Origin: Catellatospora sp. IY07-71
GTDB taxonomy: Bacteria > Actinomycetota > Actinomycetes > Mycobacteriales > Micromonosporaceae
NCBI RefSeq assembly: GCF_018326265.1
Contig: NZ_AP023360.1
Coordinates: 6,109,501-6,173,500 of the forward strand
DNA length: 64,000 nucleotides
Reading direction: 5' to 3'
Part shown: positions 1 through 64,000 of the stretch, piece after piece
Numbering within the stretch: the first letter of the stretch is position 1
Layout: every line of letters starts with the position of its first letter
The notes under the pieces: model-generated
Told to the model about the DNA's origin: nothing
The model's input: only the letters and a program-made list of their open reading frames with translations
Databases searched by the model: none
Translations under genes and position numbers: made by a program

Positions 1-1
1 C

Positions 2-139
2 AAGCACGTCAGCACGTTCAAGGTGCCGCGCCGGTTCGTCGCGCTCAAGGAGCTCGACGTGGAGGAGTTCCCACGCACCCCGCTGGGCAAGATCGTGCGG
101 CCGGACGTGCAGCGGCTGGCCGTAGAGCACCTGTCGTGA
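2..139 (+). CDS. C-terminal end of an AMP-forming acyl-CoA/acyl-ACP synthetase (partial)
   Basis: This is the last 45 codons of a gene entering from the left edge. The residues PRTPLGKIVRPDVQ match the C-terminal A10 region of the ANL (acyl/aryl-CoA ligase) superfamily, whose Lys (in LGK) contacts the adenylate. The gene ends with TGA at 137-139. It lies on the same strand as the biosynthetic operon that begins about 300 bases further on and probably belongs to it, supplying an activated acyl substrate. The substrate cannot be judged from this fragment. Confidence 0.8.
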   Translation, partial: KHVSTFKVPRRFVALKELDVEEFPRTPLGKIVRPDVQRLAVEHLS

Positions 140-445
140 GCCGTCGCGCCGCCCGCGGGGTGGCGCGAGGCGGCCTGCGACCTGAGCGAATGACCCGACA
201 CGACACGACCGGCGGTCTCCCGGTGCGGTCCTGACACAGGCCGGCACGGCGAGCCTGCAGGCGGCCGAACAGCGCCGTGGCGCCGTATTCGCGGACCGCC
301 ATCACCCGGATCAGTGCACGCACCGACGGAGCAGACATCGTCGTCTGGCTGCCGGCGACAACACGCGTCCCACAATCGACCGCTGCCGCATGCCCAGGCC
401 ACCGGGCCATCGCGCATGCTCGCGGGTTCCCTGCATTGGAGGATG
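140..445. other. Intergenic region before the biosynthetic operon
   Basis: About 306 bases separate the partial ligase from the first complete gene. No ORF here is convincing and I see no clear terminator or sigma-70-like promoter. It is the only long gap on the left side of the cluster, so a promoter for the downstream operon would be expected here. That is inferred from position only. Confidence 0.4.
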
Positions 446-1192
446 ATGGTGACGGTGACCGAGAGCGTCACAGTCTTCGACGACGAGGCCTTCGTCGTAC
501 GGACCCCGGAGGAGTTCCGCCGCGCACCTCGCGAATACCAGAAGATGCTGATCAGCCAGATTCTGATCAACACCGAGGGCGAGCTGTCCGGCGGCGACGA
601 CTACACGATGATGTTCCTGCCGATGGCGCCGAACGCCGAGGAACGCCAGGTCTGCGCCGAGCGGGCGGTCGAGGAGTACGACCACTACAAGATCGGCAAG
701 CGTATCCTCGCGGACCTCGGTGTGGACACCAGCCACATGGAGACCCAGCGGCTGGAGGACCGCAACCTGTTCGCCGACCAGGGCCTGCACACGTGCACGA
801 CCTGGGCCGAGCGCGGCGTGTTCTCCTACATCGGCGAGGAGGCCGCGCTGCTGATGATCCGCGAGTTCGCCGACAGCAGCTACCAGCCGTGGGCCGAAGC
901 GGTCCGCACCATCATCCTCGACGAGAAGGTCCACATCGCACACGGCGCCCGGGTGTGCCGCAACATCGCCGTCACCGAGGAGGGCCGGCAGCAGCTGCAG
1001 GCCGCGCTCGACCGGCTGTGGCCCACCTTCATCGGCGTCTTCGGCAATCCCAACTCCAAGCGGGCCGAGCTGGCGATCCGCTACGGCCTGCGCAAGACCA
1101 CCAACGCGCAGGCCCGTGACCAGTGGACCGCCATCGTCTCGCGCCGCATCACCGAGCTGGGCCTGCGGGTCCCCGGCACCGAGGCGGCCTGA
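446..1192 (+). CDS. Ferritin-like diiron-carboxylate oxygenase (PaaA/PaaC-like fold)
   Basis: A 248-residue helical protein with the paired metal-binding signatures of ferritin-like non-haem diiron oxygenases: EYDH (Glu77, His80) and EKVH (Glu160, His163). Glu44/Glu46 and Glu131/Glu132 could supply the remaining carboxylates. Family members such as PaaA hydroxylate or epoxidise CoA- or ACP-bound substrates using O2. The start is ambiguous: GGAGG at 438-442 serves ATG446 (spacing 3) or GTG449 (spacing 6). The stop TGA overlaps the ATG of the radical SAM gene, so the two are translationally coupled. The likely role is oxidation of a carrier-bound ring or chain made by this operon. The exact reaction is unknown. 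Confidence 0.72.
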   Translation: MVTVTESVTVFDDEAFVVRTPEEFRRAPREYQKMLISQILINTEGELSGGDDYTMMFLPMAPNAEERQVCAERAVEEYDHYKIGKRILADLGVDTSHMETQRLEDRNLFADQGLHTCTTWAERGVFSYIGEEAALLMIREFADSSYQPWAEAVRTIILDEKVHIAHGARVCRNIAVTEEGRQQLQAALDRLWPTFIGVFGNPNSKRAELAIRYGLRKTTNAQARDQWTAIVSRRITELGLRVPGTEAA

Positions 1193-2331
1193 TGGCAGTC
1201 GTGCCGCTCCACCTCAACCCTCCCGCGCCACCCCGGCGCGAAGCGAAAGCCAAGCTGCGCGACCTGCTCGCCGCCCGGCCGGACCTGGCCGAGCGGGTGC
1301 TGGCGATCCGGGACATGGGCCGCCGGGTCAAGGCCTGCGAGGTCCACCTGACCACCACCTGCAACATCAGGTGCAAGGGCTGCTGGTACTTCGAGGGCGG
1401 CTTCGACACCGCCGTTCCGGAGACCTCCGACCTCGGGGTGATCCGGGCGTTCGTCGACCGGCTCGACGCGGCCGGGGTCACCCAGGCCACGCTCATCGGC
1501 GGCGAGCCGACGCTGGTGCTCAACCGCGTCGTCCCGTTCGTCGAGCGGCTGCCCTACCTGACCATCTCGACCAACGGGCTGCGGCCGCTGCCCATGGCCG
1601 GTTTCGAAAAGGTGGCCGTGGCGATCAGCCTGTTCGGCGGCGGGCCGCTGGACGACGACCTGCGCGCGGTCCGCCCGAACGGGTCCACCTTCACCGGGCT
1701 GTTCGACAAGGCGCTGCGGCACTACCGCGACGACCCCCGGGTGACGTTCGTCTTCGCACTGTCCGAGAACGGCCTGCAGTACGTCGAGCCGACCGTGCGG
1801 GCGATCGCCGACAACGGCAACCAGGTCACCTTCAACTTCTACAGCGCGCACGGCACCGAACAGCCCCTGCGGATCGATAACGAGAAGCGGACGCTGGCCG
1901 AGGCGCTGCGGGTCAAGGAGCTGTTCCCCGACGCCGTGGTCAGCCACCCCTACTTCATCGAAGCGCTGATCACCGGGCGGACCCACTGGGGCGGCCGGTT
2001 CGGATACGACGTCTGCCCGAGCATCAGCGTCGAGCTGCCCGAGCACGCCGGCCGCGTCGGCAACGGGCAGCCCGTCATCGAGGGCTTCGCCGTCTACGGC
2101 GCCGACTACGAGACGCTGCAGTTCTGCTGCACCTCCGGCGACTGCGGCGGCTGCCGGGACAGCCAGGCGGTCTACACCTGGCTCGTCGTCAACCAGAACC
2201 GTTTCCTCGACAGCGCCGACCAGCTGCAGACGTGGATCGACCTCGCCGAGGCCTACTGGCGGCAGTGGTACTGGGCACAGCAGCACTCGCCGCACTTCGC
2301 CCGCCGCCGCTCCCCCGCTCCCGCCCGCTGA
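1192..2331 (+). CDS. Radical SAM enzyme with C-terminal cysteine-rich segment
   Basis: A 379-residue protein with the radical SAM signature CxxxCxxC (Cys57, Cys61, Cys64), which binds the catalytic [4Fe-4S] cluster, followed by the GGEP motif at 103-106 typical of the SAM-binding barrel. The C-terminal third carries more cysteines (around VCPS, then CC..C..C in the QFCCTSGDCGGC stretch), which could bind an auxiliary cluster as in SPASM-type enzymes. ATG1192 overlaps the stop of the diiron gene. Coupling of an oxygen-dependent diiron enzyme with a radical SAM enzyme next to an ACP suggests unusual C-H chemistry on a carrier-bound substrate. No specific subfamily is recognised. Confidence 0.82.
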   Translation: MAVVPLHLNPPAPPRREAKAKLRDLLAARPDLAERVLAIRDMGRRVKACEVHLTTTCNIRCKGCWYFEGGFDTAVPETSDLGVIRAFVDRLDAAGVTQATLIGGEPTLVLNRVVPFVERLPYLTISTNGLRPLPMAGFEKVAVAISLFGGGPLDDDLRAVRPNGSTFTGLFDKALRHYRDDPRVTFVFALSENGLQYVEPTVRAIADNGNQVTFNFYSAHGTEQPLRIDNEKRTLAEALRVKELFPDAVVSHPYFIEALITGRTHWGGRFGYDVCPSISVELPEHAGRVGNGQPVIEGFAVYGADYETLQFCCTSGDCGGCRDSQAVYTWLVVNQNRFLDSADQLQTWIDLAEAYWRQWYWAQQHSPHFARRRSPAPAR

Positions 2332-2349
2332 ACCGAAAGGAACACAGCC

Positions 2350-2607
2350 ATGCCACACGACACCGCCGCTGCCGACGTCGAGCAGTTTCTCAGCAGGGAA
2401 CTCGTCGATCTCGGCGTGGAGGACGAGGCGATCCGCCCGGAGGCGAAGTTCGACGAGCTCGACATCGACTCACTCGACGTCGCGGATCTGATGACGTCCC
2501 TGAAGAAGAACTACGGGGTCGACATCCCGCGCCGGGACCTCATCGGAATGACCCTCGGCCAGCTCGTCGAGCGGGTGGTCGCCGGGGAGACCGCCGCAGA
2601 ACGGTAG
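2350..2607 (+). CDS. Acyl carrier protein
   Basis: An 85-residue acidic helical protein with the phosphopantetheine attachment motif DIDSLDV, Ser41 being the carrier serine. Size and composition fit a free-standing type II ACP. It starts at ATG2350 after an AAAGGA-type ribosome site and lies 18 bases after the radical SAM gene. It is followed by an InhA-like enoyl reductase. It is the only ACP in the operon and is therefore the likely tether for the chain elongated by the FabF and the lone PKS ketosynthase, and possibly modified by the diiron and radical SAM enzymes. Confidence 0.92.
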   Translation: MPHDTAAADVEQFLSRELVDLGVEDEAIRPEAKFDELDIDSLDVADLMTSLKKNYGVDIPRRDLIGMTLGQLVERVVAGETAAER

Positions 2608-2659
2608 CGCCGGGGGCCGGCTCCCACCGGAGCGGCCCGGAGCGGAAAGGCAGCGCAGG

Positions 2660-3478
2660 TTGGAACTGTTCACGGGGCGGACGTACGTCATCACCGGCGT
2701 GCTCAACACCGAGTCGATCGCCTGGCACGTCGCCGAGGCACTCCAGCGGGAGGGCGCGACGGTCGTGCTGACCTCGTTCGGTCGCGCGGCGCGCATCACC
2801 CGCAAGGCGGCCCAGCTCCTGCCCGCTCCCGCGGAGGTCCTGGAGCTGGACGTCACCGACGACGCCGGCTTCGAGTCCCTGGCCGCCGCGGCCGCGGGGT
2901 GGGAGCGGCTCGACGGTGTGCTGCACAGCATCGCGTACGCACCGGCCGACGCACTCGGCGCGGGATTCCTCACCACCCCGCCCAGCAGCGCGCTGGCGGG
3001 TTTCCGCACCTCGGCGTACTCGCTGCAGCAGCTCGCCCACGCGCTGACGCCCGCCCTCAGCCGCAACGAGCGCGGCGGGGCGATCGTCGGGATGACCGTC
3101 GACACCGGGCGGGCGCTGCCGGGATACGACTGGATGGGCGTCTACAAGACGGCCCTGACGTCGATCGCGCAGTACCTCGCGCTGTACCTCGGCCCGCACG
3201 GGATCCGGGTGAACCTGGTCGCCGCCGGGCCGGTCGAGACCGTGTCGGCACGCGGCGTCGACAGCTTCGGCGACCTGGCCGACCACTACGAACGCTGGGC
3301 ACCCCTCGGCTGGGACCGCAACGATCCGGCCCGGGTGGTCGGCGCGGTGCTGTTCCTGCTGTCCGGACTCGCCCGGTACACCACCGGGCAGGTCCTCCAC
3401 GCCGACGGCGGCATGCATGCCGTTCTCGGCGGCGTCAGCGCCCCGACACCGTTGTCGGGCGAGCCCACGCGCCGGTGA
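2660..3478 (+). CDS. InhA/FabI-type enoyl-ACP reductase
   Basis: A 272-residue SDR-fold protein resembling mycobacterial InhA along its length. It has a glycine-poor N-terminal nucleotide motif (VITGVLNTESIAWH), HSIAYAP in the middle, the catalytic Tyr-x6-Lys pair (Tyr156, Lys163) and the NLVAAGP loop. Such enzymes reduce trans-2-enoyl thioesters with NADH. TTG2660 is chosen because it places the protein start where InhA begins; a purine-rich ribosome site lies just upstream. A pathway-specific enoyl reductase beside an ACP suggests a reduced acyl chain. It is one of two enoyl-reductase-type SDRs in the operon (the other at 7684-8502). Confidence 0.82.
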   Translation: MELFTGRTYVITGVLNTESIAWHVAEALQREGATVVLTSFGRAARITRKAAQLLPAPAEVLELDVTDDAGFESLAAAAAGWERLDGVLHSIAYAPADALGAGFLTTPPSSALAGFRTSAYSLQQLAHALTPALSRNERGGAIVGMTVDTGRALPGYDWMGVYKTALTSIAQYLALYLGPHGIRVNLVAAGPVETVSARGVDSFGDLADHYERWAPLGWDRNDPARVVGAVLFLLSGLARYTTGQVLHADGGMHAVLGGVSAPTPLSGEPTRR

Positions 3479-3533
3479 ACGGCGACACATCACCGTCCAC
3501 GCCGCCGCCCTCGCCCGTAGTGAAGGAGGAACC

Positions 3534-6482
3534 GTGCGCCTGCTGGTCAAGGGTCGTATCGGGTCGTTGACCGGGGAAATCGACGTCCCCGTCTCGAAGT
3601 ACCACGCGCACCGTGCCCTGATCCTCGCCTCGCTGGCCCCGGGCACGACCCGCATCCAGGGTCTGTCCGACGCCGGCCACGTGCAGCACACGATCCGGGC
3701 GCTGCGCCAGCTCGGCACCCAGATCCAGGTGGACGGCGACGGCGGCACGCTCCTGGTGACCGGCAGCCAGTACCGGCCGGTCCGGGAGCGGGTGTCGGTC
3801 GGCAGCTCCGGCACGACCCTGTACTTCCTCACGCCGCTGGCGGCCCTGGCGTCCTCGCCGGTCACCATCGTCGGCCAGAAGTACTTCCGGCGCCGGCCCA
3901 TCCGTCCCCTGCTGGAGGCGCTCAGCGGGCTGGGGGTGCGGCTCGACGCGCCGACCGGCGCCCCGCCGATCTCCGTCGTGCCGGGGCTTCCCGTCGGCGG
4001 CCGGGTGCGGATTCCGGGCACGCTGTCGCAGTGGATCTCGGGGCTGCTGCTGCTCGCGCCGTTCGCCACCGGGCCGAGCCTGATCGAGGTCACCGGCCCG
4101 TTCAACGAGCGTTCCTACGTGGATCTCACGGTCGCGATGATGCGGCGCTTCGGTCTGGTGGTCGAGACGGGCCCGGACGGCCGGACGTTCGCCGTCGAGC
4201 CGAACCAGCGGCCGCATCCGGCCGTGATCCAGCTGCCGCCCGACATCGGCTCGGCCGCCTTCGGTCTCGCGGCGGCGGCGCTACGGCCGTCCAACGTGCT
4301 GTTCCGCGGCCTGTCCGCGGTCAGCGCGGCGGAGACCGACCACCCGGAGGCCGACCTGCTCGACATCCTGACCGGGATGGGACTGCCACTGCGGCGCGAC
4401 CCCGGCACCGGGTTCGTGCGGGTGCAGCACGACGGGCTGCGGCTGCGGCCGATCGAGGTCGACTGCCGGTCCGTTCCGGACATGCTGCCGGTGCTCAGCG
4501 TGCTGGCCAGCCAGGCCGACGGCACCTCCACCCTGGACAGCGTCGCCCACGTGCGGCTCAAGGAGTCCGACCGGGTCGCGGCGATGCTGCAGCTCAACCG
4601 GATGGGCGCCCGGCTCGGCGTACACGGCGACCAGCTGCGCTGCCACGGGGTGTCCCGGCTCGGCGCGGCGGACCTGTCGTCCTTCAACGACCACCGGGTG
4701 CTGATGGCCCTGGCCGTCGCCGCCTCCCAGGCCGACGGGGAGAGCCGGCTCACCTACCCGAACGCCTACCGGATCTCCTACCCCCGGTTCGTCGACGACA
4801 TGAACTCGATCGGCATGTCGATGTCGGTGGACGCCGGCCGCAGGCCGGTCCGGCCGCACCGGACGCAGGAGCCCGTGACCGATCCCGGCCGGGTCGCCGC
4901 CGAGCCGCTGGACGCGCTCGTCCGGCGGTGGGCGCGGCAGCGGCCCGACGACACGGCGGTCGTCGAGGCGGCCTCCCCCGGCCGTGCCGAGCGGCGCCTC
5001 ACCTGGCGTGAGCTCGACCAGCGTGCCGACGCCGCCGCGGCCATGCTTCTTGAGCTCGGTGTGCAGCCGGGCGAGCCGGTGGCCTGGCAGCTGCCGAACT
5101 GGGCCGAGTCCGTGGTGCTGACCATCGCCACGGTACGCATCGGCGCGGTGTGCTGCCCGCTCATGCCCATCTTCCGCGAGCGCGAGCTGAGGCACATGCT
5201 CGGCTGTGCCCGCGCCCGGGTGCTCGTCGTGCCCGAGCACCACCGCGGCCGTGACCACGCTCGCGAGCTGGCCGCGCTGCTGGCCGGGCCGGAGGCGCCC
5301 CCGGTCCGGCACGTCGTGGTCGTCGGCGGCGGGCCGCTCGCCGAAGGCGGCGGCGTCCGGTGGCACCGTTTCGACGAGGCGCTCGCACGGCAGGTGCCCG
5401 ACCGGGCGGTCCTCGACGCCCGCCGCCCAACACCGGACATGCTCGCCCAGCTGCTGTTCACCTCCGGCACGACCGGCGAGCCCAAGGGTGTGCTGCACCG
5501 GATGCAGACGCTGACCCGGGCTGCCGCCATGGCGGCCCGGCATCTGGGACTGACCCGGGCCGACCGCGTCTTCGTCCCGTCACCGCTGGCCCACCAGACC
5601 GGATTCCTGTACGGGATGTGGCTGGCCCTGACGCTCGGCGCCCCGCACATCCTGCAGCCGGTGTGGGACGGGCAAACCGCCCTGGACACGCTACGCCGGT
5701 GGCAGGGCACCTTCGTGCAGGCCGCCACACCGTTCCTGGTGGATCTGGTGCGCGCGGTGGAGGACACGGGCCGGCCGCCGGCCGAGCTGCGGATCTTCGT
5801 GGCCACCGGTGCCGCCGTGCCACGGGCGCTGGCCGAGCGGGCGACCCGGGTGCTGGGCGCTGCGGTGTGCGGCGCCTGGGGCACCACCGAGACCTGCCTG
5901 GGCACCCTGGGCGCGCCCGGCGACGACCCGGCGTCGGTGTGGGGCACCGACGGGCGAGCGCTGGCCGGCGTCGGCATCCGGGTCACCGACGACGCCGGGA
6001 CCGTGCTCGGGCCGCAGCAGGAGGGCAACTTCGAGGTCACCGGCGACTGCCTGTTCGCCGGCTACCTGGACCGCCCGGAGTGGAGCGAGGCGGCGCTGAC
6101 GCCGGACGGCTGGTACCGCAGCGGCGACCTCGCGGTTATCGACGAATCCGGATACGTACGGATCACCGGCCGGGTCAAGGACGTGATCAACCGGGGCGGC
6201 GAGAAGATCCCCGTCGCGGAGATCGAGCAGTTGCTGCACGCCCATCCGTCCATCGCCGATGTGGCCATCGTCGCGATGCCGGACGAGCGGCTCGGCGAGC
6301 GTGCCTGCGCGTACGTGGTGCGCACCGGCGACCTCGACTTCGCCGAGGTGCAGCAGTTCCTGGACCAGCAGAAGGTCGCCAAGCAGTACTGGCCGGAACG
6401 GCTGGAGATCATCGACGAGCTGCCGCGCAATCCCGTGGGCAAGGTGCAGAAGTTCCTGCTTCGGGAGTGGGCCAGCCGGTGA
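3534..6482 (+). CDS. EPSP-synthase-like domain fused to an AMP-forming acyl-CoA ligase (CHC-CoA pathway)
   Basis: A 982-residue fusion. Residues 1 to about 430 form an AroA-like domain (SKYHAHRAL, RRPIRPL, LKESDR, NDHRV); the rest is an ANL ligase (LLFTSGTTGEPKG, GWYRSGDLA, NPVGKVQK). By hand alignment to E. coli EPSP synthase, Lys22, Arg27, Asp316, Glu344, Arg347 and Arg388 are kept. The NAGTAMR loop is instead GSSGTTLY (Arg100 to Tyr97), and Lys411, which contacts PEP, is Ile414. Similar AroA homologues (ansJ) with a CoA ligase act in CHC-CoA formation from shikimate, where a dehydration rather than enolpyruvyl transfer is needed. GTG3534 follows GAAGGAGG at ideal spacing. Confidence 0.85.
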   Translation: MRLLVKGRIGSLTGEIDVPVSKYHAHRALILASLAPGTTRIQGLSDAGHVQHTIRALRQLGTQIQVDGDGGTLLVTGSQYRPVRERVSVGSSGTTLYFLTPLAALASSPVTIVGQKYFRRRPIRPLLEALSGLGVRLDAPTGAPPISVVPGLPVGGRVRIPGTLSQWISGLLLLAPFATGPSLIEVTGPFNERSYVDLTVAMMRRFGLVVETGPDGRTFAVEPNQRPHPAVIQLPPDIGSAAFGLAAAALRPSNVLFRGLSAVSAAETDHPEADLLDILTGMGLPLRRDPGTGFVRVQHDGLRLRPIEVDCRSVPDMLPVLSVLASQADGTSTLDSVAHVRLKESDRVAAMLQLNRMGARLGVHGDQLRCHGVSRLGAADLSSFNDHRVLMALAVAASQADGESRLTYPNAYRISYPRFVDDMNSIGMSMSVDAGRRPVRPHRTQEPVTDPGRVAAEPLDALVRRWARQRPDDTAVVEAASPGRAERRLTWRELDQRADAAAAMLLELGVQPGEPVAWQLPNWAESVVLTIATVRIGAVCCPLMPIFRERELRHMLGCARARVLVVPEHHRGRDHARELAALLAGPEAPPVRHVVVVGGGPLAEGGGVRWHRFDEALARQVPDRAVLDARRPTPDMLAQLLFTSGTTGEPKGVLHRMQTLTRAAAMAARHLGLTRADRVFVPSPLAHQTGFLYGMWLALTLGAPHILQPVWDGQTALDTLRRWQGTFVQAATPFLVDLVRAVEDTGRPPAELRIFVATGAAVPRALAERATRVLGAAVCGAWGTTETCLGTLGAPGDDPASVWGTDGRALAGVGIRVTDDAGTVLGPQQEGNFEVTGDCLFAGYLDRPEWSEAALTPDGWYRSGDLAVIDESGYVRITGRVKDVINRGGEKIPVAEIEQLLHAHPSIADVAIVAMPDERLGERACAYVVRTGDLDFAEVQQFLDQQKVAKQYWPERLEIIDELPRNPVGKVQKFLLREWASR

Positions 6483-6541
6483 CGGCGTGGACCGGCGCCG
6501 ACGGCGGCGCAGAGCGCGGCCATGACGAGAGGAACACGGTG

Positions 6542-7687
6542 ATGACGACGGACGAGAGCCGGTTCGAGGTCCTGCGGGAGGAGGTGGAGGCGTTCGTGCG
6601 CGGGCCCGGCGAGCAGTACGCGGCGCAGATCGAGCAGACCCGCGCGGTGCCCGACCGGCTTTTCGGCGACCTGCGCGATCGGGGCTATCTCCGGCTGGCG
6701 GCGCCCGCGGAGTACGGCGGCTTGGGGCTGCCCTTCGTCCGCTATCTCGAGTTGCTCGAGCTGTTCTCGATGTCGCACGCCTCCCTGCGGATGATCGTGC
6801 ACGTCTGCAACGGCGTGTGGCGCTCGATGGACCAGTTCGCCACCGACGAGCAGCGCAAGAAGTTCGTGCTGCCGCAGGTGGCCGGTGACGCCAGGGTCGC
6901 GTTCACGCTGACGGAGCCGACCGCCGGAACGGGCGCCGACATGCGGTGCAGCGTGGTACGCGAAGGCGACACGTACCTGCTCTCCGGCGAGAAGCATCTG
7001 ATCACCTTCGGCGTGAGCTGCGACTGGTGGCTGACGTTCGCGCGGCTGCACGGCACCGCCGGCAAGGACGGCACGGTCGCCCTCATGGTGGACCGGCAGG
7101 CGCCGGGCGTCACCGTGGAGCCCATGCCCGACACGATGGGCGTGCGCGGCACCGACCACGCCAGGCTCGTCTTCGACCGCACGCCGGTGCCGGTGGCGCA
7201 CCGGCTCGGCGAGGAGGGCCAGGGACTGGAGGTCGCGCTCGGCGGCTTCCTCACCCCGAGCAGGATCGCGGTGGCCATGACCTGCGTGGGACTGGCCCGG
7301 CGGGCGCAGGAGCTGGCCGTCGCCCACGCCCGGGTCCGCCGTACCTTCGGCAAGCCGCTGGCCGCGCGGCAGGCGGTCGCCTTCGCGCTGGCCGAGAACG
7401 CCGCGGACCTCGAGGCCGCACGACAGCTCACGCTGTTCGCGGCGGGCCGGTGGGAGTCCGGCGATCCGCGCGCCGGAGCGCTGTCCTCGATGGCCAAGCT
7501 CACCGCGGTCGACATGCTGACCCGGGTGACCGACAAGGCGCTGCAGGTACACGGTGGCATCGGCTACTGGGAGTCCAGCCCGATCGAGCGGGTCTACCGG
7601 GACGCGCGGGCGCAGCGGTTCGAAGAGGGGACCAACGAGATCCAGAAGACCGTGATCGCCCGCGACGTACTGGGAGATGTGCGATGA
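6542..7687 (+). CDS. Acyl-CoA dehydrogenase (CHC-CoA pathway type)
   Basis: A 381-residue flavoprotein of the acyl-CoA dehydrogenase family. The middle domain carries the [13 protein letters not shown] and [10 protein letters not shown] signatures. The C-terminal EEGTNEIQ segment contains the expected catalytic base Glu362. It would introduce or rearrange a double bond in a CoA thioester using FAD. It starts at ATG6542, preceded immediately by an in-frame GTG and by a GAGAGG ribosome site, and overlaps the next gene by four bases (ATGA). Its position directly after the AroA-ligase fusion matches the ring-dehydrogenation steps of shikimate-derived CHC-CoA biosynthesis (ansL-like). Confidence 0.85.
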
Positions 7688-8502
7688 CCGACCACCGGAC
7701 CGGTGTGCACGAGGGGAAGGTCGCGCTGGTCACCGGCAGCTCGCGCGGCATCGGGCGGGCGCTGGCGCTGACGCTGGCCGGCTCCGGCGCCTCCATCGTG
7801 GTGAACTACAAGAAGAACGCCGAGCTCGCCGATGAGGTGTGCGGCCAGGTCGAACAGCTCGGCGGCAAGGCCGTCGCCGTGCAGGCCGACATGGAGGACC
7901 CGGCCCAGATCGAGCGCCTGTTCGACACCGTGGGCAGCGCCTTCGGCCGGCTCGACTACTTCGTCTGCAACGCCGCGGCCAGCTCGTTCAAGAACATCGC
8001 CGATCTCAAGCTGCACCACCTGGACCGCTCGTACGCGATGAACATCCGCGCCTTCGTGCTGGGCGCCCAGCGCGCGGTGGACCTGATGGACGACGGCGGC
8101 CGCGTCGTCGCGCTGTCCAGCTACGGCAGCATCCGGGCCTACCCCACCTATGCCAACCTCGGTGCGGCCAAGGCCGCCATCGAGGCGTGGGTGCGTTACA
8201 TGGCGGTGGAGTTCGCCCCGCGGGGCGTCAACGTCAACGCGGTCAACGGCGGCATCATCGAGTCGGACTCCTCGGACTACTTCTACAACGTCCCCGGCAT
8301 GGCCCCGCTGTCACGGGTGCTGCCGAAGATCCCCAAGGCGCGCATGGGCACCGTGCAGGAGGTGGCCGACGTGGTCGCGTTCCTGCTCGCGCCCGCCTCC
8401 GAGTACATCACCGGGCAGACCCTCGTGGTGGACGGCGGCCTGTCGGTGGTCGCGCCGCCGTTCGCCGAGGATCTGATGCCGCCGCTGAGCCCGCATGGCT
8501 GA
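7684..8502 (+). CDS. FabL/ChcA-like enoyl thioester reductase (SDR)
   Basis: A 272-residue short-chain dehydrogenase with a TGSSRGIG nucleotide motif and catalytic Tyr156-x6-Lys163 spacing. This spacing marks FabL-type enoyl reductases rather than the Tyr-x3-Lys of ketoreductases. The stretch [12 protein letters not shown] is close to Bacillus FabL. ChcA, 1-cyclohexenylcarbonyl-CoA reductase of CHC-CoA biosynthesis, is an SDR acting on ring enoyl-CoA esters, and the neighbours make that the preferred role. It overlaps both neighbours (ATGA at the 5' end, 8 bases at the 3' end). An alternative is a general enoyl-ACP reductase. Confidence 0.8.
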
Positions 8503-10579
8503 CGAGTTCCGGCACGTCTTCCGGGCCGGCCGGATCGGGTCGCTGCCGGTCCCCCACCGCATCGTCATGGGTGCGATGCACCTCGGACTGGAGGTGCGCG
8601 AGGACGACGGCGCGGCGCTGGCCGCGTTCTACGCCGAGCGGGCCCGCGGCGGCGCCGGGTTGATGGTCACCGGCGGCGCCGCGGTGAGCATGGCGGGCGC
8701 GGGCGGGCGCGGGTACGGCGTGCTCGGTGACCCCGCCTTCCGCGGCCGTCTGCGCCGGGTCGCGGCGGCGGTCCATGACGCGGGCGGGCTCATCGCGCTG
8801 CAGCTGTTCCACGCCGGGCGGTACGCCTCACCGGCGGCGTTCGGGGTGCCCCCGGTCGCACCGTCCGCGGTGCACAGCAGGTTCTCCGGCAGCACGCCGC
8901 TGGCCATGACCGCGGCGCAGATCCGTGCCACGGTGGCGGACTTCGCGCAGGGCGCGGCGCTGGGCCGCGAACTCGGGTTCGACGCGGTGGAGATCATGGG
9001 CTCGGAGGGCTACCTCGTCGACCAGTTCCTCTCGCCGCTGACCAACCTGCGCGACGACGAGTGGGGCGGTGACGCGCCGCGCCGCGCGCGGTTCGGGGTC
9101 GAGGTCACCCGCGCGGTGCGGGCCGCCACCGGCGCGGACTTCCCGATCATCGTCCGGTTCACCGGGCTCGACCTGATGCCCGGCGGCACCCCGCGAGCCG
9201 ACGTGCTGAACTTCGCCTCGTCGCTGGTGGCGGCCGGCGCCGACGCGCTGAACGTCGGCGTCGGCTGGCACGAGGCCACCGTGCCCACCGTGCAGGCGAT
9301 CGTGCCGCCCGGTTCGTGGGTCCCCGTGGCCGCCGCGGTGAAGGCGGCGGTCGGGGCGGTCCCGGTGATCGCCAGCAACCGGGTGAACCGGGTCCGGCAG
9401 GCTGAGGAGGTCCTGGCGGCGACCGGGCTCGACTTCGTGTCGATGGCCCGCCCGTTCCTGGCCGACCCCGAGATGATCACCCGTACCCGGCGGCGGCGTC
9501 CGGTGAACGTCTGCATCGGCTGCAACCAGGCGTGCATCGACCGGTCGCTGGTCGACGAGGAGGTGTCCTGCCTGGTCAACCCGCGGGCCGGCCGGGAGCT
9601 GGCGCCGCGGCCGGCGCGCGGCGGCAGACCGCTGCGGCTGGCGGTGATCGGCGGCGGACCGGCGGGTATGCAGGCCGCGCTCGAACTCGCCGCGGCCGGG
9701 CACGGCGTCGACCTGTACGAGGCGGCGGACGGGCTCGGCGGCCAGTTCCGCCTGGCGGGCCTCGTCCCGGGCAAGGCCGACTATCACGCCACCATCGGCT
9801 ACTTCACGGCGGAACTGGACCGGCTCGGCGTACGGGTGCAGCTCGGCCGCCCGATCGGCGCCGGTGACGTGCCCCTGCTGCGGTCCTACGCGGGCCTGGT
9901 CGTCGCCAGCGGGGTACGGCCCCGCCGGGTCGGCATCCCCGGCGCCGACCTGCCGCACGTGCTGAGCTACACACAGGCGTTCGCCGCCGGCGCGCTGCGG
10001 GGACGCCTGGTGATCATCGGCGGTGGGGGCATCGCCGTCGACCTCGCGCACCTGGCCGGTCGCGGCCCGGACCGGCCGGACGAGATCGAGCGCTTCCTGC
10101 GCACGCACGGGCTCGCCGCGGGCCCCGCCCCGGCCGCCGCCGGTAACGTGACGATCCTGCACCGCGGCCCCCGGATCGGGCCGCGACTCGGCCGGTCCAG
10201 CCGCTGGGCGGTGCTGGCGGACCTGCGCCGGCACGGCGTGCGGATCGTCTCCGGCGTCCGGTTCCGGCACATCACGCCGGACGGCGTGCACGTCACCGAT
10301 GCGGCCGGCGCCGATGCCGTGTTCCCGGCGGACACGGTCGTGATCGCGGCCGGGCAGCAGGCCGACGAGGTGGTTCCCGCGCTGGCGCGGCAGGCCGGCG
10401 TATGGCACCGGGTCGTGGGCGGCGCGCGCGACGCCGACGGGCTGGACGCGGTCCGGGCGTTCGCGGAGGGGTTCGCGGTGGCCGCGGACGTGGTGGCGGA
10501 ACTGGGCCGAATAGAGCCGACAGCGGCCGGGCCCCGATCCGAGCAGGTGCTCATCAAGGGAAAGGGCGGCCATGAGTGA
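8495..10579 (+). CDS. 2,4-dienoyl-CoA reductase-like old yellow enzyme (FMN/[4Fe-4S]/FAD)
   Basis: A 694-residue protein with the FadH-type architecture: an OYE TIM barrel (1 to about 335), a four-cysteine cluster motif (Cys340, Cys343, Cys347, Cys359) for a [4Fe-4S] centre, then a FAD/NAD(P)H domain with [11 protein letters not shown] and a second dinucleotide motif GGGGIAVD. Such enzymes reduce conjugated dienoyl-CoA thioesters. Here it probably reduces cyclohexadiene-carbonyl-CoA intermediates, as proposed for ansM-type oxidoreductases of the CHC-CoA pathway. It overlaps the SDR upstream and the fabF-like gene downstream by 8 bases each. Confidence 0.85.
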
Positions 10580-11828
10580 CGGGCGCGCTATCAGGCCGGA
10601 AGTGGTGATCACCGGCATCGGCGCGGTGACCCCGGTCGGCATCGGCAGGGAGACCAGCTGGCGCAATCTGCTCGCCGGGCGGTCCGGCGTCGGCCCGGTC
10701 ACGGCGTTCGACCCGAGCGAGTTCCCGACCCGGATCGCGGCCCAGGTGACCGGCTTCGACCCGGCTGATCACCTGGACGCCAAGCGTATCCGCCGGTCCG
10801 CGAGGTTCTCGCAGTTCGCCGTGGTGGCGGCGCGGGAGGCGGTGGCCGACGCCAAGCTGGAGGTCGACGCCGACAACTCCGGCCGGATCGGCGTGGTGGT
10901 GAACGCGGCCGTCGCCGGGTTCGACACCGTCGAGGCCGCCACCCGGGGACTGACGGCCGCCCAGCCCGTCACGCCGAGCAGCTACTTCGTCCCGTCGTCG
11001 CTGACCAACATGCCGGCCTGTGAGGTGGCCATCGACCTGGGCGTGCACGGCCCGGTCAACGCGAGCGCGCTGGCCTGCGCCAGCGGGCTGTACGCGCTGC
11101 TGGACGCCCGGCGGCTCATCCTCGCCGGTGAGGCGGACGTCGTCGTGTGCGGAGGCACGGACGCCGCGATCACGCCGGTCATGTTCGCCGGCCTGAGCGC
11201 CATGGGAGCGATGTCGCAACGCAACGACGATCCCGCCGGGGCGAGCCGGCCGTTCTCGGCCGACCGGGACGGTTTCGTCTTCGGCGAGGGGGCCGTCCTC
11301 ATGGTGGTGGAGTCGGCCGAGCACGCCGCCAGGCGTGGCGTGACACCCTATGCCACGGTCGCGGGGGGCGCGCTGACCTGCGACGCGTTCCATGTGAGCG
11401 CACCCGGCCCGGACGGCGCGCACGCGACCGCGGCGATCGGCGATGCGCTGCGGCGCGCCGAGGTGCACCCCTCCGAGGTGGATTACATCTGCGCACACGG
11501 CACCTCGACCCAGGCCAACGACCGGACCGAGACCAGGGCGATCCGGGCCGCCCTGGGTGAGGCGGCGCGGCAGGTCGCGGTCAGCAGCCCCAAATCCATG
11601 GTCGGTCACCTGATCGGAGCAGCGGGCTCGCTGGGGGCGATGGTGTGCGCCCTGGCCATCCGGGACGGCGTCGTGCCGCCCACCATCAATCTGGACCAGC
11701 CCGATCCGCAGTGCGACCTCGACTACGTCCCCCATGTGGCCCGGAAACTGCCCGTGCGAGTGGCGGCGACCAACGCGTTCGGATTCGGTGGGCAGAACTG
11801 TGTGGTGGTGTTCCGTGCGCCAGAATGA
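10572..11828 (+). CDS. FabF-type 3-oxoacyl-ACP synthase II
   Basis: A 418-residue ketosynthase of the KAS II family with the catalytic triad visible: Cys169 in ALACASG, His in CAHGTST and His in VGHLIGAAG. It also has the C-terminal NAFGFGGQN loop. It would condense malonyl-ACP with an acyl primer or growing chain on the operon ACP. ATG10572 overlaps the previous gene by 8 bases, so its translation is tied to the CHC-CoA enzymes. This suggests a role in extending the cyclohexyl primer, although a housekeeping-like KAS recruited to the cluster is also possible. Confidence 0.88.
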   Translation: MSDGRAIRPEVVITGIGAVTPVGIGRETSWRNLLAGRSGVGPVTAFDPSEFPTRIAAQVTGFDPADHLDAKRIRRSARFSQFAVVAAREAVADAKLEVDADNSGRIGVVVNAAVAGFDTVEAATRGLTAAQPVTPSSYFVPSSLTNMPACEVAIDLGVHGPVNASALACASGLYALLDARRLILAGEADVVVCGGTDAAITPVMFAGLSAMGAMSQRNDDPAGASRPFSADRDGFVFGEGAVLMVVESAEHAARRGVTPYATVAGGALTCDAFHVSAPGPDGAHATAAIGDALRRAEVHPSEVDYICAHGTSTQANDRTETRAIRAALGEAARQVAVSSPKSMVGHLIGAAGSLGAMVCALAIRDGVVPPTINLDQPDPQCDLDYVPHVARKLPVRVAATNAFGFGGQNCVVVFRAPE

Positions 11829-11853
11829 ATCGATGCCCGCCCAGGAGGATGCC

Positions 11854-12939
11854 GTGAGCCTTGCTTTTCCGCTGCACCGCAATGAAAGCCCGCTGCCCGA
11901 CGGCGATCGGGAGACGATTCTCGCGGCGCCGGGGTTCGGTCAGTACTTCACCGACCACATGACGTCGGCGTCGTGGACGGCTGAAGCGGGCTGGCACGAC
12001 GGGAAGGTGACCGCGCTGGCACCGATCACGCTGCATCCGGCGGCGGCGGTGCTGCACTACGCCCAGGAGATCTTCGAGGGGCTGAAGGCGTTCCGGCACG
12101 CCGACGGGAGCATCTGGCTGTTCCGCCCGGACCTGAACGCACGGCGGTTCGCCCACTCCGCGCGCCGGCTGGCGCTGCCGGTGCTCGACGAGGAGGCGTT
12201 CATCGCCAGCGTCGAAGCCCTGCTGCGGGCCGACGAGTCCTGGGTGCCCTCGCACGACAGCGGGATGAGTCTCTACCTGCGCCCGTTCATGTACGGTGCC
12301 GAGGCGTTCCTGGGGGTGCGCCCCGCGGCGCAGGTCAGCTATCACGTCATCGCCTCGCCTGCGGCGTCGTACTTCTCCGGCGGCGGCTCCGGGGTGACCC
12401 TCTGGGTCAGCAGCACCTACACCCGGGCGGCCGAGGGCGGCACCGGCCGGGCCAAGTGCGGCGGCAACTACGCGGCGAGCCTCGCCGCCCAGGTCGAAGC
12501 GCACGAGAACGGCTGCCACCAGGTGCTCTACCTCAGCGAGCCCGGCCGGGGCTACCTGGAGGAGTCGGGCACGATGAACCTGTTCCTGGTGACCGACGAA
12601 CGGGAGCTGATCACTCCGGGCCTCGGCACGATCCTGGACGGCGTCACCCGGGCAAGTGTCCTGGAGCTGGCGGCCGAGCACGACCTGAAGGCGGTCGAGC
12701 GGCAGGTCGGCATCGACGAGCTGCGGGAGCGCTGCGCCTCGGGCTCGATCTGCGAGATGTTCGCGGCCGGGACGGCCGCCGTCATCACGCCGATCCTCGG
12801 GATCAAGGGCGAGGGCTTCGAGCAGGTCGTCGGCGGTGGCGAACCGGGCGGTTCCACCCTGGCGATCCGCGACCACATCGTCGGCATCCAGCGCGGCCGC
12901 CTCGCCGACAGCCACCGCTGGCTGCGCCGGGTGGTGTAG
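11854..12939 (+). CDS. ilvE: Branched-chain-type amino acid aminotransferase
   Basis: A 361-residue fold-type IV PLP aminotransferase. The PLP lysine is Lys201 in GRAKCGGNYA, and FTDHM, FEGLKA and EESGTMN are typical of actinobacterial IlvE. GTG11854 is preferred because AGGAGG sits 5 bases upstream; an in-frame ATG lies at 11833. It stands inside the biosynthetic operon rather than with ilv genes. It may therefore make a branched 2-oxo acid precursor or transaminate a pathway 2-oxo acid (for example a cyclohexyl one). The sequence alone cannot decide, and a displaced housekeeping copy cannot be excluded. Confidence 0.85.
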   Translation: MSLAFPLHRNESPLPDGDRETILAAPGFGQYFTDHMTSASWTAEAGWHDGKVTALAPITLHPAAAVLHYAQEIFEGLKAFRHADGSIWLFRPDLNARRFAHSARRLALPVLDEEAFIASVEALLRADESWVPSHDSGMSLYLRPFMYGAEAFLGVRPAAQVSYHVIASPAASYFSGGGSGVTLWVSSTYTRAAEGGTGRAKCGGNYAASLAAQVEAHENGCHQVLYLSEPGRGYLEESGTMNLFLVTDERELITPGLGTILDGVTRASVLELAAEHDLKAVERQVGIDELRERCASGSICEMFAAGTAAVITPILGIKGEGFEQVVGGGEPGGSTLAIRDHIVGIQRGRLADSHRWLRRVV

Positions 12940-12942
12940 CCG

Positions 12943-14694
12943 GTGGCCGTGGAACCGTCGCCGCCGGCACGGGCGGCGCCGCAGCGCGTGGCGATCGTCG
13001 GCATCGGCATCCGCGCGCCCGGCGATGTCGTGGACACCGCGTCGTACTGGTCGGTGTTGTCGCAGGGCCGCGACGTGACCGGCGAGATGCCGGCCGATCG
13101 GCGTGCGCCCTTCGGCGAGGAGTGGGACGACCTGGTCACCCGTGGCGGTTATCTGAAGCGTGCCTTCGATTTCGACGCCCGGTTCTTCGACGTGTCGCCC
13201 CGGGAGGCACGGACGGTCGATCCCCAGCACCGGTTGCTGCTGGAGGTGGTGTGGGAGGCGTTCGAGGACGCGGCCGTCCTGCCGGGTGCGCACGCCTCCG
13301 GCACCGGGGTGTTCGTCGGGATCACCGGTCAGGACCACTGGTCCTGGCTCACGGGCGAGCCCAACTCGTACTGGACGATCGGCAACGGGCACAGCTTCGC
13401 GGCGGGGCGCGTGGCGTACACGCTGGGCCTGCAGGGGCCGACCTTCGCGCTCGACACCGCGTGCTCGTCCTCGCTGGTCGCGGTGCACACCGCGTGCCGC
13501 GCGCTGACTGCCGGGGACTGCGACATCGCGGTGGCGGGCGGCGTGAACCTGGCGCTGGCGCCCCGGACCACCCGTGCCGTGGCCCACACCGGCGCGCTGT
13601 CGCCGGATGGCACGTCCCGGCCGTTCGACGCGGCCGCGAACGGTTTCGTCCGGGGCGAGGCGTGCGCGATGGTGGTGCTGAAACGGCTGGACGACGCCGT
13701 ACGGGACGGCGACCGGATCCGCGCGGTCATCGACGGCACCGCGATCAACCAGGACGGACGCTCGGCGGCGTTCACCGCACCCAGCGTCGAGGCGCAGACC
13801 CGGCTCATCCGGTCCCTGCTTGCCGCGACCGGCCTGACCGGCGCGGACATCGGCTATCACGAGGCGCACGGCACGGGCACGCCGCTCGGCGACCCGGTCG
13901 AGCTGGCGGCCGTGACGGCCGCGCTGCGCGGCGGGGCCGGCGACGGTGTCCTGCACGTCGGCTCGGTCAAGGCGAACGTCGGGCACACCGAGTCCGCCGC
14001 AGGCGTGCTGGGTCTGATCAAGTCGGTGCTCTGCCTGGAGCACCGGCTGATCCCGCCACAGGCCAACTTCACCACGCTCAGCCCGCGCATCGACCTCACC
14101 GGCACCGGCGTGGCCATCCCCACCGCACCCACACCGTGGCCGGCCGGGGCGGGCGGCCACGCGTCGGTCTGCTCCTACGGGATGAGCGGCACCAACGCCT
14201 TCGCCATCCTGTCCGCGGCGGCCTCCGTCGCCCGGACGCCGGATCCGCCGCCGGGGTTCGCGGTCTCCGCGCGCACACCGGTGGCCGTGGCCGCCCTCGC
14301 CGGGCGGTACCGGACGCACCTCGCCGAGCTCGACGGGGCCGACTATCCCGCGTTCGCCTACACCGCCACGCATGGGCGCACCCGGCACCGGCACACCGTC
14401 TGGGTGGACGCCGGTTCCGTCGCCGCGGCGCGGCAGGCGCTCGATGCCGTGGCCGCCGGCATGGAACACCCTGCGGCCCGGTTCCTCGACGAGGCGGAAC
14501 CGCTGCCCTGGCAGGCGACGCGGGCCGAGCGCCGCGTGACGTCGCTGCCGGGCTACCCGTGGGAGCACAAGACCTACACGGCTGACATCAGGGGGTCAGA
14601 TGACCGTGACCGAGCCGCTGGACACATGCGACACGACGCAGCCGAGCGCACCCGCCGGGTTGCCGCTGCGCCTGACGCTGGCCGAGCTGCGTGA
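12943..14694 (+). CDS. Stand-alone modular-PKS-type ketosynthase lacking an acyltransferase
   Basis: A 583-residue protein. Residues about 15-430 form a type I PKS ketosynthase with Cys174 (DTACSSS), His309 (EAHGTGT) and His348 (NVGHTE). A KS-AT linker follows (VSARTPVAVAALA), then directly the post-AT motif LPGYPWEHKTY, without the AT domain between. KR, DH and ACP domains are also absent. It looks like a module from which the AT was lost, so malonyl units must come from elsewhere. It starts at GTG12943, three bases after ilvE, and overlaps the thioesterase gene by 95 bases. It probably performs one condensation on the free ACP. Confidence 0.85.
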   Translation: MAVEPSPPARAAPQRVAIVGIGIRAPGDVVDTASYWSVLSQGRDVTGEMPADRRAPFGEEWDDLVTRGGYLKRAFDFDARFFDVSPREARTVDPQHRLLLEVVWEAFEDAAVLPGAHASGTGVFVGITGQDHWSWLTGEPNSYWTIGNGHSFAAGRVAYTLGLQGPTFALDTACSSSLVAVHTACRALTAGDCDIAVAGGVNLALAPRTTRAVAHTGALSPDGTSRPFDAAANGFVRGEACAMVVLKRLDDAVRDGDRIRAVIDGTAINQDGRSAAFTAPSVEAQTRLIRSLLAATGLTGADIGYHEAHGTGTPLGDPVELAAVTAALRGGAGDGVLHVGSVKANVGHTESAAGVLGLIKSVLCLEHRLIPPQANFTTLSPRIDLTGTGVAIPTAPTPWPAGAGGHASVCSYGMSGTNAFAILSAAASVARTPDPPPGFAVSARTPVAVAALAGRYRTHLAELDGADYPAFAYTATHGRTRHRHTVWVDAGSVAAARQALDAVAAGMEHPAARFLDEAEPLPWQATRAERRVTSLPGYPWEHKTYTADIRGSDDRDRAAGHMRHDAAERTRRVAAAPDAGRAA

Positions 14695-15085
14695 GCTGCT
14701 GACCGAGTTCCTGCCCGACTCGGGCCTTTGCGTGCGGGAGATATCGCCGCACCGGGTCATCGTCACCGCCGGGCCGGACGGGCTGGAGTGCCGCCCGGGC
14801 GGGACGCTGTCCGGTCCCGCCATCTTCAAGGTCGTCGATCTCGCGGCATTCCTGGCGGTGAACGCCTACGCCGGGCGGGTGCTGACCGGCGTGCTCACCC
14901 AGGGCAGCATCAACCTGCTGGAGGCGGCCGAACCCGGTCCGCTGGAGGTGGTCATCGAGGTGGTGAAGCTGGGCCGCCGGATGGCGGTGACCAACGGCCG
15001 GGTCCACGATCAGGACGGCCGGCTCGTGGCCGTGGCGACCATGCAGTTCGCGCTGCCGTCACGCCAGGTGCACGGCCTGAGCTGA
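14600..15085 (+). CDS. Hotdog-fold (PaaI-like) acyl-thioesterase
   Basis: A 161-residue protein with the hotdog pattern of PaaI-type thioesterases: a GTLSGPAIFKVVDLAAFLAVNA helix region (helix of the sausage) and strands with TQGSINLLEAA and MAVTNGRVHD. Such enzymes hydrolyse acyl-CoA or acyl-ACP. A ribosome site AGGGGG lies 4 bases upstream of ATG14600, which is inside the end of the ketosynthase gene. As the last gene of the operon it could release the finished acid or proofread wrong acyl groups. No classical catalytic Asp/Glu could be assigned with certainty. Confidence 0.75.
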   Translation: MTVTEPLDTCDTTQPSAPAGLPLRLTLAELRELLTEFLPDSGLCVREISPHRVIVTAGPDGLECRPGGTLSGPAIFKVVDLAAFLAVNAYAGRVLTGVLTQGSINLLEAAEPGPLEVVIEVVKLGRRMAVTNGRVHDQDGRLVAVATMQFALPSRQVHGLS

Positions 15086-15088
15086 GCC

Positions 15089-15124
15089 GCTGACCGCACA
15101 GACGCGGTGATCACCGCGGTCAGC
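15089..15124. terminator. Nested palindrome after the biosynthetic operon
   Basis: Arms GCTGACCGC (15089-15097) and GCGGTCAGC (15116-15124) enclose a perfect 16-base palindrome CGCGGTGATCACCGCG (15103-15118). It begins 3 bases after the thioesterase stop, so it is a good candidate for a transcription terminator, although only a short pyrimidine run follows. The inner palindrome could also act as a protein-binding site. Confidence 0.55.
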
Positions 15125-15145
15125 TTTCCGACGGCGAGCAGAGCG

Positions 15146-15181
15146 ACGTCCTCCGGCGCGGGCGCCGGACCGCGAGGACGT
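15146..15181. terminator. GC-rich hairpin between convergent genes
   Basis: ACGTCCTC (15146-15153) pairs with GAGGACGT (15174-15181), and inside it CCGGCGC (15153-15159) pairs with GCGCCGG (15162-15168). It lies between the convergent ends of the thioesterase gene and the leftward tetR gene (stop at 15203), the usual place for a bidirectional terminator. Confidence 0.6.
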
Positions 15182-15202
15182 TCTCCGCTGCGCGGACTTC
15201 GC

Positions 15203-15850
15203 TCAGGTCCCCTGCCGGGCGGTTGTGCCGTCACCGTCCGGCAACTCGGCTCCGACGATGCGCAGCGCGGCGTCCGCCACTGCCCGCTGTAGCTGCTCCG
15301 CCGGTGCGACGGGCAGGTCGCGGCGCATGCCGATGACGCTCTCCACGAGCCCGAACACGAGGTCGCCGAGAAAGCCGTCGCCGCCGTGCGCCGCCGCGGC
15401 GGCCGTGAGCGCGTGATACGCCCGGCGCAGCCGCTCGCGCTCGGCCCGGAAGCGGTTGAACGGCTCGGTCGCGACCTCGGGCAGGGCGTAGAGGATGCCG
15501 ACGTTCCACCGGGCGGTGAGCAGGACGCCCACGTCGTAGGTCACCAGCGCGTGCAGGGCGGCGGCCGGTGCGGCGCCCCGGCGTTCGAGTTCGGCGGCGT
15601 AGTCCAGCGAGGGCCGGACGGTCGCTTCGAGCAGCTCGGCGAGGAGGTGTTCCTTGCTGTCGAAGTGGTAGTACAGCGAGGCCTGCCGGATGCCGACCGC
15701 CTCGGCGATGAGCCTGGTGGAGGTGGCGGCGTAGCCGCGCTGGGCGAACAGTTCCGCGGCGGCGTCGAGGATCTCCTCGCGAGCGGTGGCCGCGGGCAGG
15801 CGGCGCGTTCCGGATCGGGGGCGGCCGACGGAGGCGGGCTGCGGTTTCAC
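15203..15850 (-). CDS. TetR-family repressor of the guanidine operon
   Basis: A 215-residue regulator with an N-terminal TetR helix-turn-helix (ILDAAAELFAQRGYAATSTR, then IRQASLYYHFDSKEHLL) and a ligand-binding C-terminal domain. The start GTG15850 is inferred; upstream in-frame codons would add a basic extension. It is transcribed divergently from the permease gene. A perfect 14-base palindrome at 15971-15984 lies in the shared intergenic region. It is therefore the likely repressor of the operon that follows, probably relieved by guanidine or a product, but its effector is not known. Confidence 0.85.
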   Translation of the reverse strand: MKPQPASVGRPRSGTRRLPAATAREEILDAAAELFAQRGYAATSTRLIAEAVGIRQASLYYHFDSKEHLLAELLEATVRPSLDYAAELERRGAAPAAALHALVTYDVGVLLTARWNVGILYALPEVATEPFNRFRAERERLRRAYHALTAAAAAHGGDGFLGDLVFGLVESVIGMRRDLPVAPAEQLQRAVADAALRIVGAELPDGDGTTARQGT

Positions 15851-15970
15851 GTCCTGATCGTCGCATCTCCGCCGGATGCGCCCGCTCACTGCCCGGCGGT
15901 GTCCGCGGTGAGGTCGCGGCAATCCAGTTTTTACTACACAGGACGTTGCCCGACACGCCTGCGCATAAAT

Positions 15971-15984
15971 CTGTCGGCCGACAG
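15971..15984. promoter_or_regulatory. Perfect palindromic operator candidate CTGTCGGCCGACAG
   Basis: A perfect 14-base palindrome stands about 120 bases upstream of the tetR start and 52 bases before the permease ATG, in the divergent intergenic region. Its size and symmetry fit a TetR dimer site. Binding here would control the permease-carboxylase operon and possibly tetR itself. Confidence 0.65.
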
Positions 15985-16036
15985 GTATTGGCGGTCGGCG
16001 GGCTCAGCATCCGCCGCCGAACACGAGGAGGCGGTC

Positions 16037-17623
16037 ATGTCCCCCACCCCCGCTCCGCCCGCGCCGCCCCCGGTCGCCGTGACCGGACCCGGCACCGACG
16101 CCGCGGACCTGCGCGCCTTCGGCTACGAGCCCGAGCTGCGGCGCAGCATCGGCAGCTACGCGTCGTTCGCCGCCGGGTTCTCGTTCGTCTCGATCCTGAC
16201 CACCGTGTTCCAGCTGTTCGCCTTCGGCTTCTCGTTCGGCGGGCCGGCCTTCTTCTGGACCTGGCCGCTGGTGTTCGCCGGGCAGTTCATGGTGGCGCTG
16301 ACCTTCGCCGAGCTGGCCGCCCGGTATCCGATCTCGGGCTGCATCTACCAGTGGTCGCGGCGGCTGTCGAACTCGGCGGTCGGCTGGTTCGCCGGCTGGG
16401 TGATGATCATCGCGCAGACCGTCACCGTCGCGGCCGCGGCGATCGCCCTGCAGGTGGTGCTCCCCTCGATCTGGTCGGGATTCCAGCTCGTCGGCGGCGA
16501 CCCGGCGCTGACCTCGCCGACCGGGGCGACCAACGCCGTCATCCTCGGCTCCATCCTGATCGGCCTGACCACGCTGGTGAACGTCATCGGCGTACGGCTG
16601 ATGGCGATCATCAACAGCACCGGCGTGACCCTGGAGATCATCGGCGTGGTCGCGGTGGTGGTGCTGCTGCTGGTCAACGCCGAGCGCGGCCCGGCCGTGG
16701 TCTTCGACACCGGCGGCACGGGTTCGGGCTTCGGCTACGTCGGCGCGTTCCTGGTGTCGGCGCTGATGGCCGCGTACGTGGTGGTGGGCTTCGACAGCGC
16801 CGGGGAGCTCAGCGAGGAGACCCGCGACCCGCGCCACACCGCGCCGCGCACGATCCTGCGGGCGCTGGCCGCCTCGGGCATCGGCGGCGGCCTGATGCTG
16901 CTGGTGGCGCTGATGGCCGCGCCGAGCCTCACCGACGGGCGGCTGGCCACCGAGGGCCTGCCGTACGTGCTGATGAGCCGCCTGGGCGAGACCGGCGGGC
17001 GCATCCTGCTGATCGACGTCGCGATCGCGGTCGTGGTGTGCACCCTGGCGATCCAGACCGCGGGCAGCCGCATGGTGTTCTCGATGGCCCGCGACGGCGT
17101 GCTGCCGTTCTCCGCCGCGCTGCGCAAGGTGTCGCCGCGCACCGGGGCGCCGGCCCTGCCCGCGATCGTCGTCGGCGTCGGCGCGGCCGCGGTGCTGCTC
17201 GTCAACATCGGACAGGCGGCGCTGTTCACCGCCCTGACCAGCGTCTGCATCGTCATGCTCTACATGGCGTACGCGCTGGTGACGGTGCCGCTGCTGGTGC
17301 GCCGCCTGAAGGGCTGGCCGCGCGGAGAGGACGCCGCCGCCACCGAGCGCGGCGGGCGGCTGTTCTCCCTGGGCCGGTGGGGCCTGGCCGTCAACGTGCT
17401 GGCCGTCGTCTACGGCATCGGCATGATCCTCAACCTGGGCTGGCCCCGCCAGGAGGTCTACGACCCGTCCGGCGAGCACTGGTACCTGCACTACTTCTCG
17501 CTGCTGTTCGTCGGCGGCTCGCTGGTGGTCGGCGCACTGGTGTATCAGCGCTACCGCACCCGGACCAGCGGCTCGCTGCTGCGGCTGCCCGTGGCCGCCG
17601 TCGCCGAGGGCGAGGCCGCGTGA
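16037..17623 (+). CDS. APC-family amino acid/guanidine permease
   Basis: A 528-residue inner-membrane transporter of the amino acid-polyamine-organocation superfamily, with about 12 hydrophobic segments. The motifs FAELAARYPISGCIYQW and DSAGELSEETRDPRHTAPR are characteristic of this family. It starts at ATG16037 behind GAGGAGG and overlaps the next gene by four bases (GTGA). It is the first gene of an operon with carboxyguanidine deiminase-type subunits and a urea/guanidine carboxylase. Import of guanidine or a guanidino compound is the natural role, inferred from context. Confidence 0.85.
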   Translation: MSPTPAPPAPPPVAVTGPGTDAADLRAFGYEPELRRSIGSYASFAAGFSFVSILTTVFQLFAFGFSFGGPAFFWTWPLVFAGQFMVALTFAELAARYPISGCIYQWSRRLSNSAVGWFAGWVMIIAQTVTVAAAAIALQVVLPSIWSGFQLVGGDPALTSPTGATNAVILGSILIGLTTLVNVIGVRLMAIINSTGVTLEIIGVVAVVVLLLVNAERGPAVVFDTGGTGSGFGYVGAFLVSALMAAYVVVGFDSAGELSEETRDPRHTAPRTILRALAASGIGGGLMLLVALMAAPSLTDGRLATEGLPYVLMSRLGETGGRILLIDVAIAVVVCTLAIQTAGSRMVFSMARDGVLPFSAALRKVSPRTGAPALPAIVVGVGAAAVLLVNIGQAALFTALTSVCIVMLYMAYALVTVPLLVRRLKGWPRGEDAAATERGGRLFSLGRWGLAVNVLAVVYGIGMILNLGWPRQEVYDPSGEHWYLHYFSLLFVGGSLVVGALVYQRYRTRTSGSLLRLPVAAVAEGEAA

Positions 17624-18456
17624 CCGGCTCGACGGCCACCACCGCCGGGGCGCGGGCCCACGCCCGCGCCCAGGGCGGCACCGTCGTGGCCTGCATGCCG
17701 ACCGTGCCGGCCGGCTCGCTCGCCGAGCCGCCGCAGGGGGTCGACGCCGCCGACCTCGTGTGGGCCGAGACCGTGCCCGGCGGCGGCTACGCGCACCGGC
17801 GCATGGCCGCCGGGACCGCGCTGCGGCTGACCGACCTCGACGGCGACGCCTGCGTGTCGGTGCTGCTGTTCAGCGCCGACGAGCCGTGGGAGCGGCTCAA
17901 CGTCGCCGACACGGTCAAGGTGCTGTGGCAGGCGTACGTCGGCGAAGGGCACCTGCTGCTGTCCGATCAGGGGCGGGTGCTCGCCTCGGTCACCGCCGCC
18001 GCGCCCGGCCGCTCCGACACGTTCTGCGGCACGTCCACGCTGCCGCGCAACACCGAGCGCTACGGCGACGGCGCCGCACACGGCCCCTCCCCCGCCGGGC
18101 GGGAGCTGTTCACGCTCGCCGCGGCCAAACACGGGCTCAGCCGCCGGGACCTGCCGCCGAGCATCTCGTTCTTCCAGGGCGTACGCGTGGACGGCGACGG
18201 GGCGTTCCAGTGGCTCGGCTCGGCCGGACCCGGCGCGAGCGTCGAGCTGCGCACCGAGATGCCGGTCGTGGTGCTGCTGGTCAACGTGCCGCACCCGATC
18301 GACCCCCGCCCGGCGTACACGTGCACCCCGGTGCAGGTACGCGCCTGGAAGGACCGGCGGACCGCGCCCGGCGATCCGCTGTGGACGCGCACGCCCGAGG
18401 GCGAGCGCGCCTTCCTCAACACCGCCGACCACCTCACCGCCCGGGGGCTCTCATGA
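17620..18456 (+). CDS. Urea-carboxylase-associated protein (DUF1989), carboxyguanidine deiminase subunit
   Basis: A 278-residue member of DUF1989. The motifs GGGYAHRRMAAGT and LTDLDGDACVSVLLF, and the later FCGTSTLPRN with SISFFQGVRV, fit urea-carboxylase-associated protein 2. In characterised systems the two DUF1989 proteins form the carboxyguanidine deiminase CgdAB, which removes ammonia from carboxyguanidine to give allophanate. Starts at GTG17620 inside the permease stop and overlaps the next gene by ATGA, so the subunits are translationally coupled. Which of cgdA/cgdB it is I cannot fix by sequence reading alone. Confidence 0.85.
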   Translation: MTGSTATTAGARAHARAQGGTVVACMPTVPAGSLAEPPQGVDAADLVWAETVPGGGYAHRRMAAGTALRLTDLDGDACVSVLLFSADEPWERLNVADTVKVLWQAYVGEGHLLLSDQGRVLASVTAAAPGRSDTFCGTSTLPRNTERYGDGAAHGPSPAGRELFTLAAAKHGLSRRDLPPSISFFQGVRVDGDGAFQWLGSAGPGASVELRTEMPVVVLLVNVPHPIDPRPAYTCTPVQVRAWKDRRTAPGDPLWTRTPEGERAFLNTADHLTARGLS

Positions 18457-19094
18457 CCGTGTCCACCGCCGCCCCCGCACTGGTGCCGGGCGCCGTCGTG
18501 CTCGACGAGACGGTGCCCGCGCGGGCGCCGTGGTCGGCGGTCGTGCGCCGCGGCCACGTGCTGACCATCGTCGACCTGCACGGCAACCAGGCCGTCGACT
18601 GCCTGCTCTACAACGCCGACGACACCGCCGAGCGCTACTCCGCACCCGACACGATGGCGGCCCAGGGCGGCATCTTCCTCACCACGGGCAGCGCGCTGCG
18701 CTCATCGGAGGGGCGGGCGCTGATGACGGTCGTGGCCGACGAGGTCGGCCGGCACGACACCGTCGGCGGGGCGTGCAGCCGCGAGTCGAACACGCTGCGC
18801 TACGGCCACCACACCGCGCACCAGCACGCCTGCGTCGAGAACTTCCTCGCCGAAGGCGCGCGCTGGGGCCTGGGCAAACGCGACCTGGTCAGCAACATCA
18901 ACTGGTACATGAACGTGCCGGTCGACCCGGACGGCAGCCTCGGCATCGTCGACGGCATCTCCGCGCCCGGCCTGCGAGTGGCGCTGCGCGCCGAGCGGGA
19001 CGTGCTGGTCCTGGTGTCGAACTGCCCCCAGGTCAACAACCCGTGCAACGGCTTCGACCCGACCCCGGTGCGCATGGTCGTCACCGCGCCCTGA
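18453..19094 (+). CDS. Urea-carboxylase-associated protein (DUF1989), second deiminase subunit
   Basis: A 213-residue DUF1989 protein, urea-carboxylase-associated protein 1 type, with TIVDLHGNQAVDCLLYNADD and ESNTLRYGHHTAHQHACVENF. Its conserved Cys and His residues probably bind a metal. It pairs with the preceding gene as the putative heterodimeric carboxyguanidine deiminase. ATG18453 overlaps the upstream stop. The biotin carboxylase follows after 29 bases with its own ribosome site (GAGAGG). Confidence 0.85.
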   Translation: MTVSTAAPALVPGAVVLDETVPARAPWSAVVRRGHVLTIVDLHGNQAVDCLLYNADDTAERYSAPDTMAAQGGIFLTTGSALRSSEGRALMTVVADEVGRHDTVGGACSRESNTLRYGHHTAHQHACVENFLAEGARWGLGKRDLVSNINWYMNVPVDPDGSLGIVDGISAPGLRVALRAERDVLVLVSNCPQVNNPCNGFDPTPVRMVVTAP

Positions 19095-19123
19095 GCCGCC
19101 GTCCCCCGCTGAGAGGCACCGCC

Positions 19124-22100
19124 ATGTTCGACACCCTGCTCGTCGCCAACCGCGGCGAGATCGCCTGCCGAGTCATCCGCACCGCCGCGCGGCTCGGGCT
19201 CAAGACCGTCGCCGTGTTCTCCGATCCCGACCGGTCCGCCCCGCACGTGCGGATGGCCGACGCCGCCGTGCACCTGGGCCCGGCCCCGGCCCGCGACAGC
19301 TACCTGCGGGTGGACCGGGTCCTGGAGGCGGCGCTGTCCACCGGCGCCGGTGCCGTGCACCCCGGGTACGGGTTCCTGTCCGAGGACGCCGGGTTCGCCG
19401 CCGCCGTCGAAGCCGCCGGGCTGGTGTTCGTCGGCCCCACCCCGCAGCAGCTCACCGCGTTCGGGGCCAAGCACACCGCGCGGGACCTGGCCCGCGCCGC
19501 CGGGGTGCCGATGATCGAGGGAACCGGGCTGCTGTCCGGTCTGGACGAAGCCCTGGCCGCCGCCGAGGGCATCGGCTACCCGGTGATGGTCAAGGCGACC
19601 GGTGGCGGCGGCGGCATCGGCATGCGGGCCTGCCGCACGCCGCAGGAGCTGGCCGCGGCGTACGACCAGGTGGAACGCCTGGCCGTGGCCAGCTTCGGCA
19701 GCGGCGGGGTGTTCCTGGAACGGTTCGTGCCGCAGGCCCGGCACGTCGAGGTACAGGTGTTCGGCGACGGCCGCGGCCGGGTGGTCGTGCTCGGCGACCG
19801 CGACTGCAGCCTGCAGCGGCGCAACCAGAAGGTCATCGAGGAGGCGCCCGCGCCGGGGCTGCCCGGCGCGGTGAGGCAGCGGCTGCACGCCTCGGCCGCG
19901 GCGCTGTGCGCGTCGGTGGACTACCGCTCGGCGGGCACGGTCGAGTTCGTGTACGACGCCGAACGCGAGCAGGCGTCGTTCCTGGAGGTCAACGCCCGGT
20001 TGCAGGTCGAGCACCCGGTGACCGAGCAGGTCTTCGGCGTGGACCTGGTCGAGTGGATGCTGCGGCTGGCGCAGGGCGACCGCGACGTGGTGGACACCCC
20101 GCTGCGCCCGGCCGGGGCGGCCGTGGAGGCGCGGGTCTACGCCGAGGATCCGGCCCAGGGTCACCGGCCCAGCGCCGGGCTGGTCACCCGCGCCGAGTTC
20201 CCGGCGTCGGCGCGCGTCGACGGGTGGATCGAGGCGGGCACCGAGGTCAGCACGTTCTACGACCCGCTGCTGGCCAAAATCATCGTCACCGGCGGGAGCC
20301 GGGACGAGGCGTTCGCGGCGCTGCGGGCAGCACTGGCGCAGACCCGCGTCGACGGCGTCGAGACGAACCTGGGACTGCTGCGGGCCGCCGCGGCCGACGC
20401 CGGCGTCCTGGCCGCCCGGCACAGCACCGCCACGCTGGCCGGGGTGGCCGACAGCGAGCCGCGGATCGTCGTCGAACGGCCCGGCACGCTGACCACGGTG
20501 CAGGACTGGCCCGGACGCACCGGGCTGTGGGAGGTCGGGGTGCCGCCGTCGGGGCCGATGGACGACCTGTCGTTCCGGCTGGGCAACCGCGCGCTGGGCA
20601 ACCCCGCGGGCGCGCCCGGCCTGGAGTGCACGGTCGACGGACCGGCGCTGCGCTTCGCCGCCGCCACCACCGTCTGCGTCACCGGCGCGGCCGTGCCGGT
20701 GACCGTCGACGGCACGCCGGTGCCCTGCTGGGAGCCGGTCGACGTGCCGGCGGGCGCGGTCCTGGACGTGGGCCGCGCGACCGCCGGGCTGCGGGCGTAC
20801 ATCCTGGTCGCCGGCGGGTTCGACGTGCCCCGCTACCTGGGCAGCGCGGCGACGTTCACCCTCGGCCAGTTCGGCGGGCACGGCGGGCGGGCGCTGCGCG
20901 TCGGCGACGTGCTGCGGGCCGCGGCACCCATCGCGCCTGTGGCCGGGCCCGTACCGCTGCGGGACCGGCCGGTGATCGGCGCCGAGTGGCAGCTCGCCGT
21001 CACCGAGGGCCCGCACGCCGCGCCGGAGTTCTTCCTGCGCGAGGATCTCGACGCGTTCTACGCCGCGCGCTGGCAGGTGCACTTCAACTCCGCCCGCACC
21101 GGCGTGCGCCTGGTCGGGCCGAAGCCGCGCTGGGCCCGCGCCGACGGCGGCGAGGCGGGGCTGCACCCGTCGAACATCCACGACACGCCGTACTCCGTCG
21201 GCGCCGTCGACTTCACCGGCGACGTGCCGATCCTGCTCGGACCGGACGGCCCGAGCCTGGGCGGGTTCGTCTGCCCCGCCACCGTCGTCACCGCCGAACG
21301 CTGGAAGCTGGGCCAGCTCAGCCCCGGCGACACGGTCCGGTTCACGCCGGTCGGCGACGATGCCGCCGCTGCGCTGCGCGCCGACCGCAGCCGCGGGCCG
21401 GTGCTGCTGGGCTCCGGTGACGGCGACGACGGGGTGCTGGCCCGCCGGGAGGCGACCGGCGCCGGGCCCGCCGTCACCTACCGGCGCAGCGGCGACGACA
21501 ACCTGCTCGTCGAGTACGGCCCGATGACCCTGGACCTGGGCCTGCGGATGCGCGCTCACGCGCTCATGGAACGGCTGCGCGCCGAGCGGCTGCCCGGCGT
21601 CGTCGACCTGACCCCGGGCATCCGGTCGCTGCAGATCCACGTCGACCCGGACGTGCTGCCCGTCCGGCGACTGCTCGGCCTGGCCCGCGGGCTGGAGGAC
21701 GAGCTGCCCGCGACGTCCGCGCTGGCGGTGCCCAGCCGGGTGGTGCACCTGCCGCTGTCCTGGGACGACCCGGCCACCCGCGAGGCCATCGCCCGCTACA
21801 TGGCCGGCGTGCGCGACGACGCGCCGTGGTGCCCGTGGAACATCGAGTTCATCCGCCGAGTCAACGGCCTGGACACCGTCGACGACGTGTACCGCACCGT
21901 CTACGACGCCAGCTACCTGGTGCTGGGCCTGGGCGACGTGTATCTCGGCGCGCCCGTCGCGACGCCGCTCGACCCCCGGCACCGTCTGGTCACCACGAAG
22001 TACAACCCCGCCCGCACCTGGACCCCCGAGAACGCCGTCGGCATCGGCGGCGCCTACCTGTGCATCTACGGCATGGAAGGGCCCGGCGGCTACCAGTTCG

Positions 22101-22690
22101 TCGGCCGCACCGTGCAGGTGTGGTCGCGGTGGCGGCAGTCCGGCGGCTTCGAACCCGGCTCGCCGTGGCTGCTGCGCCACTTCGACCGGATCTCCTGGTA
22201 TCCGGTCGGCGCCGAGGAGCTGCTCGACCTGCGCGCCGACGTCGCGGCCGGACGGCACGCCCTGCGCATCGACGACGGCGTGTTCCGGCTGGCCGACCAC
22301 GAGGCGTTCCTCGCTGACAATGCCGCGTCCATCGACGCGTTCCGGGCCCGGCAGGCGGCAGCGTTCACCGCCGAACGCGACGCCTGGGCCGCGGCCGGCG
22401 AGTTCGACCCGCGGCCCGAGCCGCAGACCCCCGCCGCCGCCGGAACCGTCACCGTGCCCGACGGGGGCGCGCTGGTCGAGGCGCCGATGCTGTCCAGCGT
22501 CTGGCGGGTCGACGTGCGCCCCGGCGACCGGGTCAGCGCCGGGCAGCCGCTGCTGGCGCTGGAGGCCATGAAACTCGAGACGGTGATCGTCGCCCCGCAG
22601 GACGGCGACGTCGCCGACATCCTCGTCACCCCCGGGTCCCAGGTGGCCCCGGGCAGCCCGCTGGTCGTACTCACCGGGAGGAATCGATGA
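19124..22690 (+). CDS. Biotin-dependent guanidine (urea-type) carboxylase
   Basis: A 1188-residue enzyme with domains in the order biotin carboxylase (1-450; VANRGEIACRVIR, KATGGGGGIGM, EVNARLQVEHPVTEQ), carboxyltransferase of the urea carboxylase KipA/AHS type (about 460-1080) and biotin carboxyl carrier (EAMKLE, biotinylated Lys1150). It carboxylates urea or guanidine with ATP and bicarbonate. The two adjacent DUF1989 genes argue for guanidine. Asp696 (GAVDFTGD) lies in the region where published work places a substrate-discriminating residue, but I did not verify the alignment. It overlaps the hydrolase gene by four bases. Confidence 0.88.
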   Translation: MFDTLLVANRGEIACRVIRTAARLGLKTVAVFSDPDRSAPHVRMADAAVHLGPAPARDSYLRVDRVLEAALSTGAGAVHPGYGFLSEDAGFAAAVEAAGLVFVGPTPQQLTAFGAKHTARDLARAAGVPMIEGTGLLSGLDEALAAAEGIGYPVMVKATGGGGGIGMRACRTPQELAAAYDQVERLAVASFGSGGVFLERFVPQARHVEVQVFGDGRGRVVVLGDRDCSLQRRNQKVIEEAPAPGLPGAVRQRLHASAAALCASVDYRSAGTVEFVYDAEREQASFLEVNARLQVEHPVTEQVFGVDLVEWMLRLAQGDRDVVDTPLRPAGAAVEARVYAEDPAQGHRPSAGLVTRAEFPASARVDGWIEAGTEVSTFYDPLLAKIIVTGGSRDEAFAALRAALAQTRVDGVETNLGLLRAAAADAGVLAARHSTATLAGVADSEPRIVVERPGTLTTVQDWPGRTGLWEVGVPPSGPMDDLSFRLGNRALGNPAGAPGLECTVDGPALRFAAATTVCVTGAAVPVTVDGTPVPCWEPVDVPAGAVLDVGRATAGLRAYILVAGGFDVPRYLGSAATFTLGQFGGHGGRALRVGDVLRAAAPIAPVAGPVPLRDRPVIGAEWQLAVTEGPHAAPEFFLREDLDAFYAARWQVHFNSARTGVRLVGPKPRWARADGGEAGLHPSNIHDTPYSVGAVDFTGDVPILLGPDGPSLGGFVCPATVVTAERWKLGQLSPGDTVRFTPVGDDAAAALRADRSRGPVLLGSGDGDDGVLARREATGAGPAVTYRRSGDDNLLVEYGPMTLDLGLRMRAHALMERLRAERLPGVVDLTPGIRSLQIHVDPDVLPVRRLLGLARGLEDELPATSALAVPSRVVHLPLSWDDPATREAIARYMAGVRDDAPWCPWNIEFIRRVNGLDTVDDVYRTVYDASYLVLGLGDVYLGAPVATPLDPRHRLVTTKYNPARTWTPENAVGIGGAYLCIYGMEGPGGYQFVGRTVQVWSRWRQSGGFEPGSPWLLRHFDRISWYPVGAEELLDLRADVAAGRHALRIDDGVFRLADHEAFLADNAASIDAFRARQAAAFTAERDAWAAAGEFDPRPEPQTPAAAGTVTVPDGGALVEAPMLSSVWRVDVRPGDRVSAGQPLLALEAMKLETVIVAPQDGDVADILVTPGSQVAPGSPLVVLTGRNR

Positions 22691-24354
22691 CCCCGCAGGA
22701 CCGCGTACGCGACGCGTACGCCCGGCTCGCCCGCGGCGAGCGCCCCGAAGCGTGGATCACGCTGCGCGCCGAGGCGGACGTGCTGGCCGACGCCGCCGCG
22801 CTGGAGCGGCGGCTCGCGGCAGGTGAGCAGCTGCCGCTGGCCGGGTCGCTGCTGGCGGTCAAGGACAACATCGACGTCGCGGGCCTGCCCACCACCGCGG
22901 CCTGCCCCGAGTACGCGTACCTGCCCGAGCGCAGCGCCCCGGCCGTGCAGCGGCTGATCGACGCGGGCGCGCTCGTGCTGGGCAAGACCAACCTGGACCA
23001 GTTCGCCACCGGCCTGGTGGGCACCCGCAGCCCGTACGGCGCCGTCCGGGACGTGCGGGACCCGGCGCGGGTGTCGGGCGGATCCAGTTCGGGTTCGGCC
23101 GTGGCCGTGGCGCTGGGCATCGCCGACCTGGCGCTGGGCACCGACACCGCCGGGTCGGGGCGAGTGCCCGCCGCGTACCAGGGTGTCGTCGGGGTCAAGC
23201 CGACCCGGGGCCTGGTGCCGACCGACGGGGTGGTGCCTGCCTGCCGCAGCTTCGACTGCGTCACCGTCTTCGCCCGGACCCTCACCGCCGCCCGGCAGGC
23301 CATGTCGATCATGAGTGAGCCCGCGGGGCGGCCGTGGCCCGCCGACGCACCGCTGGCGGCTGGTCCCGCACCGGTCGTCGCGGTGCCCGACCGCGACGAG
23401 CTGGTCGCCATGTCCGGACCGTGGCTCGACGCCTTCGAGCAGGCCGCCGCGACACTGGCCAAGGCCGGGGCCCGGCTGCGCCCGATCCGGCTGGCCCCGT
23501 TCCTGGCCGCCGCGAAACTGCTCTACGGCGGCGGTTTCGTCGCCGAACGCTACGCCGCGGTCGGCGCGTTCCTCGACACGCGGCCCGCCGGTGCGGATCC
23601 GACCGTCGCCGCGATCATCACCGCCGCGCGCGACGTGCCCGCGCACGTGCTGGTCGCCGACACCGAGCGCCTGGAGCGGCTGCGGGAGGAGGCGATGGCC
23701 GAGTGGGGCGACGCCGACGTGCTGCTGCTGCCCACGGCCCCGATCCAGCCCACGATCGCGCAGGTCGCCGCCGATCCGGTGGGCGTCAACGCGCTGGTGG
23801 GCACGTACACCAACTTCTGCAACCTGTTCGACCTTGCGGCGGTCGCCGTGCCCGCCGGGGAGGTCGCGGGCGGCAACTTCGGCGTACAGGTGATCGCCCG
23901 GGGCTTCGCCGACGCCGTCGCCGCCGATGTCGCGGCGCTGATCCGGGGTGAAGACCCGCCCGCCTCGCCTGCTGAGGGGCTGCCGCTGCTGGTCATCGGC
24001 GCGCACCTGACCAGCCAGGCGCTCAACGACCAGCTGACCTCGGTCGGCGGCCGGTTCGCCGGCCAGGTCCGCACCGCACCGGAGTACCGGCTGTACGCGC
24101 TGGACACGCAGCCGCCGAAGCCCGGACTGCTGCGGGTCGGCTCCGGCGGGGCCGCCATCGACGGTGAGCTGTGGCTGCTGCCCCCGGCGGCGCTCGGCCG
24201 GTTCCTGGACGCGCTGCCCGAGCCCATGACCCTCGGCAAGGTACGCCTGGCCGACGGCAGCCTGGTCACCGGGTTCCTCTGCGAGCCGCTCGCCGTCGAA
24301 GGAACCCTCGACATCACCGAGCACGGGGGGTGGCTGTCCTATCTGGCGTCCTGA
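22687..24354 (+). CDS. atzF: Allophanate hydrolase (amidase family)
   Basis: A 555-residue amidase-signature enzyme with Lys59 (AVKDNID), the serine cluster 133-135 in SGGSSSGS and the nucleophile Ser158 in DTAGS, forming the Ser-Ser-Lys triad. A C-terminal domain of about 120 residues is typical of allophanate hydrolases such as AtzF. It splits allophanate to ammonia and CO2, the last step of the guanidine/urea carboxylase route. ATG22687 overlaps the carboxylase stop; it ends the operon. Confidence 0.88.
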   Translation: MTPQDRVRDAYARLARGERPEAWITLRAEADVLADAAALERRLAAGEQLPLAGSLLAVKDNIDVAGLPTTAACPEYAYLPERSAPAVQRLIDAGALVLGKTNLDQFATGLVGTRSPYGAVRDVRDPARVSGGSSSGSAVAVALGIADLALGTDTAGSGRVPAAYQGVVGVKPTRGLVPTDGVVPACRSFDCVTVFARTLTAARQAMSIMSEPAGRPWPADAPLAAGPAPVVAVPDRDELVAMSGPWLDAFEQAAATLAKAGARLRPIRLAPFLAAAKLLYGGGFVAERYAAVGAFLDTRPAGADPTVAAIITAARDVPAHVLVADTERLERLREEAMAEWGDADVLLLPTAPIQPTIAQVAADPVGVNALVGTYTNFCNLFDLAAVAVPAGEVAGGNFGVQVIARGFADAVAADVAALIRGEDPPASPAEGLPLLVIGAHLTSQALNDQLTSVGGRFAGQVRTAPEYRLYALDTQPPKPGLLRVGSGGAAIDGELWLLPPAALGRFLDALPEPMTLGKVRLADGSLVTGFLCEPLAVEGTLDITEHGGWLSYLAS

Positions 24355-24426
24355 CCCGACCACAGCCGACCGCCCCAAAGAGCCGGGCGGCAGGCGCGGC
24401 GATGTCCACGACGAGAGTGCGTGCGA

Positions 24427-25353
24427 TCACGCCCGTGATGTCGGCAAGGTGGCCGTTCCAGTAATCGCCTCGGAGCGCGCCCAGAGGCGCCGCGCAAGAG
24501 CAGGATCGGTGGCCGGACCGGAAAGTCTGTCGAAGGTGGGCCGGGCGGGGCCGAAGGCGCGACCCGGGCCGATGAGGCGACCGGTCGGGGCGGCGGTCTC
24601 CGTGGCGGCGTAGAGGATCGGGGCGACAGCCTCGTCGATGGGCCGGCGGAGGGCGAGTCCGAGCAGCGCGCTGACGGCGCGGTCCAGCGGCGGCGCGTCG
24701 CGGTCGAGGTCGGTCTTGGCCATGCCGGGATGGGCGAGCAGGCTGCGCACGGGCGATCCGGCGCCGCGCAGCCGGCAATCGAGTTCCAGGGCGAACAGAA
24801 CGTTGGCGAGTTTGGATCGGGCATAGGCGCGTCCGGGCGAGTAGCCGCGTTCGGCGGCGAGGTCGTCGGGGTCGAGGCGGCCGATGCGGTAGAGGCCGGA
24901 ACCGACCGTCACCACGACCGGGTCTCGTCCGGCGCTCAGCCGCTCCAGCAGCAGGGCGGTGAGGGCGAAGTGCCCGAGGTGATTGGTGGCCAGCTGGCTC
25001 TCCACGCCCTGCGCGCTGAGGCTTCGCGGCACGTTGCCGATGCCTCCGTTGTTGATCAGCGCATCGACGGCGATGTCGTCGTCATGCAGGCCGTCGGCGA
25101 ACGCGTGCACGGTCCTCAGGTCGAGCAGGTCCAGGCGACGGACCTGGAGGTCGGCCGCCGGATGGTCGGCGATCAGCCGGTCGCGGACGTGCCCGCCCTT
25201 GGCGGTGTCGCGGACCGCCATGACGACCCGGGCTCCGTTCGCGGCGAGGTGGCGGGTGATCGCCACACCGAGGCCGCTGCTGGCGCCGGTGACGACGAAG
25301 GTGCGTCCGGCCTGGTCGTCGAGGTCGGCGAGGGTCCAGTCTGCGTGGTCCAT
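24427..25353 (-). CDS. Short-chain dehydrogenase/reductase
   Basis: A 308-residue classical-type SDR with the nucleotide motif TGASSGLG, the NNGGIG motif and the Tyr-x3-Lys pair in YARSKLAN. The form resembles retinol dehydrogenase/WW-oxidoreductase-like SDRs, with LATNHLGHFALT before the active site. The substrate is unknown. It is transcribed divergently from a TetR regulator. A well-formed promoter and two operator-like palindromes lie directly upstream, so it is probably induced by the regulator's ligand, perhaps its own substrate. Confidence 0.85.
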   Translation of the reverse strand: MDHADWTLADLDDQAGRTFVVTGASSGLGVAITRHLAANGARVVMAVRDTAKGGHVRDRLIADHPAADLQVRRLDLLDLRTVHAFADGLHDDDIAVDALINNGGIGNVPRSLSAQGVESQLATNHLGHFALTALLLERLSAGRDPVVVTVGSGLYRIGRLDPDDLAAERGYSPGRAYARSKLANVLFALELDCRLRGAGSPVRSLLAHPGMAKTDLDRDAPPLDRAVSALLGLALRRPIDEAVAPILYAATETAAPTGRLIGPGRAFGPARPTFDRLSGPATDPALARRLWARSEAITGTATLPTSRA

Positions 25354-25372
25354 GAGTTCTCCCGGCGCTAAG

Positions 25373-25387
25373 CGGATTACTTATCCG
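25373..25387. promoter_or_regulatory. Operator half-site pair 1 (CGGAT-N5-ATCCG)
   Basis: Inverted repeat CGGAT (25373-25377) and ATCCG (25383-25387) immediately downstream of the -10 box of the SDR promoter. Its half-site matches that of the second palindrome. Centre-to-centre distance is 33 bases, about three DNA turns, so two repressor dimers could sit on the same face. Confidence 0.6.
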
Positions 25388-25416
25388 ATTGAAGAACACT
25401 CGAAGCGGATTGTCAA
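25388..25416 (-). promoter_or_regulatory. Sigma-70-type promoter of the SDR gene
   Basis: Read leftward, TTGACA (25416-25411) is a perfect -35 box and TTCAAT (25393-25388) a 4/6 -10 box, separated by exactly 17 bases. It lies 35 bases upstream of the SDR ATG. One palindrome covers the -35 box and another touches the downstream edge of the -10 box, a classic repression layout. Confidence 0.65.
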
Positions 25417-25420
25417 TCCG
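25406..25420. promoter_or_regulatory. Operator 2 (CGGATTGTCAATCCG)
   Basis: A 15-base palindrome with perfect 6-base arms and a 3-base centre, overlapping the -35 box of the SDR promoter and lying 19 bases before the tetR GTG. It shares the CGGAT half-site with operator 1. It is the likely site of autoregulation and SDR repression by the adjacent TetR protein. Confidence 0.65.
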
Positions 25421-25438
25421 GTTAGGTAGACTCGCGCG

Positions 25439-26008
25439 GTGACCCCGCCCCTTCGCGCCGACGCTGCCCGCAACCGTGACCAGCTACTGGCCACGGCCCG
25501 CCTCGCGATGGCGGAAGGTGACCTGACGCTGCAGCTCAACGACCTCGCACGCCGGGCCCAGGTGGGTGTCGGAACGGTCTACCGGCACTTCCCGACCCGG
25601 CGGGCACTCATCGAGGCGCTCGCCGACAGCGGCTTCACCGCGCTGATCGAGGACGCTCGCGGCGCGAGTCGGCACGATGACGCCTGGACCGCGGTCGAGG
25701 TCCTGCTTCGCGCTCTGCTCATGCGGCAGCTGACCGATCCCGCATTCACTGAAGTGATCTCCACCGGTCCGGATCAAGACGTCGCTGCCCGCACCGGCGC
25801 GCATCGTGAGGAGTTCCGGACGTTGGCCCGCACCGTGCTCGAACGCGCACGGCAGGCGCGCTCGCTCCGGCCCGACCTCACCGACGACGAACTGCACCAC
25901 CTGGTCTGCGGCACCGCGTTCGCCCTGCGAATCGGTGACGATCCGGCCAAACGAGTCGACCGATACCTGCGGGTGCTGCTCGACGGCATCCACACCCCGC
26001 AGACGTAG
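25439..26008 (+). CDS. TetR-family regulator
   Basis: A 189-residue TetR protein. The helix-turn-helix is clear (LNDLARRAQVGVGTVYRHFPTR), and the C-terminal part resembles the SbtR/TetR C33 type that often controls an adjacent oxidoreductase. GTG25439 is the start. Little space remains upstream: the second CGGATT palindrome ends 18 bases before it, suggesting autorepression. Partner gene: the divergent SDR. Confidence 0.87.
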   Translation: MTPPLRADAARNRDQLLATARLAMAEGDLTLQLNDLARRAQVGVGTVYRHFPTRRALIEALADSGFTALIEDARGASRHDDAWTAVEVLLRALLMRQLTDPAFTEVISTGPDQDVAARTGAHREEFRTLARTVLERARQARSLRPDLTDDELHHLVCGTAFALRIGDDPAKRVDRYLRVLLDGIHTPQT

Positions 26009-26180
26009 CCGGAACCAGCCCGCACTCCGACCCGTCACCGCCGGCGCCAGGTCAGGCTGGGCTACGACACCGCCTTGGGCAGGCACGGGCATGCAGGTGG
26101 GCATCTACCGACAAACCGGGTCGGTGGCACTCCTGCCGAAGGCGTGCCGGTTCGCACAGCAGAGCCCGGTGCGGCCGGTC

Positions 26181-26516
26181 TCAGCCGGCGATGTTGTGCG
26201 GGAAGACGACGACCACCTTCTCATCGGTGAGTTCGCGCACGTGCACGCCCTGGCCGTCGCCGGAGACCGGCAGGGTGATCTCGTTGTCGCCGATGGTGAC
26301 GGTCACCAGGCTGTCCTTCACCTCGACCAGTTCGACCTCCATGCCGAACACACTCGCCGAGGCACTCACGCCGCGCTGGAAGGTCACGGCGCATTGCTGA
26401 AGGTCGCAGTCCACGTCGGTGCCCTTGCCGTCACCGCACCCGGCCAGCAGGGTGATCGCCAACAGTGGCAGAACGATCGTCCGAGCGAGCGCTCGGCCAA
26501 GGTCAGCAGACATCAC
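26181..26516 (-). CDS. Small secreted lipoprotein of unknown function
   Basis: A 111-residue protein with a type II signal peptide: basic start, hydrophobic core, and lipobox LLAGC with the lipidated Cys at residue 26. The mature part contains one CxxxxC pair (DCDLQQC) and a short beta-rich domain of about 80 residues. I do not recognise a family. It is preceded and followed by non-coding stretches, so it is probably a single-gene unit exposed on the outer face of the membrane. Confidence 0.7.
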   Translation of the reverse strand: MMSADLGRALARTIVLPLLAITLLAGCGDGKGTDVDCDLQQCAVTFQRGVSASASVFGMEVELVEVKDSLVTVTIGDNEITLPVSGDGQGVHVRELTDEKVVVVFPHNIAG

Positions 26517-26928
26517 TCGACTGTAGACGTCGCCGTCCAGTGGTTGTGGCGTTGGCGCGGACGGGTCGTTGCCGGAGGTGTTGGGCGCGGGGTGGTCACA
26601 GGCGTTGCCGCAAACCGGCCGTCACCGTCGTCGCCGCAACGAAACCCAGCGATTTCGTTGATGGCGCCAGGGCTTGTCGGCGTACGGGTCGCAGTGCAGA
26701 GCCGCGAACACCAGCGAGTACAGAGCGGGTAGCAAGATCGGTAAGTGCCTACGGGCGCATACAGGGTGCAAGTCCGGCGTTCAGCGCCTACGCTCTGTTA
26801 CAACGGGCAGCGCCGAACGGATGTGTCGATGAGCGGGCGCGGCCTGTACTGGCAGGATGCCGACGAATTACAACCCACGAGATCATCACCGTGCCGCATG
26901 GCCGCTGGTGCTATTCGGGGCCGTGCAG
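26517..26928. other. Non-coding stretch
   Basis: About 410 bases between two leftward genes. Small open frames here lack codon bias and ribosome sites. No RNA gene, repeat or strong hairpin was seen. Somewhat lower GC than the neighbours. Confidence 0.4.
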
Positions 26929-27624
26929 TCACAACTCGGCGCGCCGCCAGGACGGGCCGGCGTATGACGGCGGGTCCTGGCGGTCCGTCTTGATGCTGTG
27001 CCACCGCGCGGGCCAATCGGCGGCGGGTCCGGCGAGCAGCGAGCGCACCATGGCGGCGCTGTCGTCGGGTCGCTGCGCCTCCCAGGGGGCGTACACCCAG
27101 ATCTGGTACTCGCCCGGCTCCTCAAGCCACACCTCGAGCTCGCCGGCGCCAATCATGGTGACCCTCACGCCCTCAACCCCTGATGGCAGGTCAACGCCGG
27201 CGAGGATGAGCCGCCCGGCCCGGTGCATCGCCGTCTGCCAGCTGCGGTCGGCGTCGATGCGGGCGACTTCGGCGTCGTAGGCAGCCGCATCGAACAGGAT
27301 GGTGCGTCGCTCGCCCGCCCAACGAACGCCGCGCCGGTCACCTATTTCCCAGCGCACGACGTCGCCTTCGCGGCGGACACGTGCTTCGATCGCACAGCAT
27401 TCCGGGCCACAGCTCGGGCAGCAGGCAATCGTCGCGGTCGTGAAGTCGTCGGTCGCCACGAAGCGGTTCACCGGCACTAGTGCATCCCACGGGTCTGGGC
27501 CGTCGTCGCCGTCAGCATGGCTGACGTCAACGCCGTCGATACGCACGATCACGCGCACATGCTCGGCAGACCGTGCATGCAACGCCCTCTCGATCGACAA
27601 CGACAGCAACGACAGCACCGCCAC
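26929..27624 (-). CDS. Hypothetical protein with a paired-cysteine cluster
   Basis: A 231-residue soluble protein not assigned to a family. The most notable feature is a cysteine cluster CCPSCGPECC at about residues 68-77, which could bind a metal ion. The rest is rich in Trp and acidic residues (EVWLEEPGEYQIWVYAPWEAQRPDD). No signal peptide or membrane segment is apparent. The exact start is uncertain; the first 30 residues could be a longer-than-real extension. It stands alone between non-coding regions. Confidence 0.6.
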   Translation of the reverse strand: MAVLSLLSLSIERALHARSAEHVRVIVRIDGVDVSHADGDDGPDPWDALVPVNRFVATDDFTTATIACCPSCGPECCAIEARVRREGDVVRWEIGDRRGVRWAGERRTILFDAAAYDAEVARIDADRSWQTAMHRAGRLILAGVDLPSGVEGVRVTMIGAGELEVWLEEPGEYQIWVYAPWEAQRPDDSAAMVRSLLAGPAADWPARWHSIKTDRQDPPSYAGPSWRRAEL

Positions 27625-28214
27625 AAGCTACCGCTTTTCGCGCACCTGCCGCGATCCTGTGCCGGCGGATCGCGTCGGTAACTCAGCGTAAAGAGTTGAA
27701 ATGAAGATCACTGGGTCGGCGGTCAACGCGAAGTCGCATCGTCAGATGTTCCCGAACTGTGTACGTCTGGCGTACCCGGCTCTGCATCAGAACCCGTACG
27801 CCGACAGGGCTGGTCCATTAGCGGCTACCCGGTGATCTCCGATAAGCGATAGTCTTATGGAGCGCGTCGAACCCGAATACGCCCAGGCTGCCGGGACGGT
27901 CAGGCTCATCGACGGCCTGCACGATCAGGTACCGGAGCCCGGCGACCTCCCCGGCGACCCAGATTCTCGGCAGGTTCGGTGCACTGGTCCCCGCTCACCG
28001 GCCCCAATAACGAGTCGATGGAAAGGCGAGAAACCTCGCCGCCTCCTGTCGGCAGGTGACAGAGTGGCGGGCGGTTCGACTGATTAGGAACACCTATGGG
28101 CAAACTTCGTGTTTTGTTGCCCGAAACCACCCGGAGAGCGCTGAGGCCATTCGCCGTGCCAGGGTTCGTGGGCACACGACGCGCCAGCGGTGTCGCTCGA
28201 TCGAGGAGCAAGCC
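27625..28214. other. Non-coding or degraded stretch upstream of the repeat protein
   Basis: About 590 bases. A 76-codon open frame at 27857-28087 has neither family resemblance nor a good ribosome site and is treated as chance or a relic. Parts are A/T-richer than average (around 27690-27720), and the promoter for the repeat-protein gene probably lies here, but no boxes could be assigned with confidence. Confidence 0.4.
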
Positions 28215-29072
28215 ATGTTCTTCTACAACAACGCCACGGGTGCCGCGGGCAGCGGCGAGCTGCGCGCTGACGGCAACTACCACCACCTGATGGACTTCCC
28301 GGCCGGACAATTCGGCAAATGGACGCACGTCGTCTCCGTCTACCGGCAGCTGTTCTTCTACAACCGCGCGACCGGAGCGGCGAGCAGCGGACGGATCGAC
28401 GCCCTGGGCCAGTACCACCACCTCATGGACTTCCCGGCCGGACAGTTTGGGAAGTGGACCGATGTCGTCCATGTCCACGGCAGGCTGTTCTTCTACGACC
28501 GTGACTCGGGTGCCGCGGGGTCCGGTCAGCTCGACGCCGCGGGCGACTACCACCATCTCGTCGACTTCCCTGTCGGGCAGTTCGGGGACTGGAGCGACAT
28601 CGTGGGCGCCCGCGACCTGCTGTTCTTCTACAATGTCTCGGAACGGGCCGGCGCGTCGGGGAGGCTGGAACCCGACGGCAAGTACCACCATTTCAACCAC
28701 ATTCCGAACATCGGCGCCTGGACCGACGTGGTGTCGCTCGACCGGCGGCTGTTCTTCTACGACGGGTTCACCTTCGCCGGTGGCACGGGCATGCTCGACG
28801 GTGCCGGGAACTACTCCAACGCGAAGTACATCCCACCCGGGGGTCTGGGGCATTTCCAGGGCCGGTTCAGCCATGTCGTGTCGAGCAGCAACACACGGCT
28901 GTTCTTCTACTGCAGGCAGGTCGAGGGCTACTCGGAGTCAGGCAAGATCAATTCAGGCGGTGACTACGCCTTTCTGAGGTCGTTCCCGGCCGGACAGTTC
29001 GGTCAGTGGAGCCATATCACGGAAACGGAGTACGTACCGCTGCCCGGCCCCGACCCGCATCCGGTGGGGTGA
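28215..29072 (+). CDS. Six-repeat protein, probable beta-propeller/lectin-like fold
   Basis: A 285-residue protein made almost wholly of six tandem repeats of about 45 residues. The consensus runs FFYN..TGAA.SG....G.YHHLMDFPAGQFG.W..VV. Repeats 1-3 are nearly identical; 4-6 have drifted. Six beta-rich blades would close a small propeller like those of tachylectin/tectonin-type sugar-binding proteins. No signal peptide is present from ATG28215, which is preceded by GAGGAG. The role is unknown. The intact repeats contrast with the decayed genes around it, so it is probably under selection or recently acquired. Confidence 0.7.
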   Translation: MFFYNNATGAAGSGELRADGNYHHLMDFPAGQFGKWTHVVSVYRQLFFYNRATGAASSGRIDALGQYHHLMDFPAGQFGKWTDVVHVHGRLFFYDRDSGAAGSGQLDAAGDYHHLVDFPVGQFGDWSDIVGARDLLFFYNVSERAGASGRLEPDGKYHHFNHIPNIGAWTDVVSLDRRLFFYDGFTFAGGTGMLDGAGNYSNAKYIPPGGLGHFQGRFSHVVSSSNTRLFFYCRQVEGYSESGKINSGGDYAFLRSFPAGQFGQWSHITETEYVPLPGPDPHPVG

Positions 29073-29207
29073 TGGAGCGGGCTCTCGCGCGGCACACCTA
29101 CGTAGCAGCGCTGATCGCCAACGCCGTGCCCTACGCGCTGTTCGGCATCGGCGAACAGACCGTCCGCTCGAACGTGGCCGGCGTCCTCAACGCGACGACA
29201 CCCCCGG
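29072..29207 (+). pseudogene. Relic of an EamA (drug/metabolite) transporter
   Basis: About 45 codons beginning at 29072 read HTYVAALIANAVPYALFGIG followed by EQTVRSNVAGVLNATTP. This is the loop and helix pattern of EamA/DMT-superfamily permeases. Both ends are missing: upstream is the end of the repeat-protein gene and downstream the frame changes into unrelated sequence. It is a fragment left by rearrangement, not a gene. Confidence 0.6.
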
Positions 29208-29260
29208 GTGGGGGCCATCCCGCCCACCGCCGACCCAGGCGGATGCCAACGCGGAACCCG

Positions 29261-29320
29261 GCCCCGCCGGCAAGGCCAAGCCGCTTCGCGGTCGCCTACG
29301 GCGAGCCTTGCCGGCGGGGC
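29261..29320. repeat. 16-bp perfect inverted repeat
   Basis: GCCCCGCCGGCAAGGC (29261-29276) is the exact reverse complement of 29305-29320, with a 28-base loop. It sits between the transporter relic and a small ORF. It could be a terminator, or the foot of a small non-autonomous element. Confidence 0.7.
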
Positions 29321-29429
29321 CAGAACCCGCGTCCACGGAGTGTGGGTCGACGGCGGACGGGATGGCGGCGCGGATGCGTTGCGGCGGCGAGTGCGGTGGC
29401 AAGCTGTGACACGGCCTGGAGGTGAAGAG

Positions 29430-29831
29430 ATGAGCGTGCTGTGGGCGGCGACGTCGCTGGAGTCGGGACGGTTCTACCCAGGCGAGAATCGCTCGGATGT
29501 GAGCGAACTGTCGGAGCGCTTCAACGAACTGCGGTGCCGTGGTCAGGGGTATCTAGAAGCTCGGCTGGCGGACAACGCATTTCCTCTGCTGACCTTGGGA
29601 TTCCGTGATGAGCACGCGGTAATTCACCTGTTCAATAGTGCTGAAGAGGTGGCTCTGCTCGCGGGCGACGGCACCGTCCCTCCTGACGCGGTAGTGGACG
29701 TCCCGATCCTGGACGACCTGGCACAGTTCACTCGTGCCTTCATCCTGAGCATCGATCCTGCGTGGGACAGCGTGCAGCCGTTCACCCGCACAGGATCACC
29801 AAGCGAGCTGGGCGAGTGGCACGAGCTGTAG
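29430..29831 (+). CDS. Small protein resembling Imm1-type immunity proteins
   Basis: A 133-residue soluble, acidic protein with a good ribosome site (GGAGG, 7 bases before ATG29430). The pattern FPLLTLGFRDEHAVIHLF, then a DVPI segment, then AQFTRAFILSIDPAWDSVQPF recalls actinobacterial Imm1-type immunity proteins of polymorphic toxin systems. No toxin gene is adjacent, so it could be an orphan immunity gene. The assignment is tentative; a plain hypothetical protein is the alternative. Confidence 0.5.
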   Translation: MSVLWAATSLESGRFYPGENRSDVSELSERFNELRCRGQGYLEARLADNAFPLLTLGFRDEHAVIHLFNSAEEVALLAGDGTVPPDAVVDVPILDDLAQFTRAFILSIDPAWDSVQPFTRTGSPSELGEWHEL

Positions 29832-30206
29832 TCATGGACGCTCGGGAATGAAGCGATGGGGCACAGGCGGGGCACACGGCACCGTCAAACGTCGGCAATC
29901 CCTGCCGATCGCCGTGACGTGTTGGCCGCCTGCTGTCTCTGGTACGACGCCCTGGTCCTCGTCGTCGAGTAGCCATGGGCCGTTCCGCTTCAAGTGCATG
30001 CGGTCGACGCCAGCCGCTGCGTATCACCCACGGATGCTGGCATGCTGGTGCGATGCCGGGGCACGAGCAGATGGCGCAGCTGCGTGCGGAACTGGGTGCC
30101 GTGGCTGCCGAAGAGCTGGGGTGGGAAACGGCCACGGCTGAGCAGCTCGCCGACGTGGCGATCCGCCGCTGGCGCAGCTTCGAGCGGCGTACCAAGCCCA
30201 ACAAAC
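29832..30206. other. Degraded stretch
   Basis: About 375 bases without a convincing gene. A + strand reading around 30053-30180 (MAQLRAELGAV) has gene-like codon use but breaks into unrelated sequence, so it is probably the remnant of a lost gene. It adjoins the nitroreductase relic. Confidence 0.4.
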
Positions 30207-30491
30207 GCACGGTGTGCAGCCATGCGGCCGGGTTGTCTTCGTCGGTGTAGACCATGAGGTATCGGGTGCCGGCGTCGGTGTCGGGGCCCGGTCGCATCGT
30301 CTCCCCGCCGAACGGCGCGTAGTCGCGTACCGGAACGCGCCGCGGGGCGGCCCGTACGGCGGTGGCGGTGGGTACGCCGTCGCCGCTCCATGGCGGGCGG
30401 TGCGTCCAGTCGGCGAGTTCGGCGCGGTATTCGGGGTCGGACAGCTGCAGGGCTCCCGCGCGCACAGCGGCCAGGGCCAGGACCGGGATCT
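30207..30491 (-). pseudogene. Relic of an Acg-like nitroreductase
   Basis: About 95 codons on the minus strand read LQLSDPEYRAELADWTHRP, then DGVP, then RRVPVRDYAPFG and YLMVYTDEDNPAAWL. This is the central part of the Acg/NAD(P)H nitroreductase family found in actinobacteria. The flavin-binding N-terminus and the C-terminal part are gone, and the flanking frame loses all resemblance. It is a decayed fragment. Confidence 0.55.
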
Positions 30492-30674
30492 GGTCGGCGG
30501 GGTCGGGGCGGCGCCGAAACCGGGTCGGACCGAGGTGGGAGTCTCGCCGGTTCGGGGCTGTCCGGAACGGCGGTTGCCCGATGCGAGGTTCGCATACATC
30601 GGAGAGCGCTTCGACAGCCTGGACCTCCTGACGACCCCGTTTCGCTGGTTTACCAGGTGAGTAGTCTGTCACGG

Positions 30675-31574
30675 ATGAGCCCCGACATGATCAACTATGC
30701 CCCCCTGCATGTGTCCCCCTCCCCCGCAGATGCCGCCAACGTGCTGACCGCCGCACGGCGCGGCGACCTCGGCGAGGAGACCGCCCGGCACATCGCCGGG
30801 GCCGGAGCGCGCAGCTCCGGGGTCGGCTGCCTCGTCGGCGGCTTCCTGGCCGCCGTCATGCTCGTCGTCCTCATCGGGATGCTCGCGCAGGGCGACGCCG
30901 AAGGGCTGCTCGTGGGCGCGATTTTCCTGGTCGGCGCGTTGCTCCTGGGGGTCGCGGTCAAGCTGCTCGGCGATCTGGGCGAGCGCCGCAGCGCCGGGCG
31001 GCTGGTCCGCTTGGTCGCGTTCGCCCAAGCCAACGGCCTGCCGGTCGAACCGGAGGCACCGGCGCGGCTGCTGCCTGGCTCGATCTTCCTCCCAAACCCC
31101 CACGCCCGCACGATGCACCGGGTGCAGTGGCCGGCCGGCGGCCTGTCCTTCGAGGTCGCCACGCACACCCGGCAAGGGCGCGGCCAGGGAACACTGCTGG
31201 TGCGCTGCCTCGCGGTACACCTGGACGTGGACCCTCCGCGGCTCACGTTCCACCCCGGGCGCCCAGGTGGAGTCCGGCCCGCCGCCATCCTCGGCACCGA
31301 CGCCTTCGAAGGCGAGAAGTGCGCACTGTACGCCCGCACCCGCGATCACGCCGGAGCCCGCGCCTTCATGACCGACGATCTGGTCGCACTGCTTGACGAC
31401 CACGAGCGGCCGATGAGCGCCGAGGTTATCGACGGCTGGTTCCTCGCCTACTTCCGCAACCACGACGAACTCGACGAGCAGGGCTGGCGGCAGGCATTCG
31501 CAGTGGCAGAGGCGGTCGTGCATGCCCGCGACGCGTTCAGGGCGTGGGAACCGTCCCGGCAATCCAGCGCGTGA
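30675..31574 (+). CDS. Membrane-anchored protein of unknown function
   Basis: A 299-residue protein with two close transmembrane helices (about 50-70 and 78-98; GFLAAVMLVVLIGMLAQG and GAIFLVGALLLGVAVKLLG) followed by a cytoplasmic domain of about 190 residues. The later part (TDAFEGEKCALYARTRDHAGARAFMTDDL) vaguely recalls DUF3137 proteins. The start ATG30675 fits the beginning of the coding bias. It stands alone just before the TnpB element. Confidence 0.65.
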   Translation: MSPDMINYAPLHVSPSPADAANVLTAARRGDLGEETARHIAGAGARSSGVGCLVGGFLAAVMLVVLIGMLAQGDAEGLLVGAIFLVGALLLGVAVKLLGDLGERRSAGRLVRLVAFAQANGLPVEPEAPARLLPGSIFLPNPHARTMHRVQWPAGGLSFEVATHTRQGRGQGTLLVRCLAVHLDVDPPRLTFHPGRPGGVRPAAILGTDAFEGEKCALYARTRDHAGARAFMTDDLVALLDDHERPMSAEVIDGWFLAYFRNHDELDEQGWRQAFAVAEAVVHARDAFRAWEPSRQSSA

Positions 31575-31644
31575 GCCGCCTTCGCGGCCCGTCGGCGCTC
31601 CGCCGCAACGGGCACTGAGTCCTTGAGAGCACGGCAGCGCCTCC

Positions 31645-31663
31645 TACGGCGTGTTTCATAAGT
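31645..31663 (+). repeat. Left terminal inverted repeat of the TnpB element
   Basis: The sequence reads TACGGCGTGTTTCATAAGT. Its partner is at 33211-33229 on the opposite strand, differing at two positions. Confidence 0.7.
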
Positions 31664-31758
31664 GACCGGCGGTGTCGGTCATTGTGAGTCTCCGGTCGTG
31701 CTGTGTACAGGGTTTCCTGGTCGTGGGTGTTGTCGGTGGTGTGTGGCAGGGTGCTGTC

Positions 31759-33218
31759 GTGGCCCGTTTCACCACGTTCCGGTTCTGTCTTGATCCGACT
31801 GTCGAGCAGGAGATCGTGCTGCGTCGGCCTGCCGGTGCGGCCCGGTTCGGCTACAACCAGTGCCTGCGGCTGGTCAAGCAGGCCCTGGACGGCAAGGGTC
31901 GTGGGACGGTCGGGAAGGTGCCGTGGTCGGGTTTCGACCTGATCAACGCGTTCAACGCGTGGAAGCGCTCGGCCGCGGCGGGCCGGGTGCTGGTGGCCGC
32001 CGCCGACGGCACCACCACGGTGGAGCCCACCGGTCTGGCCTGGCGGGCCGAGGTGTGCCAGCAGGTGTTCGAGGAAGCGGCCGTCGATCTGGGCCGCGGG
32101 CTGGCCGCGTACACGGCATCGCGCAACGGCGATCGCAGAGGTCGCCGGGTCGGGTTCCCCAGGTTCAAATCGAAGAAGCGCGCGCAGTTGTCGTTTCGGA
32201 TCCGTAGCAAGACCTCTGCCAGGGGCCGAGCGGGTATCCGCATCGGTGGGCATGGGCCGCGGACGGTGACCCTGCCCGGTGTCGGCACGGTAGCGGTGCG
32301 CCAGGACACCCGCCGGTTGCGGCGGATGCCGGCCAAGGGCAGGGCCAAGGTCCTGGCGGCGACGGTCAGCCACCGGGCCGGCCGGTGGGCGGTGTCGCTG
32401 ACCTGCGAAGCCGCCGACCTGCACGAGACTGCCCGTCACCAGCCCGACAACAGCACCGGCTGGGTGGGTGTCGACCGTGGCTGGCCGCGTTCGTCGTGGC
32501 CGCCCGCGCCGACGGCACCGAAGTCGCACGGGTCGACGACTGGCCGCGACCCTCCCGGACGGGCATGGCACGGCAACGTCGCCTGGCCCGCGCCGTCACC
32601 CGCAAACCGCCCGGTTCCCGCAACCGCGCCAAAGCAGCAGCACGGCTGGGCCGCCACCACGCCCGCATCGCGGCGATCCGACGCCGTTTGCTGCACAAGG
32701 TCTCCAACAAGCTGGTCAAGACCCACGACAAGCTCGCCATCGAGACCCTCACCATCACCGGCATGCTCACCAACCGGCGCCTGGCCGCAGCCGTCGCCGA
32801 TGCCGCCTGGGGCGAACCCGGCCGCCAACTCACCTACAAGCAGCAGTGGCGCGGCGGCCACCTCACCCCGGTCGACCGCTGGTACCCGTCGACCAAGACC
32901 TGCGCCCCATGCCGCACCCTGGCCCCCGCCATGCCCCTGGACCAGCGCACCTTCGTCTGCGGCGCGTGCGGTTATCAGGCCGACCGGGACCTCAATGCCG
33001 CGGTCAACCTCGCCATCTGGGCCGAGCAGCACCACGCCCAGATCCGGGACCTCCACGCAGGGGGCCCGGTCACCAAAGCCCGCCGAGGGGAAGGCTCTGG
33101 CCCGCGCACCCGCGCGAGTGGAACCGGCCCCGATGACACAGGAACCGCACCCACCCCGTCCGGGGTGAGGAGCGGACGCCCGAGAAGGGCGCTGTCTCAC
33201 AACTCCAACGAGTTATGA
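31759..33218 (+). pseudogene. tnpB: Frameshifted TnpB (IS605 OrfB-type RNA-guided nuclease)
   Basis: Both halves of a TnpB are visible in different frames. The first (GTG31759 to about 32485) has the N-terminal FRFCLDPTVEQE region and reaches the RuvC-I motif GVDRG. The second runs from there to TGA at 33218 and has the RuvC-II motif IETLTITGM, the zinc finger CAPC...CGAC and RuvC-III DRDLNAAVNL. One C appears missing near 32480: GGCTGGCC where GGCCTGGCC would keep the frame. With it restored the protein would be about 486 residues and carry all three acidic residues. As it stands the nuclease should be inactive, unless frameshifting or a sequencing error is involved. Confidence 0.8.
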
Positions 33219-33229
33219 AACAGGCCGTA
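33211..33229 (-). repeat. Right terminal inverted repeat of the TnpB element
   Basis: The plus strand reads AGTTATGAAACAGGCCGTA, the reverse complement of the left end except at two positions. It overlaps the end of the tnpB frame, where TnpB guide-RNA (omega-RNA) scaffolds usually lie. Confidence 0.7.
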
Positions 33230-33230
33230 A

Positions 33231-33258
33231 CGGGTTGGTGGCTGAGACCACCAACCCG
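33231..33258. terminator. 11-bp stem hairpin outside the TnpB element
   Basis: CGGGTTGGTGG (33231-33241) pairs perfectly with CCACCAACCCG (33248-33258) around a 6-base loop. It lies 2 bases outside the terminal repeat and 76 bases past the end of the leftward epoxide hydrolase gene. It may be that gene's terminator. Confidence 0.6.
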
Positions 33259-33333
33259 CAGCGCAGGGGTATTAACAGCGACTACGATCCGTGAGCCCGC
33301 AGCGGATCGTGAAGCGGGTGTCCTGCTGGAGTG

Positions 33334-34272
33334 CTAGGCGGCAGCCCGCTGGTCCAGCCACCTCAGGATCGCCTCGGTCGTCTCCTGCGGCATCTCCTGC
33401 TGGATCCAGTGACCGCAGTCCAGACTGACCACTTCCACATTCGGTACGAATTCCGGCAGTCTTTCAGCCCTCGCTACCGTGTCGCGGTCGCCGTAGATCA
33501 TGAGGGCGGGCTGCCGGATGATCGGGTCCACCTCCGCCAGCAGGCGCCAGTTGCGGTCCAGGTTTCGGTACCAGTTGATTCCGCCCGTGAACCCCGTTGA
33601 TTCGAAGGCGGAGACGAAGACAGCCAGTTCACGGTCACTCATGACGGGGTCACCGAGTGGGGTTTCCGCTCTAGCGAGGTTGATCAGCGCATTGCCCGGC
33701 TGAGGCTCTGCGAGGGGCACGTTCTTGCGGTACAGGTTCCGAAGGAACTGGAACGTGTTCTGCCCGAACACGGCGTCGGCGACGCCCGGCTGCCGGTTGA
33801 AGTGGACGAAGTAGAAGTCGGCGCCGAGCACGGCCTCCATGACCTCGATCCAGGGCATCTGCCCGCGCTCTTGGTAGGGCACGCTCAGTGCTACCACGCC
33901 GTTGACCCGGTTCGGGTGCAGCAGGGTCAGGCCCCAGACGACGAATGCGCCCCAGTCATGGCCGACGAAGGTGGCATCCTCGTAGCCGTAGTGATCGAGG
34001 AGGGCGACGAGGTCACCCGACAGGTGAGTGATGTCGTAGTGCGTCACTTCGGCGGGACGGGACGAGTTGCCGTAGCCCCGCTGGTTCGGGACGATGACGT
34101 GGTAGCCCGCCGCGGCCAGGGCCGGCACCTGATAGCGCCAGGAGAAGGCGTGCTCCGGCCAGCCGTGACAGAGCACGATGGGCCTTCCGGAATTTTCTCG
34201 GCCGGCTTCGAAGACCTCAAGTTCCACACCGTTGACCGAAATGAGGGTGGGCTCGGGAAAGTCGATTGTCAT
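33334..34272 (-). CDS. Epoxide hydrolase-type alpha/beta hydrolase
   Basis: A 312-residue alpha/beta hydrolase. It shows the oxyanion motif HGWPE, the nucleophile Asp in GHDWGAF (where esterases have Ser), the acid Asp in YGDRD and the base His in CGHWIQQE. The order and the cap region match soluble epoxide hydrolases; a haloalkane dehalogenase-like role is less likely. ATG34272 gives a typical length. It is divergent from a WYL regulator, with a palindromic operator in the 64-base gap, so it is probably induced by the regulator's ligand. Confidence 0.85.
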   Translation of the reverse strand: MTIDFPEPTLISVNGVELEVFEAGRENSGRPIVLCHGWPEHAFSWRYQVPALAAAGYHVIVPNQRGYGNSSRPAEVTHYDITHLSGDLVALLDHYGYEDATFVGHDWGAFVVWGLTLLHPNRVNGVVALSVPYQERGQMPWIEVMEAVLGADFYFVHFNRQPGVADAVFGQNTFQFLRNLYRKNVPLAEPQPGNALINLARAETPLGDPVMSDRELAVFVSAFESTGFTGGINWYRNLDRNWRLLAEVDPIIRQPALMIYGDRDTVARAERLPEFVPNVEVVSLDCGHWIQQEMPQETTEAILRWLDQRAAA

Positions 34273-34293
34273 GCCGGCATCATGGCGACCGAT

Positions 34294-34314
34294 ACCGGTC
34301 ACCTCCTGACCGGT
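34294..34314. promoter_or_regulatory. Operator between epoxide hydrolase and WYL regulator
   Basis: Perfect inverted repeat ACCGGTCA (34294-34301) and TGACCGGT (34307-34314) with a 5-base spacer, in the short divergent intergenic region. A dimeric regulator site controlling both genes is the simplest reading. Confidence 0.65.
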
Positions 34315-34336
34315 TTTATGTGCGAGTGTTTCCGGC

Positions 34337-35383
34337 GTGCGAGCTGACCGGTTGATGGCCATCCTCCTCCTGCTGCAACACCGCGAGCAGGTGACCGCAG
34401 CGGAGGTCGCCCGGGAGCTGGAGATCTCCGAGCGCACCGCCCGCCGCGACCTCGACGCCCTGGGCATGGCTGGCGTGCCGGTGTACTCCGTGCAGGGCCG
34501 GGGCGGCGGCTGGCGTCTCGTGGGCGGCGCCCGCACCGACCTGTCCGGGTTGACCGCGGGTGAGGCCCGCGCCCTGTTCCTGGTCGCCGGCCCTGCCTCG
34601 GCTGTCACCCCGGCCGTGAAAGCGGCCCTGCGCAAACTCGTCCACGCCCTGCCGGAGCCGTTCCGGGTGCAGGCCGAGGCAGCAGCGTCGTCGCTCGTCA
34701 TGGACCCGCAGCGATGGGGGTCGAGCCGGGTCGAGCCCCGACCGCCCCGCTTCCTCGACGAGCTCCAGGACGCGGTGATCCGCGGCGTCCAGGTCCGGCT
34801 CGGCTATGTCGACCGCGAAGGCACCGAAACCGAGCGAACCGTCCACCCGCTGGGCATCGTCGCCAAAGGCCCGTCGTGGTACCTCGTCTCCAGCACCGAG
34901 GCCGGTCGGCGGACCTTCCGGATCGACCGCGTGTCGTCCGTCGACCCGACCGGCGATCCCGTGCACCGGCCCGACGATTTCGACCTTGCGGAGAGCTGGC
35001 GGGAGATCGCGGACGAGGTCGAACGCAAGCGAACACCACTCGAGGCCCGGGCGGTGTGCGCGCCCCACGCGATAGGCGTGCTCCGGATGGGGTTCGGCGG
35101 TCGGCTCGAGGTGGGAGGTGCCACGGACGACGGCCGCATCGAGGTCGTGATCCGCGGCAACGACGAGTACATCCTCGCCGGCGAGCTTGCGGGGCTGGTC
35201 GAATGGATCGAGGTGACCGGCCCTCCGGGTGTGCGAGACCACCTGGCCTCGATCGGCGACGCGCTCGCCGAGCGATACGGCTCAGACCGGCACGGACGTC
35301 GTACGGCAGCACTGGTGACCAACGCCGTTCGTCATACCGGTGGCGCAGCCGGTACGCAGTCAGGGTCGCGGATGCGACCCTGA
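34337..35383 (+). CDS. HTH/WYL-domain transcriptional regulator
   Basis: A 348-residue regulator with an N-terminal DeoR-like winged helix (VTAAEVARELEISERTARRD), then a WYL domain (about 140-220; KGPSWYLVSS) and a C-terminal WCX extension. WYL domains sense small ligands such as nucleotides or nucleic acid fragments. GTG34337 follows the operator by 22 bases. Its likely target is the divergent epoxide hydrolase gene and itself. Confidence 0.87.
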   Translation: MRADRLMAILLLLQHREQVTAAEVARELEISERTARRDLDALGMAGVPVYSVQGRGGGWRLVGGARTDLSGLTAGEARALFLVAGPASAVTPAVKAALRKLVHALPEPFRVQAEAAASSLVMDPQRWGSSRVEPRPPRFLDELQDAVIRGVQVRLGYVDREGTETERTVHPLGIVAKGPSWYLVSSTEAGRRTFRIDRVSSVDPTGDPVHRPDDFDLAESWREIADEVERKRTPLEARAVCAPHAIGVLRMGFGGRLEVGGATDDGRIEVVIRGNDEYILAGELAGLVEWIEVTGPPGVRDHLASIGDALAERYGSDRHGRRTAALVTNAVRHTGGAAGTQSGSRMRP

Positions 35384-35529
35384 CTGCGGGCGTCGCGGAT
35401 CGAAGTGTGCGCCTGCCGGCACCCCGCTCCCCCGGCATCGTCAACGGCCACGAACGCAGGAGCCTGGCCGTCAGCTCCAACCTTCACCCATCCGGCTGTG
35501 CTCGCATCCGCCGCCACGATCGCCAGGAA

Positions 35530-36171
35530 TCATGCGGCGTGAGTGAAGCTTGTGATCTTGGAACGCAATTGCCAGCCGAGACTCTCGTAGAGCGCACGTC
35601 CTTCCTCTGTCCCATGGAGTACAGCGGTCGCAGCCCCCTGGTCTGTGGCCGCGACCGTTAGTGCGTTCATCACCGCCGTGCCCAAGCCGCGGCGCTGATG
35701 TGCGGGATCGGTGGCGACACGATCCACGACGGCGACACCGTCCACCACGGCGGTGTATCCCGCCGCGGCGACCTCGCCCTCAAAATGCACGCGCACGTTG
35801 ATGACGCCCGCGTCGATCGTGGTGCTGAGGTCATAGCCGGCGGGCGCGCTCGGCGCGATCCGCCGCAGCGCGGTCGTCATGATCGGCTCGGGCGGCGTGC
35901 GTTGCCAGGCCGGCCCGAGCAGGGCCGCTACCGCGTCCTCGGCGGCGACAACGATGATCACACCGTGCGGAGCGGTGGCATCCTTCGCCGCGCTGCGCAC
36001 TGCGTCGAGGTCGTCGCGAAACACCAGACAGCGGGCGCGGGTCTTCGGCCGGACCTCGTCGATCCGCAGACCCCAGGCGGTCTCGACGGGCACGAAGTTG
36101 CGCCTCACCGCGGCCAAGCCTTTTGCCCAGCCGCGGAGTACGTCTGTTACTTCATGCGAGATCATCCGCAC
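35530..36171 (-). CDS. GNAT-family N-acetyltransferase
   Basis: A 213-residue protein whose C-terminal half is a GNAT domain: VDRVATDPAHQRRGLGTAVM contains the acetyl-CoA pyrophosphate-binding Q/RxxGxG motif, and the end has the typical ALYESLGWQ strand. The N-terminal half (DVLRGWAKGLAAVRRNFVPV) is of the kind seen in two-lobe acetyltransferases. The substrate is unknown. It is not in an operon. Confidence 0.8.
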   Translation of the reverse strand: MRMISHEVTDVLRGWAKGLAAVRRNFVPVETAWGLRIDEVRPKTRARCLVFRDDLDAVRSAAKDATAPHGVIIVVAAEDAVAALLGPAWQRTPPEPIMTTALRRIAPSAPAGYDLSTTIDAGVINVRVHFEGEVAAAGYTAVVDGVAVVDRVATDPAHQRRGLGTAVMNALTVAATDQGAATAVLHGTEEGRALYESLGWQLRSKITSFTHAA

Positions 36172-36284
36172 GAGAGTACTCGTAGGCCAGAGGGCCCCGT
36201 TGCACCGCTTTGGTGCTTCTGACCGGCAAAGCTACCGATCTTCGCTGGGGTGCTGGAGCCCGCCGGGCCGGGCCGGCAGGGATC

Positions 36285-36584
36285 TCACGACTGTCGCTCC
36301 GTGCCGGTGTCGAAGAAGCCCGACAGATAGTCGTCGGGTCCGAGTGCGCTCTCCCTGAGCAACGAGTACACCTCGTCGCCGTGCCCAGGGCGGTCGTCAC
36401 CGATGTGGTACGCCTGAGCCAGGCGGAGGTAACGGAACGACGTGGAGTCCTCGACGTACGAGGCGGCCTCCTGCTCGGCGAGTTCGATGGCCCCGTCCAG
36501 GGACTCTGCGTTCCAGAGCGTAAGGCGTTCCTCGTAGAGACCGGCCTCCCACTCGAAGACGCAGCGCACCCCATACCAGGCCAT
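36285..36584 (-). CDS. DUF4288-like small protein
   Basis: A 99-residue protein beginning MAWYGVRCVFEWE, with YEERLTLWNAESLDGAIELAEQEAASY following, the pattern of DUF4288 proteins. Acidic and soluble. A GGGGAGGA ribosome site precedes the ATG. Members often neighbour immunity or toxin genes, but no such partner is seen here. Function unknown. Confidence 0.65.
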   Translation of the reverse strand: MAWYGVRCVFEWEAGLYEERLTLWNAESLDGAIELAEQEAASYVEDSTSFRYLRLAQAYHIGDDRPGHGDEVYSLLRESALGPDDYLSGFFDTGTERQS

Positions 36585-36991
36585 GACCGGTCCTCCCCGT
36601 GGTTAGGCCGCCAGCATACGGAACGGGCGGCCAAACAGTTGGCACGCTCGGCGAGTGCCGGGTGGAACCTCCGACCGACTACGCGCGCCTTCAGCCCACC
36701 GATCACGTGCTGACCTGCTGCCACCGTCGCACGCACGGGTGCATTTGCCGGTGCCGGCCGGATCGGCGCCGCTGAACACTTACCGGAACAGCAGCATGAA
36801 CGGTCAGGTAACAACCCGGCGGGCGGGGTCAGATACGGCACGGCCGGCGTTCAGATAGACGGACCATGACGCTGCCGCCGATCCGGCGCGGTCAGGAGAT
36901 CGCGCCGGCCGCGACCACGACGCCCGCGATCGGCAGCCAGGTGCCGTGCTTGGTGCTCAGGGCGACCGATACGCGCGGCCAGCGGGCGGGC
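36585..36991. other. Non-coding stretch
   Basis: About 400 bases between the DUF4288-like gene and the esterase terminator. Short open frames have no ribosome site or family resemblance. No RNA gene was recognised. Confidence 0.4.
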
Positions 36992-37022
36992 GGGGGTGGG
37001 GAGCCGGCTGCGCCCCACCCCC
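36992..37022 (-). terminator. Terminator hairpin of the esterase gene
   Basis: GGGGGTGGGG (36992-37001) pairs perfectly with CCCCACCCCC (37013-37022), leaving an 11-base loop. It begins 11 bases past the stop of the leftward esterase gene. No T-run follows, as is common for actinomycete terminators. Confidence 0.65.
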
Positions 37023-37032
37023 GTCAGGTCGT

Positions 37033-38382
37033 TCAGGCGATGAGGCAGGCTGTGCCGTTGAGCGTGAATGAGGTCGGCTTTCCGGCGTTACCGGTGTGGT
37101 TCGCCTGGAAGCCGATGCTGATGGATCCGCCGGCGAGGATGCCCGCGTTGTAGTTCACGTTCCGGGCGGTCACCTGCCCCGAGGCGGGTGAGTACGTCGC
37201 ATTCCAGCCGGAGGTGATGACCTGCCCGCTGGGCAGGGTGAAGACCAGGGACCAGCCGTTGACCGCGGCGTTGGTGGTGTTGGTGATCGTGAGGTTCTCG
37301 ACCAGGCCGTTGCCCCACGCATCGATGGCGCTGCTGACCCGGCAGGAGCCGGTGCCGGGCGGCGAGGACGGGCTGGGGGACGTGGACGGGCTGGGGGACG
37401 TGGACGGGCTGGGCGGCGTGCTGGGGCTGGGCGGCGTGCTCGGACCGGTGGTGGTCAGGCCGAAGAACGCGACGGCAGCCGCGGCCATGCCGCTCGACGG
37501 CAGGCTGTGACCAGCACCCTGGATGCTGAGCGCCTCGACCCGCACGGTGCCCGACGAGTCGGCGAAGCGGCGGCGGTTCCAGTTCGCCTGCGGGGTGTCG
37601 GCGGAGGTGGGGGTCTGGCTGAGGCCGTGGACGTTGGTCCACTGCTCGACCGATTCCTGCAGCAGCGAGTACGGCACGAGGGTGTCGCTGGTGCCGTGCC
37701 ACAACTGCACCCGCGGCCGCGTTCCCGTGAAACCGGGATTGACCTGTCGCACCGCGTCACCCCACTGCTGCGGGGTCCGGTTCATGCTGCCACCGGTGCA
37801 CTGGCTGCTTCCCGGCGGGTAGTCGGCCGCGTTGGCGAAGCAGTTGAACGGCACGCCCATGAAGGACGCTCCGGCCTTGAACCTGTCCGGGTAGAGGGCG
37901 AGCATGTGCTGGGTCATCATGCCGCCGGAGGAACTGCCCGTGGCGAAGACGCGGTTCTGGTCACCGCCGTACTGGCGCGCGGCATAGTCGACCATCGACA
38001 TGATCGAGACGGGATCGCTGCCGCCGTCGCGGCGCTTGGCGGCGTCCGACCAGGTGTCGAAACACCTGCCGAAACCAGCCTCCTGCATGGCGCTCGGGTA
38101 GATGACGATGAAGCCGTACTGGTTGGCCAGCGAAGCGAACTCGCTGCCGGAGTAGAAACCGGGGCCGGAGCCCCCGCAGCCGTGCATGGCCACCACGATC
38201 GCGGGGTTGGCCGGCCGGGAGTCCGGAACGTAGACGTGCATGCGCATGCCGCCCGGGTTGCTGCCGAAGTTGGGCACCTCGACCAGCGAGGCGGCGAAGG
38301 CGGGCTGGATCGCCGGGATCGTGACCCCGGCCACCGCCAACGAGGCGGCGACGGCGAGCAGCAGCTTTCGTTTGATCTTCAT
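37033..38382 (-). CDS. Secreted PHB-depolymerase/feruloyl-acetylxylan-type esterase with CBM2
   Basis: A 449-residue secreted enzyme. A signal peptide ends at about residue 30 (IPAIQPAFA). The catalytic domain (about 32-320) is the PHB-depolymerase-like esterase fold, with MHGCGGSGPGF, nucleophile Ser in GSSSGG, an Asp in SDTLVPY and His in GAGHSLPS. A Pro-Ser-Thr linker of repeated PSPST units (about 325-350) leads to a family 2 carbohydrate-binding module (SCRVSSAIDAWGNG to NGTAC) with the two end cysteines. It probably removes acetyl or feruloyl groups from plant cell-wall xylan while bound to cellulose. AAGGAG precedes the ATG. Confidence 0.85.
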   Translation of the reverse strand: MKIKRKLLLAVAASLAVAGVTIPAIQPAFAASLVEVPNFGSNPGGMRMHVYVPDSRPANPAIVVAMHGCGGSGPGFYSGSEFASLANQYGFIVIYPSAMQEAGFGRCFDTWSDAAKRRDGGSDPVSIMSMVDYAARQYGGDQNRVFATGSSSGGMMTQHMLALYPDRFKAGASFMGVPFNCFANAADYPPGSSQCTGGSMNRTPQQWGDAVRQVNPGFTGTRPRVQLWHGTSDTLVPYSLLQESVEQWTNVHGLSQTPTSADTPQANWNRRRFADSSGTVRVEALSIQGAGHSLPSSGMAAAAVAFFGLTTTGPSTPPSPSTPPSPSTSPSPSTSPSPSSPPGTGSCRVSSAIDAWGNGLVENLTITNTTNAAVNGWSLVFTLPSGQVITSGWNATYSPASGQVTARNVNYNAGILAGGSISIGFQANHTGNAGKPTSFTLNGTACLIA

Positions 38383-38839
38383 GGTGTGTCTCCTTGGTTC
38401 CCCGCACTGTCGGGAAGGCCGCGGAGCCGCGCTGGCGCGACGTGCCCACGGCAAGCCGGTCGGCGGCTGAGGGGGTGGTGGCCGACGTGGTGGCGGCTGG
38501 CCCGCTGATGCACCGGGCCGGCCATGTCGCCCGATCGCCCGCACGTGACCACGCGCAGCACAGTTCCGCCGTGTTCTGGACTGCGACTGGTCCCCGACGC
38601 CCGGTTCCGCGGCCATCGCATGACATATAGAGTCCCTCGTGGACCAAAAACTGTCAATCGATGGAGGACAATAACTGAGGCCTGCGACCGGTCAGCCGGT
38701 TCGCAAGCTGCGAGCATGCCGGGTGGGCGACGTGTCGGCGACGTCGGCGGCGATCGCGCCACTGCGGAATTCCGCGGTCGATCCGACGGGACCACAGCTG
38801 TCGAGGGTCGGCGCTCCCCTTGAGAGCCGGGAGCGCCGA
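38383..38839. other. Upstream region of the esterase gene
   Basis: About 457 bases without a credible gene. The segment 38625-38680 is conspicuously A/T-rich. Read leftward it has a perfect TTGACA (38657-38652) but only a weak -10 at the right distance, so a promoter there is possible but unproven. Confidence 0.4.
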
Positions 38840-39658
38840 TCAGACCTTCCGGTAGCGGGCCTGGAAGTAGCAGTACACGCCGAAGACAGCGAAGCCGGCC
38901 GCGGCCGCCAGCAGCAGGCCGTACCCGAGCGGCTGGCGCGCAAGGGTGTGCAGGGCACCGTCGAGGCCGGTCGACTTGGCCGGATCGAAGGTGATGGCGG
39001 CGCTCGTGACGAGCACTCCGGCGACGGCGTACACCGCGCCTTTCGCCGCGTAGCCGAGCTGACCTGCCAGGACCGCCGCACGGGACTCGGCCGCGCTCAT
39101 CCGGTCACGTCGCAGGTGCCGCACGAAGCCCTTCGTGATGCCGTATCCGACCAGCACCAGACCGACCACGGTCACCGCGATGCCGGCGGTCCCGACCAGC
39201 CACGGCCCGCCGTCGCGGCCGAGCAGCCCGCTGGTCGCTTCGCGCTGGTGGCTGCCGGTGGCCGGATCGCCGCCACCGGCGACCTGGGCTGCGGTCGCGC
39301 TCAGGGCGAGGTAGGCGGCGGTACGGCCAGCGGACACGATCCGCTCCAGCGTGCGCCGGCCGCCGCGCTCGCCGAGATGGCCCACCGCGGCTTCGAACAG
39401 CTGCCAGATCGCCATCGCCAGCAGGCCGCCGGCGATGGCCCATACCAGCGCCCTGCCGAACGGCTGCGCGGCCAGCAGCCGGAACGCACCGGACTGGTCA
39501 CCCCGGGCTGACTGGCCGTTGGCGATCTGCACGGCGAGCCAGCCGACCGCGAGGTGCAGCAGTCCGTAACCGATGAAGCCGGCCCGGGTCAGGTTCTCCA
39601 AGGCGGTGCTGTTGCCGGCTGCCTGCGCCGTGCGGCGGGCTGTCGAGGTGAGATGCAT
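38840..39658 (-). CDS. DUF1206 membrane protein
   Basis: A 272-residue polytopic membrane protein with about six helices arranged as three two-helix repeats (GFIGYGLLHLAVGWLAVQ; AGRTAAYLALSATAAQV; GYAAKGAVYAVAGVLVTSA). This is the DUF1206 architecture common in actinobacteria. ATG39658 is used; an in-frame start 11 codons earlier is possible. Function unknown. It neighbours the IS30 element. Confidence 0.8.
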   Translation of the reverse strand: MHLTSTARRTAQAAGNSTALENLTRAGFIGYGLLHLAVGWLAVQIANGQSARGDQSGAFRLLAAQPFGRALVWAIAGGLLAMAIWQLFEAAVGHLGERGGRRTLERIVSAGRTAAYLALSATAAQVAGGGDPATGSHQREATSGLLGRDGGPWLVGTAGIAVTVVGLVLVGYGITKGFVRHLRRDRMSAAESRAAVLAGQLGYAAKGAVYAVAGVLVTSAAITFDPAKSTGLDGALHTLARQPLGYGLLLAAAAGFAVFGVYCYFQARYRKV

Positions 39659-39810
39659 GGCCTGCCGATACCGCCCGCCGGGAGGTGACAAACCCGCAGG
39701 CGTCGGTGTGCGTCACCGGGCCCCTGTCGCGGCAGACCGGTTGACGGGCGGTGATCGCCCGCTGGAGCAGTCGCCGGCGGCGTACCCCATCCGGTGCTCG
39801 GCGGATTCTA

Positions 39811-41081
39811 GGGGTCGTTGCAACACGTGGTTGGTTGTCTAGGCCGCGAGCAGTGTACGCAGGCGCTCGGCTGGGGTTTCCCAGCCGAGCGTTTTGCGTG
39901 GTCGGCCGTTGAGTTCGACGGCGACGGCGTCGAGGTGGTCACGGCTGTGGACGGATAGATCGGTTCCCTTGGGGAAGTACTGCCGCAGCAGGCCGTTGGT
40001 GTTCTCGTTCGAGCCGCGCTGCCATGGGCTGCCCGGATCGCAGAAGTAGACCGGAATGTCGGTGGCCACGCTGAAGGCGTGGTGGGCGGCCATTTCGGAT
40101 CCCTGGTCCCAGGTGAGGGAGCGGACCAGGTGGGCCGGTAGGGCTTGCACTGTCGCCTGGAGGGCGTCGCGCATGTGTTCGGCGCTGCGGCCGGTGGGCA
40201 GGTGGACGAGCATGACGTAGCGGGTGGAGCGTTCGACGAGCGTTCCGATGGCCGAACCGCCGTCCTTGCCGATGATCAGATCGCCTTCCCAATGGCCGGG
40301 CACGGCACGGTCCTCGACCTCGGCCGGCCGCTCGCTGATCATGACCATGGGGTGCGTGAACCGTGGCTGGCGGCTGGCCGCCTGCCGGTGCGGCTTGCGA
40401 CGGGCACGGCCGGTGCGCAGCGCACGGGTGAGTTCGCGGCGTAGCTCGCCTCGGCCCTGAACGTAGAGGGCCTGGTAGATCGTCTCGTGGACCACGTGCA
40501 TCTCCGGCCGCGCGGGGAATCGTCTGCGCAGAGCCTGACAGATCTGTTCCGGGCTCCACCGTTTGTCCAGGTGATCCTGGATGAAGTCCCGCAGGGCGGC
40601 ATTCTCTCCGATCTTGCCGGGCTTGGGGCGTGGTCGGCGGCCGTCGGCCCGGGCCTGAGCGGCATACGGTCGGTACTGGCCGTTACCCGGATGCCGATTA
40701 CGGCGGATCTCCCGGCTGATGGTGGACGGGCTGCGGCCGAGCTCTGCGGCTATCGCCCGCACCGAGGCCTTGTCCCGCAGCCGGTCGGCGATGTGGAGAC
40801 GATCAGCCTCCTGCAGATACCTCGACGACGCTCCGGGCGCCCGCTCTGCCTGAGCGGGCGCCCGGAGCCGGTTGGGGGCCATCCGGCCGTTGCGCCACTC
40901 GCGTCCGGTCCGTTCATGAACACCGACGCGTCGGGACGCCTCCCTGTTGCCATAGCCCTGCTGCACGAGCCGGAAGTATTCCTCCCGTTCAGCACGCAGC
41001 TTCTTCGGCCCCTGCGCCGTACGGTCAGTACGGATCTTGAAGTCCATCGCACCCCTTGAACTGGGGTGTTGCGACAACCAC
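39811..41081 (-). mobile_element. IS30-family insertion sequence
   Basis: About 1.27 kb containing one intact IS30-type transposase. Imperfect inverted ends can be seen: left GTCGTTGCAACAC (39814-39826) against right GTTGTCGCAACAC (plus strand 41067-41079 in reverse), 11 of 13 matching. Target duplications could not be fixed by eye. It separates the DUF1206 gene from the haem-protein operon, ending about 80 bases after its last gene. Confidence 0.75.
39839..41047 (-). CDS. IS30-family transposase
   Basis: A 402-residue transposase that seems complete. An N-terminal helix-turn-helix (REASRRVGVHERTGREWRN) and a second one (SVRAIAAELGRSPSTISREI) are followed by the DDE catalytic core: Asp in GHWEGDLI, Asp in LTWDQGSEM and Glu in NENTNGLLRQYFPKG. 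ATG41047 is chosen over an upstream TTG that would lie in the inverted end; GGGG just upstream can serve as ribosome site. Probably still active. Confidence 0.9.
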   Translation of the reverse strand: MDFKIRTDRTAQGPKKLRAEREEYFRLVQQGYGNREASRRVGVHERTGREWRNGRMAPNRLRAPAQAERAPGASSRYLQEADRLHIADRLRDKASVRAIAAELGRSPSTISREIRRNRHPGNGQYRPYAAQARADGRRPRPKPGKIGENAALRDFIQDHLDKRWSPEQICQALRRRFPARPEMHVVHETIYQALYVQGRGELRRELTRALRTGRARRKPHRQAASRQPRFTHPMVMISERPAEVEDRAVPGHWEGDLIIGKDGGSAIGTLVERSTRYVMLVHLPTGRSAEHMRDALQATVQALPAHLVRSLTWDQGSEMAAHHAFSVATDIPVYFCDPGSPWQRGSNENTNGLLRQYFPKGTDLSVHSRDHLDAVAVELNGRPRKTLGWETPAERLRTLLAA

Positions 41082-41159
41082 CAGAACTCAAGCTCCCTTT
41101 AGAGGGGCTTGCAGCGTTTGTCACACAGTCCCAGCCGGCATGCGGCCGGTTTCGGATGC

Positions 41160-42347
41160 TCAGAAAGGCGAGGGCGCCACACGTGTGACAGGCCCACGGG
41201 CTCGTCCGTTCGGCGCGGGTTCGTGGGGTGTGGTGCCGTTGGTGTTCTGGCGTAGTTGGGCGAGTTGCTGGTAGACGGCTCGGCGGGCGCGGTTCTGGTT
41301 GCCCAGTGGTCGGTGTGCTTCGAGTGCGTGCCATGGGTTGTAGCGGAGCCGGTCGGCGAGGTGGAACTGTTCGGCGGGGTCGATGGTCTGCTGGGGGATG
41401 GTGAGGGTGGCGACGGTCTGGTGTGGTGCGAGGTGTTCGGGCCAGATGACGGTGGCGTTCTCGATGGGCATGCGGTGTGGGTCGGTCTGGAGTTGGACGT
41501 CGAAGGCGAAGTGGGCGTCGGTGTGGTGGAGGGTGTGGATGAGGGCTTGTTGGAGGTAGTCGTCGGGTGGGTTCCAGCCGACGGCTGTGCGGGTGTCGGT
41601 GGTGGGTGTGAGGCGGTATTTCATGGCCTGGTCGGGGCCGAGCAGGTAGGGGACGCAGCTCCAGTACGGGGTTTCGAGCGGGCTGGTGTGGGTCCTGGCG
41701 TACAGCGCCTGCATGATCAGGTCCAGCAGGTGGGGCGAGCGCGGGTTGAGGAAGTAGCGCAGGGCAGAACCGGCGAAGACCTGCTCGCGGTAGGCGAGGT
41801 TCTCCGCCAGGGTGGCTGTGGTCGTGGTCGGCGCGCTCAGCGCGGTGAAGTCCTGCGTGTGCTGCTCGTCGTCGAGCAGCTTGCGGCCGGGCACGCCCAT
41901 CAGCTTGACGGCGATGGACAGGATGCCGTTGTCGCGGATGTCGGGCGGGCTGAAGGGGCCGGGCCCGGCGAACCGCACGCACGCGGGGTAGGTGCGCGGC
42001 TGGGCGAGGACACCGTGGCGTAGCCGGCTCGGCAGGCCGCTGTGGACGCTGAAGGAGCCCTGGACGACCGCGTACGTCTTGGTGTTGCCGGCGCGCAGGA
42101 ACGACCCGGGCTCGTACTCGCGTTTCATAAGCCGGGCCAGGACGTCGATGATCGCCTTGGTGTGCTCCTGCTCGTCCGGTCCGATCCTCTCCTCGGCGAT
42201 GCCCAGCTGCTCGTCGCGTCGGCTCGCGTTGACCAGCCACTGGACGGCGTCCTGCAGGGGCTGGCGCAGGGTGGCGTCGAACGCGGGCCGCACATAGGGG
42301 TCGATCTTGCGGAGGAACGCCAGCCCGGCGTCGACGACCTGGTTCAT
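41160..42347 (-). CDS. Catalase-related haem protein, copy 1
   Basis: A 395-residue member of the catalase-related superfamily (small, without the catalase C-terminal domain), like the haem enzymes that act on fatty-acid hydroperoxides (allene oxide synthase-type). The proximal haem-ligand motif RxxxY is likely Arg355-x3-Tyr359 (NRARRAVY). Where catalases have the distal His, the aligned motif is RAGNTKTYAV, giving Asn88. It is therefore unlikely to be a true catalase. ATG42347 overlaps the stop of copy 2 (ATGA). It ends the leftward operon; the last 20 residues differ from copy 2. Confidence 0.78.
   Translation of the reverse strand: MNQVVDAGLAFLRKIDPYVRPAFDATLRQPLQDAVQWLVNASRRDEQLGIAEERIGPDEQEHTKAIIDVLARLMKREYEPGSFLRAGNTKTYAVVQGSFSVHSGLPSRLRHGVLAQPRTYPACVRFAGPGPFSPPDIRDNGILSIAVKLMGVPGRKLLDDEQHTQDFTALSAPTTTTATLAENLAYREQVFAGSALRYFLNPRSPHLLDLIMQALYARTHTSPLETPYWSCVPYLLGPDQAMKYRLTPTTDTRTAVGWNPPDDYLQQALIHTLHHTDAHFAFDVQLQTDPHRMPIENATVIWPEHLAPHQTVATLTIPQQTIDPAEQFHLADRLRYNPWHALEAHRPLGNQNRARRAVYQQLAQLRQNTNGTTPHEPAPNGRARGPVTRVAPSPF
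41217..41718 (-). repeat. Conversion tract in catalase-like copy 1
   Basis: This 502-base block is nearly identical (four differences seen) to 42377-42878 in copy 2, at a constant offset of 1160. Base use inside is unusual: many TG/GT steps and a different third-position pattern from the rest of the genes. A second identical block of 121 bases is at 41828-41948. Confidence 0.8.
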
Positions 42348-43543
42348 CGGGTGGTTCTTCCTGGCTCGGCTGCGGTGGGTTCGTGGGGTGTGGTGCCGTT
42401 GGCGTTCTGGCGTAGTTGGGCGAGTTGCTGGTAGATGGCCCGGCGGGCGCGGTTCTGGTTGCCCAGTGGTCGGTGTGCTTCGAGTGCGTGCCATGGGTTG
42501 TAGCGGAGCCGGTCGGCGAGGTGGAACTGTTCGGCGGGGTCGATGGTCTGCTGGGGGATGGTGAGGGTGGCGACGGTCTGGTGTGGTGCGAGGTGTTCGG
42601 GCCAGATGACGGTGGCGTTCTCGATGGGCATGCGGTGTGGGTCGGTCTGGAGTTGGACGTCGAAGGTGAAGTGGGCGTCGGTGTGGTGGAGGGTGTGGAT
42701 GAGGGCTTGTTGGAGGTAGTCGTCGGGTGGGTTCCAGCCGACGGCTGTGCGGGTGTCGGTGGTGGGTGTGAGGCGGTATTTCATGGCCTGGTCGGGGCCG
42801 AGCAGGTAGGGGACGCAGCTCCAGTACGGGGTTTCGAGCGGGCTGGTGTGGGTCCTGGCGTACAGCGCCTGCATGATCGCGTTGAGCAGGCCCGGGTAGC
42901 CGGGGTTGAGGAAGTACAGGATGGGGATGCCCGCCGCCAGGTGCCGCTGCAGCTGAACGTTGGCCGCGACGTCCGGTGTGGTGAACATCGGCGCGCTCAG
43001 CGCGGTGAAGTCCTGCGTGTGCTGCTCGTCGTCGAGCAGCTTGCGGCCGGGCACGCCCATCAGCTTGACGGCGATGGACAGGATGCCGTTGTCGCGGATG
43101 TCGGGCGGCGCCGAAGGCCCCGGTCCGGACAGCCTGACCCACGCGGGATAGGTTCGGGACTGCGCGAAGACCCCGTGCCGAAGGTGTCCGGGAAGGCCGT
43201 CGTGGACGGTGAACTCGCCCCGCACGACGCCGTAGGTCTTGGTGTTGCCGGCCCGCAGCATCGCACCCGGCGGATACTTCGGCAGCGTGACAGCCTCGAG
43301 CAGGTCGGCGATCGCCGCGGCGTCGGCTGCCTCGCCCGGTCGGATGCTCTCTTCGGCGATGCCCAGGTGCTCGTCGCGTCGGCCCGCGTTGATCAGCCAC
43401 TGGACGGCGTCCTGCAAGGGCTGGCGCAGGGTCGCGTCGAACGCCGGCCGCACGTAGGGGTCCGCCCTGCGGGTCAGCTGGACGGCCGCCATGACGGTGT
43501 CGTTGAGACGTCGCTGCCACCAGGGGGCCGCGCCGGATGTCAC
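42344..43543 (-). CDS. Catalase-related haem protein, copy 2
   Basis: A 399-residue paralogue of copy 1 with the same signatures: Asn100 in RAGNTKTYGV at the expected distal position, and Arg367-x3-Tyr371 (NRARRAIY) as likely proximal haem ligand. The first 90 residues and the stretch around residues 210-245 differ clearly from copy 1, while other parts are the same, so the two may have distinct substrates with shared haem sites. GTG43543 overlaps the DyP stop (GTGA). Confidence 0.78.
   Translation of the reverse strand: MTSGAAPWWQRRLNDTVMAAVQLTRRADPYVRPAFDATLRQPLQDAVQWLINAGRRDEHLGIAEESIRPGEAADAAAIADLLEAVTLPKYPPGAMLRAGNTKTYGVVRGEFTVHDGLPGHLRHGVFAQSRTYPAWVRLSGPGPSAPPDIRDNGILSIAVKLMGVPGRKLLDDEQHTQDFTALSAPMFTTPDVAANVQLQRHLAAGIPILYFLNPGYPGLLNAIMQALYARTHTSPLETPYWSCVPYLLGPDQAMKYRLTPTTDTRTAVGWNPPDDYLQQALIHTLHHTDAHFTFDVQLQTDPHRMPIENATVIWPEHLAPHQTVATLTIPQQTIDPAEQFHLADRLRYNPWHALEAHRPLGNQNRARRAIYQQLAQLRQNANGTTPHEPTAAEPGRTTR
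42377..42878 (-). repeat. Conversion tract in catalase-like copy 2
   Basis: Partner of 41217-41718, about 99% identical. The matching second tract is 42988-43108. Confidence 0.8.
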
Positions 43544-44916
43544 CGCGACCGCTCCGGAGACGACAGGTAGTGCAGCGCGCGCATGCCGGGCATGAAGAAG
43601 TAGGCCCCGCCGCGGGTGGAGACGAACTGCGGCAGTTCGCGGTGGCGCCGGCGCAGGGGCAGCGCCTGCTCGGTGAACGTGGTGCCCGGCACCCGGGCAC
43701 CGACCAGCGGGTCGGGATCGGCATAGAGCCCGTTGAAGTTCGGGTTGTTCAGCCATGTGTGCTGGACGAACTCGAACTGGCGTGCCAGGTTCGCCCCGAT
43801 GCACAAAAAGTGCAGGCCGACCTCGTCGTGGCCGTTCTCGTCCGGGATCGGACCGTAGACCCGGCCCCGGCGCAGCAGCCGGTGGCGCCGGTTGAGCTGC
43901 TGCGCGCGGGCGGGGCTCAGGTCGGTGTTGAGCGAGTCGCGGGGATTGGCGCGGCGGATGTGCGCTCCGATCGGGCAGAGCAGGCCCTGGGGGTCGGCGG
44001 CCCGGTAGGCGAAGTCGTTCTCCTTGGCGAGTTCCTCGTGGTCGGCGTCGGGTGAGAGCACCAGGGGCGCGCCGCTGGGCCAGCGGCCGACCATCTTCGC
44101 CGCGAGCAGCGCCCGGCGATGGGGGTCGGCGCTGCCGTCCGGCTGGCGGGTGGCCTCGTCGAGATAGGCGCTGAAGGCGTCGACGTCCTGGCGCAGCTGG
44201 CGCAGGACCAGGTAGCTGCCGTTGCGGCCGAGGTCCGCGCGGCCGGAGAAGGTCGGCAGGCCGGCCGTGTCGGGGCCTAGGGGCAGCAGTGGCCGGTCGG
44301 TCAGCAGGCCGTACTCGTTCTCGTAGCCCAGCAGGAACTCCCCGGCCCGCACGGGCGCCGGATCGGCGGCCGCCGCCGGGAGTCCTTCGAAGGCGGGCTG
44401 GGAGATGCCGTCGGCGAAGCCGAACGGCTCGCGGTCGGTGAGGGGGGCGGTGTCCAGCGTGGCGGTCTCGGTGAACCCGTGGCCGACCAGGTCGCGGCGC
44501 AGCGCCGTGGTCAGCCGGTTCAGCCGGGTCTGGGTCTTGGCCCAGGTCAGCACGGCCAGGTGCACCGGTGCCGTCGCCGGGCCGCCCCACCGCCAGTGTC
44601 CCGGCGCGTTGGTGTCGATGTCGCCGAGCAGGAGGCTGCGGTCGGGGTCCGTGATCCCGGTCGCGAACTCGGTGGCGAAGCCGGATTCGGGTGCGGTCGA
44701 GACGCCCAGCTTCGCCAGCCCGTCGGCGGTGAAGGCGAGGTTGCAGGCGGCGTCGGTCGGGCGGACCTGGCCGCAGGTCACGCGGGGCAGCAGCCGGCGA
44801 AGGCTCGCCCGGGCGGCCTGCGGCCGATCGATGGCGAGCAGGTGGAAGCGCGCGGCCGGAAGTGTTCCGTATCCCCGGATGATCAGCCCTTGGATGTCGT
44901 CGAGTTCGAGTTGCAC
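43540..44916 (-). CDS. DyP-type haem peroxidase
   Basis: A 458-residue member of the dye-decolourising peroxidase superfamily. It has the GFADG (GxxDG) motif with catalytic Asp169, and the proximal haem ligand His319 in PIGAHIRRANPRDS, followed by the usual LRRGRVYG segment. DyP enzymes use peroxide to oxidise organic substrates. No Tat signal is seen, so it is cytoplasmic. GTG44916 is the start; codons upstream in frame lack resemblance. It is translationally coupled to the catalase-like copy 2, indicating joint function in peroxide or lipid-hydroperoxide chemistry. Confidence 0.85.
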   Translation of the reverse strand: MQLELDDIQGLIIRGYGTLPAARFHLLAIDRPQAARASLRRLLPRVTCGQVRPTDAACNLAFTADGLAKLGVSTAPESGFATEFATGITDPDRSLLLGDIDTNAPGHWRWGGPATAPVHLAVLTWAKTQTRLNRLTTALRRDLVGHGFTETATLDTAPLTDREPFGFADGISQPAFEGLPAAAADPAPVRAGEFLLGYENEYGLLTDRPLLPLGPDTAGLPTFSGRADLGRNGSYLVLRQLRQDVDAFSAYLDEATRQPDGSADPHRRALLAAKMVGRWPSGAPLVLSPDADHEELAKENDFAYRAADPQGLLCPIGAHIRRANPRDSLNTDLSPARAQQLNRRHRLLRRGRVYGPIPDENGHDEVGLHFLCIGANLARQFEFVQHTWLNNPNFNGLYADPDPLVGARVPGTTFTEQALPLRRRHRELPQFVSTRGGAYFFMPGMRALHYLSSPERSR

Positions 44917-44957
44917 GGTGACGGTGGTCCTTTTCCGTGGTCCGGGGCGGTGTACGC

Positions 44958-46226
44958 CTAGAGCAGCGCGAGCCATGCCTGTGCCTCGGCCGGGCTCGAC
45001 TGCCCGAGGAGGCCGGCGCGGATGCGTGCGTTGGTCTCGATGTTGTGGGTGGTGAGGTTCTCGTACGCGGAGTACCACACGTGCGTGCGCAGCTGGTGGG
45101 TGCGCAGGTAGTTCTTGAAGGCCTGCTCGTCGGTGGCTCCGTCGCCGACCAGCCAGCGGGTGCGCGGGTAGCCGAGTCCGTTGCTGAAGACGGCGTTGAG
45201 GCCCCACGCGACCTTGTCGATGAACTCGTCCATGTAGCTTTCGAGGCTGCCGTCGTAGTTGCTGGCGAACAGTGCCCGGCGTCCGTCGTCGAGGAGAAGC
45301 CACCGGGCGAAGTGGATCGTCCGGACGCCGGTGAGGCTTCCGCGGTTGTAGAGGTGCCGGACCCCGTAGTCCAGAGCGGCCAGGGCGCCGGTCAGCGTCA
45401 CCTGCCGGAACCAGCCCGGCTTGACGAATCCGATCGCGGTCAGGGGGCTCTGCGCGGCGAAGTCCTCGCCGCGGGACAGCTCGCGCAGGCTCTGCGGGTC
45501 AGGGCGCTGCTGGTGGGGGACGTCATGGGTCTCATACCAGCGCAGCAGGGCCGCCCACAGCGGGGCCGCGGCGGCCGCCAGCGGCGCCAGGGCCAGGGTC
45601 AGGGCGGGTACGCCGACCTGGTGGAGTGCTTCGCCCAGCCGCCAGCCGAGGCTCGGGCCGTCCGGGGGCGACTGCGCGAAGGACAGGTCGGGGCGCGTCT
45701 TCACGTGCTCCTGGACGGCGGCTCGGATGTCGAGCGCCGGCATGAGCGCCAGCCGTGGGCGGTCGCGGTCCAGGAAGTCCTCGATGGCCTCGCGGAGCAG
45801 GGCCTCCTGCTGGATCTGGGTGAGCCCGCGTCCCACGGTGTTGACGTAGTAGGCCGCGGTCGGCAGCGTGTGCGCGTGCAGCCAGGCGATCCGGTCTGCC
45901 GCGCTGTCGACGCGGTATCCGTCGCAGCCGGCGAAGAGCCGGTCCAGGCCGGCCGTCGCCTTGTCGACGAGTTCGGCGATGTGCGCCCGCGCCGGCGCGT
46001 CCACCTCGCACAGGTAGAGGATGCTGGCGCTGATCGTCTGTCCGTGGATGTCGAGCGCCTGCGGCATCAGCAGGATCCGGGCGAAGTGCACGCCGCCCAG
46101 GTCCGGGAACGGGATCAGGTCGTGCATGGTCCGCTTGCGGCCGATCTCCGACAGCATCTCGTCGAGTTCGAGGAACCGGGCGGCGGAGATCTCCGCCTGG
46201 ATGGTGAGGGACTCCTGGTGGGGCAT
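44958..46226 (-). CDS. Unknown protein of the peroxidase operon (long form)
   Basis: A 422-residue soluble protein without a recognised domain. It has a hydrophobic stretch near residues 185-205 (VPALTLALAPLAAAAAPLW) that might be a membrane-associated helix, and a paired architecture: FARILLMPQALDIHGQTISASILYLCEVD near the start resembles IHFARWLLLDDGRRALFASNYDG later, as if two similar domains. GGAGG sits 6 bases before ATG46226. Its placement with DyP and catalase-like genes implies a role in the same process. No haem motif was seen. Confidence 0.6.
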   Translation of the reverse strand: MPHQESLTIQAEISAARFLELDEMLSEIGRKRTMHDLIPFPDLGGVHFARILLMPQALDIHGQTISASILYLCEVDAPARAHIAELVDKATAGLDRLFAGCDGYRVDSAADRIAWLHAHTLPTAAYYVNTVGRGLTQIQQEALLREAIEDFLDRDRPRLALMPALDIRAAVQEHVKTRPDLSFAQSPPDGPSLGWRLGEALHQVGVPALTLALAPLAAAAAPLWAALLRWYETHDVPHQQRPDPQSLRELSRGEDFAAQSPLTAIGFVKPGWFRQVTLTGALAALDYGVRHLYNRGSLTGVRTIHFARWLLLDDGRRALFASNYDGSLESYMDEFIDKVAWGLNAVFSNGLGYPRTRWLVGDGATDEQAFKNYLRTHQLRTHVWYSAYENLTTHNIETNARIRAGLLGQSSPAEAQAWLALL

Positions 46227-46254
46227 GGCGTTCCTCCGTGCGGTGCGGTCAGGC

Positions 46255-46701
46255 TCAGTGCGCGAACGTCAACGTGAAGTTGAATATCTTGGCGTTGTCC
46301 CAGAACACGATGCCGAGATAGACCGACGGGCTCACCAGGCGCATCTCGTCGCGGATCCAATGCGCGATCAGCGACGTCCTCGAATAGTCGAGGACGATCG
46401 ATTCCCTGCCGTCGAACAGGCTCGTTCCCCGATAGACTTTCGCCCGGACGGCACGGACGCCTATCGGGGACACCCGATTAAGCAATTCGCTCCGTTCCGG
46501 ATCGAACACCTTGCCCTGCCACGCGAACCTGTGAATGAGTTTGGCCGCTGTCGCCGATGCCGTGGTGCCGGGCGCGACGATGACGGTCCCGGTCCCCTCA
46601 CCCTGGGGAAACCCGCCGGTCGGGCTCTGCCGGAACAGGTCGTCGAGCTCATTCTGCGACATGGTGAGCAGACGGTCGGCGTCCAGCCTCACGTGAGTCA
46701 A
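46255..46701 (-). CDS. Unknown protein at the head of the peroxidase operon
   Basis: A 148-residue protein. TTG46701 is taken as start because GGAGG lies exactly 6 bases upstream. The N-terminal part is Asp/Gln-rich (MSQNELDDLFRQSPTGGFPQG); the rest is a beta-rich domain with KVYRGTSLFDGRESIVLDY and SPSVYLGIVFW. It recalls small lipocalin-like or membrane-interacting proteins but no family can be named. It is the first gene of the leftward operon. Confidence 0.6.
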   Translation of the reverse strand: MTHVRLDADRLLTMSQNELDDLFRQSPTGGFPQGEGTGTVIVAPGTTASATAAKLIHRFAWQGKVFDPERSELLNRVSPIGVRAVRAKVYRGTSLFDGRESIVLDYSRTSLIAHWIRDEMRLVSPSVYLGIVFWDNAKIFNFTLTFAH

Positions 46702-46826
46702 TGCGCACCTCCGCCAGAAGTCGTACCGAGATTAACCCGCACGCCGCACGTCTGCGCGCATTACCCGAGTCGCGGCGCGCCCGCCGACGGGAATGTGCGT
46801 GTTGTCGACCGCCCGGCGGCATTCCA
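46702..46826. promoter_or_regulatory. Divergent promoter region of the two haem-protein operons
   Basis: About 125 bases separate the TTG start of the leftward operon from the ATG of the rightward one. Both promoters must lie here, or just inside the 5' end of the dioxygenase gene if its later start is used. An A/T-rich island (GAGATTAACC near 46728) stands out. No clear palindrome. Confidence 0.5.
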
Positions 46827-48743
46827 ATGGCAAGCTGTGTACGGAGTCGAGGCGCGCTGCAAAGGAGCCGGTCGCTGAACGGGACACATGGGTCTGGCGG
46901 TCCGGACCAGAAGCTGAAGGAGACGTCGTCGGCCCCGTGGCCGCTGTCGGCGTTGGGTGAGGCCGCCGACCGGCTGGCGGTGTCGATCGACCGGTCGGTG
47001 GGCTGGCACCGGCTGCCCACCGCGCTCGGCCTCGCCGTGCTCGCGGGCATCCGTGGCGTGCTGCGGCGCAGGAATCTTCACGACACGAGCCACTTCCCGG
47101 CGTGTGACCTGCCGCCGCTGGAGCCGCCGGACGAGGTCCACCGGATCGCGCGGACCGCCGACGGCAGCTACAACGACCTCGACCAGCCGCGCATGGGCAT
47201 GGCGGGCTCGCGCTTCGGACGCAACCTGCCGCATGAGGCGACGTTCCCCGAAACCGCACCTATGATCTTCACGCCCAACCCGCGCGTGATCAGCCAGGAG
47301 CTGCTCCGCAGGCGCGAGTTCGTGCCCGCCACTTCGGTGAACAACCTGGTCGGGGCTTGGCTGCAGTTCATGATCCGGGACTGGTTCAGCCACGGCCGGG
47401 GCGTCCTGGACGACCCGTGGATCATCGAGGTGGCCGCCGACGACCCGTGGCCGGGGCAGCGACCGCTGACCGTGCCGCGGGTGGCCGCGGACCCGACCAG
47501 GCCGGCCGGATCAGACGACCTCCCGCCGACCTTCGTCAACCACCACTCGCACTGGTGGGACGCCTCGCAGCTGTACGGCAGCAGCAGGGCGGAGCAGCTG
47601 CACCTGCGGACGATGTCCGAGGGCAAGCTGAAGGTCCCGGTCAACGGAAGGCACACCGCCGCCGACGGGACGGACCCGGCGACCGTTCCCGGGTTCTGGC
47701 TCGGCCTGGCCATGATGCACCACCTGTTCATCCTGGAGCACAACGCGATCTGCGACCGGCTCCGCACCGTCCACCCGGACCTGTCCGACGAGCAGCTGTT
47801 CCAGCGTGCGCGACTGGTCAACGCAGCGCTGATCGCGAAGATCCACACGGTGGAGTGGACGCCGGCCGTCGTCAGCCATCCGACGACGGTGATCGGGCTG
47901 CGCGCCAACTGGTACGGCATCGAGGGCGAGACCGCTCAGCGCATGTTCGGCCGCATCAGCGACAGCGAGATCGTCAGCGGCATCGTCGGAGGCAAGCAGG
48001 ACCACTTCGGCGTGCCGTTCGCGTTGACCGAGGAGTTCGTCGCCGTATACCGGATGCACCCGCTCATCGCCGACGACTGGGAGTTCCGCTCCGTCAACGA
48101 CGACGCGCTGCTGCAGGAGGCGACCTTCCCGCAGCTGGCAGGCCCGCACACCTACGACGTACTGGGCAAGCACACCCTGGCCGACCTGTTCTACTCGTTC
48201 GGGATCTCCCACCCGGGTCTGGTGAGCCTGCACAACTTCCCCCGCTTCCTGCAGGAGTTCGAGCGTCCCGACGGTCAGCTCACCGACCTCGCGGCGACCG
48301 ACATCCTGCGGACCCGGGAGCTGGGCGTGCCGCGATACAACGAGTTCCGCCGCATGCTGCACCTCCCGCCGGCCAAGGACTTCACCAGCCTGACCGACAA
48401 CCCCGCCTGGGCGGTCGAGCTGCGCCGTGTCTACGGCGGCGACATCGAGAAGGTCGACCTCATGGTCGGGATGTACGCCGAGCCCAAACCAGCCGGATTC
48501 GCCTTCAGCGACACCGCGTTCCGGGTGTTCATCCTCATGGCATCACGCCGCCTGAACAGCGACCGGTTCCTCACCGACGACTTCACACCGCAGGTCTACA
48601 CCCAGGCCGGCCTCGACTGGATCAAGAACAACACCATGCTGACGGTGCTGGGCCGCCACCTGCCCGAACTGATCCCGGCCACCAGCGACGTCGACAACGC
48701 GTTCGCGCCCTGGACCCGCACGACCGGCGAGCACGCCCGATGA
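46827..48743 (+). CDS. Alpha-dioxygenase-family haem peroxidase (fatty-acid oxygenase-like)
   Basis: A 638-residue protein of the animal/plant haem peroxidase-cyclooxygenase superfamily, closest in pattern to plant alpha-dioxygenases: WHRLPTALGLAVL near the start, KIHTVEWTPAV, GLRANWYGIEG and TEEFVAVYRMHPL. In YRMH, Tyr408 and His411 match the catalytic Tyr and proximal haem His (Tyr-x2-His). The distal His position is Arg184 (QFMIRDW, against HDW in plant enzymes); its spacing to Tyr408 (224) matches that known for the family. ATG46827 is used; AAAGGAG followed by an in-frame CTG at 46875 is an alternative start. Its product would be a 2-hydroperoxy fatty acid. Confidence 0.8.
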   Translation: MASCVRSRGALQRSRSLNGTHGSGGPDQKLKETSSAPWPLSALGEAADRLAVSIDRSVGWHRLPTALGLAVLAGIRGVLRRRNLHDTSHFPACDLPPLEPPDEVHRIARTADGSYNDLDQPRMGMAGSRFGRNLPHEATFPETAPMIFTPNPRVISQELLRRREFVPATSVNNLVGAWLQFMIRDWFSHGRGVLDDPWIIEVAADDPWPGQRPLTVPRVAADPTRPAGSDDLPPTFVNHHSHWWDASQLYGSSRAEQLHLRTMSEGKLKVPVNGRHTAADGTDPATVPGFWLGLAMMHHLFILEHNAICDRLRTVHPDLSDEQLFQRARLVNAALIAKIHTVEWTPAVVSHPTTVIGLRANWYGIEGETAQRMFGRISDSEIVSGIVGGKQDHFGVPFALTEEFVAVYRMHPLIADDWEFRSVNDDALLQEATFPQLAGPHTYDVLGKHTLADLFYSFGISHPGLVSLHNFPRFLQEFERPDGQLTDLAATDILRTRELGVPRYNEFRRMLHLPPAKDFTSLTDNPAWAVELRRVYGGDIEKVDLMVGMYAEPKPAGFAFSDTAFRVFILMASRRLNSDRFLTDDFTPQVYTQAGLDWIKNNTMLTVLGRHLPELIPATSDVDNAFAPWTRTTGEHAR

Positions 48744-49975
48744 ACCGGCGTAGCGGCAAGGAACTCATCGGCATCGCGGTGGCCGGAGCCGGTGCCCGGG
48801 GAGCCTACGAAGCCGGCGTGCTGTCGGTGCTGCTACCGGCCATGGAGGAGTTCGACCAGCGTCCGACCGTGTGGATCGGCACCAGCGTGGGTGCCGTCAA
48901 CGCCGCGCTGTTCGCCTCGCTGGCCCACCTGCCCGCCAAGGAGGCTGTCGACGTGGCGCTGGACAGGTGGCGCCAGGTGCGACCGGAGGACGTGTTCCAC
49001 GCGCCGCTGTCCAACAGCGTGCGCACCGTGCTGCGATACCTCGGCGAGGTCGCCGGCACGGGGGCCCGCCTGCACAGCCTGCTCGACACCGCGCCGCTGC
49101 GCACGACCGTCGAATCGTGGATGGACTGGCCGCAGCTGCACCGCAACACCCACGCCCGCAACGGCCCGATCGACGCCGTGGGCGTGTGCGCCACCGGGTG
49201 CGGCACCTACCGCACCGCGATGTTCGTCGAGGGCCGGCTCGCCGGCAAGCTGCCCGCCGCCGACCACGAGCGAGGAGTCGACTACAAGAAGACCTCTCTG
49301 CGCCCCGAGCACATCATGGCGTCGGCCGCCATCCCGGTGGCGTTCCCGCCGGTCTGGATCGACGACGAGGCAGGTGGCCCCGGCGGCTGGTATCTCGACG
49401 GCGGGATCCGGCTCAACGCCCCGCTCAAACCCGCCATCGCACTCGGCGTCGACAAGCTGGTGGTCGTGGCCACGTCGCCGGCGTTCAGCTCGCCCGCGAT
49501 GCCGCCCGCACGTCCGGCCGAGCGTCCCGACATCTTCGACGCCGCGGGCGACTGGCTCCACGCGGGCCTGGTCGACCGGATGATCGAGGACCTGCGCACG
49601 CTCAGCATCGTCAACCAGATGGTGCCGCAGAAGGACGACGCCGCCGCCAAGGCCGCCGGGGCCGACGGCAGCCGCAGGCGCCGGGTCATCCCCTACATCT
49701 TCGCCGGCCCGGTGCAGGAAGGCGAGATCGCCGCACTGGCCAGCGACGCGTTCAACATGCGGTACGGCCGCGGACCCCGGTCCGGGTGGGGCCTCAACAT
49801 CAGGCTGCTCAACCGCCTCCTCGGCGGCCGTGCCGCAAGCCGGGGCGAACTGTTCAGCCATCTCTTCTTCGAGCGGGAGTTCGTCGAGGCCGCCATCGAA
49901 CTCGGAGCCGCCGACGCCTGGCGTCTGCTCGCCACCACCCGCGAGGGGCTGCCCTGGCGGACCGGCACGCCGTGA
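48740..49975 (+). CDS. Patatin-like phospholipase
   Basis: A 411-residue patatin-family lipase with the oxyanion motif GAGARGAYEAG, nucleophile Ser49 in GTSVG and catalytic Asp220 in DGG (LDGGIRLN). These form the Ser-Asp dyad that releases fatty acids from phospholipids. ATG48740 overlaps the dioxygenase stop (ATGA), so lipase and dioxygenase are made together. This coupling suggests the lipase supplies free fatty acid to the dioxygenase. No secretion signal. Confidence 0.88.
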   Translation: MNRRSGKELIGIAVAGAGARGAYEAGVLSVLLPAMEEFDQRPTVWIGTSVGAVNAALFASLAHLPAKEAVDVALDRWRQVRPEDVFHAPLSNSVRTVLRYLGEVAGTGARLHSLLDTAPLRTTVESWMDWPQLHRNTHARNGPIDAVGVCATGCGTYRTAMFVEGRLAGKLPAADHERGVDYKKTSLRPEHIMASAAIPVAFPPVWIDDEAGGPGGWYLDGGIRLNAPLKPAIALGVDKLVVVATSPAFSSPAMPPARPAERPDIFDAAGDWLHAGLVDRMIEDLRTLSIVNQMVPQKDDAAAKAAGADGSRRRRVIPYIFAGPVQEGEIAALASDAFNMRYGRGPRSGWGLNIRLLNRLLGGRAASRGELFSHLFFEREFVEAAIELGAADAWRLLATTREGLPWRTGTP

Positions 49976-50344
49976 CCGGGCGCCGGTCCGCCGGGTAGCC
50001 GGGTCCGTCGTCACGTCAGCCGCGCATACCAGGTCGGTTGTGCGTAGTCGTCCGGCTCGCCGGCCCGCCGGTGAGCGCTCATGCCGGATCCACCTTGCAG
50101 GAAGCCCCGCCGGCCACCGTTCGCAGCGGCTTCATCACGCCGCGCCGGCGCCTGCCCATGTGGCCCGAATCGAATTGGCGCGGCGAACATGAAAGACGTA
50201 TTCCTATGCCGGATAACAGACAGAATGAGCAGCATGTCCGATTATCCGGCAAGGGATGCAGGCGGTGAGGTTTTCGCCGTGATCGCGGGGCGAGGTCCAC
50301 GGAGCCATCGTCTCCCACCGACGGGGGCGGCGTAGGGGGATCGG
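49976..50344. other. Non-coding stretch
   Basis: About 369 bases. Small open frames here lack ribosome sites. A moderately A/T-rich area near 50170-50240 may hold the promoter of the acyltransferase gene. No repeat or RNA gene seen. Confidence 0.4.
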
Positions 50345-52459
50345 TTGGAGACCCGAGTCGACTCCACGCGGCGGCCTGGTTTCCGTGGGGACATCGAAGG
50401 ACTGCGGGCCGTGGCGGTCCTGCTGGTGCTGTTCTTCCACGCGGGAGTGGCCCCTGTCGCCGGCGGATTCGCCGGCGTGGACGTGTTCTTCGTGATCTCC
50501 GGGTTCCTCATCACCCGGTTGATCACATCGGAGTTGGCGCGCACCGGCAGGGTGTCGCTGCTCGGCTTCTACGCGCGGCGGGCAAGACGCCTGCTGCCGG
50601 GCGCCGCGGTGGTGCTCGTGGCCGTGCTGCTGCTGACCGTGCTGCTCCTGCCCAGGACCCGCTGGGCCGACACCGGCTGGGATGTGCTCACCAGCGGGCT
50701 TTACGTCGTCAACTGGCGCCTGGCTGATCGGGCCGTCGACTACCTGGCCGCCGACACCGCACCGAGCATGGTCCAGCACTTCTGGTCGCTGGCCGTGGAG
50801 GAACAGTTCTACCTCGTCTGGCCCCTGCTCCTGCTGTTCGCCGTGCGACTGGCGCATCGGCTTGCGGCCGGCCGCGTACGCGATGTCGAACGGCCGCTGC
50901 TGGTGGCTCTGGTCGTAGTCGCCCTGCCCTCCTTCGCCTGGTCGGTTCACCTGGTCGGCGCCGAACCGGAGCGGGCGTACTTCATCACCACCACCCGGAT
51001 GTGGGAGCTGGCCATCGGCTGTGGCATCGCCATCCTCGCCGGCCGGCTGGCGCAGATGCCGAGGCTGGTGGCGGCCGCGACGGGCTGGGTCGGGATCGGC
51101 ATGGTGATCGCGTCGGCGTTCGTCCTTGACGAGTCCACGTCGATTCCCGGCCTTGCCGCACTGGTGCCCACGGTCGGCGCGGCGGCGGTTCTCGCGGGCG
51201 GCGCCGCGGCCGGCGGAATCGGCCCGGCGGCCGTGCTGGACACCCGTCCGCTGCGGGCGGTGGGTGCACTGTCGTACTCGCTGTATCTGTGGCACTGGCC
51301 GCTGCTGGTCGTAGCCGAATCGCGGTTCGGTGAGCTGTCGACCGGATGGTCCCTGGCTGTGGTGGCGTCGTCGGCCGTGCCGGCCTGGCTGACATACCGG
51401 TATGTGGAGAACCCGCTGCGGTTGTCGGCGGTGTTCGCGCACTTCCCGGCGCGGGCGCTTCGACTGGGGGCGCTGTGCACGGCGATCCCGGTCGTCTGCG
51501 CGGTGGCGCTCCACCTGTCGGTCACGTGGTCGGCACGCACGTCGCCGTCCACGGCGGCGAACCAAAACGGCGCGACCGGGCACACGGCCGCGGGGCTGGG
51601 AGCCGGCGTCCTGTCCGAACATCCCCGCGACGACCCCCGCGGCGCCCCCGTCGACCGCGTGGCCTCGATGACTCCCGATCCGGTCGCGGTGCGAGACGAC
51701 TATCCCGACGTCTACGATGACGGCTGCCATCAGCGCGAACGTGACGCAGACGCGGCTTTCTGCGTCTACGGTGAGGCGCATTCATCGTTCACCGTGGCGT
51801 TGGTGGGTGACTCCCACGCGGCACAGTGGGTGCCTGCGCTGCAGTCGGTCGCGGCGACGCGCCGATGGCGGCTGGTCACCTACACGAAGTCCTCCTGCCC
51901 GCTGGCGCAAGCGCAGGTGCTGTCGCGCACCAACGGGCGGGCATACCCGAGCTGCGCCGAGTGGAACGGCAAGGTGCTGCGCGCACTGACCGGCGTTGGA
52001 CGTCCAGACCTGGTCGTCACGACCAACGCCGACTACCGGATCGCCCACGGCGCGGTAAGGCTGTCGGCGCCAGATGGCGACCGCGCCATGGTCGAAGGCC
52101 TGCGCGCCAGTTGGCGAGCCATCACGGCCGCCGGCGTCCCGGTGGTCGTGCTCCGTGACACGCCCGCTCCAGGCGCCAACATGCCCGACTGCATCTCCGC
52201 TCACCCGACAAGACTGAGCAGATGCGCCTTCGACCGCGCGGCAGCACAGGCCGCCGCCGGCTCCGTCCAGGAAGCGGCCGCAGCCGGGATGCTCGGCGTC
52301 CACCTGCTCGATCTCAACGACGCCATCTGCCCCACGCACCGGTGCGCACCGGTCATCGGCGAGGTGATCGTGTACCGCGACAGCAACCACCTGACGGCGA
52401 CATACGCCCGCTCGCTCGCACCAAGGCTCGACACCGCATTGCGCGCCATCCTTCAGTGA
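50345..52459 (+). CDS. OafA/YrhL-type acyltransferase with SGNH domain
   Basis: A 704-residue membrane enzyme. The N-terminal acyltransferase 3 domain (about 10-375) has 10-11 helices, with IEGLRAVAVLLVLFFHAG and FWSLAVEEQFYLVWP holding the conserved active His and Glu. The C-terminal extracellular part (about 450-704) is an SGNH/GDSL-type domain with GDSHAAQW (Ser) and DSNHLT near the end (His). Such fused enzymes O-acetylate cell-surface polysaccharides or secreted glycosides. TTG50345 follows AGGGGGA at the right distance. Confidence 0.87.
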   Translation: METRVDSTRRPGFRGDIEGLRAVAVLLVLFFHAGVAPVAGGFAGVDVFFVISGFLITRLITSELARTGRVSLLGFYARRARRLLPGAAVVLVAVLLLTVLLLPRTRWADTGWDVLTSGLYVVNWRLADRAVDYLAADTAPSMVQHFWSLAVEEQFYLVWPLLLLFAVRLAHRLAAGRVRDVERPLLVALVVVALPSFAWSVHLVGAEPERAYFITTTRMWELAIGCGIAILAGRLAQMPRLVAAATGWVGIGMVIASAFVLDESTSIPGLAALVPTVGAAAVLAGGAAAGGIGPAAVLDTRPLRAVGALSYSLYLWHWPLLVVAESRFGELSTGWSLAVVASSAVPAWLTYRYVENPLRLSAVFAHFPARALRLGALCTAIPVVCAVALHLSVTWSARTSPSTAANQNGATGHTAAGLGAGVLSEHPRDDPRGAPVDRVASMTPDPVAVRDDYPDVYDDGCHQRERDADAAFCVYGEAHSSFTVALVGDSHAAQWVPALQSVAATRRWRLVTYTKSSCPLAQAQVLSRTNGRAYPSCAEWNGKVLRALTGVGRPDLVVTTNADYRIAHGAVRLSAPDGDRAMVEGLRASWRAITAAGVPVVVLRDTPAPGANMPDCISAHPTRLSRCAFDRAAAQAAAGSVQEAAAAGMLGVHLLDLNDAICPTHRCAPVIGEVIVYRDSNHLTATYARSLAPRLDTALRAILQ

Positions 52460-52599
52460 CAGCAGACACCGACCTCCGCAAGGGCTGTCGCAGTATCGAT
52501 CTCCGCTTTCATGGGCCGCGCCATCTCACCGTCGCCGGCGCAGCGCCGTCCGGGACACATCCATCGCCGGATCGCCGTGTTCGCGAGCCGCCCGCCCCG

Positions 52600-53350
52600 C
52601 TACCGGCTGGTGGGCGGCGGTCCGCTGGGCGGTGTCCCGCCGGGGCCGCCGGGGCCGCCGTCCGGGGGCGCCCCGCCGCCCGCCGGAGCCGTCCCGGTGT
52701 CGACACCGACGGTCAGCGACACCGTGTAGCCGGTGCCGACGTCCCCGGACACCGTACCGAGCTGGCTCGCGCCGCCGTCGTCACCGAAGACGTTGTCGCT
52801 GTCGAGGCTGACCTGCGAGAACGTGCTGATGGACTGCTCGTAGCCCGCCGTGGCGTACACCGTCTCGCACACGTCGGCGGGCAGCGCCACCTGTGAGGTG
52901 GCGACGGCCTTCGCGGAGTCGGTGATGGCGGCCTGGTCGGGGTAGACCTCGAAGTGGACGTGCGGCCACCGGCCCGTGTAGCAGGCCGGGAAGATGCTGG
53001 TGAACCGCACCTGGCCGGCCGCGTCGGCGATCTGGACGCCACGCAGGTAGTTCTGGTCGGTGATCCCGTCGGAGTACGCCGTCACGGTCGCAGTGCCACA
53101 CGTACACCGCCGCGCCCGCGTAGGCGCCGCCGCCGGCGAGATCGTTGATGGTCAGCTCCAGCGTCATGGGCACACCGTCTGCCGTCGTGCTCGCGGCGCC
53201 GAAGCTGGACCGGATGTCAGACCGGACCACACCGCTCTGTTCGAGCACGTCGGGGCCGTTCGAGCCGTCGCCCGGGTACGGGCCGGCGGTCTCGTCCGGG
53301 ATCTCGCCCGACGCCGCCGCGCCCGTCGAGGACGTCGCCGCGCCGCCGGC
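52600..53350 (-). pseudogene. Frameshifted secreted intradiol ring-cleavage dioxygenase
   Basis: Both halves of one protein are readable in two frames. Upstream: GEIPDETAGPYPGDGSNGPD, then IRSSFG and VYVWHCDRDG; downstream: AYSDGITDQNYLRGVQ and WPHVHFEVY. These are the Fe(III)-binding signatures (Tyr and His ligands) of intradiol dioxygenases. The break is near 53085-53095. The N-terminal signal region is also cut by a stop at about 53351. A Gly/Pro-rich tail (GGGAPPDGGPGG) ends the frame. Inactive as it stands. Confidence 0.75.
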
Positions 53351-53624
53351 TCACCCTCGCCCCGTCCCCGCTCTCGGCTACGGCAACTGAGCCCTGATCA
53401 ACCCTGGGTCTGGAGTCCGGAAGCCACCGAATTCCGCTCACCCCGGCCGATGCCGAAAGCGACGTCTGACGCCGGGACCGTGCCGCCATGCGCGCCGTAG
53501 ATCAACAAGGAGAAGGCAAAGGCATCGTGTCCGGCTCGGCGGGCCAGGTGAGGCGAGCGCCACCCTGTCGGCACGGCGACGGGGGCCTGCGCATCGTCGC
53601 GCCGGCTGTCTATGGTTGCTGCCC

Positions 53625-55409
53625 ATGGACGATCTCCTCCCCGCCGGACGCCCCGCCTTCGACGCCCGGATCAGCCTGGCCACCGCGATGCACGCCCAGC
53701 CCGGCGTGTATGCGCTGCTCCTCGGCTCGGGCACGTCCACCGGCGTCGGCGTGCCGACCGGCTGGGGCGTGGTCAACGCCCTGGTGGCCAAGGTCGCCGC
53801 GGCGGCCGGCGAGCAGGTGCCGACCGAGGCCGACATCGAGCAGTGGTGGGCCAAGCACGGCGACGGCGCGCCACTGGGCTACTCGGCCCTGCTGGAGGCG
53901 CTGGCCAGCACCCCCGCCGCCCGGCGCGCGCTGCTCGCGTCGTTCTTCGAGCCCACCCCCGAGGAGCGGGCCCAGGGCGTCAAGGTGCCGGGCGCCGCCC
54001 ACCGCGCCATCGCGCAGCTCGTCGCCCGGGGCGCGGTACGCGTCATCGTCACCACCAACTTCGACCGCCTCATCGAGCAGGCGCTCGAAGCCGAGGGCAT
54101 CTTCCCGCAGGTCATCGCCACCCCGGCCGCGATCGAGGGCATGGAGCCGCTCCCCCACGCCCGCTGCACGGTCATCAAACTGCACGGCGACTACGCCCGC
54201 ACCGACCAGCTCAACACCGTCGAGGAGCTGAGCGCGTACGTGCCCCCGCTGCGCAAGCTGCTCGAACGCGTGCTCGACGAGTACGGCCTGGTCGTCAGCG
54301 GCTGGTCCGGCGACTGGGACCACGGCCTCGTCGCCGCCCTCGAAGGGACCCGGTCCCGGCGCTATCCCCTGTTCTGGACGTCCCGCGACGAGCTAGGCCC
54401 GATCGCCCGGCGGCTCGTGGCGCAGCACCGCGCGCACGTCATCACCAGCGCGGCGGCCGAGCAGTTCTTCCCCGACCTGGTCAACCGGCTGGAGGCGCTG
54501 GACGACCTCGCCGATCCGCCGCTGACCAGGGCGATGGCGGTGGCCCGGCTCAAGCGGCTGCTGCCCGACCCGGTCAAGCACATCGAGGTCGCCGACCTGT
54601 TCGAGACCGAGATCCGGCGGCTGCGCGACTACCTGCGCACCCTCGCGCCGCCGGCTCCGGACGCCGACCCCGCCACGCTGCAGCAGGCCCATGATGAGGT
54701 ACGCAGCCGGTGCGACACCCTGATGCGGCTGCTCGCACACGGTGTGTTCCTCGACCGCGACCGGCAGCACACCGCACTGTGGGTCCGGGTGATCGAGCAG
54801 CTGATGCGCGCCCGGCAGCGCGACGACAGCGCGCCCGATCCCCGCGCCACGAACCTGCGGCACTACCCCGCCCTGCTGGCGCTGCGCACGGCGAGCCTGG
54901 CCGCGGTCGCCGCCTACCACGACGATGTGCTCCTGCGGCTGCTGCGCCGCCCCACCTGGCGCATCCCCGCCGGCAACGGGCACCGCCCGGTCGCGGCGCT
55001 GGACGCGCTGCACGACTGCCGGGTGCTGGACTTCGACACGGTGAACGCGTTCCCGCGCTGGCACGGCGAGGTGTGGCAGTTCCCGCAGAGCCGGCTGCTG
55101 CGCGAGGAGACCCGGCCGGTGCTGCTGCCGCTGGTCGGCGACGAGGACTCGTTCCTGCAGCTGTTCCACCGCACCGAATACCGCACGGCGCTGGCGCAGT
55201 CGCTGTTCGGCGTCAGCGGCGGGCTCGGGCCCGCGCCCGGCGGGTTCGCGGTGGAGTCGCAGTGGGGTCCGGACGGGACGCTGTACTGGGAGGCGGACTT
55301 CCGGGAGAACGCCGACCGGGACGTGTGGGAGCGTACGCCGCTGGGCCGCCGCGACGGCGAGACCTACGGCCGCCGCCTGGCCGCGCTCGCCGCCGCGCTA
55401 CGCGCCTGA
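53625..55409 (+). CDS. SIR2-domain protein, possible NAD-depleting defence effector
   Basis: A 594-residue soluble protein. The N-terminal 280 residues form a SIR2_2-type NAD-binding domain: LGSGTSTGVGVPTGWG, TTNFDRLIEQAL, the His in IKLHGDY, and VSGWSGDWDHGL. About 310 C-terminal residues are helical and unassigned. SIR2 proteins of this build (ThsA-, DSR-like) degrade NAD+ on phage infection. It stands alone, without a TIR, Ago or HerA partner. ATG53625 is used; TTG53616 is in frame. Metabolic roles are not excluded. Confidence 0.75.
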   Translation: MDDLLPAGRPAFDARISLATAMHAQPGVYALLLGSGTSTGVGVPTGWGVVNALVAKVAAAAGEQVPTEADIEQWWAKHGDGAPLGYSALLEALASTPAARRALLASFFEPTPEERAQGVKVPGAAHRAIAQLVARGAVRVIVTTNFDRLIEQALEAEGIFPQVIATPAAIEGMEPLPHARCTVIKLHGDYARTDQLNTVEELSAYVPPLRKLLERVLDEYGLVVSGWSGDWDHGLVAALEGTRSRRYPLFWTSRDELGPIARRLVAQHRAHVITSAAAEQFFPDLVNRLEALDDLADPPLTRAMAVARLKRLLPDPVKHIEVADLFETEIRRLRDYLRTLAPPAPDADPATLQQAHDEVRSRCDTLMRLLAHGVFLDRDRQHTALWVRVIEQLMRARQRDDSAPDPRATNLRHYPALLALRTASLAAVAAYHDDVLLRLLRRPTWRIPAGNGHRPVAALDALHDCRVLDFDTVNAFPRWHGEVWQFPQSRLLREETRPVLLPLVGDEDSFLQLFHRTEYRTALAQSLFGVSGGLGPAPGGFAVESQWGPDGTLYWEADFRENADRDVWERTPLGRRDGETYGRRLAALAAALRA

Positions 55410-55436
55410 CACGGTCCTGGCCGCCCCCGAACCCGT

Positions 55437-56393
55437 TCAGAAGGTGGCGATCGGGTTGACCGGGCTGCCGGACGTACCGGCGAAGCGGACGGGCGCGACG
55501 GCGAGGTGGAAGTCCCACTGGCCGAGCTCGGCGGCCGTCGCCGCGCACGCCTCCAGGTCGCAGTTGTCGAGCATCCACAGCCCCATCGCGACCAGGCTCA
55601 CGGCGTGGACCGGCATGAGCACGCCGGGATAGCCCGACGGCTGCACGTCCTGGGGGGTGTCGGCGCCGATCAGCGAGACCTGCCGCTCGTGCAGCCACGG
55701 CAGGCACGACGCGTGCCAGCCGGCCTGCGTGAAACCGCCGCTGTCACCGGCCTCGTGCCGGGCGCGGCCGTAGCCGGTCCGCAGTAGCACCGCATCGCCG
55801 GGCCGCACCCGCACACCCTGGCGGCGCTCGGCCTCCTCGAGATCGGCGGGGAACACCCCCTGGCCCGGTTCCAGCCACGGCACCTCGCGGACCGCCGCGA
55901 CGTCCAGCAGGACGCCGCGCGTGACGATGCCGTCCGCCGCCGCCGTGACGGCCGCCCACGCCGACCCGGAAGCGGCGTCTACCAGCGAATGCGGCCGTCC
56001 GTTGTACATCGTGCCGTCCCAGAAGATGTGGCACGGCGAGTCGAGGTGGGTGATGGTGTTGCCGTGGAACGAGATGCCGAGCCGCTCGGACGAGAAACCC
56101 CAGCGCCGGTCGTCGTGGAATGCGGCCACCGGCATGTTCTCGGCCCCGGGCATGTCGGCGGCGCACGGGCAGGTCGTCGTCGACCGTTCCATCTCCTGCG
56201 GCACGGTGATCTCCCACGCGCACGACACGCTCCTGCCATGGCGTACGGCGCGCGCCGCCGCCAGCCGGACGTCGTCGGTGATGAGGTTCAGCGTCCCGAG
56301 CTGGTCGTCGTCGCCCCACCGTCCCCAGTTGGACAGCGTGTCGAAGTAGCCGAGCACGTCGTCCTGCGTCGGCATCGGCCGCTCTGCCGTCAT
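55437..56393 (-). CDS. Cyclase-family metal-dependent hydrolase (KynB-like)
   Basis: A 318-residue member of the cyclase family (kynurenine formamidase KynB/isatin hydrolase fold). The metal-binding motif HxDxxxH is seen in THLDSPCHIFWDG, with further family motifs RGVLLDVAA, GDAVLLRTGYG and LIGADTPQ. These enzymes use Mn/Zn to hydrolyse amides or lactams. ATG56393 is used; GTG56417 is in frame. No pathway genes are adjacent, so the substrate is unknown. Confidence 0.82.
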   Translation of the reverse strand: MTAERPMPTQDDVLGYFDTLSNWGRWGDDDQLGTLNLITDDVRLAAARAVRHGRSVSCAWEITVPQEMERSTTTCPCAADMPGAENMPVAAFHDDRRWGFSSERLGISFHGNTITHLDSPCHIFWDGTMYNGRPHSLVDAASGSAWAAVTAAADGIVTRGVLLDVAAVREVPWLEPGQGVFPADLEEAERRQGVRVRPGDAVLLRTGYGRARHEAGDSGGFTQAGWHASCLPWLHERQVSLIGADTPQDVQPSGYPGVLMPVHAVSLVAMGLWMLDNCDLEACAATAAELGQWDFHLAVAPVRFAGTSGSPVNPIATF

Positions 56394-56556
56394 TTCAGCA
56401 TCGACTCCTGCGGTCACGCGGTCCGAGGACCGCTTGGACGGGGCGAGCCGCCGCGGTGACCTGGCAGGCCCGCTCGAGAACTGGCCTGACCCTACCTCGG
56501 CGGACGGCAGCCGCCGGGCAGGACCAGCCGCTCACCGCAATCCACGAGGAGATCTT

Positions 56557-56619
56557 TCGACTTGCCTGGCAGATGGGCGTATCTTGCGCAGGTACACGCC
56601 CATCTGCCAGGCAAGTCGA
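56557..56619. repeat. 24-bp perfect inverted repeat with 15-base loop
   Basis: The arm 56557-56580 is the exact reverse complement of 56596-56619, the loop being 56581-56595. It lies in the 318-base gap between the leftward cyclase gene and the rightward hypothetical gene, so it is not between convergent genes where a terminator would be expected. No T-run on either side. Confidence 0.9.
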
Positions 56620-56711
56620 GTGATCAGGGTGGTCGCCTGCGCTTCGCGAGTTCAGCGGGCCGTCGCGGCCGGTGAGCACATCGTCGGTGTCCGGCTGGAT
56701 AGGCTGGCCCG

Positions 56712-57617
56712 GTGGCGGATGAGGCTTGGGAGGTCGTGCCGGGTGTCGGGGTCGGTCCCCTCCGATTCGGTACTCCACGCGAGCAGCTACATGAACTGCT
56801 CGGCTCGTACAGTGCGTTTCGCCGGGGCGCTTCGGCGGATCTCACCGACCACTACGGCCGGCTCGGTCTCATGCTGACCTGCAATTCCGCCGACGGCCTG
56901 TACCTGATAGAAATGCCGGATCCGAGCTATGTGACGATCCGCGGCGTGGCGCTGGGCGGGTCGGCGGAGCGTGTAGTGGCGGATCTTCGGCGCGAGGGTC
57001 TGGCGCCCGAACAGGACGACAGCGGCTGGACGTTTGCCGACGGCACCGTCGGCCTCTATGTCCCCTCGACCGAGCGGGACGCGGTCGTGGAGAACGTGAC
57101 GCTCCACGCGCCGGGGCATGCCGTAGGCGAGATCGTCACCATCCCGGGAGGCGCGACCCGACCGCCTGTGCTTTCGCACGATGTCAGGCCCGGGCACGGC
57201 ATCGGCCTGGTCTCGCTCGGCGAACCCCGGGCTGACGTCCGCCGGCGGCTCCACGACGTGATGACGTGCATCGAGAAGCCCGGCTCGAAGGCACCAGCCG
57301 AGGACCTGTTCTGGGAGGACGGGCTCGTCGTGCAGTATGACGATCGAGAGCGGGTCAGCCGCATCTTCATCGTGAAGGCCGACGAGGTGCTGTATGCGGG
57401 CATCAACATCAAGCCGGACTACTCGGTGCCGTACGACGCCGTGCGGCAGACTCTACTGACCCAAGGACATCGGGTCATCGACCGGGAGCTGGGTCTTGAG
57501 CTGGACGATACGGGCATCCAGCTCTGGCTGAGCAATACCCAGACCGAGTGGCCGCTACCGGTCAGCGCCGTGGTCATCGGCGCGCCAAGCGGGTCTGCGG
57601 CGGGTCGACCGAAGTAG
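56712..57617 (+). CDS. Hypothetical protein with an internal duplication
   Basis: A 301-residue soluble protein made of two related halves. GVGVGPLRFGTPREQLHELL near the start is echoed by GHGIGLVSLGEPRADVRRRL at about residue 160, and the two LI/LF + D/E-rich strands that follow also correspond. No family is recognised, but such repeats are common in actinobacterial proteins near toxins. GTG56712 is the start. Function unknown. Confidence 0.7.
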   Translation: MADEAWEVVPGVGVGPLRFGTPREQLHELLGSYSAFRRGASADLTDHYGRLGLMLTCNSADGLYLIEMPDPSYVTIRGVALGGSAERVVADLRREGLAPEQDDSGWTFADGTVGLYVPSTERDAVVENVTLHAPGHAVGEIVTIPGGATRPPVLSHDVRPGHGIGLVSLGEPRADVRRRLHDVMTCIEKPGSKAPAEDLFWEDGLVVQYDDRERVSRIFIVKADEVLYAGINIKPDYSVPYDAVRQTLLTQGHRVIDRELGLELDDTGIQLWLSNTQTEWPLPVSAVVIGAPSGSAAGRPK

Positions 57618-57674
57618 ACACCGGCGGCACGCTCCGTGCGGACGCGCTGCGGGCGGCGTGGCGGTGCAGCCGCG

Positions 57675-58073
57675 TCACGGATGGTCGTACCAGGCCAGCG
57701 CCGCGATCCGCCAGCCGTCCGGGGTGCGCACGAACTGCATGGCCTTGTGACCTCCGCCCTCGAACGCCACCCCGTCGAGGATCCCGCTCTTGCGGTACTC
57801 GCCGAACCGGCAGGCGATGTCGCCCGCCAGCTCGGTCCGCTCGGCCGTCTCCCACTCGGCGAACTCGACCAGCCGGCCACCGGTCAGCAGCAGCAGACGC
57901 GGCTCGATGAACTCGTCCACCGTGTACGCCGTGAACTCCGGGCCGGTCTTGATGATGACACCGGTGGGCAGCACAAGCCGGCGGATGCGCGTCACGTCCG
58001 GCGCGACGCCGCCCCGGTTGTCGAAGGCGCCGTAGAACTCGGCGGTGAGCTGGTCTATCTCGCTCTTGGACAT
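57675..58073 (-). CDS. NTF2-like (SnoaL/DUF4440-type) protein
   Basis: A 132-residue protein in the pattern of small NTF2-fold proteins: an N-terminal helix (SEIDQLTAEFYGAFDN), a beta core, and the closing strand KAMQFVRTPDGWRIAALAWYDHP that is typical of DUF4440/SnoaL-like proteins. Functions in this fold range from enzymes to ligand binding. It is a single gene. Confidence 0.7.
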   Translation of the reverse strand: MSKSEIDQLTAEFYGAFDNRGGVAPDVTRIRRLVLPTGVIIKTGPEFTAYTVDEFIEPRLLLLTGGRLVEFAEWETAERTELAGDIACRFGEYRKSGILDGVAFEGGGHKAMQFVRTPDGWRIAALAWYDHP

Positions 58074-58107
58074 CGTGCGACGCTAGCACCGAGCCGTCCG
58101 GATCGGG

Positions 58108-58299
58108 CTAGGCAGCCTGCCGCTCCCGCGCCATCGCCTCGACCGAGGAGCGGGACTGCTCACGGGTGCGCGGCTCGGCGAGCATGTGCTCGACCACCTC
58201 CGGCAGCCGCTGATAGGACCACACGTCGTCCAGGTCCTCGGCGGTGCACGGGCGCAGCACCAGCCGCTCGGTGACCAGCGGATACCTGGGATGGATCAT
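58108..58299 (-). pseudogene. Truncated GNAT acetyltransferase
   Basis: 63 codons equal to the first third of a RimJ/RimL-type acetyltransferase: LVTERLVLRPCTAEDLDDVW, then YQRLPEVVEHMLAEPRT. It ends with a stop where about 110 more residues with the acetyl-CoA site should follow. Without that site it cannot work, so it is listed as a truncated gene. Confidence 0.7.
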
Positions 58300-58614
58300 G
58301 GGCTGATCCTAGGCCGCCGCCGATCCCGCGCCCACTCCTCATCCGGCGGCGGGCGGGAGCCGGCCCACGACAGTCGGTCGACCTGATCGACTATCCGGGG
58401 CCATCAGCGTGGACCCGTCGTGTCGACGGGCGCTGTCGGTCTGCGTACACCGATCTGTCATCTGCTGGACCCCTGCCCCATACGGACGGCTGATACGCGG
58501 AGGCGGCCGGATCGGGCAGCGTGAGCGCAGGCGGTGACCAGCGAGCTCGCCGGCCGGGAATGGGCTCGGCATCACCTGCTGGCCGGAGCTCGGGCGGCTC
58601 CGGGCAGCAGGACA
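58300..58614. other. Non-coding stretch
   Basis: About 315 bases between a truncated gene and the terminator of the EEP gene. Open frames on both strands are short, without ribosome sites. Nothing else was seen. Confidence 0.4.
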
Positions 58615-58649
58615 CGGTGGTCCCCCGCGAGGCGTGCGGGGGACCACCG
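58615..58649 (-). terminator. Terminator of the EEP-fold gene
   Basis: CGGTGGTCCCCCGC (58615-58628) pairs perfectly with GCGGGGGACCACCG (58636-58649) around a 7-base loop; CAGGA/TCCTG extends the stem after a 2-base bulge. It starts 9 bases past the stop of the leftward gene. Confidence 0.75.
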
Positions 58650-58658
58650 TCCTGCCGC

Positions 58659-59681
58659 TCAGTACGTGATGAAGCCGTACAGCGCCTTGTGGTTGGACTT
58701 GGTGCCGGCGACCGTGTATCCGACGGGCGAGGACTGCACGGTCCCCCGCACGAACAGGTAATCGATCTTGCTGCTGCCGCTGGTGGCGGCGGTGCCGTAG
58801 CCGGTCATGCCGTAGCCGCTCAGCGTGCTCGCCGGGATGCCGGTGCGGTTGGCGTCGATGCCGACGACGCGGATCGTGGAGCTGTTCATCAGGGTGGTGG
58901 CGTCGGCGCCGATGTGGATGCCGGTGTCGCCGATGCCCGTCTCACCGTCGCCGGAGCAGGCGTTCTGCCGGTTCTCCTGGGGCAGGTGCATCGTCGCGAC
59001 GAAGACGCTGGTGCCGGTGTCCTTCGTGGTGAACCGGGCTGCGATGGCGCTGGTGCGCTTCCACTTCCACTCGTTGGTGGTGCCGTCGTCGTTGTTCGGC
59101 GGCTTGTAGAGGGTGCAGCCCGCGCCGTCGTTGTACGCCGTGCCCGGCTTGAGCCAGCCGGCGCTCCAGTACTTCGACGTGTTCGTCAGCGTCAGCCGCT
59201 GCTTGTGGTAGATGATGCCGTTGGTCTGCTTCTTCTTCAGGTCGCCGAGGGACTGGTCGTCGCAGTGGTGGGTGCTGCCCCACGGCTCCGGGTCGTCCCA
59301 CACCACGATCGCGCCGTACGTCCCCGCGGGCAGGCCGAACTTGGCCGCGAGCTGGTCGGCGTACGCGCTGATCTGGCCGGTGCCGCGCACCTGCTGCACG
59401 ATCAGGATGTCGGGCGCCTTGACGCCGGCGGTCCCGGTGCGGCCTGCGTCGTCGACCAGCATCGAGGTCAGGTGGTCCGGCCCGGAGATGCGGGTGCAGG
59501 AGCCGTCGGGGTTGTTGACCACCAGGTTCTCGATGTTGTTGTTGTAGACGCGCAGCACGCGGTCGGCGGCCGCGGCGGCCTGGTCGGGTGCGGCCCCGGC
59601 CGGAGCCGGTGCGGCGGCGGTGGCCAGCACGGCGGCCACGGCCACGGCGGCGGCGCGGAACCTGCGAAGAGGCGAGGGCAT
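58659..59681 (-). CDS. Secreted endonuclease/exonuclease/phosphatase-fold protein
   Basis: A 340-residue secreted protein. The signal peptide (basic start, Ala-rich core) ends near APAGA at residues 26-30. The mature part has EEP features: YNNNIENL near the start, Gly-rich central strands, GSSKIDYLFVRG, and near the end the SNHKAL motif where EEP nucleases have SDH. Asp to Asn at that site may lower activity. It could be an extracellular nuclease or phosphodiesterase. Single gene with its own terminator. Confidence 0.75.
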   Translation of the reverse strand: MPSPLRRFRAAAVAVAAVLATAAAPAPAGAAPDQAAAAADRVLRVYNNNIENLVVNNPDGSCTRISGPDHLTSMLVDDAGRTGTAGVKAPDILIVQQVRGTGQISAYADQLAAKFGLPAGTYGAIVVWDDPEPWGSTHHCDDQSLGDLKKKQTNGIIYHKQRLTLTNTSKYWSAGWLKPGTAYNDGAGCTLYKPPNNDDGTTNEWKWKRTSAIAARFTTKDTGTSVFVATMHLPQENRQNACSGDGETGIGDTGIHIGADATTLMNSSTIRVVGIDANRTGIPASTLSGYGMTGYGTAATSGSSKIDYLFVRGTVQSSPVGYTVAGTKSNHKALYGFITY

Positions 59682-59781
59682 GGGTGGGTCCTCTGCTCGG
59701 CGGTGACGGTAACGGCACCATCCTGCTGATATCGGCTACAGCCGGGCTACAAGGGGGCAACAGCGTGCGGGCCGGGCGCGC

Positions 59782-60444
59782 TCAGGACGGCGCGCCGGGA
59801 TCCAGGCGGGCGTCGTGGACCAGGATCGCCGCCTGCACCCGGTTGGTCATGCCCAGCTTCGCCAGCGCCCGGCTCACGTGCGCCTTGACGGTGGCCTCGG
59901 CCATGTCCAGCTCGCGGGCGATCTCCACGTTGGACAGGCCGCGGGCCACCGCCCGCACCACGTCCCGCTCCCGCTCGGTGAGCACGCCGAGCCGGGCCCG
60001 TGCCTGGTCAGCCACGGACGGGCCACGCTCGGCGAACGAGCTGATCAGGCGGCGGGTCACCGTCGGGGCGAGCATCGCGTTGCCGGCCGCCACGGTGCGC
60101 ACCGCCTCGGCCAGGTCGCGCGGCGGGGTGTCCTTGAGCAGGAAGCCGACGGCTCCCGCGCGCAGCGCGGCGTGCACGTACTCATCCAGGTCGAACGTGG
60201 TCAGCATGATCACCCGGGGCGGTTCGGGCAGGGCGGCGAGCGCGGCGGCTCCGGCCAGGCCGTCGGTGCCGGGCATGCGTACGTCCATGAGCACTACGTC
60301 GGGGCGGTGCCGCCGGGTCGCGTCGACCGCGTCGGCACCGTCGCGCGCCTCGGCGACCACCGCGATGTCGCCCGCGGCCTCCAGGATCATCCGCAGCCCG
60401 GAGCGCACCAGGGCCTCGTCGTCGACCACCAGCACCCGGATCAT
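59782..60444 (-). CDS. NarL/LuxR-type response regulator
   Basis: A 220-residue response regulator: receiver domain (VVDDEALVRSGLR) with phospho-acceptor Asp54 in LMDVRMPG, and a C-terminal LuxR helix-turn-helix (LTERERDVVRAVARGLSNVEIA, then VKAHVSRALAKLGMTNR). ATG60444 overlaps the kinase gene's stop, so the pair is co-translated. It is likely to regulate the divergent ABC exporter. Confidence 0.93.
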   Translation of the reverse strand: MIRVLVVDDEALVRSGLRMILEAAGDIAVVAEARDGADAVDATRRHRPDVVLMDVRMPGTDGLAGAAALAALPEPPRVIMLTTFDLDEYVHAALRAGAVGFLLKDTPPRDLAEAVRTVAAGNAMLAPTVTRRLISSFAERGPSVADQARARLGVLTERERDVVRAVARGLSNVEIARELDMAEATVKAHVSRALAKLGMTNRVQAAILVHDARLDPGAPS

Positions 60445-61718
60445 GCCGCCACCTCCTGGCGTACGGGCTCCGGCGGGTCGGCCGGGATGCGGGCGTGCAG
60501 CAGGAACCCGCCGTCCAGGCGGGGCCGGGCCTGCACCGCGCCACCGGCCAGCGCCACCCGTTCGGTCAGCCCGACCAGGCCCAGGCCGCTGCTCGGCGGC
60601 TTCGGCGCGGGCCGGGGCGGGGCCGCGTTCTCCACGGCGACCACCAGCTCACGCGGCCCGTGGTGCAGGGTCACCGTGGTGGGCGCGGCCCCGGCGTGCT
60701 TGGCCACGTTGGTGAGGCCCTCCTGCACCACCCGGTAGGCGGTGCGCTGGGCCGACAGCGACACGGGCTGCGGCTCGCCGACGTCCACCCGGCGGACGGG
60801 CAGCCCGGCCGCGCGGCTGCTGTCCAGCAGGCGGTCCAGCTCGTCCAGGGTCGGCTGCGGGGTCAGGTCCGCCGGGGACACGTCGGGGGCGCGCAGCATG
60901 CCCAGCACCTCGCGCAGTTCCTGCATCGCCTCCCGGCCCGTGGTGCGGATCAGCGCGGCCTCCTCGGCGGTGCGCGCGTCGGCGGTGCTCACCTCCAGCG
61001 CCCCGGCGTGCAGCACCATGAGCGCCACCCGGTGGGCGACCACGTCGTGCATCTCGCGGGCGATGCGGCGGCGCTCCTCGGCGCGGGCGTGCTCGGCCCG
61101 CTCGTGCTGCTCGCGTTCCAGCCGCTCAGCCCGTTCCTGCAGCTGGGCGACGACCTGGCGGCGGGCCCGGACCCAGAGCCCGAACACGAACGGCAGCAGC
61201 ACCATCATGCCGACCCAGAACAGCCCGGTGATCACCGCGCCGGTGAGCACGCCGCCGGTCATGCCCTCGTACAGCAGGTCGTCGTTGATCGCGCTCCAGG
61301 CCACGGGCACGCCGACCAGCGGCGCCACCACCAGGAAGTACGGCCAGGCCCGGCCGGGATCCTGGGACCGGCCGGGCCGGCCCGCCCCGGCGTAGTAGGC
61401 GGCGACGAACAGCGCGGCGGGCATGGCCAGGGCCAGCCACACCGCGAGCGCGATCACGAACAGCGGCCACCGCCGCCACCGGACCAGCGCCGCGCTCACG
61501 CCTGCGGCGACCATCGACAGCGCGATCAGCGGCACCGGCGGGTCGAGGACGCTCTCGCCGAACAGGAACATCGCCGGTCGCAGCGGTGTGGTCAGGGAGA
61601 ACACCAGGACCCCGAAGCCGAGCGCGAACGGAAACAGCCGGTGCGCGATCCGCCGCAACAGGCTGCCCGGCTGCAGCCAGGAGGGCAGCCCCGGCACCGC
61701 CGCCGCGTCCCGCCTCAT
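60441..61718 (-). CDS. Sensor histidine kinase (HisKA_3 family)
   Basis: A 425-residue membrane kinase. Five to six N-terminal helices form a sensor without a large outside domain; a coiled linker (ERAERLEREQHERAEHARAEE) leads to the HisKA_3 site RRRIAREMHDVVAHR with the phospho-His, and a HATPase_c domain with GLGLVGLTERV. It partners the NarL-type regulator. Membrane-buried sensors of this type often answer to cell-envelope stress or antibiotics. Confidence 0.9.
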   Translation of the reverse strand: MRRDAAAVPGLPSWLQPGSLLRRIAHRLFPFALGFGVLVFSLTTPLRPAMFLFGESVLDPPVPLIALSMVAAGVSAALVRWRRWPLFVIALAVWLALAMPAALFVAAYYAGAGRPGRSQDPGRAWPYFLVVAPLVGVPVAWSAINDDLLYEGMTGGVLTGAVITGLFWVGMMVLLPFVFGLWVRARRQVVAQLQERAERLEREQHERAEHARAEERRRIAREMHDVVAHRVALMVLHAGALEVSTADARTAEEAALIRTTGREAMQELREVLGMLRAPDVSPADLTPQPTLDELDRLLDSSRAAGLPVRRVDVGEPQPVSLSAQRTAYRVVQEGLTNVAKHAGAAPTTVTLHHGPRELVVAVENAAPPRPAPKPPSSGLGLVGLTERVALAGGAVQARPRLDGGFLLHARIPADPPEPVRQEVAA

Positions 61719-61879
61719 GCGGTCCCCCTCCCCCGTGCGCCGCTGTCGCCGACGAGCTTAGGCAGGCGGGCGGCCGGAACGGATGCTACTTCCGTCACTC
61801 CGAACCGCTACTTAAGTCGCAGGCGGAGATCGACTTCCGCCCGACGGCCGGGCCGCCGCGGCCGGGCAGCGTGTCGGCC
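61719..61879. promoter_or_regulatory. Divergent promoter region for the two-component system and ABC exporter
   Basis: About 160 bases between the kinase ATG and the ABC ATPase ATG. An A/T-richer part (CGCTACTTAAGTCGCAG around 61808-61823) is the only promoter-like element, and CTTAAG is a short palindrome. Autoregulation by the response regulator from here is plausible. Confidence 0.45.
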
Positions 61880-62677
61880 ATGACGACATTCGACGCCGCG
61901 GTGAGCGCGGAGGACCTGACCAAACGGTACGGCTCGGGCGACGCGCTGGTGACCGCCCTGGACGGGGTGACGGTCGCCTTCGGGCGCGGCGAGCTGACCG
62001 CGATCATGGGTCCGTCCGGGTCGGGCAAGTCCACCCTGATGCACTGCCTGGCCGGGCTGGACACGCCGACCTCGGGCCGGGTGTGGCTGGACGGCGCGGG
62101 CCAGGGCGGCGCCGGGCGGGTCGAGCTGACCGGCCTGCGCGACGACGCGCTGACCGAGCTGCGCCGCGACCGGATGGGGTTCGTGTTCCAGGCGTTCAAC
62201 CTGCTGCCGACCCTGACCGCCTGGGAGAACATCACCCTGCCGCTCGACCTGGCCGGGCGGCGGGCCGACACCGCGTTCGCCGACCAGGTGATCGACGCGG
62301 TCGGGCTGCGCGACCGGCTGAGCCACCGGCCCGCCCAGCTGTCCGGCGGCCAGCAGCAGCGGGTGGCCTGCGCCCGCGCCCTGATCAGCCGTCCGGACGT
62401 GATCTTCGCGGACGAGCCGACGGGCGCGCTGGACTCGCGGGCCGGCGCCGAGGTGCTCGGCTTCCTGCGGCGCAGCGTCGACGAGCTGCACCAGACCGTG
62501 GTCATGGTCACCCACGACCCGGTCGCGGCCTCGTACGCCGACCGGGTGCTGTTCCTGGCCGACGGCGTGATCGTCGACGAGCTGCGCGAGCCCTCGGCCG
62601 ACCGGGTGCTGGACCGGGTCCGCTCGCTGGAGTCGGTGGCGCACGGCGGCCGCGTGAGCGCCGGGGCGGGTGCCTGA
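61880..62677 (+). CDS. ABC transporter ATP-binding protein (MacB/LolD-type)
   Basis: A 265-residue ABC ATPase with Walker A GPSGSGKST, the signature LSGGQQQR, Walker B VIFADEPTGALD and the His-loop VTHD. Order and spacing match the MacB/LolD/BceA class that works with FtsX-like permeases. ATG61880 is used (GTG61871 also in frame). Its stop TGA overlaps the ATG of the permease gene. Confidence 0.93.
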   Translation: MTTFDAAVSAEDLTKRYGSGDALVTALDGVTVAFGRGELTAIMGPSGSGKSTLMHCLAGLDTPTSGRVWLDGAGQGGAGRVELTGLRDDALTELRRDRMGFVFQAFNLLPTLTAWENITLPLDLAGRRADTAFADQVIDAVGLRDRLSHRPAQLSGGQQQRVACARALISRPDVIFADEPTGALDSRAGAEVLGFLRRSVDELHQTVVMVTHDPVAASYADRVLFLADGVIVDELREPSADRVLDRVRSLESVAHGGRVSAGAGA

Positions 62678-64000
62678 TGCTGCGGGCGATGCTGCGCGAC
62701 CTGCGCGCGCACCTGGGCCGGGTCGCGATGACCCTGGCCGCGATCGTGCTCGGGGTGGCCTTCGTGGTCGCGACCTGGGTGGTGTCCGACTCCGCCGCCG
62801 CCACGGTGCGCGGCGGCGCGCAGCGCACCGACCTGGCCGCGCTGGCACAGGCCCGCTCCGGTGACGGAGTGATCCCAGCCGAGACCGTGGCACGGCTGGG
62901 CGGCCTGCCCGGGGTGAGCCGCGCCGAGGGCGTGGTGGAGGGGTACGCCGCCCTGGTGGGCGCCGACGGCAAGCTCGGCACCACGTCCTGGCCCGCCACC
63001 GCGGGCACCGACTGGGACCCGTCGCAGCGCTTCGGCCTGCTCACCGGGCGCGGCCCGCAGCGCGCCGGGGAGGTCGCCCTGGAGCAGCAGGCCGCCGACG
63101 AGGCCGGGCTGTCGGTCGGCGACCAGGCCCGGGTGCTGCTCGGCGGGGACCGGTCCGACACGGCGACCGTGGTCGGCGTGTTCGCCTACCGGCCCGCCGG
63201 GCGCGAGTTCGACCCGGCGGTCGCGTACGACGCCGAAACCGCCGCGCGCCTGCTGCGCCCGGAGGGCACCCCGGACGGCGCACCCAGCGGCACCGCGCCG
63301 GGCTTCGCCCGGGTCGAGCTGTTCGGCGCCGACGAGCAGGCGGTGACCGCTGCCGCCCGGGCGGAACTGGGCACGAGCTTCACCGTGGAGCCCGGTGCGG
63401 CGCTGCGCCAGAAGCAGGCGGAGAACGCGGCCGAGGACGGCGACCTCATCCGCAAGGCGCTGCTCGCGTTCGCCGCGGTGGCGCTGCTGGCCGGCGTGTT
63501 CGTCATCGCGAACACGTTCAACATGCTGGTCACCCAGCGCACCCGGCAGTTCGCGCTGCTGCGGGCGGTCGGCGCGCGGCGGGGGCAGGTGCGCCGGGCG
63601 GTGCTGGCCGAGTCGGTGGTGCTGGGCCTGGTCGGTGCGACCCTCGGGGTGGCGCTCGGCGTCGGGCTGGGTTTGCTGGCGATGCGGCTGCTGCCGGTCG
63701 CCGGGACGGTCGCGTACGCGGTGTCGCCGTGGGCGATCCTGCTCGGGTATGCCGTCGGGCTGCTGGTGACGGTGGTGTCGGCGTACGGGTCCGCGCGCCG
63801 GGCGGCCCGGGTGTCGCCGATGGCGGCGCTGCGCACCGACGCCGCCGTGCCGCGGCGCTCACTGGTGCTGCGCACCGCGCTGGGCCTGCTCGCCGTCGCC
63901 GCCGGGGTCGCGCTGGTGGCGCTGACCTCGCCCGAGGAGCTGACCGAGCCGAAGCGGATACAGGCCATGGCCGGTGCCGTGCTGGCCTGGTTCGGCCTGC
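62677..64000 (+). CDS. FtsX-like ABC permease (partial at right edge)
   Basis: At least 441 codons starting at ATG62677 and open at the window edge. A short N-terminal part with one helix (LGRVAMTLAAIVLGVAFVVATWVV) is followed by an extracellular MacB-like periplasmic core domain, then three helices of an FtsX domain (LLAFAAVALLAGVFVIANTFNMLV; VVLGLVGATLGVALGVGLGLLAM; ILLGYAVGLLVTVVSAYGSAR). The last visible region begins a second set. With the preceding ATPase it forms an exporter, probably for a lipid, peptide or antibiotic. Confidence 0.9.
   Translation, partial: MLRAMLRDLRAHLGRVAMTLAAIVLGVAFVVATWVVSDSAAATVRGGAQRTDLAALAQARSGDGVIPAETVARLGGLPGVSRAEGVVEGYAALVGADGKLGTTSWPATAGTDWDPSQRFGLLTGRGPQRAGEVALEQQAADEAGLSVGDQARVLLGGDRSDTATVVGVFAYRPAGREFDPAVAYDAETAARLLRPEGTPDGAPSGTAPGFARVELFGADEQAVTAAARAELGTSFTVEPGAALRQKQAENAAEDGDLIRKALLAFAAVALLAGVFVIANTFNMLVTQRTRQFALLRAVGARRGQVRRAVLAESVVLGLVGATLGVALGVGLGLLAMRLLPVAGTVAYAVSPWAILLGYAVGLLVTVVSAYGSARRAARVSPMAALRTDAAVPRRSLVLRTALGLLAVAAGVALVALTSPEELTEPKRIQAMAGAVLAWFGL

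Follow-up and report, generated by a model that had tools for sequence, protein, structure and literature searches.

The seven-gene locus at positions 41160-49975 of the window (the whole stretch of 64,000 nucleotides of Catellatospora sp. IY07-71 DNA analyzed here) probably belongs, with a rough probability of 0.55, to a widely distributed modular cluster, in which a core set of proteins joined by an exchangeable oxygenase would process a lipid hydroperoxide or another peroxide. All seven ORFs were confirmed, five on the minus strand and two on the plus strand (Table 1), as were the four-base overlaps reported in the preliminary description: GTGA between the DyP peroxidase and cat1 (43540-43543), ATGA between cat1 and cat2 (42344-42347), and ATGA between the dioxygenase and the patatin (48740-48743). 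The transposase that adjoins cat2, which we take to be IS30-like, is the boundary of the locus and lies outside the system. The ATG at 46701 is doubtful as the start of the dioxygenase: the divergent gene starts at an overlapping position, and similarity to homologues sets in only around residue 92. Judging from the sequence, the true start is probably the ATG at 46827 or the GTG at 46977.

Table 1. Features of the locus and its border, in positions of the window
Feature	Position	Strand	Evidence
unk148, 148-aa protein	46255-46701	-	ORF; TTG start at 46701 uncertain
unk422, 422-aa protein	44958-46226	-	ORF; no useful Pfam, NCBIfam or PDB sequence match
DyP-type peroxidase	43540-44922	-	TIGR01413 1.8e-31, above cut-off; catalytic Asp and proximal His kept
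Catalase-related haem protein 1 (cat1)	42344-43543	-	Asn100 for distal His; R367xxxY371 kept
Catalase-related haem protein 2 (cat2)	41160-42347	-	tandem duplicate of cat1; residues same as cat1
Alpha-dioxygenase-type haem enzyme	46701-48743 (ORF)	+	PF03098 7e-101
Patatin-like lipase	48740-49975	+	PF01734 1.5e-26; translationally coupled to dioxygenase
cat1 tract duplicated in cat2	42441-42878	-	coordinates converted by hand from alignment columns
cat2 copy of the cat1 tract	41281-41718	-	coordinates converted by hand from alignment columns
Transposase, HTH_38 and rve domains	39839-41077	-	adjoins cat2 end; in 0 of the best 80 of 194 loci

A scan with unk422 as the query returned 194 relatives, and we examined the best 80 loci, which span nine phyla, derive in many cases from metagenome bins, and include two with apparently interrupted genes (L078 and L085). 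In all of these best 80 of 194 loci a DyP peroxidase adjoins unk422 downstream on the same strand; unk148 is present in 69-70 of them, depending on which of two cut-offs is used, and a catalase-related protein in 59-61, being absent from 19-21. In 55 of the 80 an alpha-dioxygenase-type haem enzyme is encoded no more than about 10 kb away, a count that may overstate the link to the dioxygenase, since these are the best 80 of 194 relatives and the query alignment was drawn from dioxygenase-bearing loci. As a control, 12 flanking ORFs of the window recur in 0-8 of the same best 80 of 194 loci: the eight with Pfam matches in 0, 0, 0, 0, 1, 3, 4 and 8, and four others, which have no Pfam match or were unscanned and may not be genes, in 0. 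Among same-order genomes with unk422 relatives of 44-52% identity, both DyP and the dioxygenase are found in 7/7, unk148 in 6/7 and the catalase-related protein in 5/7. This gene-neighbourhood co-conservation, seen in the best 80 of 194 loci across nine phyla, bears out the functional linkage proposed earlier. Correlations of distances between the families (0.28 to 0.86) were set aside as evidence, because shared ancestry is uncontrolled in them.

Several of these genes are also joined physically. We found unk148 and unk422 in one open frame in 11 of the best 80 of 194 loci and DyP and catalase in one open frame in a single locus of the 80, while joined frames of a catalase-related domain and an alpha-dioxygenase occur in seven same-family genomes. 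The loci with such frames are L034-L040 and L160; L041, with a broken frame, was left out of the fusion counts.

The two "unknown" genes, unk148 and unk422, and not the lipase, make up the core, and unk422 defines it. Searches of Pfam, NCBIfam and PDB sequences gave nothing useful for either protein, with no significant PDB match for unk422. The AF2 model of unk422 (pLDDT 91) has 9lmn and 9ltx as its top fold matches (E 1-2e-4, low TM; for 9lmn E 1e-4 and a weak TM of 0.36-0.42), i.e. polyketide ABM/SchA-like and decarboxylase proteins, from which we predict a two-domain alpha+beta-barrel (ABM/SchA-like) protein; a hydrophobic segment in 54/54 relatives suggests that it is probably membrane-anchored. 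The unk148 model (pLDDT 84) has a weak best match to 4mve (E 9e-6, TM 0.62) and reaches lipocalins at no better than E 0.04, and is predicted to be a calycin/lipocalin-like beta barrel. The DyP proteins preserve the Asp of the GxxDG motif in 81/81 rows and the proximal His in 80/81, with one gap.

The dioxygenase of the window aligns with plant alpha-dioxygenases over residues ~94-672 (4hhr, 1e-110; 4kvj, 3e-108 in a PDB search) and is closer to them than to other haem peroxidases (lactoperoxidase, 7e-22). In the numbering of the long ORF it retains the radical Tyr450, the proximal His453, His382 and Arg617, the last two corresponding to what we take to be the carboxylate-binding residues of alpha-dioxygenase (His311 and Arg559). 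The radical Tyr, proximal His and carboxylate-binding His and Arg are kept in 70/70 readable rows of the 71 in our residue table, which omits L085, L121 and L134 because of a short frame or a score of 61 bits. YRWH is the motif of COX/10S-DOX subfamily dioxygenases; the window enzyme has YRMH and alpha-dioxygenases as its nearest relatives, so it falls outside that subfamily. The long, divergent haem proteins found in Pseudomonadota and other groups were likewise counted as alpha-dioxygenase-type, a "COX-like" identity having been rejected after alpha-dioxygenase ranked first in a PDB search with one of these proteins. At the distal position the window enzyme has Arg226 instead of His, a point against the reading favoured here, and the 71 rows have R in 39, H in 28, K in 3 and W in 1. 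According to the accessible text of PMC8720084, the distal haem His is only partially conserved in the alpha-dioxygenase family and hence not strictly defining. In the tree (calculated without L041, which has a broken frame, and the partial L106 and L109) the window enzyme groups in a clade with Streptomyces cluster enzymes, and the distal substitutions are common to the clade and amount to one change. We therefore rejected the idea that loss of this His tracks cluster membership, because stand-alone enzymes share it. Counting against the modular reading, none of the cluster partners is nearby in 11 of 19 same-family alpha-dioxygenase loci (one of the loci, L030, has just 0.4 kb of upstream sequence).

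The two catalase-related proteins gave no Pfam or NCBIfam match at E 0.1, and their kinship to catalases rests on a chain: both score 169 bits against a smaller relative, which itself matches PF00199 at 8e-8, and a profile of nine small catalase-related proteins together with cat1 retrieves 3e4w, coral allene oxide synthase and catalases. The top match of the small-catalase profile is 3e4w (E 9e-9), presumably a MAP-2744c type catalase-related peroxidase, and among solved structures the cat profile comes nearest to coral allene oxide synthase 1u5u (a weak match, E 0.006 over a 61-position part). With the register set by alignment with catalase 6rjn and A7, the distal position is occupied by Asn in 59 and Gln in 10 of 69 catalase-related proteins and by His in none (four short pieces, two from L085 and one each from L118 and L149, were left out); Asn100 in both window copies sets them apart from catalases with a distal His. 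The proximal RxxxY, which from its spacing to the FNP landmark would be the haem ligand motif, is kept in 69/69, as R367 and Y371 in the window. Lack of the distal His is more in keeping with the processing of a hydroperoxide than with dismutation of H2O2; nevertheless, the accessible text of PMC5617202 has coral allene oxide synthase retaining its distal His, so the loss alone does not indicate hydroperoxide metabolism. The cat1 and cat2 tracts consist of two identical stretches, of 211 and 226 bp, separated by a single mismatch. The second gene, earlier counted as a separate member of the system, is a local duplicate: its sequence indicates a recent tandem duplicate of cat1, the shared tract stemming from gene conversion or from recent duplication.

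According to one alternative, which we consider unlikely, the cluster serves peroxide defence: DyP and the catalase-related protein would scavenge H2O2 and lipid peroxides, and the dioxygenase would be incidental or the source of an alarm product. Two peroxide-linked haem families do usually occur together here, with DyP intact, and GMC front ends come from a family with H2O2-producing oxidases; however, the distal His is missing from all 69 catalase-related proteins, a peroxide-making oxygenase is encoded alongside in the 55 of the best 80 of 194 loci, and the frames joined to the dioxygenase suggest that a substrate is handed over.

The modular reading draws on the alternative front ends, which are also redox proteins. 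The 25 loci without the dioxygenase among the best 80 of 194 contain a GMC oxidoreductase and/or a di-haem cytochrome c in 17 cases and neither in 8; the 17 imply that the substrate shared by the cluster may be H2O2 or some compound other than the hydroperoxide of a fatty acid. The GMC family includes the H2O2-producing choline, aryl-alcohol and glucose oxidases; a fatty-acid photodecarboxylase identity for GMC1 is not favoured, as photodecarboxylases rank below choline oxidases. The cytochromes have two CXXCH motifs in 14 of the 21 ORFs of the group, the rest being shorter pieces; those at Acidobacteriota-type loci show a sub-cutoff match to di-haem peroxidases, and the di-haem cytochrome had no PDB match at E 0.01. 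Alternatively, the cluster could serve oxidation of a specialised metabolite or polymer, the substrate being a polyketide, a terpenoid, a polyisoprene-like compound or a membrane lipid instead of a free fatty acid, prepared by the front ends for unk422 as a cofactor-free oxygenase or cyclase acting with DyP. We think this improbable. The fold matches of unk422 agree with it, and four distant relatives of unk422 (L069, L070, L071 and L163; 34-38% identity or partial) have DyP adjacent in 4/4, with no dioxygenase, cat or unk148 found by the same tblastn; in addition, the cytochromes have their two CXXCH motifs in common with the fatty-acid di-haem peroxidases described, in its accessible text, by PMC4496055, which are akin to the rubber oxidase RoxA. 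Against it, the residues of the dioxygenase that bind a fatty-acid carboxylate are invariant, and no polyketide synthase was found among the 20 proteins scanned from these loci, which cover part of the 40 recurrent neighbour groups.

GxSxG and DGG are the motifs of patatin lipases, and the window protein has both (GTSVG and DGG). Patatin is nevertheless found in 0 of the best 80 of 194 unk422 loci, and 298 genomes contain four other relatives, two of them within 2 kb of an alpha-dioxygenase. It is a lineage-specific accessory and, contrary to what had been supposed, not part of the conserved set. Of the proposed pathway from membrane lipid to oxidised fatty acid, the linkage of the dioxygenase with haem enzymes is supported and the conserved lipase step is not. 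An anti-phage (CBASS) reading was rejected, as known defence families were not matched: PADLOC gave nothing for six proteins and a weak phospholipase match of 20 bits for the patatin, which scores 17 bits against NCBIfam CBASS_lipase (cut-off 200); viral contigs yielded 0 confirmed relatives of unk422. It is very improbable that the window contains a partly degenerate copy, gained by horizontal transfer and without present function: the dioxygenase and full-length unk422 are absent from all 10 other same-genus genomes searched, a transposase lies next door, and the catalase-related genes are duplicated, with duplication tracts and lost distal residues, but none of the seven frames is interrupted, their overlaps are tight, core residues are intact, and other members of the clade have the distal substitutions too.

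Reading substrates, reactions, their order and the product from genes, synteny, joined frames, residues and predicted folds, we propose for the modular cluster the following scheme. A fixed, membrane-associated core of unk148, unk422 and DyP, usually with the catalase-related protein, would be joined by an exchangeable oxidising front end, in the window the alpha-dioxygenase. Patatin, in the lineage of the window, may release fatty acids, on which the alpha-dioxygenase would put O2 at C2, giving 2-hydroperoxy acids that may also lose CO2 to yield shortened aldehydes. At the membrane, unk148, a predicted barrel protein, and the probably membrane-anchored unk422 could hold the lipid or transfer it; the catalase-related protein without distal His would rearrange, cleave or reduce the lipid hydroperoxide, as opposed to dismutating H2O2, and DyP, supplied with hydroperoxide or H2O2, would oxidise another substrate, which unk422 may bind. 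Tentatively, and with clearly less confidence than in the modular arrangement as such, this may be a new bacterial system, in which a membrane-anchored four-protein core (unk148, unk422, DyP and the His-less catalase) receives oxidised lipid from front ends that can replace one another (alpha-dioxygenase, its divergent long form, or di-haem cytochrome with a GMC enzyme) and turns it into a defined lipid product, a counterpart in nine phyla of the cascades that make eicosanoids and oxylipins.

Sequences of bacterial alpha-dioxygenases are known, as is their use as biocatalysts, and we found no account of their biological partners, which the cluster now names. The natural substrates of DyP peroxidases are an old question, and the cluster predicts that two uncharacterised families, unk422 and unk148, work with these enzymes. 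Catalase-fold proteins without distal His become candidate hydroperoxide lyases or synthases, and bacteria may possess a modular oxylipin-type pathway that is now testable, directly so because the cluster is present in culturable streptomycetes.

The preliminary description did not recognise the locus as a described bacterial system. Our searches of open-access papers turned up no description of the whole cluster, and no paper on alpha-dioxygenase together with dye-decolorizing peroxidase; the pair of a dioxygenase and a catalase-related lyase, however, is already known. Brash et al. reportedly described in 2014 a linoleate 10S-dioxygenase and a catalase-related 10S-hydroperoxide lyase of Nostoc punctiforme. 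This pair is the nearest precedent: in this bacterium a haem dioxygenase from the cyclooxygenase superfamily makes a hydroperoxide that a second, catalase-related protein uses up, as is proposed for the window (accessible text of PMC13049297; reference in PMC9579011). The window, like many of its relatives, has both genes in one cluster, although not adjacent; the Nostoc enzyme is a 10S-DOX of the COX/linoleate group, whereas that of the window belongs to the alpha-dioxygenase branch, and the accessible parts of PMC13049297 and PMC9579011 mention no DyP, unk422 or unk148. The Pseudomonas oleate-diol synthase PA2077/PA2078 combines di-haem proteins with fatty-acid oxygenation, and the cytochromes of Acidobacteriota-type loci also have two CXXCH motifs, yet the likeness, judged from the accessible text of PMC4496055, is at superfamily level only and concerns proteins outside the locus of the window. 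The MAP-2744c type (3e4w) is likewise a small protein of the catalase fold, but the similarity is weak. Plant and cyanobacterial alpha-dioxygenases (4hhr, 4kvj) share full-length homology, radical Tyr, proximal His and carboxylate-binding His and Arg with the window enzyme and have a distal His instead of its Arg; the term "gene cluster" is absent from the main text of PMC8720084 on these enzymes. Finally, in the coral allene oxide synthase-lipoxygenase and hydroperoxide lyase-lipoxygenase fusions a catalase-related domain is tied to a fatty-acid dioxygenase, as in the cluster, but the partner is a lipoxygenase and, in the accessible text of PMC5617202, the distal His67 of coral allene oxide synthase is kept where the cluster proteins have Asn or Gln.

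The seven genes which the preliminary description had placed in the divergent locus proved, upon reading of the ORFs in the window, to be genuine and correctly positioned, and the three four-base overlaps are exact; the 5' end of the dioxygenase ORF is probably annotated too long. The host genome is a single contig of 8.6 Mb, the window has a G+C content of 71%, and a transposase gene lies immediately to the left of the locus. The two catalase-related genes, cat1 and cat2, share identical tracts of 211 and 226 bases with one mismatch between them and another tract of 121 bases, while other 60-base blocks are as low as 57-60% identical. Such a mosaic of identical and diverged blocks suggests that the genes were recently duplicated or have undergone gene conversion.

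Features in the window and selected neighbors of the cluster in other genomes (L-numbers denote loci fetched for comparison)
Feature	Sequence	Positions	Strand	Remarks
PHB-depolymerase-type esterase	Window	37033-38616		C-terminal cellulose-binding domain
Perfect 17-bp inverted repeat	Window	40830-40868		5-base loop; within transposase gene
Seven-gene locus	Window	41160-49975
unk148, unk422, DyP peroxidase, two catalase-related proteins	Window		-	Transcribed in this order
alpha-dioxygenase-type haem enzyme, then patatin	Window		+	Divergent from core genes
~1000-aa protein	L080	16230-19259		Recurrent neighbor, with relatives in 11 loci
TIR-domain protein with HYDIN-type Ig domains	L142	14135-16177		Downstream of cluster; groups with ORFs of L136 and L146

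When 84,980 species genomes were scanned with unk422, the 422-aa protein that defines the core, 194 relatives were obtained, and the following counts refer to the best 80 of them, among which metagenome bins are numerous. A DyP gene follows unk422 on the same strand in all 80 loci (median gap between alignment ends, 36 bp), whereas, at two cut-offs, the 148-aa protein unk148 is found in 69-70 and an Asn-type catalase-related gene in 59-61. An alpha-dioxygenase-type gene is present in 55 of the 80, a proportion that may be too high for the whole unk422 family, because the loci that seeded the scan carried a dioxygenase and the 80 include many metagenome bins and near relatives. According to record names, the loci represent nine phyla: Actinomycetota (34, close kin being frequent among them), Pseudomonadota (19), Acidobacteriota (9), Chloroflexota (6), Verrucomicrobiota (4), Cyanobacteriota and Thermodesulfobacteriota (3 each), Myxococcota and Gemmatimonadota (1 each). 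Streptomyces lavendulae is one of the non-pathogenic carriers. As a control, twelve other ORFs of the window were sought in the same 80 loci: eight were found in none and the rest in 1, 3, 4 and 8, the values for the eight ORFs with Pfam matches being 0, 0, 0, 0, 1, 3, 4 and 8. The existence of a conserved cluster is practically certain; the co-conservation looked for extends to the core and the dioxygenase type, and not to the patatin.

The enzyme beside the core varies. Twenty of the best 80 loci carry genes for a GMC oxidoreductase, a di-haem cytochrome c, or both, and 17 of these 20 lack the dioxygenase. Eight loci have neither type; in seven of these, one or both flanks are shorter than 8 kb, and the remaining one (L132) carries a gene for an FAD-linked oxidase. 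If loci with flanks of at least 8 kb on each side are taken alone (44), the dioxygenase is found in 33, GMC/cytochrome only in 10, and neither in one. Large proteins that contain two CXXCH motifs and may be relatives of the fatty-acid di-haem peroxidases were seen in L117, L119, L121, L123, L125, L127, L130, L135, L137, L139, L141, L143 and L147, loci mainly from Acidobacteriota and Verrucomicrobiota that frequently also encode a GMC oxidoreductase.

Several cluster genes are joined. In 11 loci (Streptomyces, Amycolatopsis) a single open frame spans both unk148 and unk422; the unk422 match there starts at residue 2-5 with the Met missing, although an internal alternative start is possible. In L126, DyP is joined in this way to the catalase-related gene. 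Among the small neighbors, a gene with weak similarity to DUF4267 is found in 30 of the 80 loci and DoxX in 6, and neither query matched in the window. A second, smaller catalase-like protein adjoins unk148 in L111, L112, L114, L118, L133, L138, L142, L145, L146, L148 and L149; the distal position is Gln in 10 of 10 examined, and several start with a lipoprotein-like signal motif.

In 298 same-order genomes, unk422 matches were found in 25. Apart from the window's own copy, seven of these matches are nearly full-length (44-52% identity): DyP and the dioxygenase adjoin all seven, unk148 six, the catalase-related gene five, and patatin one (L066), the contig of L067 ending early. DyP also adjoins the distant relatives L069 (37%), L070, L071 and the same-family L163 (34-38%), where the same search detected no dioxygenase, catalase-related gene or unk148. 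In eight of the ten other same-genus genomes searched, frames of 187-230 aa encode proteins similar to the latter half of unk422 (26-31% identity).

The patatin, counted by the preliminary description in the gene set, has its catalytic motifs, and was found in 0 of the best 80 cluster loci. It has four other relatives at E <1e-20 in 298 genomes; those in L066 and L160 (the latter beside a joined frame) lie less than 2 kb from an alpha-dioxygenase and those in L161 and L162 do not, so that the patatin is a genuine, if occasional, partner.

Dioxygenase matches occur in 26 of 200 same-family genomes, including that of the window (19 more reach E 2e-126 or better, and six are partial, at E 4e-6 to 1e-4), and in none of the ten other same-genus genomes searched. 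The window partner genes are absent from 11 of the 19 loci within the 20 kb fetched (only 0.4 kb upstream for L030). In the other eight, a catalase-related domain lies directly upstream of the dioxygenase, and seven of the eight have domain and enzyme fused in a single open frame, 916 to 1247 codons long. One more intact fusion (L160) comes from another family, and that of L041 is interrupted. In L034-L040 and L160 the catalase-related domain is N-terminal and the alpha-dioxygenase C-terminal; these frames thus connect the two families by gene fusion. Their dioxygenases form a lineage separate from the cluster enzymes (seven rows, one clade in the tree). In their catalase-related domains the distal-His position, read by eye, is Gln in six of the eight and His in two (L037, L160).

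Of 71 dioxygenase rows, 70 were readable for the radical Tyr, the proximal His, and the His and Arg that bind the fatty-acid carboxylate, and all 70 retain these residues. The distal-His position is occupied by Arg (39), His (28), Lys (3) or Trp (1), natural cluster enzymes with His including a cyanobacterial one; in the tree, His versus not-His is one change, and the window enzyme clusters with Streptomyces cluster enzymes. A published survey describes this His as only partly conserved (PMC8720084). In the catalase-related proteins the proximal RxxxY is invariant (69/69), and the distal-His position is Asn (59/69) or Gln (10/69). Since canonical catalase requires the distal His, H2O2 dismutation by these proteins is unlikely. 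Its loss is no signature of lipid-hydroperoxide enzymes, because coral allene oxide synthase retains it (PMC5617202). The DyP is intact. The unk422 model is confident (pLDDT 91), its nearest folds being ABM/SchA-like polyketide proteins at low TM; an HFAR motif occurs once per half, and a hydrophobic segment conserved in 54 of 54 suggests that the protein is probably membrane-bound. unk148 is a predicted beta barrel, with the uncharacterized 4mve as nearest structure.

In the most likely scheme, the core is constant and the substrate-oxidizing enzyme variable. That the recognized front ends are oxygenases or oxidoreductases points to a core consuming oxidized lipid or peroxide. In the window the alpha-dioxygenase is the candidate source of oxidized substrate, so that the expected intermediate would be a 2-hydroperoxy fatty acid and the by-product a shortened aldehyde. 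We give this specific model, an alpha-dioxygenase feeding such a core, a probability of roughly 0.55; its weakest steps are the activity of the distal-Arg dioxygenase, the catalase-related reaction, and the parts assigned to unk422 and unk148.

In our searches of open-access papers we found no account of a cluster of these five families, of an unk422-DyP unit, of the joined catalase/alpha-dioxygenase frame or of exchangeable front ends. The earlier view that this is not a described bacterial system has to be qualified as regards the pair of dioxygenase and catalase-related protein. Corals possess catalase-related/lipoxygenase fusions, and Nostoc pairs a haem dioxygenase with a catalase-related hydroperoxide lyase (PMC5617202 and PMC13049297, respectively). 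The window locus, like Nostoc, has both a haem dioxygenase and a catalase-related protein.
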